Shown here: piece after piece, positions 1-35,566 of the stretch
Layout of the letters: each line of letters starts with the position of its first letter
How positions within the stretch are numbered: the first letter of the stretch is position 1
DNA from: Caldisericota bacterium
GTDB lineage: Bacteria > Caldisericota > JANLFM01
Length of the DNA stretch: 35,566 nt
Reading direction: 5' to 3'
NCBI GenBank assembly: GCA_024655865.1
Contig: JANLFM010000008.1
Span: 1-35,566 of the forward strand
The notes under the pieces: model-generated
Databases searched by the model: none
The model's input: only the letters and a program-made list of their open reading frames with translations
Told to the model about the DNA's origin: nothing
Translations under genes and position numbers: made by a program

Positions 1-138
1 GCGCCTTCTCAGGGGAAAGGGAGGAGGGTTGGGACAAGGAGGTTTTCTTTTTCCAATTAATTAGACGGAAATAACCCAACAAAAGTTCGGGTCAAAATAA
101 AATTTTCACGGTTTTTTAAATTTTGAAATTAAAAAAGA

Positions 139-190
139 TTGACTTTTTTCTCTTCTTCCGTTTAATATTTTCTATCCTTTTTAAGGAGGT
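139..190 (+). promoter_or_regulatory. Candidate sigma-A promoter and ribosome binding site of the liv operon
   Basis: TTGACT at 139-144 is a good -35 box. The -10 is either TTTAAT at 161-166 (16-base spacer) or TAATAT at 163-168 (18-base spacer). The surroundings are very AT-rich. AAGGAGGT at 183-190 is a near-perfect ribosome binding site, 11 bases before the livK ATG at 202. Bases 1-130 hold no ORF or element that I recognise. Confidence 0.55.
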
Positions 191-201
191 ACGGTTAAGG
201 G

Positions 202-1389
202 ATGAGGGAAAAGGTTAAATTTTTATCTGCGCTAATCTCTGTATTAGCCATCATCGCCATGGTCGCTGGTTGCGCCGGTCCATCTACTCCTTCTGCGTCA
301 CCTACTACTCCCACTGCCACTACTCCGCCACCATCAAAGGAGATTGTGATCGGCGTCGTCGCCCCACTCACTGGAGAAGCCGCCACCTTCGGTAAATCTA
401 CAAAGCAGGGTGCTGAGCTTGCTCAAGAGGAGTGGAACGCTAAGGGTGGACTCCTTGGTGCTCAAATTAAACTGGTGGTTGCAGATGACAAGGGAGACCC
501 CACAGAAGCCGCCGCGGCTTACACGCGGTTGATCGAGCAGGACAAGGTAATAGCCATCGTAGGTACGGTCATGTCCAAGTGTTCCCTGGCCGGCGCTCCT
601 ATCTGCCAGGCCAAGAAGATCCCCATGATCTCTCCCACTTCCACAAACCCCAAGGTCACAGAAGTTGGCGACTTCATCTTCCGCGCCTGCTTCATTGACC
701 CCTTCCAGGGAACGGTGGGTGCCAAGTTCGCCTATGATAACCTTGGTGTGAGGAAAGCGGCCTGCATTTTCGACGTGGGTAACGACTACACGAAAGGTCT
801 CTCAGAGTACTTCCGAGACAAATTCAAAGAGCTCGGGGGCGAGATCGTGGGCTTTGAGGCGCACCCCACAGGAACCACCGATTTCAACGCTCAGCTCACC
901 AAAATTATCTCCGCTGGTCCCGAGCTGATTTACATCTCTGACTACTACAACGATGCCGGCTTAATTATGAAACAGGCCAGAGCCTTAGGTTTCAAGGGCT
1001 ACTTCCTCGGCGGTGACGGCTGGGATTCCCCTGATCTCGTCAAGATTGGTGGTGACGCTGTAGAGGGTGGTTTCTTCACCAACCACTTCTCCAAGGACGA
1101 CCCCAGACCGGAGGTTCAGAATTTGGTTAAGGCTTACACCGATAAATTTGGTGAGCCCCCGGATGCCCTGGCCGCTTTAGCCTACGACGCTGCTAACTTG
1201 CTGTTCGACGCCATTAACCGTGCTGGGTCCACCGATGGGACTGCCATTCGCGATGCAATGAAGGCCGCTAACTTTAAGGCCGTTTCTGGCCAGATCACCT
1301 TCGATGAGAACAGGAACCCTGTAAAGGCCGCCGTGATCATCGAGATGAAAAATGGCCAGCAGGTCTACAAGGCCACGGTTCAGCCATAG
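202..1389 (+). CDS. livK: ABC importer substrate-binding lipoprotein, LivK/HAAT family
   Basis: This is a periplasmic-binding-type lipoprotein that captures the substrate for the LivHMGF importer encoded just downstream. A signal peptide ends in a lipobox, MVAGC, with the lipidated cysteine at residue 24. A Thr/Pro/Ser-rich linker (about 25-45) tethers the binding domain, which opens with IGVVAPLTGEAATFG and runs to residue 395. That is the normal length and fold signature of the type I branched-chain amino-acid receptor family (Peripla_BP_6). Related receptors also bind amides, urea or aromatic acids, so the ligand cannot be named from sequence. Codons are richer in G/C at third positions than in the neighbours, which suggests high expression. 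A stable hairpin follows the stop codon before livH. Confidence 0.93.
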   Translation: MREKVKFLSALISVLAIIAMVAGCAGPSTPSASPTTPTATTPPPSKEIVIGVVAPLTGEAATFGKSTKQGAELAQEEWNAKGGLLGAQIKLVVADDKGDPTEAAAAYTRLIEQDKVIAIVGTVMSKCSLAGAPICQAKKIPMISPTSTNPKVTEVGDFIFRACFIDPFQGTVGAKFAYDNLGVRKAACIFDVGNDYTKGLSEYFRDKFKELGGEIVGFEAHPTGTTDFNAQLTKIISAGPELIYISDYYNDAGLIMKQARALGFKGYFLGGDGWDSPDLVKIGGDAVEGGFFTNHFSKDDPRPEVQNLVKAYTDKFGEPPDALAALAYDAANLLFDAINRAGSTDGTAIRDAMKAANFKAVSGQITFDENRNPVKAAVIIEMKNGQQVYKATVQP

Positions 1390-1433
1390 AGCGGTGTGAA
1401 GCAGCTAACCTTGTAACCAAACGCTTAATTTAA

Positions 1434-1465
1434 GGGATGCTGGGGATATTTTTCCCCAGCATCTC
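1434..1465 (+). promoter_or_regulatory. Intercistronic hairpin between livK and livH
   Basis: Arms 1434-1446 and 1453-1465 pair over 13 bp with a single G-T pair, around a 6-base loop (TATTTT). No T-run follows, so this is not a classical terminator. In binding-protein importer operons such hairpins usually stabilise the receptor mRNA or trim read-through, so that receptor exceeds permease. That role is inferred here. The hairpin overlaps an upstream in-frame ATG at 1437 and lies just before the AAAGGAGGTGA site for livH. Confidence 0.75.
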
Positions 1466-1484
1466 CGTTAAAGGAGGTGACTTT

Positions 1485-2411
1485 GTGGATTTAAGCACGA
1501 TTTTCAATTTTCAGCAGTTGGTAAATGGCCTCCAGTTGGGCGCGATTTATGCACTGATTGCGCTAGGCTATACCATGGTGTACGGGATAATTCGCCTGAT
1601 CAACTTTGCTCACGGCGATTTCTACATGATCGGCGCCTACAGCATTTACTTTTTCGGCGTCTACTTCCTTGCCGGCCACACAGGAATTCACCCCATCTTT
1701 GTGTTTATCATGGCTGTCATAATTTCCATGGCAGCTGGTGCTCTGATTGCCGTTCTGGCAAACCAGATCGCCTATAAGCCCCTGCGTTACAGACCGAGGC
1801 TTTCTGCCTTGATCACTGCGGTAGGTGTTTCCATGTTCCTGGAATACCTCTTTTCCTCCCTGCCATTCATCGGGCCATCTTACCTGGCTTTTCCTAACGA
1901 TGCTGTAATCCCCAGAACGGAATACCTCCTTGGCGGAGTGCACCTTAACAATTACCAGATTATCGATCTTGGAGTAGCAATTCTTCTTATGGCTTTCCTT
2001 ACCTGGTTCGTGCGCGGGACAATGACTGGCAAGGCAATGAGGGCGGTATCCCTGGATAAGGATGCTTCCAAGTTGATGGGAATTGATATCGAAAAGATAA
2101 TCACCATAACCTTCCTTATCGGTGGGGCATTCGCGGGTGTTGCTGGCCTTCTTGCAGGAATTACATACCCAAGGATTAACCCTTATATGGGGATCCTTCC
2201 CGGGTTGAAGGCCTTCGTTGCTGCAGTTCTTGGAGGGATTGGAATAATTCCTGGGGCTATGCTTGGGGCATTTCTTTTGGGAATTGCGGAAGTCTTTGCC
2301 ACCAGCTTTAACTCCCTCTTGGGAGAGGGGATTGCTTTTGCCATCTTGATTCTGGTTTTGATTTTCCGGCCCCAGGGCTTGCTTGGTGAAAAGACCGCGG
2401 AAAAGGTGTAG
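1485..2411 (+). CDS. livH: ABC importer permease, LivH family
   Basis: This is one of the two membrane subunits of a branched-chain amino-acid-type importer. The 308 residues form about eight hydrophobic segments. They carry family landmarks such as GYTMVYGIIRLINFAHGD near the N-terminus and AAVLGGIGIIPGAMLGAFLLG near the C-terminus. I chose the GTG at 1485 because AAAGGAGGTGA ends 4 bases before it and the protein then starts VDLSTIFNF, as LivH proteins do. The in-frame ATG at 1437 lies inside the intercistronic hairpin and would add 16 unlikely residues. It overlaps nothing upstream and precedes livM by 7 bases. Confidence 0.94.
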   Translation: MDLSTIFNFQQLVNGLQLGAIYALIALGYTMVYGIIRLINFAHGDFYMIGAYSIYFFGVYFLAGHTGIHPIFVFIMAVIISMAAGALIAVLANQIAYKPLRYRPRLSALITAVGVSMFLEYLFSSLPFIGPSYLAFPNDAVIPRTEYLLGGVHLNNYQIIDLGVAILLMAFLTWFVRGTMTGKAMRAVSLDKDASKLMGIDIEKIITITFLIGGAFAGVAGLLAGITYPRINPYMGILPGLKAFVAAVLGGIGIIPGAMLGAFLLGIAEVFATSFNSLLGEGIAFAILILVLIFRPQGLLGEKTAEKV

Positions 2412-2418
2412 GTGCCCT

Positions 2419-3444
2419 ATGAAAATCCCGAATTTTCTTAGAAAAAGCACAGTTCAATTCCTCCTTTATTCGCTTGCTTTCTACCTGGTGATCTATTTCC
2501 TCAATCAGTTGAACGTGTTGAGCGGTTATCCCCTCCTCATAATTGAAATCTCTCTGATTTATGTGATTCTGGCAACAAGTTTGAATCTGATAAACGGCTT
2601 CACGGGCCAATTTTCCATTGGCCACATGGGGTTTGCCGCAGTTGGGGCATATGTTTCGGGAACCTTAACTACCCTGATCTGGAAACTAAGCATCGACCAG
2701 CCAATATACCAGACCCTTCCCCTCTTCGTTATCGCTTTGATCGTTGGTGGAATTGCTGCTGCCCTGATTGGTTTTCTCATCGGACTTCCCACCCTACGGT
2801 TGAGGGGTGACTACCTTGCTATTGTCACTTTGGGTTTTGGGGAGATCATCCGCACGATCATCAACAATATTGATTATGTTGGGGGGCCAAGGGGGCTCTT
2901 GGGGATTCCCCAGCTTTCGAACTTTACTCTCATTTCCATTTTCACCTTCCTTACCCTTTATGTGCTCAGGGGGATCGTCTTTTCGAGCCACGGAAGGGCG
3001 TTCATCTCCGTGAGGGAAGATGAGGTTGCCTCTGAACTTGTGGGAATTCACACCACAAAGTACAAGGTCCTTGCTTTTACCATCGGGGCTTTCTTTGCAG
3101 GTATCGCCGGGGGGCTCCTCTGCCACCTGATTCAAATTGCCCACCCCACTCAGTTCGGTTTCTTGCCCTCCTTCATGGTGCTGGTGATCGTATACCTCGG
3201 TGGGATGGGAAGCCTCACAGGTTCAGTCATTGCTGCCTTTCTTCTCACGATTCTGGAGAAGTATCTCTTGCCCCTGGGTCTCCAGATGCTCAGTGCATGG
3301 ACTCAACCGACGTTTGGCTTCCAGGTTGGAGTTGAATGGCGTATGGTGATATACGCTCTTCTTTTGATCATCATGATGCTTTTCCGCCCAGAAGGGATAA
3401 TGGGAATGAAGGAAGCCAGGTTCATGATTCCGGAGGAACACTGA
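2419..3444 (+). CDS. livM: ABC importer permease, LivM family
   Basis: This is the second membrane subunit of the importer, 341 residues with about nine to ten hydrophobic segments. Recognisable family blocks are ATSLNLINGFTGQFSIGH near residue 60, GLPTLRLRGDYLAIVTLGFG in the middle and the C-terminal RPEGIMG. The ATG at 2419 is preferred: it has AGGTG five bases upstream and lies just after the livH stop. A TTG at 2383 is in frame, but it would add an Arg-rich stretch and overlap livH. It is followed after one base by livG. Confidence 0.94.
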   Translation: MKIPNFLRKSTVQFLLYSLAFYLVIYFLNQLNVLSGYPLLIIEISLIYVILATSLNLINGFTGQFSIGHMGFAAVGAYVSGTLTTLIWKLSIDQPIYQTLPLFVIALIVGGIAAALIGFLIGLPTLRLRGDYLAIVTLGFGEIIRTIINNIDYVGGPRGLLGIPQLSNFTLISIFTFLTLYVLRGIVFSSHGRAFISVREDEVASELVGIHTTKYKVLAFTIGAFFAGIAGGLLCHLIQIAHPTQFGFLPSFMVLVIVYLGGMGSLTGSVIAAFLLTILEKYLLPLGLQMLSAWTQPTFGFQVGVEWRMVIYALLLIIMMLFRPEGIMGMKEARFMIPEEH

Positions 3445-3445
3445 A

Positions 3446-4222
3446 ATGGAAAATTCAGTTTTGACGATCCAAACCCTGACCCATTTTTTCGGAGGATTGA
3501 AAGCCGTCTCCAATTTTGAACTTGACCTTCCTCAAGGGGTAATCTGGGGGATCATTGGCCCTAACGGGGCAGGGAAAACCACAGTCTTTAACCTGATAAC
3601 TGGGGTGTACCGACCTTCCCAGGGAAAGATCATTTTCCTTGGCGAGGACATCACCAACTTAAAACCCCATAGCATCATTCAAAAGGGAATCGCCCGGACC
3701 TTCCAGAATATTAGACTCTTTGGAAACGTGACGGTCCTTGATAACGTCCGCATTGGGCTTCACCCCAACTACCATTCCTCTATCTGGGAAGCAATCCTCA
3801 GATCGGGGAGGTTCCGTAAGGAAGAGAAAAGAGTTAGAGATGAAGCAATGAGCCTCCTCGAGCATTTTAACCTCGCATCTCGGTGGGACGAGAAAGCCCG
3901 GAACTTGCCATACGGGGAGCAGAGAAGGCTGGAGATTGCCCGGGCTTTGGCCACAAAACCCAAACTTCTCCTTCTTGATGAACCTGCCGCGGGAATGAAC
4001 CCCAAGGAAGTGGACTCCCTTATGGACCTCATTTACAAGATCAAAAGTGAGTTCAATCTCACCGTTCTGTTGATTGAACACCAGATGCGTTTTGTTATGA
4101 GGATCTGCGAACACATAAAGGTCATGGATTTCGGGGAGACTATCGCGGAGGGACCCCCTGTGGAAATTCAAAACAACCCCCAGGTAATTGAGGCTTATTT
4201 AGGAAAGGGAGGAATACACTGA
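3446..4222 (+). CDS. livG: ABC importer ATPase, LivG family
   Basis: This is the cytoplasmic ATPase that pairs with LivF to power LivHM. It has 258 residues. Walker A is GPNGAGKTT (about 38-46), the Q-loop region is ARTFQNIRLF, the signature is the LivG-type LPYGEQRRLEIARAL in place of LSGGQ, and Walker B is LLLLDEPAAGMNP followed by LIEHQM with the switch histidine. The start has CGGAGGAAC upstream. The stop codon TGA overlaps the livF ATG by one base, indicating translational coupling. Confidence 0.95.
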   Translation: MENSVLTIQTLTHFFGGLKAVSNFELDLPQGVIWGIIGPNGAGKTTVFNLITGVYRPSQGKIIFLGEDITNLKPHSIIQKGIARTFQNIRLFGNVTVLDNVRIGLHPNYHSSIWEAILRSGRFRKEEKRVRDEAMSLLEHFNLASRWDEKARNLPYGEQRRLEIARALATKPKLLLLDEPAAGMNPKEVDSLMDLIYKIKSEFNLTVLLIEHQMRFVMRICEHIKVMDFGETIAEGPPVEIQNNPQVIEAYLGKGGIH

Positions 4223-4932
4223 TGTTTGCTTTGGAGATTCATGACCTTCACGTCTCATATGGGGGTATCAGGGCTCTTAAAGGAATTAGTTTCACGGTAG
4301 AGCCGGGAAAAATCGTTACCATCATTGGGGCCAATGGAGCGGGAAAATCCACCACCCTGAGAGCAATTTCGGGCCTCGTTCCCAAACAGAGTGGTCGGGT
4401 TGTCCTATACGGGGAAGACGTGACAAACACTCCTGCTCACAAAATCGTCGCCATGGGTGTTTCTCATGTTCCCGAAGGCCGAAGGGTTTTTTCCACCTTG
4501 ACCGTCCTTGAGAACCTGGAAATTGCCACCTATACTAGAAAGGATTCCAAAAAATTTAACGAATCCCTTGAACTGGTTTTCTCCCTTTTTCCTCGCTTGA
4601 AGGAGAGAAGGAAACAGCTCGCAGGAACCCTTTCTGGTGGAGAGCAGCAAATGTTGGCCGTGGCAAGAGGCCTGATGACCGGAGGCAAGCTCATGCTACT
4701 TGATGAGCCTTCCATGGGTCTTGCACCCGTTCTGGTTGACGAAATCTTCAACACCATAAATAAGATCAATCAGATGGGAACCACCATTTTGCTCGTGGAA
4801 CAAAACGCACGCATGGCTCTGGAAAATTCACACTATGCCTACGTTCTTGAGGTCGGGAACATCGTCTTAGAAGGACCAAGTTCGGATGTGAAAGAGAACC
4901 CGAAGGTTAAGGAGGCCTACTTAGGAGGATAA
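4222..4932 (+). CDS. livF: ABC importer ATPase, LivF family
   Basis: This is the second ATPase subunit of the importer, 236 residues, the usual LivF length. Walker A is GANGAGKST, the signature is LSGGEQQMLAVARG, and Walker B is MLLDEPSMGLAP followed by LVEQN. HVPEGRRVF, the block conserved in LivF, is present. GGGAGG precedes the ATG at 4222. It is the last gene of the liv operon and converges on mog after only 23 bases. Confidence 0.95.
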   Translation: MFALEIHDLHVSYGGIRALKGISFTVEPGKIVTIIGANGAGKSTTLRAISGLVPKQSGRVVLYGEDVTNTPAHKIVAMGVSHVPEGRRVFSTLTVLENLEIATYTRKDSKKFNESLELVFSLFPRLKERRKQLAGTLSGGEQQMLAVARGLMTGGKLMLLDEPSMGLAPVLVDEIFNTINKINQMGTTILLVEQNARMALENSHYAYVLEVGNIVLEGPSSDVKENPKVKEAYLGG

Positions 4933-4957
4933 CAGTCCAGGTCGGGCTGCACTTTTT
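4933..4957 (+). terminator. Candidate terminator after livF
   Basis: CAGTCC (4933-4938) can pair with GGGCTG (4944-4949), 6 bp with one G-T pair and a 5-base loop. CACTTTTTAA follows. The stem is short, but it sits immediately after the livF stop and before the convergent mog gene. Confidence 0.45.
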
Positions 4958-5423
4958 AATGCCCTTTTCCCGCCATCATTTCCAGGGCGTGAGGAAGAAT
5001 TTTAAGCAGAGCCTCCATTCCGTCTTTTACTGCTTTTAAGCTCCCGGGTAAATTGACGATCAGCGTTTTTCCCCTTGTCCCTGCCTCAGCTCTGGAGAGG
5101 GAGGCGTTTGGGGTCTTTTTCAGCCCTTCCCACCTGATGAACTCGCTGATTCCTGGAGCTCTTCTTTCCAGAACTTCTAATGTCGCCTCCGGCGTGACAT
5201 CCCTGGGAGATAATCCTGTTCCTCCAGTTGTGAGGATTAAATCCACCTGGTTCGCCCATTCCTTAAGCTTTTGGGCAATAAGCGCTTTTTCGTCGGGCAC
5301 GATCACCTTGAAGGACACCTCCCAGCCATTCTCTAATAAAACTCTCGCAATATATTCTCCACTTTCGTCCACCCTGGTTCCTTTATAGCAGCTATCGCTT
5401 ATGGTTAAAACTGCGGCCTTCAT
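4956..5423 (-). CDS. mog: Molybdopterin adenylyltransferase, MogA/MoaB family
   Basis: The protein adenylylates molybdopterin, priming it for metal insertion by MoeA. Its 155 residues form one MoCF-binding domain, with the start AVLTISDSCYKG, the signature TTGGTGLSPRDVTPEAT (about 65-81) and LPGSLKAVKDGMEALL near the C-terminus. It is the last gene of the tungstate/cofactor operon, and its ATG overlaps the MOSC gene stop (ATGA). In tungsten-using organisms a MoaB-type enzyme does the same job for the tungsten cofactor. MogA versus MoaB cannot be settled here. Confidence 0.9.
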   Translation of the reverse strand: MKAAVLTISDSCYKGTRVDESGEYIARVLLENGWEVSFKVIVPDEKALIAQKLKEWANQVDLILTTGGTGLSPRDVTPEATLEVLERRAPGISEFIRWEGLKKTPNASLSRAEAGTRGKTLIVNLPGSLKAVKDGMEALLKILPHALEMMAGKGH

Positions 5424-5857
5424 TTTTCCTGAACCTCAATTTCATCTCCCACTTCAATTTCCCCTTCCTCTAATACTCTGGCGAAAATTCCTTCCCTGGG
5501 CATAATACAATCCCCCACCAGCTTTCTTATCTCGCAACCAACGTGGCAGCTTTTTCCCTTCTGGGTGACCTCCAATAAGGCGTTTCCAACTTTAATTTTA
5601 GACCCTATATCAAGGGAGAGGAGGTCGATCCCGGAAGTAGTAATATTTTCCGCAAAATCACCGGGTGAGAGAGTCAGACCAAAAGAGCGCATTTTATCGA
5701 TGCTCTCTTGAGCCAGCAGGCTTACCTGGCGATGCCAGTTCCCAGCATGAGCATCCCCTTCCAGGCCAAAATTCTTCAGGGCCTTTGCTTTGCCGACATT
5801 TGTTTTCCGTACCCCGGTCCGCTCAGAAATGTTTACCGCTACAACTTTTCCAGTCAT
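5420..5857 (-). CDS. MOSC domain protein
   Basis: This is a single-domain MOSC protein of 145 residues. MOSC is the C-terminal domain of molybdenum cofactor sulfurases and is found in many stand-alone bacterial proteins thought to bind or carry sulfur or the cofactor. Visible landmarks are GLEGDAHAGNWHRQVSLL (about 32-49), SPGDFAENITTSGIDL and the cysteine-containing GKSCHVGCEIRKLVGDC. The last supplies the conserved cysteine plus two others. It is embedded between moaC and mog with a 4-base overlap downstream and 3 bases upstream, so it is very probably made together with the cofactor enzymes. The exact substrate is unknown. Confidence 0.85.
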   Translation of the reverse strand: MTGKVVAVNISERTGVRKTNVGKAKALKNFGLEGDAHAGNWHRQVSLLAQESIDKMRSFGLTLSPGDFAENITTSGIDLLSLDIGSKIKVGNALLEVTQKGKSCHVGCEIRKLVGDCIMPREGIFARVLEEGEIEVGDEIEVQEK

Positions 5858-5860
5858 CTT

Positions 5861-6334
5861 TTACTCTCCTTGAAAAACTCCGCTTTTGCCTCCACTTTTA
5901 TAAACCAGGCGCACATCAGTGACCCGGATCCCTCTTTCCACTGCCTTACACATATCGTAAACCGTTAAGGCCGCTATAGTGCAGGCGACCATGGCCTCCA
6001 TTTCCACTCCAGTTTCAGAACAGGTGCGCACGAGGCTTTCGATTTCCACGCTTTTTTTCTCTTCGTTCAAAACCAACATCACCTCCACGAGGCTAATAGA
6101 GATGGGGTGACAAAGCGGGATTAACTCCCATGCTCTCTTGGCCGCCTGTATTCCAGCGATCTGGGCGACAGTAAGGACATCTCCTTTTTTCACCTGGCCT
6201 TCCTTGACCAGGGCAAAAGTTTGAGGGGAAAGGAGGACGGACGCCCTGGCTCGAGCTTCCCTGAGAGTACTTCCCTTGGCGCTCACATCCACCATTTTAG
6301 CTTTTCCTTCCTTATCTATGTGGCTCAACTCCAT
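5861..6334 (-). CDS. moaC: Cyclic pyranopterin monophosphate synthase MoaC
   Basis: MoaC converts the MoaA product (3',8-cyclo-GTP) to cyclic pyranopterin monophosphate, the second half of the first step of pterin cofactor synthesis. The 157 residues contain MVDVSAKG, LCHPISISLVEV with the active-site block, METGVEMEA-like VEMEAMVACTIAALTVYDMCK, and a C-terminal KSGGKSG. The ATG at 6334 has GGAGG five bases upstream and starts right after the moaA stop; an in-frame TTG at 6346 is rejected. moaC lies directly behind moaA, so the two steps are coupled in expression, unless the UGA in moaA is real and polar. Confidence 0.93.
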   Translation of the reverse strand: MELSHIDKEGKAKMVDVSAKGSTLREARARASVLLSPQTFALVKEGQVKKGDVLTVAQIAGIQAAKRAWELIPLCHPISISLVEVMLVLNEEKKSVEIESLVRTCSETGVEMEAMVACTIAALTVYDMCKAVERGIRVTDVRLVYKSGGKSGVFQGE

Positions 6335-6335
6335 T

Positions 6336-7298
6336 TTATCCTCCAATTTGCGCCATAAACCTTTCTTGCGTAGCCAAAAGGCTTTTTTCTTCAGGTTTCC
6401 TGCTTAAAGCCTCCAGGATTTTAAGGTGAAGGGCAATCGAATCAAAATTTGGCCTCAAGGCTGTTTTTAGATCCACTTCCAGATCTGAGAAAAGACAGGG
6501 CCGGATATGGCCGTCCGCAGTTAACCTCAAGCGATTACAATTGGGACAGAAGTGATCGCTCAAAGCAGCGATAAAAGCAAACCTTCCTTTCCCTTTGGGA
6601 ATCCGGAAGTACTTTCTTGCTGGTCCGTTGCCGGGAGGGGATTCCGTTTCCTGAACCCGGGTTATAGAGGATATTTTATTAAGAAGCTCATTCTTTGAGA
6701 GAAACAACTCACTCTGAGCTATAGAACCCAGAGGCATATACTCTATGAAACGAACTTCGACTTCCAGATGCGTGGTTAATTCCAGGAAAGGGAGCGGATC
6801 ATCGTTCAATCCTTTAAGGAGCACTGTGTTTATTTTGATTGGATTAAAGCCCGCCTCAATTGCGCTCTGCAGTCACTCCAGAGCCTGGTTGAGGTCCCCT
6901 CTGCGCGTTATTAACCGGTACTTTTCCGGATCGAGGGAGGGAAGGCCTATGTTGAGCCTTTTTATCCCTTCTCTTTTTAAAGGCTCGGCCAGATCTTTAA
7001 GCAAGGTACCGTTGGTGGTGAGCGTAATTTCCTCAATTCCCGGTATGGAGCGCATTTCCCTGACCAGATCAATGAATCCTCTGCGCAGCAGGGGTTCCCC
7101 TCCTGTGAGCCTCACTCTTTTCAGGCCCATACTTGCCATTTCTCTTGTGACCGCAAGGATTTCTTCAATTCTCAGAATTTCCTCATGAGAGAGGAGTGGC
7201 ACCCCCTCTTCGGGCATGCAGAAAATGCAGCGCAGGTTACATCTATCCGTCAAGGAAATTCTCAGGTAATCTATAGTGCGACCGAAGCTGTCTTTCAT
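6336..7298 (-). pseudogene. moaA: GTP 3',8-cyclase MoaA, interrupted by one in-frame UGA
   Basis: MoaA is the radical-SAM enzyme that opens pterin cofactor synthesis from GTP. The N-terminal part carries CNLRCIFC (CxxxCxxC radical-SAM cluster, about residues 21-28). The C-terminal part carries FCPNCNRLRLTADGHIRPC, which holds the three cysteines of the second cluster. A TGA at 6875-6873 (codon 142) splits it inside ALE[TGA]LQSAIEAGF. No frameshift is involved: the remaining 16 codons before the next possible start stay in frame and read as normal MoaA. Ignoring the UGA, the protein is 320 aa, the normal family length. A TGG to TGA change (Trp) would explain it. The ATG at 7298 has GGAGG seven bases upstream and touches the moeA stop. 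The interruption could be a sequencing error, a recent lesion or recoding. All catalytic motifs are intact. Confidence 0.88.
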
Positions 7299-8518
7299 CA
7301 ATGATCCTCCGGAAAATGGATCAAATGCACCAGGACTTCCTCCCCCTTTTTCAGGGAATTCACCTCTTCAGGTACCAAAGCCAGGGCATCAGCAGCAGCC
7401 ATAGAGGTTAGGATAGCTGACCCCTGTGCACCCGCAAGGTAGGCGTAAATGTGGTCTTTCCTTTCCAGTTTAACTCTTAAAAACTGGAGCCTTCCTTTAC
7501 TTTCCTTGGCGTAATCCTCCCCCATCAGGACCTTGACCAGGGGACGAAAAAGGAAACGGTACCCCATCATTTTCCTGAGTGCAGGGCGCACATATTCCTC
7601 AAAGCATATGATCGAGGCAGCGGGGTTTCCCGGGATGCCGAAAACCGGTTTTCCCTTCAGGGTCCAGAAAGCCATAGGATGGCCCGGTCGCTGCTTCACT
7701 TTCCAGAAGTGAAGCCTGGCGCCCAGATCCTCCAGGCTTTCTTTAACATAATCGTATTCCCCCATGGAAACTCCTCCTGTAGTAATGAGGACATCGCACT
7801 GTAAAGCCTCCTCGAGGACTTTGATGATCGATTCCTTCTTATCCGGGATCCTGGGGAAAATTATGGCTCGCGCTCCCACTTTCCTTACCTGTGCAAGTAG
7901 AGTGTAAGTATTAGTATCCCGGATCTTACCAGGAACCAGCTTTTCTGAGACCCCTACCAGTTCATCCCCAGTGGTGATGATCGCTACCCTGGGGGGCGGA
8001 TAGACTGGGACTCTGTCAATTCCTAAGGCTGCCAAAATGCCAATTTCACCTTCTTCGACAATCGTTCCTTTTTTCAAAACCAGGTCTCCCACCCTGATGT
8101 CCTCACCCGCAGGCCTGATATCCGTTCCCCTTTTTACAGGCTTGAGTATGGAGACAAGCCCTTCTTTCTGGATCGTGAACTCCTTTCTGACCACCGCATC
8201 CGCTCCAGGAGGGATTGGCGCTCCGGTCATGATTCTCATCGCCTTTCCCCGCTCAACCAGTGTTTTCGCAAACGTTCCCGCTTTCAAATCCTGGATAATT
8301 TCCAGAGAAACCGGCCTCTCCTCTGTTGCTTCGAGCACATCCTCGGCCCTTACCGCGTATCCGTCCATAGCTGAATTATCGAAGGGTGGAATATTCTCAG
8401 GGGAGTAGATATCTTCAGCCAGGACAAGACCAAAGGCATCCTCCAGTTCGATTTTTTTTGGGGCCAGGGGACGACAATTTTCCAAAACGATCTTTAACGC
8501 TTCCTCATAGCTAACCAT
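7298..8518 (-). CDS. moeA: Molybdopterin molybdenumtransferase MoeA
   Basis: MoeA inserts molybdate (or tungstate) into adenylylated molybdopterin. The 406 residues show the MoeA order: an N-terminal linker domain with PPFDNSAMDGYAVR (about 43-56), MTGAPIPPGADAVV, the central MoCF domain with ITTGGVSMGEYDYVKE and FGIPGNPAASIICFEEYVRP, and a C-terminal beta domain ending GEEVLVHLI. The ATG at 8518 is chosen because AAAGGAGG lies just upstream; 22 upstream in-frame residues are rejected. It overlaps the tupC stop by 8 bases and is followed directly by moaA. Confidence 0.95.
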   Translation of the reverse strand: MVSYEEALKIVLENCRPLAPKKIELEDAFGLVLAEDIYSPENIPPFDNSAMDGYAVRAEDVLEATEERPVSLEIIQDLKAGTFAKTLVERGKAMRIMTGAPIPPGADAVVRKEFTIQKEGLVSILKPVKRGTDIRPAGEDIRVGDLVLKKGTIVEEGEIGILAALGIDRVPVYPPPRVAIITTGDELVGVSEKLVPGKIRDTNTYTLLAQVRKVGARAIIFPRIPDKKESIIKVLEEALQCDVLITTGGVSMGEYDYVKESLEDLGARLHFWKVKQRPGHPMAFWTLKGKPVFGIPGNPAASIICFEEYVRPALRKMMGYRFLFRPLVKVLMGEDYAKESKGRLQFLRVKLERKDHIYAYLAGAQGSAILTSMAAADALALVPEEVNSLKKGEEVLVHLIHFPEDH

Positions 8519-9614
8519 TGGTTCCTCCTTTAACTTCTGGAATGACATGAACTGCAGTCGCTTTGAAAGTAGCAAAAATTGCATCTCCCGGTTTCAAATT
8601 TAAATCGGAAGCAGAGCGTCTGGTAATAAGGGCTTTTATTTGAAATCCGCAATCCAGACTCACTTTAATCACCGGGCCTAAGGTCTCAAGGGAGAGAACG
8701 ATTCCGGGGAGCTGATTGCGAGCAGTTACCCTATCTAAAGCTGCTCCATCCTTCTTCAAGGTAATTTCCTCAGGACGAATGCAGGCAATTACCCCTGTTC
8801 CTTGAGGGAAAGGGGCTACAGCTTCCAAAGTCTTTCCCTGTGCTTTCATAGTGACGAGCCCCTCTTCATTTGACAAAATAACTGCCGGGATTAAATTTTC
8901 TGCCCCCACGAATCGTGCCACCCTGACATCACCGGGTTTGAAGAAAACATCCTCTTTTGTTCCGACCTGAATTATTTCCCCTTGTTCCATAACAGCAATC
9001 CTATCAGCCAGGGCAAAGGCTTCCTCCTGGTCATGGGTAACGTACACGCAGGTGATTCCCAGCTGTTTCAGGACCTTATGCAATTCAGGAATCATTCCCT
9101 CTTTCGTTATGGGATCAAGGGACGCGAGCGGTTCATCGAGCAACAGCAGGGATGGACGAAAAACCAGGGACCGTGCCAGGGCAACTCGTTGAGCCTCCCC
9201 TCCGGAAACCTTCTTCGCTGATTGATTTTTCAGATGGGAAATCGAGAAAAGCTCCAGCGCTTCCTCAACTCTCGTTCTCAGTTCCTTCCCTTTTATTCCC
9301 CGGATCCTCAGCCCGTAAGCCACATTCTCAAAAACCGTGCCTTCAAAGGGCAAGGGGTCCTGAAAGGTCATGGAGATTGAACGGCGAATGACAAGGGGAG
9401 CAGGGAAGCGAACCTTTTTCCCTTGCCAGAAGAGCTCCCCTTTCTTTGGCTTAATCAAAAAGGCCATCAGCTTTAAAGTGGTGCTTTTCCCGGAACCAGT
9501 TGGGCCGAGAATAGTGAGGATTTCCTCGGATCGTACATCGAGCTCTTTTATATTCAGGATGGTTTTTCCTCCCAGGGCAACCTCGACATCTTTTAGACGA
9601 AGAATGGCCTTCAT
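8511..9614 (-). CDS. tupC: Tungstate/molybdate ABC importer ATPase, TupC/WtpC-like
   Basis: This is the ATPase of the oxyanion importer whose receptor and permease are encoded just upstream. Of 367 residues, the first 235 or so form the ABC domain: Walker A GPTGSGKST (37-45), signature VSGGEAQRVALARSL, Walker B LLLLDEPLASLDP and the switch region VTHDQEEAFALAD. The remaining 130 residues form a TOBE/Mop-like region, with GIVLSLETLGPVIKVSLDCG and ALITRRSASDLNLKPGD, which in this family binds oxyanion and regulates the pump. The ATG at 9614 overlaps the tupB stop by 4 bases. TupC is preferred over ModC or CysA because of TupA and TupB next door. Confidence 0.9.
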   Translation of the reverse strand: MKAILRLKDVEVALGGKTILNIKELDVRSEEILTILGPTGSGKSTTLKLMAFLIKPKKGELFWQGKKVRFPAPLVIRRSISMTFQDPLPFEGTVFENVAYGLRIRGIKGKELRTRVEEALELFSISHLKNQSAKKVSGGEAQRVALARSLVFRPSLLLLDEPLASLDPITKEGMIPELHKVLKQLGITCVYVTHDQEEAFALADRIAVMEQGEIIQVGTKEDVFFKPGDVRVARFVGAENLIPAVILSNEEGLVTMKAQGKTLEAVAPFPQGTGVIACIRPEEITLKKDGAALDRVTARNQLPGIVLSLETLGPVIKVSLDCGFQIKALITRRSASDLNLKPGDAIFATFKATAVHVIPEVKGGTNG

Positions 9615-10267
9615 GATGACCTTCTCTGCTGCAAATAAGTGAAGACCAAATTCAAAAGTAGAGCGATCAGAAAAAGGATAATCCCCAGGGCGATTGCCAG
9701 GCTGTAATTTCCCTGTCTTGTTTCCAGAACGATGGCCGTGGTTAACACCCTTGTTTGCCCTTTAATGTTTCCTCCTACCATCATTACTGCTCCCACTTCC
9801 GAGATAATGGAGCCAAATCCGGCAGCTAAAGCAGAAAGGACAATCAAGCGCCCTTCCTCAATTAATTTCCAGAAGTACTGTAGCTTACTTGCTCCCAGGG
9901 CGAGGATCTGAAGCCTTAACTTTTCATCCAGATTTTGAATCCCGGCCATAGTCACTCCCATCACGATGGGTAATGCGATAATGATCTGGGCAATGATCAT
10001 GGCCGAGGGGGTATAAAGCAGGTTGAGATTTCCCAAGGGCCCGGAACGAGCCAGGAAGAGGAAGACGACTAACCCCACTACTACTGGGGGCAGTCCCATT
10101 CCAGTATTGACCAAGGTTATGAGAAGATTCCTTCCTGGGAAGCGGCGCAAACCTAAAAATACACCAGAAGGAATTCCCAGGACTACCGCTATGCAGATGG
10201 CCAGCCCCGAGACCTCCAGGGAAAGAAGCAATACCTGCATTAACTCAGGGTCTAAACTGAGTATCAA
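9611..10267 (-). CDS. tupB: Tungstate ABC importer permease, TupB
   Basis: This is the membrane subunit of the tungstate importer, with five to six hydrophobic segments and the TupB-typical VNTGMGLPPVVVGLVVF (about 51-67). It also has QIIIALPIVMGVT and the coupling-helix region EKLRLQILALGASKLQYFWK. The coordinates use TTG at 10267, the first conventional start codon (218 aa). In-frame, family-like sequence (ISDIWEGIKEAVRL) continues upstream to 10306. There an ATC codon sits 7 bases after a perfect GGGAGG and 12 bases after the tupA stop, so initiation at the ATC (231 aa) is quite possible. The gene is coupled to tupC by a 4-base overlap. Confidence 0.9.
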   Translation of the reverse strand: MILSLDPELMQVLLLSLEVSGLAICIAVVLGIPSGVFLGLRRFPGRNLLITLVNTGMGLPPVVVGLVVFLFLARSGPLGNLNLLYTPSAMIIAQIIIALPIVMGVTMAGIQNLDEKLRLQILALGASKLQYFWKLIEEGRLIVLSALAAGFGSIISEVGAVMMVGGNIKGQTRVLTTAIVLETRQGNYSLAIALGIILFLIALLLNLVFTYLQQRRSS

Positions 10268-10318
10268 GCGAACAGCTTCCTTTATTCCTTCCCAGATATC
10301 GCTGATAGGCTAACCTCC

Positions 10319-11134
10319 CTAAGGAGTAAATAGGTGGAAGAGGGGCTCTCCGTACTTGTCCTTGCCGAAATCGCCGATTAATTGGAGGACATCGGGAGAA
10401 GTGATCCAAGAAAAAAAGAGCTGAGCTTCCTTTGAGTGGATCTGGGGAAATTTTTGAGCGTTGATTAAAATCACGGAGTAGACGTTGAGCAGGTCCTTAT
10501 TTCCCTGAGAAATCACTTCCAAATTAAGGGTACCCTTTTGCGCTAACCATGTGCTCCTGTCTGTAAGCGTGTAGGCCCCCTTTTCCGAAGCAATGCGCAG
10601 GGTTTCTCCCATTCCTTGTCCCGTAGAAAGGTAACTCATTTCGGCGCTTGTAGGGGTGAGGGATATGTTTTTCCAAAGGGCTAACTCCTTGAGATGAGTT
10701 CCGGACTGATCCCCTCTGGAAGCAAAAATCGCCTCCTTGCTGTGAGCAATTTTCTTTAATGCTTCATAGATATCCAGGTCTTTGGCTTTAGCAGGATCTG
10801 AGGAGGGGCCGACCAGGAGAAAATCGTTGTAGCAGATCTCCTGTCGCTTGGAGCCGTAGCCGGCGTTCATAAACTCCATCTCTTTGGCCTTATTATGCAC
10901 CAAGAGCACATCAGCATTGCCTCTTTGGCCCATGGCAATAGCTTCACCCGTTCCCGCTGCTATCACCTTGACTTTAACATTGTATTGATCTTCGAATTTG
11001 GGAATCAGGAAATCTAAAAGGCCTGAGTCCTGGACGCTAGTAGTAGTAGCGAGAATCATCGTGCTTTGACCACTACAAGAAAGAAGGGGAAGCAAGAACA
11101 CAAAAATCATAGGCAGGCTAAAGATTTTTTTCAT
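10319..11134 (-). CDS. tupA: Tungstate-binding lipoprotein TupA
   Basis: This is the extracytoplasmic receptor of the tungstate importer. The signal peptide ends in LPLLSC, with the lipidated cysteine at residue 20. The mature part opens with ATTTSVQDSGLLD, the oxyanion-binding TTTS motif typical of TupA, and continues with KVKVIAAGTGEAIAMGQRGN, HNKAKEMEFMNAGYG and SRGDQSGTH. The total is 271 residues, as in the family. The TTTS motif and lack of ModA-like features favour tungstate (TupA) over molybdate, though selectivity needs measurement. AAAGGAG lies 9 bases before the ATG. A structured leader and a promoter lie upstream. Confidence 0.92.
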   Translation of the reverse strand: MKKIFSLPMIFVFLLPLLSCSGQSTMILATTTSVQDSGLLDFLIPKFEDQYNVKVKVIAAGTGEAIAMGQRGNADVLLVHNKAKEMEFMNAGYGSKRQEICYNDFLLVGPSSDPAKAKDLDIYEALKKIAHSKEAIFASRGDQSGTHLKELALWKNISLTPTSAEMSYLSTGQGMGETLRIASEKGAYTLTDRSTWLAQKGTLNLEVISQGNKDLLNVYSVILINAQKFPQIHSKEAQLFFSWITSPDVLQLIGDFGKDKYGEPLFHLFTP

Positions 11135-11159
11135 TCCTTCGGTCTCCTTTCCAAATTCC

Positions 11160-11250
11160 GGGAGGCAGGAAAATTGCTTTTCCTACCCTCAGCCTGATTT
11201 TTCAGGCATCGCCCGCAAGTTCCCGGAGGGAGCCTTACGGGTCGGATGAA
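11160..11250 (-). ncRNA. Structured tupA leader, candidate Moco/Tuco-type riboswitch
   Basis: Between its promoter and tupA the leader can fold into three consecutive hairpins, in transcript order. The first has arms 11241-11234 and 11219-11212 (8 bp, one wobble), capped by an inner UCCC/GGGA hairpin. The second has arms 11207-11202 and 11197-11192 (GCCUGA/UCAGGC) with an AAAA loop. The third has arms 11184-11178 and 11173-11167 with a GNRA loop (GCAA) and a lower GAGG/CCUC stem. The AAAGGAG site of tupA follows within about 12 bases. Moco riboswitches are known upstream of transporter and cofactor genes in Clostridia and use a GNRA tetraloop with receptor; a shorter form is linked to tungsten cofactor. 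Membership of that family is inferred from context and architecture, not from a covariance match. Confidence 0.5.
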
Positions 11251-11263
11251 CCTTAGCTAAAAG

Positions 11264-11291
11264 AATATCAAATTGCGAGAATAATTGGCAA
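11264..11291 (-). promoter_or_regulatory. Candidate promoter of the tupABC-moeA-moaAC operon
   Basis: On the - strand TTGCCA (11291-11286; 5 of 6 consensus bases) is followed after 16 bases by GATATT (11269-11264; 4 of 6). It starts just 7 bases after the stop codon of the E1-like gene, so the transcript would begin near 11257 and include the whole structured leader. Confidence 0.5.
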
Positions 11292-11298
11292 GAGTATT

Positions 11299-12144
11299 CT
11301 AAAGCTGAATTTGATTCAGAGTCCCTCGTTCAAGGTCGAAAAAGAGAAGCTTATTCCTGTAATCCTCCCCTTTCCCGATGAGAAACTGGATGACAATAGC
11401 AGCTTCCAGGGCTCCGATAAAGGCGGGAGTAGGGGAGGGAGTACCCAGTTCGGTTTCCGCTCCATGCTCTGGGGCGCGATCAGCTGAACCGTATATTTTC
11501 TCAATTCCTTGCTCAGAGAGATGGAAGAGAGCTGCTTGCCCCATGAACCCGGCAATGGCTCCATGTACCATAGGTTTTTGAAACTTAACGCAGCCCTCCC
11601 AGAGGATAAAGCGCTGAGTTATATCTCCAAGGGCATCGACGCAGAGGTCGACATCAGAGATCACGGCCTCCAGGTTTTCCCTTGTGAGGTAAGTGGCCAC
11701 CGCTTGAACTTCGATCGAGGGATTTACCTTGTTTAATCTTTTCTTCATTTCTCGGGCCTTATTCTTTCCTAGGAGGCCGGGCAGGGAACCCAACTGCCGA
11801 TTGAGGTTACTTTCCACGAAGCGGTCTCCGTCGACGAGACGAATAAAACCCACACCGGCGCGGGCGAGGATTTCTGCCACCCAGCCGCCAAGACCGCCTA
11901 CTCCAATGATGGCTACTTTCGACTCGAGAAGTTTAATCTGTCCCTCGATTCCAATTGAATTAATATTTCGCTCGTACCTCTCCGGAACGATTTCGTAGCG
12001 CAGCGCATGTATTTCTACTTCTCTTGATGAAACCTTCAAAGCTTTGGCTAATTCCTGAACCTGTAAGTGACCGATAACCCTCCTTTTTGAACCTGAAGGA
12101 AGGGTGAGCTCATAGCTAAGGGCCTCGATATCCTCTCTCCTCAT
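11299..12144 (-). CDS. E1-like adenylyltransferase, ThiF/MoeB/HesA family
   Basis: The family adenylates the C-terminal glycine of a ubiquitin-like sulfur carrier such as MoaD or ThiS. Of 281 residues, the first 55 form an extra N-terminal segment. The Rossmann core then has GVGGLGG (81-87), VDGDRF (104-109), SNLNRQLGS with the arginine finger, CVDALGD, and HGAIAGFMGQAALF. The paired CxxC zinc motifs of MoeB are absent; only Cys in DLCVD and EGCVKF are seen. It sits directly upstream of the tungstate/cofactor operon on the same strand, which suggests activation of a MoaD-like carrier encoded elsewhere. AAGGAG lies 10 bases upstream of the ATG. A role with ThiS or another carrier cannot be excluded. 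Confidence 0.85.
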   Translation of the reverse strand: MRREDIEALSYELTLPSGSKRRVIGHLQVQELAKALKVSSREVEIHALRYEIVPERYERNINSIGIEGQIKLLESKVAIIGVGGLGGWVAEILARAGVGFIRLVDGDRFVESNLNRQLGSLPGLLGKNKAREMKKRLNKVNPSIEVQAVATYLTRENLEAVISDVDLCVDALGDITQRFILWEGCVKFQKPMVHGAIAGFMGQAALFHLSEQGIEKIYGSADRAPEHGAETELGTPSPTPAFIGALEAAIVIQFLIGKGEDYRNKLLFFDLERGTLNQIQL

Positions 12145-12219
12145 TTTTCCATCGCTCCTTATGATTATTGAAAAATCTCTCTCCCAATGCCTTTAGTTAG
12201 AAAACTGGGCAAAGATCTC

Positions 12220-12248
12220 ATTATCATCTCAATGATAGCGCAGCCCAA
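12220..12248 (-). promoter_or_regulatory. Weak candidate promoter of the E1-like gene
   Basis: On the - strand TTGGGC (12248-12243) and GATAAT (12225-12220) are separated by 17 bases. The -10 matches 5 of 6 consensus bases but the -35 only 3 of 6. The rest of 12145-12340 shows nothing I can name. Confidence 0.25.
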
Positions 12249-12340
12249 TTGATGAATCCAAGCCCGGTTTGGAGAGCGGTACAGATAAGGAACAATAAAG
12301 GAGATATTGGGAACGAAAGAAATCCGTCTTTGGGCTGGCC

Positions 12341-13072
12341 ATGAAGGGGCTGCTCTATTATAATTCCTCTAACCTGGACATGATGAGAAAGTTAAACTGG
12401 CGCACGGTAATTTGGATACTGATCTTGATTGCTCTCCTGGGGTCCGCTTTTTTCTGGTTACCTTCAGTTTACCACTTTCTGAGCGATCGACCTCGAATTG
12501 AGGCCTTCCTCAACTCTCTTGGTTTCTGGGCTCCTCTGGGTCTGATTGCCATCCAGGCTCTCCAGGTTGCGCTTTTTCCAGTTCCCGGTCTCTTCGGCAT
12601 GCTGGGAGGATTTATCTTTGGCTTCCTTCCCGGCTTAATTTACAGCCAGATTGGCACCGTCCTGGGATCCATGCTGGCATTTTTCCTCGCAAAAGTTTTT
12701 GGCAGGCCGCTCGTAGAAAAGATAGTCCCCAGAGAGAAACTGGAGAAAGTTGACTCCCTGGCCCGCAACAGAGGAACCCTTTTTTTCTTGATCTACTACT
12801 GGGTACCCTATGTTCCCAAGGATGCCATGTGCTATGTTGCCGGGCTAACGCCAATGGGATACTGGAGCTATCTTGTGGTCTCCTTTTTGGGCAGATTGCC
12901 CGGCACAATTGGTGCCACCCTTGTAGGTGCCGGGATCTGGCAGTTTCAAATACCTCTCTGGGGCTGGATTATCCTGGGCTTTTTGATAGTCGTTATCCTC
13001 AGTTTGGGCATTCTTTACCGTGATGCTTTAAAAAAATGGGTTTTGGGGGTTCTGGAGAAAAACTGGAAGTAG
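12341..13072 (+). CDS. TVP38/TMEM64 (DedA-like, SNARE-associated) membrane protein
   Basis: This is an integral membrane protein of 243 residues with about five to six hydrophobic segments. The family core is GMLGGFIFGFLPGLIYSQIG, then GSMLAFFLAKVFGRPLVEKI, then FFLIYYWVPYVPKDAMCYVAG, and it matches the VTT/SNARE_assoc domain. Relatives are implicated in membrane lipid scrambling or undecaprenyl-phosphate recycling, but no substrate can be assigned here. The start is uncertain: ATG at 12341 lacks a good ribosome binding site, and internal ATGs at 12380 and 12383 also lack one. It is a single + strand gene between two - strand operons, facing a terminator 32 bases after its stop. Confidence 0.85.
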   Translation: MKGLLYYNSSNLDMMRKLNWRTVIWILILIALLGSAFFWLPSVYHFLSDRPRIEAFLNSLGFWAPLGLIAIQALQVALFPVPGLFGMLGGFIFGFLPGLIYSQIGTVLGSMLAFFLAKVFGRPLVEKIVPREKLEKVDSLARNRGTLFFLIYYWVPYVPKDAMCYVAGLTPMGYWSYLVVSFLGRLPGTIGATLVGAGIWQFQIPLWGWIILGFLIVVILSLGILYRDALKKWVLGVLEKNWK

Positions 13073-13104
13073 TCTAAGTGGCTTTCCTGTACCTTAGCGA
13101 ACTA

Positions 13105-13151
13105 TTAAAACTGAAAGGCCGGGGAAACTCTCCCGAGCCTTTCAGTTTTAA
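13105..13151. terminator. Strong bidirectional rho-independent terminator
   Basis: A perfect 15-bp stem, 13105-13119 against 13137-13151 (TTAAAACTGAAAGGC and its complement), encloses a loop that itself contains CGGG/CCCG (13120-13123 and 13132-13135). Each arm ends in a T-rich run in its own reading direction. It therefore can end both the + strand TVP38 transcript and the long - strand envelope operon. Confidence 0.85.
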
Positions 13152-13166
13152 ACCAGCTTTTTCACC

Positions 13167-13238
13167 TTATTTCTTTTTCTTTGCTGTTTTCTTTGCTGCT
13201 TTCTTTGTCTCTTTGGGAGCGGGCTTCTTGGTGGCCAT
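13167..13238 (-). CDS. 23-residue Lys/Ala-rich microprotein
   Basis: A short ORF, ATG at 13238 to TAA at 13167, encodes MATKKPAPKETKKAAKKTAK followed by KKK: 23 residues, 12 of them Lys, the rest mostly Ala, Thr and Pro. It has a near-perfect ribosome binding site, AAAGGAGG, 8 bases before the ATG. It begins 23 bases after the csaB stop, and ends 16 bases before the terminator. The composition resembles histone-H1-like tails and other nucleic-acid or polyanion-binding Lys/Ala repeats. I do not recognise a named family. The case for translation is the ribosome binding site, the spacing and the placement inside the operon. Confidence 0.65.
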   Translation of the reverse strand: MATKKPAPKETKKAAKKTAKKKK

Positions 13239-13261
13239 TAAAATTCCTCCTTTCTTTCCTT

Positions 13262-14353
13262 TCAGGGCAAGCTATTAATTATTCGTTCCAAGTGTATCCA
13301 GTTTTCTTCCGCTTTCTGTTCCAGCTGGGACGCCCCTTTTTCCAAGTTTTCTTTTATTTTTGCACGATTTTTTAAATATGCCTCAATTTTTGAAAATATT
13401 TTTTCTGCATCGTCTTCAAGGAACAATGCTTCCTGATTTAAAAGTTGGGCAAAGGAGCTCACTTTAGGGTCGTACGCGATGGGCAGAAAAGGGGTGCGGG
13501 CTAAGGCCGAGAAAATCAAGGAATGTAATCGCATGCCCACCACCAGTTCAGCTTTGGCAAAAAGGCTGATAATCTGTTTCGGTTTCAAAAAAGGGCACAG
13601 AATGCTTTGAGGAACGAGCGCGCTCAACTTTTCACACAGTTCCTGGTCCACGGCAAACTGAAAGGGAAGAAACACGATTTCCGCTTGAAACTCCCTTTGG
13701 ATACGGGTTGCTATTTCTGAAAAGTCCTCGACCCGGATTCTTCTGTGTTTGGGATTCCTGAGACAGAAAACCACGAATGGTTCTTTGAGGCCCAAAAATT
13801 TCAGGATTTCGTTTGCCTCCTCATCTTCGGGCTTTTCAAGAAGGAGTGCCAGATCAGCAGTCTGATACGTAGGAACTTGTTTCACTCCTAATTTTTCCAG
13901 CTCTTTAAGGGAGTGCTCATCCCTGACCGTGATCAATGTGACCTTATTTAGAACCCAGGAGGTTAATTCTCGGTTGATTCTCTTGGAAATGGGGCCGATG
14001 CTTTGAGCCAGAAGAACAACCCTTTTTCGGAAAAGTACCCCCAGAAAGATGATACTCAAATAATAGAGCAGGCTGCGAGATGAAGTAGCATCCTGAAGCA
14101 GCCCTCCGCCACCTGAAATAAGGATGTCACAATTCAGCACAGAAGAGAGAACGGAGATGGGGTTGATCCTTGATACAGATTTAACCCCGTGTTCCTTCTG
14201 CGTGCGCCTGGGATAAGCGGAGAGAACAGTGACTTTGGCTTTTGGGAATCTTCTAAGAATTCTAAGAAGGGAGGTTAAGATGGCTTCATCCCCTGTGTTG
14301 CCGAAGCCGTAGTATCCTGAAACAGTAATTTTTAATTTCTCTTTCTTAGGCAC
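13262..14353 (-). CDS. csaB: Polysaccharide pyruvyl transferase CsaB
   Basis: CsaB transfers pyruvate from phosphoenolpyruvate to a cell-wall polysaccharide, creating the ketal that SLH domains recognise. The 363 residues show the N-terminal SGYYGFGNTGDEAIL, the central ISGGGGLLQDATS and VLLAQSIGP, and the C-terminal GMRLHSLIFSALA, all hallmarks of the PS_pyruv_trans family. I used GTG at 14353, so the protein begins at PKKEKLKITVSGYYG as CsaB proteins do. A GTG at 14431 would run 78 bases further into the upstream gene. It overlaps the TagA-like gene by 22 bases, a tagA-csaB pairing that is common in SLH-bearing Firmicutes. An SLH protein is encoded at 32102-33313. Confidence 0.9.
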   Translation of the reverse strand: MPKKEKLKITVSGYYGFGNTGDEAILTSLLRILRRFPKAKVTVLSAYPRRTQKEHGVKSVSRINPISVLSSVLNCDILISGGGGLLQDATSSRSLLYYLSIIFLGVLFRKRVVLLAQSIGPISKRINRELTSWVLNKVTLITVRDEHSLKELEKLGVKQVPTYQTADLALLLEKPEDEEANEILKFLGLKEPFVVFCLRNPKHRRIRVEDFSEIATRIQREFQAEIVFLPFQFAVDQELCEKLSALVPQSILCPFLKPKQIISLFAKAELVVGMRLHSLIFSALARTPFLPIAYDPKVSSFAQLLNQEALFLEDDAEKIFSKIEAYLKNRAKIKENLEKGASQLEQKAEENWIHLERIINSLP

Positions 14354-15078
14354 CAAATCCTCAGAAAAAATGGCCCGGTTTTGGCCAGTCTGATAAGCCT
14401 CCTGGGCTCGACAAGAATTCTGTAAAGCCACTCCAGACCGATCTTGCGCATCCAGAGCGGAGCTCTGCTTCTGGCTCCCGCCCAGATCTCCAGGGCCCCT
14501 CCTACTGCTATTCCTAGACGATAGGCGGATTGGGGGAGAGAAAGGAGGAATTTCTCCTGTTTTCCTGCACCCATGCCTACGATCAAAAGCGCTGTCCCCG
14601 CTTGTTGAATTCCTTCTTTGATCCCCGCGCTTTCTTCCTCCTTAAAGAAGCCGTGATGAAATCCAGCAATATTGATATTCGGGAATAAAGTCCGAAAATT
14701 TTGAGCGGCTTTTTCCGATATCCCTGGGCGGGAACCAAGGAAATAAACCGGCAGTCCCTCTTCAGCACAGATTTTGATCAAAGCCTCGGCAAGTTCAATA
14801 CCAGGGATTCTCTGGAGTCTGAGAGCGTGCAACCTTTGCGCTGCCCAAGTTATCCCAATCCCATCCGGGATCACAAACAGGGCGTTTCTAATAGCAGAGA
14901 GGAGATCCCGATCCTTTAAAGCCAAGGTAGCAATTTCCGGATTTAAGGTCACGATGTAGCCCGAAGGTCGCCCCCCCCTGAGGGCGCACCTTGAGATCTC
15001 AATTAATTCGCTTTTGGTGAGCTGAGAAACGGGAACCCCGAGTATCTCTATGCTCTTTTTCTCTACTTCGAGTACCAT
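14332..15078 (-). CDS. WecG/TagA/CpsF-family glycosyltransferase (GT26)
   Basis: Relatives transfer N-acetylmannosamine or its uronic acid onto an undecaprenyl-linked GlcNAc, an early step of wall or capsule polymer synthesis. The 248 residues include VTLNPEIATLALKD (about 43-56), VIPDGIGITWAAQR, YFLGSRPGISEKAA and VGMGAGKQEKFL, all family landmarks. Hydrophilic throughout, it should act at the cytoplasmic membrane face. WecB in the same operon makes UDP-ManNAc, which fits this donor. It overlaps both neighbours by 16 to 22 bases. Confidence 0.9.
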   Translation of the reverse strand: MVLEVEKKSIEILGVPVSQLTKSELIEISRCALRGGRPSGYIVTLNPEIATLALKDRDLLSAIRNALFVIPDGIGITWAAQRLHALRLQRIPGIELAEALIKICAEEGLPVYFLGSRPGISEKAAQNFRTLFPNINIAGFHHGFFKEEESAGIKEGIQQAGTALLIVGMGAGKQEKFLLSLPQSAYRLGIAVGGALEIWAGARSRAPLWMRKIGLEWLYRILVEPRRLIRLAKTGPFFLRIWCLRKRN

Positions 15079-16259
15079 TCCACCAGTTTTCTCAATGCCT
15101 GAACTACGCTTTCCAGATCCTCATCGCTCATTTTCGGGAAAAGGGGCAGGGAAATAAGCCGTCTGAAAGCATTTTCTGCGCAGGGGAAATCCCCTTCCTT
15201 CAGGCCTTTATTGCGGTAATAGGGCATAAGGTGCAGGGGGATAAAATGCACGGAGGTCCCAATATTCTCTTTTGCCAGGGCATCCACGAACTCCTCCCTG
15301 GTGCAGTTCAACTCCTCCAATTTTAGCTGTATGGGGAAAAGGTGCCAGGCATGGCGCCCTTCCTCAAAAGGAGGGGGAAGAATAAACGGGAAATCCTTTA
15401 GTGCTTCCCTGTATTTCAAAGCTAACTCCTCCCTCCGTTTCTGGAACCTCTCCACTTTTTTCAGCTGTTCAACTCCCAGGGCGGAAGCGATGTCCGTAAG
15501 GTTATATTTGTATCCTGGGGAAACTACCTCGTAGTACCATGAACCCCCTTTCTGGTACCGATCCCAGGCATCGCGGGAAATTCCATGAAGCCTCCAGATT
15601 TTCATTTTCTCGGCTAATTCAGGTGATGCTGTAGTGTTCATTCCCCCCTCACCTGTAGTGATACACTTTGTGGGGTAGAAGCTAAAACAAGCGACCTCTG
15701 AGCCCAGAGCTCCAATCTTTTTCCCCTTGTAAATAGCTCCCAGGGCATGGGCGGCGTCCTCCACTACGAAAAGGTCATATTTTCGGGCCAGCGAGACTAT
15801 TTCATCCATTGGGCAGGGACGGCCTCCGTAGTGAACGGGGATAATTGCTTTCGTCTTCGGAGAGATTTTTTCTTCAATCTTTTTAAAATCCATATTTAAG
15901 GTGGACGGATCAATATCTACAAAGACCGGTTCTGCTCCCAGCTGACAGACCACATTTGCCGTGGCGGCGAATGTGAAGACGGAAGTGATGACCTCATCCC
16001 CGGGGCCAATGCCCAGGGCGGCCAAGGCGCAATGGAGCCCACCGGTGCAGGAATTAAAAGCTAAGGCTATAGGCGAACCGATGTAGCGCGCAAATTCCGA
16101 CTCGAATTCCATAGTCTTCTTCCCTGTAGTCAACCACCCGGATTTTAGTACTTCAGCTACGGCCTGAATTTCCTCCTCCTCGATCCAGGGCTGGGAGAAG
16201 GGTAGGAAAGAGTCTCTAACCGGGAATTCCCCAGGCTTTATTCTATGAGTTCGACTCAT
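15063..16259 (-). CDS. DegT/DnrJ/EryC1/StrS-family sugar aminotransferase
   Basis: This PLP enzyme aminates a nucleotide keto-sugar. In 398 residues it has the family order: GWLTTGKKTMEFE near the N-terminus, VFTFAATANVV, VEDAAHALG with Asp168, the Schiff-base lysine Lys198 in FSFYPTKCITTGEGGM, and the C-terminal HLMPYYR. It most likely uses the product of the CapD-like dehydratase encoded two genes upstream, in the same way as PseC or PglE. The sugar cannot be named. The ATG at 16259 overlaps the upstream gene by 4 bases. Confidence 0.92.
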   Translation of the reverse strand: MSRTHRIKPGEFPVRDSFLPFSQPWIEEEEIQAVAEVLKSGWLTTGKKTMEFESEFARYIGSPIALAFNSCTGGLHCALAALGIGPGDEVITSVFTFAATANVVCQLGAEPVFVDIDPSTLNMDFKKIEEKISPKTKAIIPVHYGGRPCPMDEIVSLARKYDLFVVEDAAHALGAIYKGKKIGALGSEVACFSFYPTKCITTGEGGMNTTASPELAEKMKIWRLHGISRDAWDRYQKGGSWYYEVVSPGYKYNLTDIASALGVEQLKKVERFQKRREELALKYREALKDFPFILPPPFEEGRHAWHLFPIQLKLEELNCTREEFVDALAKENIGTSVHFIPLHLMPYYRNKGLKEGDFPCAENAFRRLISLPLFPKMSDEDLESVVQALRKLVEWYSK

Positions 16260-17620
16260 CGTTTGCTCCTTTCAATACTTTTAGCCGTCCTTTGGATGTT
16301 GTCCATAAGCTGCGCAAGATTTTTTGTAAGTTCCCTGGCATTGAAGTTTTGAAGGTTAGCTGGCTCCACATTAAGAGGAAGCCCATTTTCCTTGTAAGCG
16401 CGGTAAATTTTGTCCAGGGCGATAGCAACTGCATCCTCGTTCTCGGGATTCACAATAAAGGCCACCCCTGATTCCTTGAGCAACTCTTTGGTAATACCAT
16501 CTGGTACCAGCGCCAGAATGGGTTTTTGAGCTGCAAGGTATTCAAAAACCTTGGCCGGATAAATCTTTTCACCACCGGCTTTGCTGCCCAGTACCAATAA
16601 GAGGAGGTGAGAACGCCTCATAATGGCTACAGACTGTTCGTGAGGCAAAAATCCAAGGAATCTCACCGTCTTCCCTAAATCCAGGGAATCCACAATAGGG
16701 CTCACTCTATTTTCAAATGGCCCTACGAAAAGCACTTGTATGTTCTCTGCAGCCTCGCTGTTTTTATTAAGGAAGGCACGCAACCCGAGCAGAAAGTAAA
16801 CCGGAGTTTGTGGTCCATAGAAATCCCCCACGTAAGAGATAGTAAACCGGGGATAGGGGTCAGGATGGGGGAGGGGAAAATCAGCCGGGTCGAAGCCGTT
16901 GGTTATCATCGCGAACTTATCTGCAGGCAAGCCATGGTATCTTAAAAGGAAGTCCTCCCGGAAAAGAGGGGTACAGGTCATAACGTAGTCTGCCGTTTGA
17001 ACCACCAGTTTCTCCAGCCAGGAATTAAGTGACTTGTGAAATTTGGTAGGAAAGTAAATAAACGTGTTTGTGGACCATAGATCCCTGAAGTCAGCAATCC
17101 AGGGAATGCCTGTGCGCTTCTTGATACGCCAGGCCAGAAGGTGAGCCGTGTAAGGGGCAGAAGTGGAAATAAGGCAGTCAAATTTTTCCTTGAGGACAAA
17201 TCCTAATCCTTCCCTTGTACCTTCTGGTATCCATCCAATGCGATCGTCTGGAACGAAAAGCCAGGCCCTTAATTTACCCTTCCAGGAAAGGGGGATCTCT
17301 CGAAATCCCTCCTTTAAGTTTTTGGGATTTTTTACCGGCTGCCCTTGCTCCACGGTTTTCTTTGAAAGGTTCTTTTTCTTAAGGAAGGAGAATCTATTGA
17401 GCAAATTTAGGGGTTCCAGAACCTCGGCCCGGCGAACCCTTTCCTCTTGAAGTATGCCTATGGGCGCCTCATCATATGGAAGGTAGGGAGAAGGTTCAGC
17501 AGTAAGGACGTAGGGCTCCCAACCGAACTCCGGAAGGTACTTGATGAACCTGAGCACCCTTTGAGCTCCGACTCCTCCCATAGGCGGATAGTAATAAGAG
17601 ACGAAGAGCACCTTTTTCAT
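16256..17620 (-). CDS. Glycosyltransferase, GT4-like (WbuB type)
   Basis: This predicted glycosyltransferase has 454 residues and a GT-B fold. The N-terminal acceptor domain has SYYYPPMGGVGAQRVLRFIK (about 8-27). After an insert rich in Lys (about 75-115) come CLISTSAPYTAHLL and IPWIADFRDLW. The C-terminal donor domain has SYVGDFYG, RFLGFLPHEQSVAIM and KVFEYLAAQKPILA. It probably adds one sugar to the lipid-linked glycan at the inner membrane face. Donor and acceptor are unknown. Four-base overlaps at both ends place it firmly in the operon. Confidence 0.87.
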   Translation of the reverse strand: MKKVLFVSYYYPPMGGVGAQRVLRFIKYLPEFGWEPYVLTAEPSPYLPYDEAPIGILQEERVRRAEVLEPLNLLNRFSFLKKKNLSKKTVEQGQPVKNPKNLKEGFREIPLSWKGKLRAWLFVPDDRIGWIPEGTREGLGFVLKEKFDCLISTSAPYTAHLLAWRIKKRTGIPWIADFRDLWSTNTFIYFPTKFHKSLNSWLEKLVVQTADYVMTCTPLFREDFLLRYHGLPADKFAMITNGFDPADFPLPHPDPYPRFTISYVGDFYGPQTPVYFLLGLRAFLNKNSEAAENIQVLFVGPFENRVSPIVDSLDLGKTVRFLGFLPHEQSVAIMRRSHLLLLVLGSKAGGEKIYPAKVFEYLAAQKPILALVPDGITKELLKESGVAFIVNPENEDAVAIALDKIYRAYKENGLPLNVEPANLQNFNARELTKNLAQLMDNIQRTAKSIERSKR

Positions 17621-19047
17621 TTCTCCTCCACCTCGTTCATGGAGGGGATTATCCGTTTAAAAATCTCATAAATCCTGTTCCTATTAATCTCTGAAGCCGC
17701 TTTTAATAATTCTTCCACCATTGGTTTCAAGGTTTTCCAGGGTATATATAAGGGATTGGTGATCTTCAGAATCCGTTCTCGGCCCGTCTCAACCAGGCTT
17801 TCGTTTTCCTCGAATAATTCCTCCTCCAATTTCTCTCCTGGCCTGACTCCGCAGTTCTCAATCCTGATATCCCTGTGAGGCTCAAGCCCTGAGAGTCTGA
17901 TTAGCTCCTCCGCTAGGTCTATAATTTTTAAGGGCTCACCCATGTCTAAAATGAAAATTTCCCCGTTTGCCCCTAAGGCGCCTGCCTGGATAATTAATTG
18001 TACCGCCTCACCCATGGTCATGAAGTAACGAGACATCATGGGGTGAGTGATTGTTACTGGCCCGCCCCTTTTTATCTGTCTCTGAAATAGGGGGATTACC
18101 GACCCATGCGTGCCCAGTACATTTCCAAAGCGCACAGTAACGTAAGGGAGTCCTGTTTTTCGAGCCCAGGAGGTGCAAAGGATTTCTCCCATGCGTTTGG
18201 ATGCTCCGTATGCCGAGGCCGGGTTCACGGCCTTATCGGTAGATATGTTGATGAATTTTTCCACCGGGGCTTTAAATGAGGCCTGGATCAGGTTCAGCGT
18301 TCCTTTTACATTGTTTTTTACTGCTTCCTCCGGGTAAATCTCCATGAAGTGCACGTGCTTGTGGGCGGCCGCGTGGAACACTACTTGGGGTTTTTCCCTG
18401 GAGAATAAAAATTCCATCTTCTTCGTGTCCTGGATGTCGGCGATCACCGGCCTGATGTCCAAATGCGGAAAGAGCTCCCTTAACTCTAAATCGACGTAAT
18501 AAATTGAGTTTTCTCCGTGTCCCAAAAGGTAGAGGGTGCTGGGGCCGTACTGGAGAACCTGCCGGGCAAGTTCTGACCCTATTGATCCCCCTGCCCCCGT
18601 AATCAGGACCCTTTTTTGATAAATATAGGAGGCAATTTCCTCGAGGTTAATTTTTACCGGTGCACGACGCAAGAGGTCGTCCAGCTTAACCTCTCGGACC
18701 ATTTCCACCTTTACGTTGCCGTCAATCAATTCATAAACCCCGGGTACTATTTTGAAAGGCACTTGGGCTTTTTTTGCCAGGTCCACGTAAAGACGGATGA
18801 CATCCCCTGGAGCGGAAGGGATGGCGATGAAAACGAGGTCTATCTTTTTCTCTTTAACTATTTGCAGGAAGTCGTTTCTGTCCCCCAAAACAGGGAGTCC
18901 CCAGAGCCTCAGTCCTTTCTTGCTTTGATCGTCGTCGATAAACCCCACAGGAAAATAACCCAATTCGGGGTGTTTTATAATTTCCCTGGTGAGCATGCCC
19001 CCTGCTTCACCTGCGCCAATGATCAAGATCGTTTTCTTACCCTTCAT
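17617..19047 (-). CDS. CapD/FlaA1-like nucleotide-sugar dehydratase, without the membrane domain
   Basis: This is a polysaccharide biosynthesis protein of the CapD/FlaA1/WbpM group. It has 476 residues in two Rossmann units. The first (1-120) begins KTILIIGAGEAGGMLTREI and resembles the NAD/CoA-binding domain that follows the membrane helices in full-length relatives. The second (about 145-420) has VLITGAGGSIGSELARQVL, FHAAAHKHV, NISTDKAVNPASAYGASKR and VRFGNVLGTHGSVIPLF. The usual four N-terminal membrane helices are missing, and the start is fixed by overlap with the upstream stop. Where WbpM and PglF have Met in the catalytic triad, this protein has Tyr (AYGASK). It probably makes a 4-keto-6-deoxy sugar for the DegT aminotransferase. 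Confidence 0.88.
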   Translation of the reverse strand: MKGKKTILIIGAGEAGGMLTREIIKHPELGYFPVGFIDDDQSKKGLRLWGLPVLGDRNDFLQIVKEKKIDLVFIAIPSAPGDVIRLYVDLAKKAQVPFKIVPGVYELIDGNVKVEMVREVKLDDLLRRAPVKINLEEIASYIYQKRVLITGAGGSIGSELARQVLQYGPSTLYLLGHGENSIYYVDLELRELFPHLDIRPVIADIQDTKKMEFLFSREKPQVVFHAAAHKHVHFMEIYPEEAVKNNVKGTLNLIQASFKAPVEKFINISTDKAVNPASAYGASKRMGEILCTSWARKTGLPYVTVRFGNVLGTHGSVIPLFQRQIKRGGPVTITHPMMSRYFMTMGEAVQLIIQAGALGANGEIFILDMGEPLKIIDLAEELIRLSGLEPHRDIRIENCGVRPGEKLEEELFEENESLVETGRERILKITNPLYIPWKTLKPMVEELLKAASEINRNRIYEIFKRIIPSMNEVEEK

Positions 19048-20171
19048 CTTCCCAGCACCTCAAAATAAACATTATCAGTTTTTTCTGCCATAGTGGAAAG
19101 GGAGAAGTTTTCCTCTACCCATTTTCTTCCCCTTTCCCCCATTTCCCTCATCAGTTTTGGGTTTTGAAAGAGAGAAATTAGGGCATTGGCAAATTGCAGT
19201 GCATCACCTGGGGGAACAAGGTAGCCCGTCACCCCGTCTTGAACGACCTCCGGCACGCCGCCTACCCTAGTTGCCACAACCGGCTTCCTTAAAGCCATGG
19301 CCTCAAGGAGAGTAACAGGTAATCCCTCGGAAAGCGAGGTCAAAACAATCACATCCAGCGCCTCCACTATGTCCAGGGGGTCTTTTCGATATCCTGTAAA
19401 CCGAATCACATCCTGAAGCCCTCTTTTTAGCGCGTCCTTTCTTAAGTCCTCGAGATATGGTCCATCGCCCACGAAGAAAAATAGGGCATCAGGCATTTCT
19501 CGGTAAACTATCTCCGCAACCTCCAGGAGTAAAAATGGGTTTTTCACATGAACAAGACGCGCTAACATCCCACAAGCCGGAGCACTCTCCGGTATCCCTA
19601 ATTCCTTTCGCATCCTCTCCCTTGTTTTTGAAGGTTTTGCTGTCCCCAGGTCAATGGAACAGTGGACAACCCGTAGCTTCTCCTCCGGAGCGTAGTTCAC
19701 GCTTAAGAGCCTTTCCTTGAGCCCGTGGGAGACCACGATTAACCGATCAGCATACTTCACGGTTAGACGATCGATTGGAGGATAAAAGGTTCTTTTCAGG
19801 ATATTTTTGTAGTCCTCCCTGGGGAAAGAATAAATGGTGGTGATAATATGGGCCTGAGTTCTCCGAGCCGCTATCCTGCCGATAAAATTTGCCCTTACGC
19901 CGTGCGTGTGTACTATCTGATACCCTTCCTGCTGGATCAACCTCCTTAAAGGGGGAATCACTCTCCAATCGAGAATATTGGCCATGGGCATCACAAGGAT
20001 AGGGATGCCCATAATCCTGGCATCAGTGCTAAGCTCTCCCTCGATAAAACACACTATCTTTACCTCGTGGCCGCGCCTTATTTGCTCCTGGCACAACTCC
20101 AGGAACTGGTGCTTGGATCCAGCGATCTCTCCCCCTCCAATAACTTGAAGGATTTTAAGCGCTCTGGACAT
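19044..20171 (-). CDS. Glycosyltransferase family 4
   Basis: This GT-B retaining glycosyltransferase has 375 residues. The N-terminal domain has LQVIGGGEIAGSKHQFLELC (about 9-28) and IVHTHGVRANFIGRIAARR. The C-terminal GT4 domain has GMLARLVHVKNPFLLLEV, FVGDGPYLEDL, RFTGYRKD, LTSLSEGLPVTLLEAMALRK with the donor-binding Glu, and GYLVPPGDALQFANAL. It acts in the assembly of the lipid-linked glycan. It is coupled by overlap to the polymerase-like gene upstream and the CapD-like gene downstream. Confidence 0.91.
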   Translation of the reverse strand: MSRALKILQVIGGGEIAGSKHQFLELCQEQIRRGHEVKIVCFIEGELSTDARIMGIPILVMPMANILDWRVIPPLRRLIQQEGYQIVHTHGVRANFIGRIAARRTQAHIITTIYSFPREDYKNILKRTFYPPIDRLTVKYADRLIVVSHGLKERLLSVNYAPEEKLRVVHCSIDLGTAKPSKTRERMRKELGIPESAPACGMLARLVHVKNPFLLLEVAEIVYREMPDALFFFVGDGPYLEDLRKDALKRGLQDVIRFTGYRKDPLDIVEALDVIVLTSLSEGLPVTLLEAMALRKPVVATRVGGVPEVVQDGVTGYLVPPGDALQFANALISLFQNPKLMREMGERGRKWVEENFSLSTMAEKTDNVYFEVLGR

Positions 20172-22026
20172 TTTTCCGTTCTAACAGGGGAAGCAAGAAA
20201 AGGAGTCCACAAAGGAACCAGAAAGCTACTGCCAGGGGAGGTTCCTCCCACAGATTTTCCGTGAAATTATGAGCCAGAAAAGCAAATATCCCGGCCTGCA
20301 TCGCCCAGCCGATATTTTTCAGCATTTTATCCTTAAGGGAACGCAGTCTCCGAAATCCACCAATCAAGATGAAGAGCAGAGTTAAGGAATATAGCCCCAG
20401 ACCCACAAAGCCTAACTCACTAGCAGTCTTAATATAATAATTATCTGCATAGATTCCCGGCCAATACCCAGCTCTGTAGGCTACCGCTCCTCCGAAGGTC
20501 CCTGGCCCGGTGCCAAAGAGAGGGTGCCCAGAAGCGATTTCAAGACCCAGTTCCCAGCGGTAAAGCCTTCCTGCAGTGGCGGACTTCACCCAATACTCGC
20601 CAGTAATCATTGTAGCCAATCGGGTAGAAAATTCAGGGAGGAAAGGAAGGGCTAGGGCAAGGATCAAAAGAAAGACCAGAACCCGCCGATCGTGAAGCAA
20701 GCCTAAGAGGAGAAGGCTAAGAGCGCAGACAAGCCATCCCGCTCTGGTTAGCGTATACATTAAAGCCAGGCCCATAGTCAGGGCAGCTCCCAAGAAGTAA
20801 ATTTTTGAAGCCCACCCTTTCTCCTCTAAAAAAAGGACCAGAACCAAGGGGAAAAAGAGAACCAGATAGCCAGATAGGGCATTAGGACTGGGAAAAATGG
20901 AATACGATCGCGTTTTGATGTCCTGTTCGAAATCTACATCTACCCATCCCGGCTTTACAGGAACCTGGATTATGTGCTGGTAAATAGCGTAGAGGGAAAT
21001 AACTAACAGAATTCCGGTTAGAAAATAAAGGAGCACACGTAACTTTTTCCTGTCCCGAACAGCGTTCAGAGACAAAAAGAAAAAGATTGAGGTCTGAAGG
21101 ATGGCCCGGATTCCTTCAAAGCCCACACTAAAGGAGACCGTATTTTCCACCAGCGAAACACAATTCCAGAGAAGAAAAAGAAGCAAGGGGATGACAGCCT
21201 CAGTGAAGTAGAATTTGCGCTCCGATTCTTTGACCATGCGAATCAGGATGCCGATGAGAATCAAAGCCATCAATGCCAGAGGCCAAATTCTGGCAATACT
21301 TGCGGGAAGGTTGGAGCGCACGAAATAATCTATCATGGCATAAGCAGCAATTCCATAGAGGCCAAACTCAGGTCTTAAGACGATCAAAAGGGAACCAACC
21401 AGAGCCACAATTATTGCCAGGATCAGGAAGGGATTTGCTATATAGGAGAGAGCGCCGATTAAGACTCCTATCAAAATGGGCAAAAGAAGCTCTTTGCGCT
21501 TCTTAAACGGCTTAGAGCTTAATTTTTGAAGAAAGGAAGACTGCAGGTACTCAGATGGAGCTGCGGTCCCCACGAGGCCAAGCACTAATAAGGCGGTAGC
21601 CACGAGTATCCACTGGAGGCCACCGAGCCTAAGAGAGTATAAGCTGAGGGAAAAATAAGTGGCGCTGAACCCGAATAGCAATTCCCCGATTACATTTACG
21701 GGCGCATGCTGACAATCCAGGAGAAAATTATTGAATGCTCGTTTCAAGGTCGCAGTGTCAAAGAGACTTTTCCTGAGCCATGAGAGCCCCTTAAGAAAAA
21801 CCCTATTTGCGCTTCTCCGTAGGCTTCTGGAAATAGAAGTTCCCCAACCCTGATATTGCTCGGGCTGATAAGGGGAAAATAGTCTCGCCAAAAACATTGA
21901 GGATGTAGTTTGGACCAAAAGCAAATAGACCTGCTTGAGGATCCCGTAAGTAGTGCTGTTCAACCAGGCGGAAATTGCTACCTTTCCCAACTGGGCTATC
22001 TTGCTCGTCTCCGTGCTTATGGCCAT
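20155..22026 (-). CDS. O-antigen ligase/polymerase-like membrane protein (Wzy/WaaL superfamily)
   Basis: This is a large integral membrane protein, 623 residues. A first segment of about 150 residues is only mildly hydrophobic, contains many Arg and Ser, and is unusual. It is followed by about a dozen hydrophobic helices. The Wzy_C-type region carries SIFPSPNALSGYLVLFFPL (about 380) and the large extracytoplasmic loop with LASGHPLFG-like IASGHPLFGTGPGTFGG (about 500). Family members polymerise lipid-linked repeats or ligate finished glycan to an acceptor. Beside an LCP protein and a flippase, polymerisation or ligation of the cell-wall glycan is the likely job. Which of the two cannot be told from sequence. 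Confidence 0.82.
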   Translation of the reverse strand: MAISTETSKIAQLGKVAISAWLNSTTYGILKQVYLLLVQTTSSMFLARLFSPYQPEQYQGWGTSISRSLRRSANRVFLKGLSWLRKSLFDTATLKRAFNNFLLDCQHAPVNVIGELLFGFSATYFSLSLYSLRLGGLQWILVATALLVLGLVGTAAPSEYLQSSFLQKLSSKPFKKRKELLLPILIGVLIGALSYIANPFLILAIIVALVGSLLIVLRPEFGLYGIAAYAMIDYFVRSNLPASIARIWPLALMALILIGILIRMVKESERKFYFTEAVIPLLLFLLWNCVSLVENTVSFSVGFEGIRAILQTSIFFFLSLNAVRDRKKLRVLLYFLTGILLVISLYAIYQHIIQVPVKPGWVDVDFEQDIKTRSYSIFPSPNALSGYLVLFFPLVLVLFLEEKGWASKIYFLGAALTMGLALMYTLTRAGWLVCALSLLLLGLLHDRRVLVFLLILALALPFLPEFSTRLATMITGEYWVKSATAGRLYRWELGLEIASGHPLFGTGPGTFGGAVAYRAGYWPGIYADNYYIKTASELGFVGLGLYSLTLLFILIGGFRRLRSLKDKMLKNIGWAMQAGIFAFLAHNFTENLWEEPPLAVAFWFLCGLLFLLPLLERKNVQSA

Positions 22027-22031
22027 AGATG

Positions 22032-23030
22032 TTAAGGGGCCTGCTCTACAGTCTCCCCAGAACCAGGGGTTGATTCCTCAGTCGGGAGCTCCTGAGACTC
22101 AGAAGAAGTGGAAGTTGGTTCTTCACTGTTCGCCTCAGGGTTCTCCAGCTGATCAACTAGGCTATAAAGCTTGTCCTGGTCTATACCCCAATAGCTGATA
22201 TCATTAATATTGAGGAAATATCCAGGAACGGTTTCAGTACGAATATCCCTCATTTTTAAATTAGAGAGGGCCTTTGCTAGCTCAAGAGCTTTTTCCAAGG
22301 GAATGTTGGTTTTCATGTAGGAGGTAATCTCCTGGAAGATCAAGGGGATTTTGCTGATATTCCCGACGTTAAAATGTTGTTCAATAATTGCCCGCAAAAA
22401 GGCTTGCTGCTTTTCCACACGAGCGATATCCCCTTCCGGGTACCCGCGATATCTGACATAAGCTAAACTTTGTTCCCCATCTAAATGCTGCAGACCCGGA
22501 TAAAGGTTGATATCCTCCCAGGGATAATACATGCGTTCCTCAATGTTATAGTCAATTCCACCCAGGATATCGATCACTTTAACGAATCCCTGAAAGTCAA
22601 TTTCCGCATAATAATGGATCGGACGGTTAAGGAGCTGAGAGACCGTCTCAATGAGCAAGGGAATACCTCCATAAGCGTGAGCAGCGTTGACCTTATCCTT
22701 TCCGTTTCCAGGGATATCCACTAAGGAGTCCCTGGGGATAGAAAGAAAATAGACCTGTTTGCGGTCTAAATCGATGGAACAGAAGATAATGGTATCTGAG
22801 CGAGCGGATAATTCTCCCGGCCTGGCGTCCACACCAATTAAGAGGATATTTATCCGGCCACCGGGAACCGGTAAGGGAAGTTCCACAGGATTCTGGTCAG
22901 AAGGGGTTACTTTACCATAGGTAAGGTAAAACCATCCTGCTCCCAGTCCAATCCCCAAAAAGATTATCGATATCAGTACCACGATAAATTTTTGTAATTT
23001 GTTCGGACGAGTTCTTTTCATAGCAGGCAT
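22032..23030 (-). CDS. LytR-CpsA-Psr (LCP) family glycan ligase
   Basis: LCP proteins transfer lipid-linked glycans such as teichoic acids or capsules onto peptidoglycan, outside the membrane. The 332 residues have one N-terminal membrane helix (IVVLISIIFLGIGLGAGWFY), then the LCP domain: INILLIGVDARPGELSARSD (about 64-83, with polyprenyl-phosphate-binding Arg and Asp), FLSIPRDSLVDIPG, KVNAAHAYGGIPLLIETV and VKVIDILGGIDY. The tail is rich in Ser, Glu, Thr and Pro. ATG at 23030 is preferred over the TTG at 23057, which lies inside murJ. This gene ties the operon's polymer to wall attachment. Confidence 0.91.
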   Translation of the reverse strand: MPAMKRTRPNKLQKFIVVLISIIFLGIGLGAGWFYLTYGKVTPSDQNPVELPLPVPGGRINILLIGVDARPGELSARSDTIIFCSIDLDRKQVYFLSIPRDSLVDIPGNGKDKVNAAHAYGGIPLLIETVSQLLNRPIHYYAEIDFQGFVKVIDILGGIDYNIEERMYYPWEDINLYPGLQHLDGEQSLAYVRYRGYPEGDIARVEKQQAFLRAIIEQHFNVGNISKIPLIFQEITSYMKTNIPLEKALELAKALSNLKMRDIRTETVPGYFLNINDISYWGIDQDKLYSLVDQLENPEANSEEPTSTSSESQELPTEESTPGSGETVEQAP

Positions 23031-23031
23031 T

Positions 23032-24609
23032 CTATTGATTTTTGCCTCCCTGTGCAACAGCGAAACCCCGAAAAACCCTTTTAATTCTCTGAAATACTGG
23101 AATTACCTCTTTAACCCTGAGCAGATAAAGAAGAAGAAGGTAAAGGGCTAATCCAAATCCGATAACTATTACAGCCTCGGCTACCCTGAATAAAACCCGA
23201 TCGGGGCTAAGAAAGTTTACCATCAGGCGATCCAGGAAATAGCAGGCAAAACCCATAATAGTGGCACTAACTAGCATTTTGGAAAGAGAGGGAATTAAAG
23301 TCTCAAGCCTCAGAGGACCGATCTTTCTTCGAAGGAATAGCGTCATGAGTGTGAGGTTGAAATAGGCTGCAAGCGTAGCGGCCAGAGCCAATCCTCCCAC
23401 TTTAAGCGGCCCGATGAGCGCGAAATAAAGGGCGATCTGGAGGGCCAAACCACCAAAGGTAATTAACACTGGAGTAAAGGTATCCTGCATGGCATAGAAC
23501 GCTCTGAGGAGAACCATCAAGGTAGCATTGGCGAAAAGCCCCGGGGCGTAAAGCCTGAGAGCATAAGCGGATAAAGAAGTTCCTATTGCGGTGAATTCTC
23601 CATACTGGTAGAGAACTCTAATAATAGGAACAGAAAGAGCAATCAAGCCAACGGCTGAAGGCAATATAAAGAGCGAGGAAGCACCAATCGACCAGCGAAT
23701 GCTTTCTTTGGCTTCGTTCATCTCCCCTCTGGCTAATTGTCCCGTTAAAGTAGGATAAATAGCTGTAGTAATACTCATAGCAAAAATGCCCAGGGGTAAC
23801 TGAACCAGAACTCCCGCATTTCTCAGAGCCGTAAAACTCCCAGCTTCTAAAAAGGAGGTCAATCTCGCTTCGAAAAATGGAGAGAGCTGGTCAATTGCTG
23901 CAGAAATGAGGAGCGGTAAAGCGAGAATGGCAATTTTTTTCAAATCAGGGTGCCATAGCCGGCTAAGTGAGAGGCGAAATCCCTGTTTGAGCAGGGAGGG
24001 GACCTGGAAAAGGAACTGAGCCATGGCAGCGCAGGTCCATCCTATGGCTGCAGAAAAAATATTGAAGGGCTTGGCCAGAATGGTAATCAAAACAATTAGC
24101 ACTACGTTGAAAGCTACGACTGAAAGAGCGGGAACGGTGAAGTTCTGGAAGGCGTTCAAAAGGGCGGTGAGCAATCCAGCCCAGCCCAGGAAAAGCAACG
24201 CAGGAAACATAATTTGCGTTAATTTGGCGGTTAAGTCGATAGTTCCCGGATTGCTTGTGGGATTTAACCAGAGGGAGAGCTGAGGAGCAAAAAGAATACC
24301 AAGTCCGGAAAGAATAAGGAGAACGAGAAAAAGAAGGATAAAGAGTGAGGAAAACAACCTCCAGAGCTCCTCTTTCTCCTCCTTTACCAGATACCTGGTA
24401 AAAAAGGGTATAAACAGGGCGGAGAGGAGAACTCCCACCAGAATGTTGTAGAGCATATTGGGAAGGGTATTGGCGCGGAAAAAGGTGTCCGAGGTCGAGC
24501 CGAAGAAAAAAGCGGACAAAAGGGCCTTCCAGACATAGCCCAAGAAACGGCTCAGTATCGTAGCCAGCATGATTATGCTGGCGTATTTGGCGATTCTTCC
24601 GTTGGTCAC
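23032..24609 (-). CDS. murJ: Lipid II flippase MurJ (MviN family)
   Basis: MurJ exports lipid II across the membrane for peptidoglycan synthesis. It has 525 residues and about 14 predicted helices. Family features are the start IIMLATILSRFLGYVWKALL, FFRANTLPNMLYNILVGVLL (about 43-62), QLPLGIFAMSITTAIYPTL (about 270) and RVLYQYGEFT. A relative flipping another lipid-linked glycan (Wzx role) is conceivable, because the operon also makes a non-peptidoglycan polymer and no separate Wzx is seen. The GTG start at 24609 overlaps the DUF4330 gene stop by one base. Confidence 0.91.
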   Translation of the reverse strand: MTNGRIAKYASIIMLATILSRFLGYVWKALLSAFFFGSTSDTFFRANTLPNMLYNILVGVLLSALFIPFFTRYLVKEEKEELWRLFSSLFILLFLVLLILSGLGILFAPQLSLWLNPTSNPGTIDLTAKLTQIMFPALLFLGWAGLLTALLNAFQNFTVPALSVVAFNVVLIVLITILAKPFNIFSAAIGWTCAAMAQFLFQVPSLLKQGFRLSLSRLWHPDLKKIAILALPLLISAAIDQLSPFFEARLTSFLEAGSFTALRNAGVLVQLPLGIFAMSITTAIYPTLTGQLARGEMNEAKESIRWSIGASSLFILPSAVGLIALSVPIIRVLYQYGEFTAIGTSLSAYALRLYAPGLFANATLMVLLRAFYAMQDTFTPVLITFGGLALQIALYFALIGPLKVGGLALAATLAAYFNLTLMTLFLRRKIGPLRLETLIPSLSKMLVSATIMGFACYFLDRLMVNFLSPDRVLFRVAEAVIVIGFGLALYLLLLYLLRVKEVIPVFQRIKRVFRGFAVAQGGKNQ

Positions 24610-25142
24610 TATGGAGATTCGGGTTGAGGGTAATTACCCTTTGGTGGGACGAACTCTATTCCGGTGCACAAGCCGGAGAACTTATATGGGGAACCAAGCA
24701 CTGGGGCATCCATTTGAACAATTACGTTTATGCCAATTCTCAGTTCCTGACCCTTGATTTCAAAAAGGCCGGTTTTGGCTACTTTAGGAGCATGGGCCTT
24801 AATGATCACCGATTTCAAATGAGGGTGTTCCACGACGATCATCTGCCCATCAGCTGTGGTTACGGGCACCCTTGCTGGTCTGATCATAACTTCTGCCACC
24901 TCCAGCACGGTGTTCCCTTTGCCATCAGTAGCCCGATCACCTACTTTTACCCAATTAGCGACATCCGGCTCCACGTTTCCCCAAACCAGGGTAACCAGGC
25001 AGTCCTGGGCGTAATCCTCCTGAGGCTGAAAAGCGTATTTGTAAAGGAAAAATGCCACCACCAAAATGAGTACTATCACAATTAATAGATCAAGGATATT
25101 TACTTTTCCAAAAAGCCTTCCTTTTTCATCAAGAAGCGGCAT
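24609..25142 (-). CDS. DUF4330 family membrane-anchored protein
   Basis: This 177-residue protein starts LLDEKGRLFGKVNILDLLIV, matching the DUF4330 family as I remember it. It has one N-terminal membrane helix (about 15-37), and the rest is a soluble, probably extracytoplasmic beta-rich domain of unknown function. Members often lie in polysaccharide gene clusters, as here between murA and murJ. Upstream GGAAGGAGAAGGAG gives a strong ribosome binding site. I do not know its biochemical role; a structural or assembly role in wall-glycan export is a guess from position. Confidence 0.78.
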   Translation of the reverse strand: MPLLDEKGRLFGKVNILDLLIVIVLILVVAFFLYKYAFQPQEDYAQDCLVTLVWGNVEPDVANWVKVGDRATDGKGNTVLEVAEVMIRPARVPVTTADGQMIVVEHPHLKSVIIKAHAPKVAKTGLFEIKGQELRIGINVIVQMDAPVLGSPYKFSGLCTGIEFVPPKGNYPQPESP

Positions 25143-25164
25143 CTCCTTCTCCTTCCTTTCCTTT

Positions 25165-26418
25165 TTAAATTCTCCTTATTTTAGCACCACTGCCGCGAAG
25201 CTTCTCTTCCATTTTTTCGTAGCCTCGTTCCACGTGCTCTATATCGTGAACTTCAGAACTTCCATTGGCCGCTAAGGCGGCAAGTACGAGGGATGCTCCC
25301 CCTCGCAAATTGGGGGAGGCGAGCTTCGCACCTGTGAGGGATTCTACCCCTTGAATTACAACGCTCTGGCCCTCGATGCGGATATTGGCTCCCATTTTTC
25401 TCAGTTCACTTACTGAAAGAAACCTGTTCTCGAAGACCGTTTCTGTAATTACGCTCGTTCCCTCGGCAAGAGCCAGAAGGGGAATCATTTGATTCTGAAG
25501 ATCGGTGGGAAAACCGGGGTAGGGCATGGTCTTTATGTTAACTGCTTTTAACCTCCCTTTCGCCTTAATTGAGACCCTGTCTTTCGCCTGGGTGATCTGG
25601 GCTCCAGCTTCTTGAAGTTTAACCAGAAGGGGTTCCAGGTGTTGAGGTACTATTTCCTTGACAGTAAGTTCGCCTCCTGTTATGGCTCCAGCGATTAAAT
25701 AAGTCCCTCCTTCAATGCGGTCCGGGATCACTCTGTGTTTGGTGCCATGCAGGTAAGGTACGCCTTTTATGCACAGTCTTTTCGTCCCGGCTCCCTTGAT
25801 TTTGGCGCCCATTTTTTTTAAAAAATTACAGAAATCCACAATCTCTGGCTCTTCCGCCACATTTTCTATGATCGTTTCTCCTTTTGCTAAGGTGGCCACC
25901 ATGGTGAGATTAATCGTGGCCCCAACTGAGGGATAATCAAGATAGATACGTTTTCCTGTAAGGCGCGCGGCCTTTGTCTGGATCAAGCCGTGTTCCAGAC
26001 TTGTTTCCGCCCCCAGGGCCGAAAAGCCCTTCAGGTGAAAGTCCACAGGTCGGCTACCAATATTACACCCTCCGGGAAAAAGGATGCTTGTTTCCCTTTC
26101 TCTGGCCAGCAATGCCCCAAGGAAGGAAAGCGAAGCCCTTAGTTCTGAAGCTATGGGATCGATTATGTGGGGGGATACTGGACCTCGGGAATCGATGCTT
26201 AAGCTGTGTTTCTGCTGGTCGAAGGCCACCTTTGCTCCAATTTTTTCTAAAATTTTTATCATCTTTAAGACATCAGCGATTGCCGGGACATTCTCTAAGG
26301 TCACTTCGTCTTTTGCCAAAAGCGAAGCGGCGATCAGATGAACCGCTGAGTTCTTTGCTCCTTGAGTATGAATGCTTCCTTTAAGCGGTATTCCACCTTC
26401 AATTATGTAGTAGCTCAT
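25165..26418 (-). CDS. murA: UDP-N-acetylglucosamine 1-carboxyvinyltransferase MurA
   Basis: MurA commits UDP-GlcNAc to peptidoglycan by adding enolpyruvate from PEP. The 417 residues show GAKNSAVHLIAASLL near the N-terminus with the catalytic Lys/Asn pair, LRASLSFLGALLARE, and Cys118 in FPGGCNIGSRPVDFHLKG. That cysteine is the residue attacked by fosfomycin. YPGFPTDLQNQMIPLLALAEG and the C-terminal LRGGASLVLAALAA complete the family pattern. It sits between wecB and the DUF4330 gene, all within 16 to 22 bases, so wall precursor and polymer precursor are co-expressed and share UDP-GlcNAc. Confidence 0.95.
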   Translation of the reverse strand: MSYYIIEGGIPLKGSIHTQGAKNSAVHLIAASLLAKDEVTLENVPAIADVLKMIKILEKIGAKVAFDQQKHSLSIDSRGPVSPHIIDPIASELRASLSFLGALLARERETSILFPGGCNIGSRPVDFHLKGFSALGAETSLEHGLIQTKAARLTGKRIYLDYPSVGATINLTMVATLAKGETIIENVAEEPEIVDFCNFLKKMGAKIKGAGTKRLCIKGVPYLHGTKHRVIPDRIEGGTYLIAGAITGGELTVKEIVPQHLEPLLVKLQEAGAQITQAKDRVSIKAKGRLKAVNIKTMPYPGFPTDLQNQMIPLLALAEGTSVITETVFENRFLSVSELRKMGANIRIEGQSVVIQGVESLTGAKLASPNLRGGASLVLAALAANGSSEVHDIEHVERGYEKMEEKLRGSGAKIRRI

Positions 26419-26434
26419 CCCTGGACTCCTTCAA

Positions 26435-27628
26435 TCATCTCGATTTTATTTGACGAATTTTGGGCCGGAAGGAACGAGGGGGATTTTTCTGAAAGCCAAA
26501 GAAATGCAAAAGATATTCCCGGATTCTCAAAGCTGCCCGGCCATCACCAAAGGGATTGGGAGATTGGCTCATTTTGCGGTAAAGCTCTTGATCTAGGAGG
26601 AGCTTACGGCAGGCCTCCCTCACACTCTCTCGCTCAACACCGACTACTTTTAAAACCCCAGCCAGAACACCTTCTGGTCTCTCTGTAACCCTGCGCGTAA
26701 CAAGAACCGGACGATGAAAGGAGGGAGCCTCCTCCTGGATTCCTCCTGAATCGGAAACTATAAAAAGGCTTTTTTTCATTAGGCTTAAGAACTCAAGGTA
26801 ATTGAATGGCTCAAAAATGTGAATGTTAGGCACCCCCTCCAGGATTGGAACGATGTTTTCCCTTACAACCGGATTTCTGTGCAACGAAAGCGCAATATCT
26901 ATCCCTGGAAATTCCAGGGCTAAATCCTTAAGCGCTAAGGAAATTTGCTGAAGAGGCTCGCCCCAATTTTCCCTGCGATGCACTTCGACCAGGATAAACG
27001 GCCGGGTGCTGGAAAGGGGCAAAGGGAGAGGTGTTTGATCCAGGCAAGGCTCCAGGCTCACTAAGGCATCGACCACCGTATTGCCCGTGACAAAAATCCT
27101 TTTGGCCTCCAAACCCTCACGCTCTAAATTCCTCTTTGCCTCAGGAGTAGGAGCAAAGTAAATATCAGCCAGGGCATCTGTTAGTGTCCTGTTCATTTCC
27201 TCTGGGTATGGATTGAAGCGATCGTGGGAGCGAAGTCCGGCTTCCACGTGGGCCACGGGTACCCGATGGTAATAGGCGGAAAGAGCACCAGCGAAAGTGG
27301 TCGTTGTATCCCCGTGGACCAAGACGAGATCAGGATTTAATCTTTCAATAATGTTATCCAACCCCCTTAGGGCGTTAACGGTAATTTGAGAAAGGCTCTG
27401 GCGCTCCTCCATAATGTTCAAGTCGAAGTCAGCCTTGATATTAAATAGGCTGAGCACTTGATCAAGCATTTCCCGGTGCTGAGCGGTAACTGCCAGGAAG
27501 TGCCCAAACCGATCGTCATCTTTTAAGGCTTTGACCACCGGGGCCATCTTAATAGCCTCCGGCCGAGTACCGAAGATTGTCAGGACGCGGAGGCGTTTAT
27601 TTCGTTCCAAAAAGACGGTCTCCGGCAT
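26435..27628 (-). CDS. wecB: UDP-N-acetylglucosamine 2-epimerase, non-hydrolysing
   Basis: This enzyme interconverts UDP-GlcNAc and UDP-ManNAc, feeding wall teichoic-acid-like or secondary wall polymers. The 397 residues show [17 protein letters not shown] (about 15-31), [46 protein letters not shown] and [11 protein letters not shown], all diagnostic. The start is uncertain. ATG at 27628 has GGGAG directly abutting it, while an in-frame TTG at 27610 has GGAG at a better distance of nine bases and yields a more typical N-terminus. It overlaps the upp gene by up to 32 bases. It probably supplies the ManNAc used by the TagA-like transferase. Confidence 0.94.
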
Positions 27629-28226
27629 CTCCCAATCCGGGAACTATGTATCCGTGACTGTTTAGATATTGGTCTACTGAAGCTGTGTAGACTAAAACGT
27701 CAGGGTGTGCCTGAAAAAGGGTGTTTACTCCCTCAGGGGCAGCAATGATGCACACAAACTTGATGTTTCTGGCTCCTTGCTCTTTCAAGACTTTTACGGC
27801 ATAAGTAGCAGACCCTCCGGTTGCGAGCATAGGATCAAGGACGATACTCTCTTTCTCATCAAGGTGTTCTGGGAGCTTATAATAGTATGGGACCGGGGAG
27901 AGGGTCTCGGAATCCCTGTAGATCCCCAGATGGCCGACCAGGGCATTGGGAATTAGACGAAGGATACCGTTGGCCATTACCAGCCCTGCCCTGAGGATGG
28001 GAAAAAGGGCGATCTTTTTTCCGTTGACCATCCTGACAGTGGTTCGGGCAAGAGGAGTTTCAACTTCTACCTCCATGGAAGGTAGGTTCCTGAAGACCTC
28101 GTAGGCAAGAAGCATGCTCAATTCTTCTACCAGCTCGCGAAACTCCTTGGGCTCCGTGTGCTTATCTCGAAGCAGTGCCAGCTTATGCTGGATAAGGGGA
28201 TGATTAATTTCCAGAACGTTTTTCAT
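27597..28226 (-). CDS. upp: Uracil phosphoribosyltransferase
   Basis: Upp salvages uracil with PRPP to give UMP. It is 209 residues, the exact family length. [20 protein letters not shown] (about 99-118), the PRPP loop [15 protein letters not shown] (about 131-145) and the C-terminal uracil-binding [17 protein letters not shown] are present. The glyA-upp-wecB order matches known Firmicutes arrangements. It is one base downstream of glyA and overlaps wecB. Confidence 0.95.
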
Positions 28227-28227
28227 C

Positions 28228-29484
28228 TCAGAACCATAAGGGGAAGCGCTCCGTGAGTTGACGCACGCTCCTTTTTACTTCTTCCAGAGCGTCTGGGTTG
28301 TCTCTTTCCTTTATTGCTTTGGCGATCAGCTTGGCGATTGTGATCATCTCTTTCTCTCGCATTCCTCGAGAGGTTAATGCCGGTGTTCCCAGTCGCATCC
28401 CTGAGGTGATGAAAGGACTCCTTGTTTCCCCGGGGATGGTGTTCTTGTTTACCGTGATATCCACCGAGTCCAAAAGGATCTGGGCGTCCTTACCAGTGAT
28501 GTTCATATTTGTCAGGTCCACAAGCATCAGGTGATTGTCAGTGCCTCCTGAAACCAGTCGGAAACCCTCCTCGGACAATGCCGAGGCTAGGGTACGGGCA
28601 TTTTTGACAACCTGTCTCTGGTATTCCTTGAAGTCATCACTCATAGCCTCTTTGAAGCAGACTGCTTTTGCCGCGATTACATGCATCAGAGGGCCTCCCT
28701 GGGTTCCGGGAAATACTGCCCTATCTATTTCTTTGGCTAAGTCGGAAATACACAGGATTAACCCTGAACGGGGTCCCCTGAGGGTTTTATGTGTGGTGGA
28801 GGTGACGACATGGGCATAAGGAACAGGAGAGGGGTGTTCCCCAGCTGCCACTAATCCAGCAATGTGTGCCATGTCAACCATGAAATAGGCACCCACTTCA
28901 TCACAAATTTCCCTGAACCGAGCAAAGTCAAAAATTCTGGGATAAGCCGTAGCTCCGGCTACAATCAGTTTGGGTTTATATTGTTTTGCTAGATCCCTGA
29001 TCTGATCATAATCAATGGTTTCAGTATCTTCCCTGACTCCGTAATGAACGAACTTCCATTGCTTTCCCGAAACGTTCACCGGACTACCATGGGTTAAATG
29101 TCCTCCGTGGGTCAAATTCATGGCTATAATTGTTTCCCCCAAGGGAACGAGCGCTGTATAAACAGCGATGTTAGCCTGGGCACCCGCATGGGGCTGAACA
29201 TTGGCGTGCTGGGCAGAAAAAAGCGTCTTGGCCCTTTCGATCGCTAGGTTCTCGACCATGTCCACATACTCACAGCCCCCGTAGTACCTCTTACCCGGAT
29301 ATCCCTCGGCATATTTATGAGTTAGAACGGACCCCATGGCTTCGATTACGGCTCTGCTGGCATAATTCTCAGAGGCAATTAGCTCTAACTTGTTTCTTTG
29401 CCTGGCTTCTTCCAGGGCGATGAGTTCCTTTACTTCGGGATCAACTTCGCTTAAAGGCTTTCCAGAAACTTCAATTCCCATCAT
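28228..29484 (-). CDS. glyA: Serine hydroxymethyltransferase
   Basis: GlyA converts serine and tetrahydrofolate to glycine and methylene-tetrahydrofolate. The 418 residues contain [35 protein letters not shown]-like [55 protein letters not shown] and the PLP lysine Lys233 in [14 protein letters not shown]. The start has two adjacent Met codons; the first is used here. It overlaps the UPF0340 gene by 4 bases. Confidence 0.96.
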
Positions 29485-30035
29485 TTCACCCTCTTTTCCT
29501 CAGGATACTCTGCTCTCTTTCCACCCGTATAAGGTGGTCTGGTGCGGGCCAGAACCAGGTTTGCCTGACCCACAGTCTTTATTTTCACTCTTACCGGGAT
29601 TGCCACTCTTTTTAAGTGCATTCCAATCAAAGTGTCTCCAATATCCATACCGTAGTCCGCTAAAATTGAAGAAACCAGACATGGGTCGCGCATCTGAGTG
29701 TAGGCATGGGCAGCCAGAGCGCCGCCCGCATGAGGCTTGGGAATGGCCAGCACTTCCTCCCAGCCGTGTTTCAATTGAATTTCTCTTTCTACCACTATTG
29801 CTCTGTTTAGATGCTCACAGCACTGAAAAGAAAGCTGGATGTTAAAGACATCCTTGGCTTCGGAAATAGCTTGGTAAACTTCCTCAGCGACCTCCATGTT
29901 CGAGGCGCTGCCAATCCTGGCGCCAATGATTTCTGAAGTGGAACAGCCAATGACAAGAATCTGTCCATTCCGGGGAGGGAAAAGTTGAAACATTTCCCAA
30001 AGGGCGGCCTTTACTTGTTCGTAAATTTTCAACAT
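29481..30035 (-). CDS. UPF0340 protein (TIGR01440, YwlG family)
   Basis: This is a 184-residue protein of the UPF0340/YwlG family, conserved next to glyA and rpiB in Firmicutes. It starts [20 protein letters not shown] and shows [16 protein letters not shown] (about 27-42), [16 protein letters not shown] with its Cys-Cys pair, [20 protein letters not shown] and [19 protein letters not shown]. The function is unknown; strict linkage with one-carbon and pentose genes is the only clue. It overlaps rpiB by 7 bases and glyA by 4 bases. Confidence 0.88.
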
Positions 30036-30496
30036 AACCCTCCTTCGATCTCAGCAATTTTCTTAACGCGACGAACGTGTCTTTCTTCCGAGGAAACCCC
30101 TGTTTCAAGCCAGGTTTCTACAATTTTTAACGCCAGTTTGGAACCGATAATTTTTCCTCCCAAACAGAGGACGTTAGCGTGATTGTGCTGGCGGGCTAAT
30201 TGAGCGGATAAAGGGTCATGGCAGAGCGCAGCTCTAACCCCCTTCACTTTATTAGCCACAATAGAAACGCCAATGCCTGTGGTGCACACCAAGATACCCA
30301 AGGAAAACTGACCTGAGGAAACAGCCTGAGCTACTTGAAAGGCATAGTCTGGGTAATCAACCGATTCATCGGAAAAAGTGCCAAAATCTCTAATCTTAAA
30401 ACCTCGGGAAAGCAGATAATTTTTGATTTCCTCTTTTAAGGCGTATCCACCGTGGTCAGCGCCTAAGGCAATAACTAAGCTACTATTCTGATCCAT
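30029..30496 (-). CDS. rpiB: Ribose-5-phosphate isomerase B
   Basis: RpiB interconverts ribose-5-phosphate and ribulose-5-phosphate. The 155 residues contain ALGADHGGYALKEEIKNYL near the start, DYPDYAFQVAQAV, and the catalytic-cysteine loop LVCTTGIGVSIVANKVKGVR. The usual CGTGIG loop is CTTGIG here; the nucleophilic Cys is kept. The phosphate-binding CHDPLSAQLARQHNHANVLCLG block also matches, with its His residues. Its start overlaps the decarboxylase gene by 22 bases. Confidence 0.94.
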   Translation of the reverse strand: MDQNSSLVIALGADHGGYALKEEIKNYLLSRGFKIRDFGTFSDESVDYPDYAFQVAQAVSSGQFSLGILVCTTGIGVSIVANKVKGVRAALCHDPLSAQLARQHNHANVLCLGGKIIGSKLALKIVETWLETGVSSEERHVRRVKKIAEIEGGLC

Positions 30497-31932
30497 TTTT
30501 CCTCACCTTCGCCTTCTAAGCCGTGAATGACCAGGCCAATCCTGATAATCTTCCATAAATAGGAAACAACTTCTTCCTCAATTTTTTCACCGGGGCAGAG
30601 AACTGGAATCCCAGGTGGGTATGGAGCCACGATCTCGGAACTGATTTTCCCTACGGCATCCTTTAGAGGAATGAGACGGTGAGGCGCCTGGAAAGCCTCC
30701 CTGGGAGTCAGAACCTGCTCCGGTATTCCGGGCAATGTAGATCCTTCCAAATCTCGAAGTTCTTTGGGTGCTTTTCCGTTGGTTTGCTTAACTCTGCGCA
30801 TCGCTTGAACTAATCGATCTATAGATTCCCAGGTGTCTCCGGTGCTAACTAAGCAAAGTACATTCCAGGGATCAGAGAGCTCAACTTCAACTCCTTCCTT
30901 TCTGAGCATCTTTTCCGCTTCTCTTCCCGAAATTCCGCTTTCCTTGAAGTTTATGGTGAGCTTCATTGGGTCCAGATAAAAATCTCCGACTTTAGAGATG
31001 TCCTCCTCACCTAAACATTTCAAACCCTCAATTCTGTTCAATTCCGCTCGAGCGTATTCCGCAAGATCAATAGCTTTTTGCCAGATCTCTCTCCCGTAGT
31101 TCACCATTTGCCACCTGGAGGCGTCGAGGGAAACCGTAAGAAGGTATGAAGGAGAGGTTGTTTGCAGGATTAGAAGGGCGGATTGCAAACGATGGAGGTC
31201 AATAATTCCTTTATTGTAGTGCAACAGGGAGGATTGGGTTAAGCTTGAAAGAGTCTTGTGTGCACTTTGCGCCACAAGATCAGCCTTAGCTTTTAAAGCT
31301 GAAGGAGGAAAGCTCTCGTGAAAGATAAAGTGAGCCCCATGAGCCTCATCCACCAGGACGGGGAGTCCATGTTCATGGCAAATTTTCACGATTGAATAGC
31401 TGTCCTGTGTGACTCCATAGTAGTTGGGGGAGGTTAAAAAGATCGCCTTAGCTTTTGGGTACCTCTCAAGGGCAGCCTTAACTTCTTCCAGGTTGTTAGG
31501 GAAGGAGAAACCGCATTCCCATGAAAACTTTGATGGCAGGTATCTAGGAAACGCTCCGCTTAAAATCAACCCACCAATAGCTGACCTGTGTGAAGCGCGA
31601 GAGATAATAATCTCATCTCCTTCAGTCACTGAAGAGAAAATCATTGCCAGAATGCAACCGGTAGTTCCGTTGACCACAAAAAAAGTTTGATCAGTCCCGA
31701 AAGCCTGCGTCGCCAAATCCAAAGCTTCTTTGATGATTCCTCGTGGTGTCAGAAGATGGTCCAGCGGAGCAATTTCCGTGAGATCCAATCGAAATACATT
31801 TTCTCCCAGGAACTCCTTCAGGGTTAAGGGCGCACCGCTACCCCCCTTATGCCCGGGAATATGCATGGGAAGCCTTTTCTCCTTTAAGAAGGAGAGAAGA
31901 CCCTCAAAAAGTGGAATTCGCTTCTGGTCCGT
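30475..31932 (-). CDS. Orn/Lys/Arg decarboxylase family PLP enzyme
   Basis: This fold-type I PLP decarboxylase, of the group that includes the SpeA/YaaO/Ldc proteins, makes a polyamine or diamine from a basic amino acid. The substrate is not determined. It opens KRIPLFEGLLSFLKEKRLPM, then HIPGHKGGSG. It has FFVVNGTTGCILAMI, VDEAHGAHF, the PLP lysine in VAQSAHKTLSSLTQSSLLH, and the C-terminal AYPPGIPVLCPGE-like APYPPGIPVLCPGE. The reading frame runs back through the tRNA-Pro gene and has no ATG, GTG or TTG between it and the conserved N-terminus. The best start is ACG at 31932, 8 bases after AAAGGAG, giving 485 aa. A start at ATG 31866 would drop 22 conserved residues. Confidence 0.9.
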   Translation of the reverse strand, partial: TDQKRIPLFEGLLSFLKEKRLPMHIPGHKGGSGAPLTLKEFLGENVFRLDLTEIAPLDHLLTPRGIIKEALDLATQAFGTDQTFFVVNGTTGCILAMIFSSVTEGDEIIISRASHRSAIGGLILSGAFPRYLPSKFSWECGFSFPNNLEEVKAALERYPKAKAIFLTSPNYYGVTQDSYSIVKICHEHGLPVLVDEAHGAHFIFHESFPPSALKAKADLVAQSAHKTLSSLTQSSLLHYNKGIIDLHRLQSALLILQTTSPSYLLTVSLDASRWQMVNYGREIWQKAIDLAEYARAELNRIEGLKCLGEEDISKVGDFYLDPMKLTINFKESGISGREAEKMLRKEGVEVELSDPWNVLCLVSTGDTWESIDRLVQAMRRVKQTNGKAPKELRDLEGSTLPGIPEQVLTPREAFQAPHRLIPLKDAVGKISSEIVAPYPPGIPVLCPGEKIEEEVVSYLWKIIRIGLVIHGLEGEGEEKWIRIVA

Positions 31933-31960
31933 TTTCGCCTCTCCTTTGAATAATAATTCA

Positions 31961-32037
31961 TGGTCGGGGCGGCCGGATTTGAACCGACGACCTCTTGGTC
32001 CCGAACCAAGCGCTCTACCAAGCTGAGCCACACCCCG
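31961..32037 (-). tRNA. tRNA-Pro, anticodon CGG
   Basis: This is a 77-base cloverleaf on the - strand. Acceptor arms CGGGGTG and CGCCCCG pair with one G-U. The D-arm is around GGCTCAGCTTGGTAGAGC. The anticodon stem CTTGG/CCAAG encloses loop TTCGGGA with anticodon CGG. The T-arm is GTCGG TTCAAAT CCGGC, and the 3' CCA is encoded. The CGG anticodon reads proline CCG codons. It lies between a strong promoter and the decarboxylase gene, with no terminator in between. Confidence 0.95.
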
Positions 32038-32071
32038 ACGCATTTGCTTAAACCCCTAATCAGTGATTTTG

Positions 32072-32100
32072 AATATAAAGGAAGGGGTAATACATGTCAA
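32072..32100 (-). promoter_or_regulatory. Consensus sigma-A promoter for tRNA-Pro and probably the envelope operon
   Basis: On the - strand TTGACA (32100-32095), a perfect -35, is followed after exactly 17 bases by TATATT (32077-32072), a 5 of 6 -10. The -35 starts 1 base after the stop codon of the SLH gene. It would start RNA about 7 bases below the -10, some 28 bases before the mature tRNA 5' end. Confidence 0.8.
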
Positions 32101-32101
32101 T

Positions 32102-33313
32102 TTAAGGCTCAGGTAGTAAGCGAGAGATTAAAGCCGCAATCTCGGCTCTAGTTGCTTCCTTGTCAGGCTCAAACTTTCCATCCGGATATCCGTCCCAGGC
32201 GCCCTGCCAGGCCCCGGTTTCTATATACTGAAATGCCCAATGGTCTGGAGAAAGGTCCAGAAAAGTGGGAGGGAAATTTCTGGGAACTAAGGGCCAAGCG
32301 ATGATGCGAGCGATCATACTAGCTACTTCCGACCGTTTTACCGGCTGCTGAGGCAGAAAAGTACCATCAGGGTATCCTTCAATCACGCCACCTTTGTATA
32401 GGCGCTCAATGTATGGAGTAGCCCAGAAATTTGGCTCCAAATCCTTGAAATTGGCACTTCCTTCTTTCACCATTTTGATATTGAAGCTCAAGGACAGGAT
32501 CTTGGCCAGCTCTGCGCGAGTAATTGTGTTATCGGGCAAAAAGTTGCCATCAGGATATCCGCTGAGGGCACCTGAAGAAACCAGCCGTGCGATCTCCTTT
32601 TTGGCCCAGTGGTTTTTTATATCCGGAAAAAGCACAGTGACGAGAATAGGGGTGTTTTCTCTGGAGAGCCCATCAGAGACTACTAATGATATCTGGTATG
32701 CTCCTGGCTTTACTCCTCCAGTGGAAGCAAGTGTCAGTGTACAGGTTGAGGTATAGCTGTCTACCTTTAGTAAGGGAGAAAACGAACCTTGCATATTAGG
32801 AGGGAGGTTTTCCAGCTGGAAAGTCAGGTTCGATTCCGCATGCGTGTGATAAATATAAAAGCCCAAGTTTGCCTGCTCTTCTGAAAAAAGGTAAACATTT
32901 GAGCTGGAAAGCTTTGCTTCCAAAGCTTTCTTTTCTTTTAAGTTCAGGACCGTGAGCTTAATCTGGTCTCCGAAATCTGCGGTAATTTCCAGAAGGTAAT
33001 TGGCAGGGAGGTAACTGGAGTCAGTCCTAAGAACCAATTGGGAGATTCCAGGGATCCCGACTTCCTCAGGCTCGAAAGAAAGCTCAATGTTTGCGGGAAC
33101 CTGCTTTACCGAAAACTTAACCCTTTTTGCAGGATCAGGCGTTCCCAGGACCACCATGTTCACCCTTACCTCGCTTGAAGGAAGAAGCTCGATCTGTGAG
33201 GGTAAAACGAAGAAGCTTTCCTCTTCCTGGGCCATTCCCTCATAGGGAAAAGCAAAGTTCACAGTAAAAATGGCTATAATGAGTACCAAAATTAGGCTAC
33301 CTTTTATTTTCAT
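32102..33313 (-). CDS. Exported protein with three C-terminal SLH domains
   Basis: This secreted protein is predicted to bind pyruvylated wall polysaccharide through SLH domains. A signal peptide (about 1-26: KIKGSLILVLIIAIFTVNFAFP) precedes about 200 residues of beta-rich, Ig-like sequence of unknown function. Three SLH repeats follow: about 230-285 (IKNHWAKKEIARLVSSGALS, GYPDGNFLPDNTITRAELA), about 290-345 (NFWATPYIERLYKGGVIEG, YPDGTFLP) and about 350-403 (DHWAFQYIETGAWQGAWDG, EATRAEIAALI). The TRAE motif of the second repeat is KRSE. ATG at 33313 is preferred over the TTG at 33328. It overlaps the zinc-ribbon gene by 4 bases, and CsaB, which makes the ligand, is in the neighbouring operon. 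Confidence 0.9.
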   Translation of the reverse strand: MKIKGSLILVLIIAIFTVNFAFPYEGMAQEEESFFVLPSQIELLPSSEVRVNMVVLGTPDPAKRVKFSVKQVPANIELSFEPEEVGIPGISQLVLRTDSSYLPANYLLEITADFGDQIKLTVLNLKEKKALEAKLSSSNVYLFSEEQANLGFYIYHTHAESNLTFQLENLPPNMQGSFSPLLKVDSYTSTCTLTLASTGGVKPGAYQISLVVSDGLSRENTPILVTVLFPDIKNHWAKKEIARLVSSGALSGYPDGNFLPDNTITRAELAKILSLSFNIKMVKEGSANFKDLEPNFWATPYIERLYKGGVIEGYPDGTFLPQQPVKRSEVASMIARIIAWPLVPRNFPPTFLDLSPDHWAFQYIETGAWQGAWDGYPDGKFEPDKEATRAEIAALISRLLPEP

Positions 33314-33858
33314 TCTTTTCCGCCCCAATGTTTTATTTGTTGCTCTTCCTTTCTGGCAACTGACAAATTATGGTAAGTGTTTAAGAGAGCAAAAATCAAG
33401 ATTGTAACCAGGAGGCACAGTGCGATTAAACCTAGGTAGCGATAAAAAATGGAAAGAGAAAGACTGAATTTTGCCCACCACAATGCAGCGAGGACCAAGG
33501 AAAGGAAAAGAAAAGTAAGATAAAGCCTAAAGAGAAAGCGGTACTTCTGCTTTCTTTTTTCTAAATTCCTAGACAGCTCTCGTCCTGCAATAAGGGGGGT
33601 TCCGCATTTAGGGCAAGTTACGCTCCCTTCGATAGGGCTCAAAGTCCCGCAGATGGAGCAGCGTTCCATTAGCTGAAACCCACAGCGATTGCAGTAAAGA
33701 GAGTTCGGTTCGTTCTCATATCCACAATAGGGGCAAAATAGAGAGTGAGAATCCTGGCCGAAAGTGCCTGGCCCACTCAAAGGCCGGAAACAATTGGGAC
33801 AAAAGCGGTGACCAGGTTCTACCTCTGTTCCACAATAAGCACAAATTCTATGGGGCAT
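33310..33858 (-). CDS. Membrane protein with three zinc ribbons
   Basis: This 182-residue protein carries three consecutive zinc-ribbon knuckles, each two CxxC pairs: CAYCG...CPNC (about 5-24), CPYCG...CNRCG (about 43-62) and CSICG...CPKCG (about 68-90). A basic linker (KRKQKYRF) leads to two membrane helices, about 104-126 and 138-160, then a short cytoplasmic tail. The ATG at 33858 is chosen because GGAGG lies 8 bases upstream; an in-frame ATG at 33888 lacks one. No function is known to me. Ribbons and helices suggest a membrane sensor or adapter. It overlaps the SLH gene, so the two are co-translated. Confidence 0.82.
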   Translation of the reverse strand: MPHRICAYCGTEVEPGHRFCPNCFRPLSGPGTFGQDSHSLFCPYCGYENEPNSLYCNRCGFQLMERCSICGTLSPIEGSVTCPKCGTPLIAGRELSRNLEKRKQKYRFLFRLYLTFLFLSLVLAALWWAKFSLSLSIFYRYLGLIALCLLVTILIFALLNTYHNLSVARKEEQQIKHWGGKE

Positions 33859-33919
33859 AGCCCTTCCCTCCGGGCCCCCTTGAATCATTTTTGTTTATTT
33901 TAACAATCCAGCAGTAGTT

Positions 33920-34474
33920 TTAAAATTCTATTCCCTTTTGCGCAGGAATGCCCTTTTTGTAAGCGTGTTTAATCTCCCTGATTTCGGAAACGGTATCTGC
34001 TATGTCAAATATTTCCTTCGGAGCTCCCCGGCCCGTAAGGATCAGGTGAAGGGTTGAAGGTTTAAGGGAGATTAATGCAAGAAGATCCTCCAAGCTTATT
34101 AAACCCAGGGATAAAGCTACAAAAATCTCGTCCAGAATCATGATATCGTATCGACCGCTCTGGATTTTTTCCCTCGCTAACTCGAGCCCTTCCCTCGCGG
34201 CGTTGATATGGATATCAAGGTCACCTCTGTCTTTATGCACAAAGCCACGTCCACAGTAGACTATTTCCAGGAAAGGGTGGAGGAGTTGGCACGCTCTATG
34301 TTCCCCACTTTCCTGGTTTTTTATAAATTGAAGAACAAAGGTCTTCATTCCATACCCTGCGGCCCGAAAAGCAGTGCCCAGGGCAGCCGTTGTCTTTCCC
34401 TTTCCATCCCCGGTGTAGACGATGATTAATCCTCTTCGAGAACTATCCTGATTTTCGGAACAGTCTTTCCGCAT
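33920..34474 (-). CDS. cobO: Cob(I)alamin adenosyltransferase, CobO/BtuR/CobA type
   Basis: This enzyme adenosylates corrinoids to give adenosylcobalamin. The 184 residues carry an N-terminal P-loop YTGDGKGKTTAALGTAFRA (about 20-38), KTFVLQFIKNQ, DIMILDEIFVALSLGLI and LILTGRGAP, the hallmarks of the CobA/BtuR family. AAGGAG lies 8 bases upstream of the ATG at 34474. It overlaps the lipA stop by 32 bases. No other B12 gene is in the window, so this may salvage corrinoids or serve a cobamide enzyme elsewhere. Confidence 0.93.
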   Translation of the reverse strand: MRKDCSENQDSSRRGLIIVYTGDGKGKTTAALGTAFRAAGYGMKTFVLQFIKNQESGEHRACQLLHPFLEIVYCGRGFVHKDRGDLDIHINAAREGLELAREKIQSGRYDIMILDEIFVALSLGLISLEDLLALISLKPSTLHLILTGRGAPKEIFDIADTVSEIREIKHAYKKGIPAQKGIEF

Positions 34475-35303
34475 GATATGAGCTCCTTACAAGTGGTCCG
34501 CTTTCCACCTGAGAAAACCCTGATTTCAGCGCTTCCTCTTTTAGCTCCTGGAACTCCTCGGGCGTGTAAAATTTGGACACTGGCAGAAGATCCAGACGCG
34601 GTCTCAAGTACTGGCCAATTGTAACTATCTGGCAGCCATTCTCCCTCAGGTCATAGAGGAGAGAACGGATCTCAGAGCGAGTTTCTCCTAGGCCTACCAT
34701 AAAACCCGATTTAATTGAGGCTTTAGAGGAAAAACTGCTGGCCTTTCGGAGAACCCCTAAGGAACGCGAATAATTAGCTTGCGGCCGGACTTTGGAATAG
34801 AGCCTGGGAACTGTCTCCACATTATGAGCGAAGACATCAGGTGAGGATTCTAACACTTGAGCCAGGGGCTTCTCCTGCCCCTGAAAATCTGGCACCAGGA
34901 CCTCTACATAACAACCTGGGTTCTCTGCCCTGATGGCCTTCACGGTTTCAGCATAATGGCATGCTCCTCCGTCTGGAAGGTCGTCCCTTGTGACGGAGGT
35001 CAGGACTACAAATTTTAAGCCCAAACGATTAACTGCTTGGGCTACGCGCATGGGCTCTGCGGGATCAGGTTTTTCTGGGAACCCGTGCTCCACCGCACAA
35101 AAGCGACAATTTCTCGTGCAAATATTCCCTAAGATTAGGAAGGTAGCAGTGCCAGAAGAGTAACATTCACCTAAGTTAGGACACCTTGCTTCTTCACACA
35201 CGGTATGCAGTTTAAAATCCCTTAGGAGCCTGCGGAGATTATTTGTCTCGTTACTCCATAAGTTGTTACTCTTTATCCATGGAGGCAGCTTTTTTCCCTG
35301 CAT
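34443..35303 (-). CDS. lipA: Lipoyl synthase LipA
   Basis: LipA inserts two sulfurs into octanoyl groups on lipoyl carrier domains. The 286 residues contain the auxiliary-cluster motif CEEARCPNLGEC (about 37-48), the radical-SAM motif CTRNCRFC (about 62-69), the middle VLTSVTRDDLPDGGA and the C-terminal RSSYHAE, whose Ser ligates the auxiliary cluster. ATG at 35303 is preferred: the protein then begins QGKKLPPWIK as is normal. The in-frame TTG at 35345 overlaps a TTGACA box and adds an odd leader. A glycine cleavage or pyruvate dehydrogenase system elsewhere is implied. Confidence 0.94.
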   Translation of the reverse strand: MQGKKLPPWIKSNNLWSNETNNLRRLLRDFKLHTVCEEARCPNLGECYSSGTATFLILGNICTRNCRFCAVEHGFPEKPDPAEPMRVAQAVNRLGLKFVVLTSVTRDDLPDGGACHYAETVKAIRAENPGCYVEVLVPDFQGQEKPLAQVLESSPDVFAHNVETVPRLYSKVRPQANYSRSLGVLRKASSFSSKASIKSGFMVGLGETRSEIRSLLYDLRENGCQIVTIGQYLRPRLDLLPVSKFYTPEEFQELKEEALKSGFSQVESGPLVRSSYHAERLFRKSG

Positions 35304-35316
35304 TTGTATTACTATA

Positions 35317-35345
35317 TCTTTAAAACAAGGAGTTAGAGTTGTCAA
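35317..35345 (-). promoter_or_regulatory. Candidate lipA promoter
   Basis: On the - strand TTGACA (35345-35340) is followed after 17 bases by TAAAGA (35322-35317), a weak -10. The gap to the preferred ATG at 35303 is only 13 bases, so the leader would be very short, about 7 bases. The TTGACA coincides with a spurious in-frame TTG start. Confidence 0.35.
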
Positions 35346-35376
35346 AATCTAAGCGAGGGAGAGTAAGGATCAGAAA

Positions 35377-35566
35377 ATGTTACTCTTCGGTACCGCGGGA
35401 GTACCAAGAGGTTCCAAAGATCCCTCCACTGTTTCGGGAATAGAGACCTTACACAGGCTAAATTTAGATTGTTTGGAGATCGAGTTCGTACAAAAGGTCT
35501 CGATTGGGGAAGCAACCGCAAAAAGGGTCAAGGAAAAAGCGGAACAATTGAGCATTCTTCTTTCCA
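35377..35566 (+). CDS. nfo: Endonuclease IV (AP endonuclease family 2), 5' part
   Basis: ATG at 35377 opens a frame that stays open to the window edge (63 codons visible). It begins LLFGTAGVPRGSKDPSTVSG, then IETLHRLNLDCLEIEFVQ, as in small bacterial endonuclease IV proteins of the TIM-barrel AP endonuclease family. These proteins cut DNA at abasic sites using a trinuclear zinc site. The metal-binding residues lie beyond the window and cannot be checked. TAAGGA lies 6 bases upstream. It is divergent from lipA, sharing a 73-base intergenic region. A sugar isomerase of the same superfamily is the other possibility. Confidence 0.7.
   Translation, partial: MLLFGTAGVPRGSKDPSTVSGIETLHRLNLDCLEIEFVQKVSIGEATAKRVKEKAEQLSILLS

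What the first reader, a model, noticed from the sequence alone, without database searches (positions are those of the whole stretch)
13167..13238. 23-residue Lys/Ala-rich microprotein at the end of the cell-envelope operon
Too short for usual gene calling, yet it has a near-perfect AAAGGAGG site at ideal distance, tight spacing after csaB and a terminator just after its stop. Twelve of 23 residues are Lys in an AAKKTAKK-like pattern, as in histone-H1-type tails. A very basic peptide co-made with anionic wall polymer enzymes could bind the polymer, nucleic acid or membranes. No family comes to mind.
Basis: partly seen in the sequence, partly recalled or inferred. Interest (0 to 1): 0.6.

Follow-up and report, generated by a model that had tools for sequence, protein, structure and literature searches.

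The report
Conserved tiny lysine-rich protein gene
A 23-residue, half-lysine protein too small for routine annotation is a real gene, kept by selection at the end of the same cell-wall operon in four related Caldisericota genomes; what it binds is unknown, and it is a modest but solid find.

Summary
The ORF is real. It lies on the minus strand (13238..13167) and reads MATKKPAPKETKKAAKKTAKKKK, with 11 Lys, not 12. AAAGGAGG sits 7 nt before the ATG, csaB stops 23 nt upstream, and a strong terminator hairpin begins 15 nt after the stop. The same gene follows csaB in all four family genomes that have csaB (three genera): 19-23 aa, invariant KKPAPKE, Lys-rich tail, same RBS, terminator. Between the two congeners 11 of 12 nucleotide differences are at third positions and one residue changes, so it is translated and under purifying selection. 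It is single-copy and was not found in other Caldisericota families, although they have csaB. No Pfam, NCBIfam or PDB relative. A look-alike 22-aa gene, also under selection, occurs in three Bacillota MAGs next to an M23 peptidase, with a promoter-like sequence of its own and no csaB match in their class. That weakens, without excluding, the wall-polymer reading. Best reading: a cytoplasmic, disordered polycation that binds a polyanion (RNA, ribosome or DNA preferred; anionic wall-polymer intermediates the main rival). Existence of the gene: about 0.95. Mechanism: about 0.35.

The parts
13167..13238 (-). Microprotein gene, 23 aa, MATKKPAPKETKKAAKKTAKKKK
   Evidence: orthologues; codon-level selection
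13246..13253 (-). Shine-Dalgarno AAAGGAGG, 7 nt before the ATG
   Evidence: the same 8-mer 6-7 nt before the ATG in the three orthologues
13105..13151 (.). Intrinsic terminator hairpin, A-flanked and T-flanked, so probably bidirectional (shared with convergent DedA/VTT gene)
   Evidence: fold -29.4 kcal/mol, z -5.7; hairpins in the same place in the three orthologues, z -5.5, -4.0, -7.0
13262..14431 (-). csaB, polysaccharide pyruvyl transferase, gene directly upstream (start codon uncertain)
   Evidence: PF04230, 175 bits
14332..15078 (-). WecG/TagA-type glycosyltransferase of the same operon
   Evidence: PF03808
15063..26418 (-). Rest of the co-directional wall-polymer cluster: DegT aminotransferase, two GT4, CapD-like epimerase, Wzy-like ligase, LytR-CpsA-Psr, MurJ, DUF4330, EPSP-synthase/MurA family

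Best explanation
The ORF is a genuine protein-coding gene, probably co-transcribed as the last cistron of the csaB wall-polymer operon and translated from its own strong Shine-Dalgarno site. Its product is a cytoplasmic, unfolded polycation of 19-23 residues (net charge +8 to +10): an invariant KKPAPKE head and a Lys tail that varies in length. Inferred mechanism: it binds a polyanion through dense Lys charge kept extended by Pro/Ala, as H1/AlgP-type tails do, most likely RNA/ribosome or DNA, as a small accessory or condensing peptide. Shown: gene, conservation, selection, position after csaB, composition. Inferred: co-transcription, location, disorder, polyanion binding, and the choice of nucleic acid as target.
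For: Orthologues directly after csaB with the same RBS in 4 of 4 csaB-bearing genomes of the family: besides this one MATKKPAPKETKKTAKKTAKKKK, MPGKKPAPKEKKNPKTKKK, MPAKKPAPKEKKTSAKKPAKKK. G000 against G001: 12 differences, 11 at third positions, one residue changed; 0 of 200,000 random placements of the same changes do as well, and 3.5e-5 reach 11 third-position changes. KKPAPKE is invariant while csaB is 46-55% identical to G002 and G003. Lys codons swap AAA/AAG freely, so the peptide and not the nucleotide tract is kept. No strongly hydrophobic residues apart from Met. KPAA-repeat peptides of AlgP bind DNA in vitro (PMC9239181). An independent look-alike with a promoter-like sequence upstream, in Bacillota without a csaB match, argues for a target that does not depend on csaB.
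Against: No expression or binding data. The gene stays with the csaB cluster throughout the family and was not found without it, which nucleic-acid binding does not explain. 23 residues are few for stable sequence-independent binding. Homology to the Bacillota gene cannot be shown with such low-complexity sequence.
Confidence: 0.4

Rival explanations
1. Envelope partner: the peptide acts with the pyruvylated wall polymer made by the operon, for example by neutralising lipid-linked anionic intermediates on the cytoplasmic face or by holding CsaB and the WecG/TagA transferase to them.
For: Same place after csaB in three genera; operon rich in wall-polymer genes; 47-66 SLH-domain matches per family genome, so a pyruvylated anchor polymer is probably in use. 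In the most incomplete relative, G004, csaB, the DegT orthologue and the microgene are all missing together.
Against: Other Caldisericota families have csaB without the microgene. A look-alike exists in Bacillota genomes with no csaB match. No secretion signal. Synteny within one family may only reflect vertical inheritance.
Confidence: 0.25
2. Ribosomal or ribosome-associated micro-subunit in the manner of bTHX (26 aa, very basic): bound to rRNA, with the operon position incidental.
For: Size and charge; strong RBS.
Against: No NCBIfam hit even at E up to 10, no PDB relative at E up to 10; bTHX is Arg/Gly-rich (own knowledge), this is Lys/Ala/Pro/Thr only; restricted to one family.
Confidence: 0.15
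3. The act of translation matters, not the peptide: a strong RBS and short ORF before the terminator shield the 3' end of the long mRNA.
For: Last position before a terminator in all four genomes.
Against: Residue-level constraint with free synonymous change; KKPAPKE invariant in the four family sequences.
Confidence: 0.07
4. Chance ORF in an A/G-rich tail after csaB.
For: Very short, low complexity, 12-nt tandem repeat inside.
Against: None in 100 shuffles; conserved in three genera under selection.
Confidence: 0.02

Closest known systems
AlgP / PhaF KPAA-repeat C-terminal tails (Pseudomonas), histone H1-type tails
   Same: Lys/Ala/Pro-rich, presumed disordered, strongly cationic; AlgP and PhaF tails bind or are thought to bind DNA (PMC9239181)
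   Different: Those are long tails (about 150 aa of repeats in AlgP) on a folded N-terminal domain; this is a free peptide of 19-23 aa with no folded domain and a KKPAPKE head
22-aa MA(D/E)KKPA(P/Q)KKAAPAKKPAPKKK microgene in Bacillota MAGs UBA4975, UBA5496 and G063 (L036, L052, L079)
   Same: Length, KKPAPK head, Lys tail, GGAGG site; single copy (checked in UBA4975 and UBA5496), under purifying selection (13 of 13 differences at third positions)
   Different: Promoter-like sequence of its own, convergent with an M23 peptidase gene, no csaB match in the class; common ancestry undecided
bTHX ribosomal protein
   Same: Tiny, very basic
   Different: No family match; Arg/Gly-rich from own knowledge, and part of the 30S subunit
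Small KKPAPK-starting ORFs of phages (e.g. L137, L154)
   Same: Short, Lys/Pro-rich starts
   Different: Different tails and lengths; likely convergent low complexity

Membership tests
Protein-coding gene (versus chance ORF) | Orthologues with conserved frame and start in related species | tested here: met
   4 of 4 csaB-bearing family genomes
Protein-coding gene (versus chance ORF) | Substitutions concentrated at synonymous sites | tested here: met
   11 of 12 at third positions, one residue change
Protein-coding gene (versus chance ORF) | Translation detected | not testable with these tools
   needs ribosome profiling or mass spectrometry
AlgP/PhaF/H1-type tail proteins | Lys/Ala/Pro-rich low-complexity composition | tested here: met
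   K 11, A 5, T 3, P 2, E 1, M 1
AlgP/PhaF/H1-type tail proteins | Folded N-terminal domain plus long repeat tail | tested here: not met
   whole protein is 19-23 aa; AlgP layout from PMC9239181
AlgP/PhaF/H1-type tail proteins | Binds DNA or polyphosphate | not tested
   no assay; the PPK1 family was not found in G000, G001, G003, which lowers a polyP role
bTHX ribosomal protein | Match to a curated model | tested here: not met
   NCBIfam no match up to E=10; Pfam no match; very short queries have limited power
Regulatory leader peptide / attenuator | Located upstream of the regulated gene | tested here: not met
   last ORF before a terminator, with a convergent gene beyond
Secreted cationic peptide | Signal peptide or transport leader | tested here: not met
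   no hydrophobic segment in the sequence

The most novel reading that the evidence does not exclude
A widespread but unannotated class of stand-alone Lys/Pro/Ala microproteins (19-23 aa, KKPAPK head) shared by Caldisericota and Bacillota, with one conserved biochemical role and repeatedly placed beside cell-wall genes (csaB operon; M23 peptidase).
Probability: 0.12. Interest if true: 0.6.

Novelty: new member of a known kind. Interest (0 to 1): 0.4.

Why it matters
It is a clean example of a gene of only 19-23 codons that comparative evidence establishes despite its size, and it gives a minimal, testable polycation linked to SLH/pyruvate-type wall-polymer synthesis in an almost uncultured phylum. 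If it controls polymer synthesis or binds ribosomes, it would be among the smallest bacterial proteins with such a role.

Tried and rejected
Chance ORF: rejected by shuffles and selection. Paralogues in the same genome: none with the strict pattern, and of 12 GGAGG..ATGNNNNNNAARAAR starts in G000 only this one is a Lys-rich microgene. Orthologues in other Caldisericota families: none at csaB or with a looser pattern; the other in-frame hits are larger or unrelated proteins (the scan of csaB flanks covered 7 of the other families' loci). Known families and structures: none. Literature for the KKPAPK motif: nothing relevant. Polyphosphate-granule role as in AlgP: weakened, PPK1 not found in three of the four carriers (PPK2 not tested). 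Own promoter within the csaB 3' end: no minus-strand sigma-70-like site in 11500-14500. Phage origin: phage contigs hold unrelated KKPAPK-starting small ORFs.

Full report
OBSERVATION. The ORF lies on the minus strand, ATG at 13238 and TAA ending at 13167: MATKKPAPKETKKAAKKTAKKKK. AAAGGAGG precedes the ATG by 7 nt, csaB stops 23 nt upstream, and a hairpin of -29.4 kcal/mol (z = -5.7 against shuffles) starts 15 nt after the stop. It is the only ATG ORF of 15-40 aa with at least 40% Lys in the window, and 100 dinucleotide shuffles of the window gave none.

CONSERVATION. Whole-genome searches place the window in a phylum that named records identify as Caldisericota/Coprothermobacterota MAGs (lineage). 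Of five genomes in the family, four have a match to this csaB, and all four carry the microgene directly after it on the same strand: MATKKPAPKETKKAAKKTAKKKK, MATKKPAPKETKKTAKKTAKKKK, MPGKKPAPKEKKNPKTKKK, MPAKKPAPKEKKTSAKKPAKKK. Each has AAAGGAGG 6-7 nt before ATG and a terminator hairpin after the stop. The stem sequences differ between the two congeners but still pair. The fifth genome, G004, lacks csaB, the operon's DegT orthologue and the microgene; at 86% completeness that may be an assembly gap.

SELECTION. Between G000 and G001 there are 12 nucleotide differences in 72; 11 are at third positions and one residue changes (A14T). Placing the same base changes at random within the ORF gave at most one residue change and an intact frame in 0 of 200,000 trials, and 11 or more third-position changes in 3.5e-5. 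The head KKPAPKE is invariant in all four while csaB is only 46-55% identical to G002 and G003. The tail varies in length and exact order but stays Lys-rich. Lys codons alternate AAA/AAG. The peptide is therefore what is kept. This is direct comparative evidence for translation and function, without any expression data.

RANGE. The pattern ATG-x-x-KKPAPKE with one mismatch allowed occurs once in each of those four genomes and in none of the other 50 Caldisericota genomes searched. A looser search gave, among in-frame hits elsewhere in the phylum, only larger or unrelated proteins. csaB relatives occur throughout the phylum, so csaB does not require the microgene. In 84,980 genomes the RBS-plus-KKPAPK pattern gave 29 loci; besides the family members, two Bacillota MAGs carry a free 22-aa version, MA(D/E)KKPAPKKAAPAKKPAPKKK, and a third has MADKKPAQKKAAPAKKPAPKKK. 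Its 13 differences between UBA4975 and UBA5496 are all at third positions. There it stands convergent with an M23 peptidase gene, with a promoter-like sequence (extended TATTAT, read by eye) upstream, and no csaB match was found in 13 genomes of that class. Whether it is homologous cannot be decided with such low-complexity sequence. It shows at least that this kind of peptide is selected for in a setting without this csaB.

CONTEXT. Upstream and co-directional lie csaB, WecG/TagA glycosyltransferase, DegT aminotransferase, two GT4, a CapD-like epimerase, Wzy-like ligase, LytR-CpsA-Psr, MurJ, DUF4330 and an EPSP-synthase-family enzyme. The family genomes have 47-66 SLH-domain matches each, so a pyruvylated polymer is probably used for surface anchoring, as in Paenibacillus alvei (PMC6030368, abstract).

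MECHANISM. The product has no signal sequence and no strongly hydrophobic residue besides Met, and a net charge of +8 to +10 in 19-23 residues: it should be cytoplasmic, soluble, extended and polyanion-binding (inference). KPAA-type peptides from AlgP bind DNA in vitro (PMC9239181). I place nucleic acid or ribosome first, because a similar peptide is kept without csaB, and the wall-polymer machinery second, because in this family the gene never leaves the csaB operon. A polyphosphate role is lowered by the absence of PPK1 matches in three of four carriers. A purely cis role of translation is lowered by residue-level constraint.

VERDICT. The gene is real (about 0.95) and belongs to no curated family tested. 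It is a new orphan microprotein family of a known kind (small basic, disordered proteins). Its function is an inference only.

Noticed in passing
window 11128-11261 (-): Molybdenum/tungsten cofactor (Moco) riboswitch, 42.5 bits, directly before the ORF 10319-11134.
   Followed up: no
window 31964-32037 (-): tRNA gene that overlaps the 5' end of the Orn/Lys/Arg decarboxylase ORF 30475-32043, so the true start of that ORF must be further in.
   Followed up: no
L007, L009 (family f3 of the phylum): csaB lies in one open frame of about 860 aa or more that reads as glycosyltransferase GT4 + WecG/TagA + CsaB: an apparent triple fusion of what are separate genes in this window (domains judged by eye).
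   Followed up: partly
L036, L052, L079: Bacillota MAGs with a 22-aa KKPAPK microgene, promoter-like sequence upstream, convergent with an M23 peptidase gene; 13 of 13 substitutions between L036 and L052 at third positions.
   Followed up: partly
L137, L146, L154, L157: Phage contigs with tiny Lys/Pro-rich ORFs such as MAKKPAPKPKPPKPKPKGY, each seen twice.
   Followed up: no
window 13175-13207: 12-nt tandem repeat (2.8 copies) inside the ORF, a likely route by which the Lys tail changes length.
   Followed up: partly
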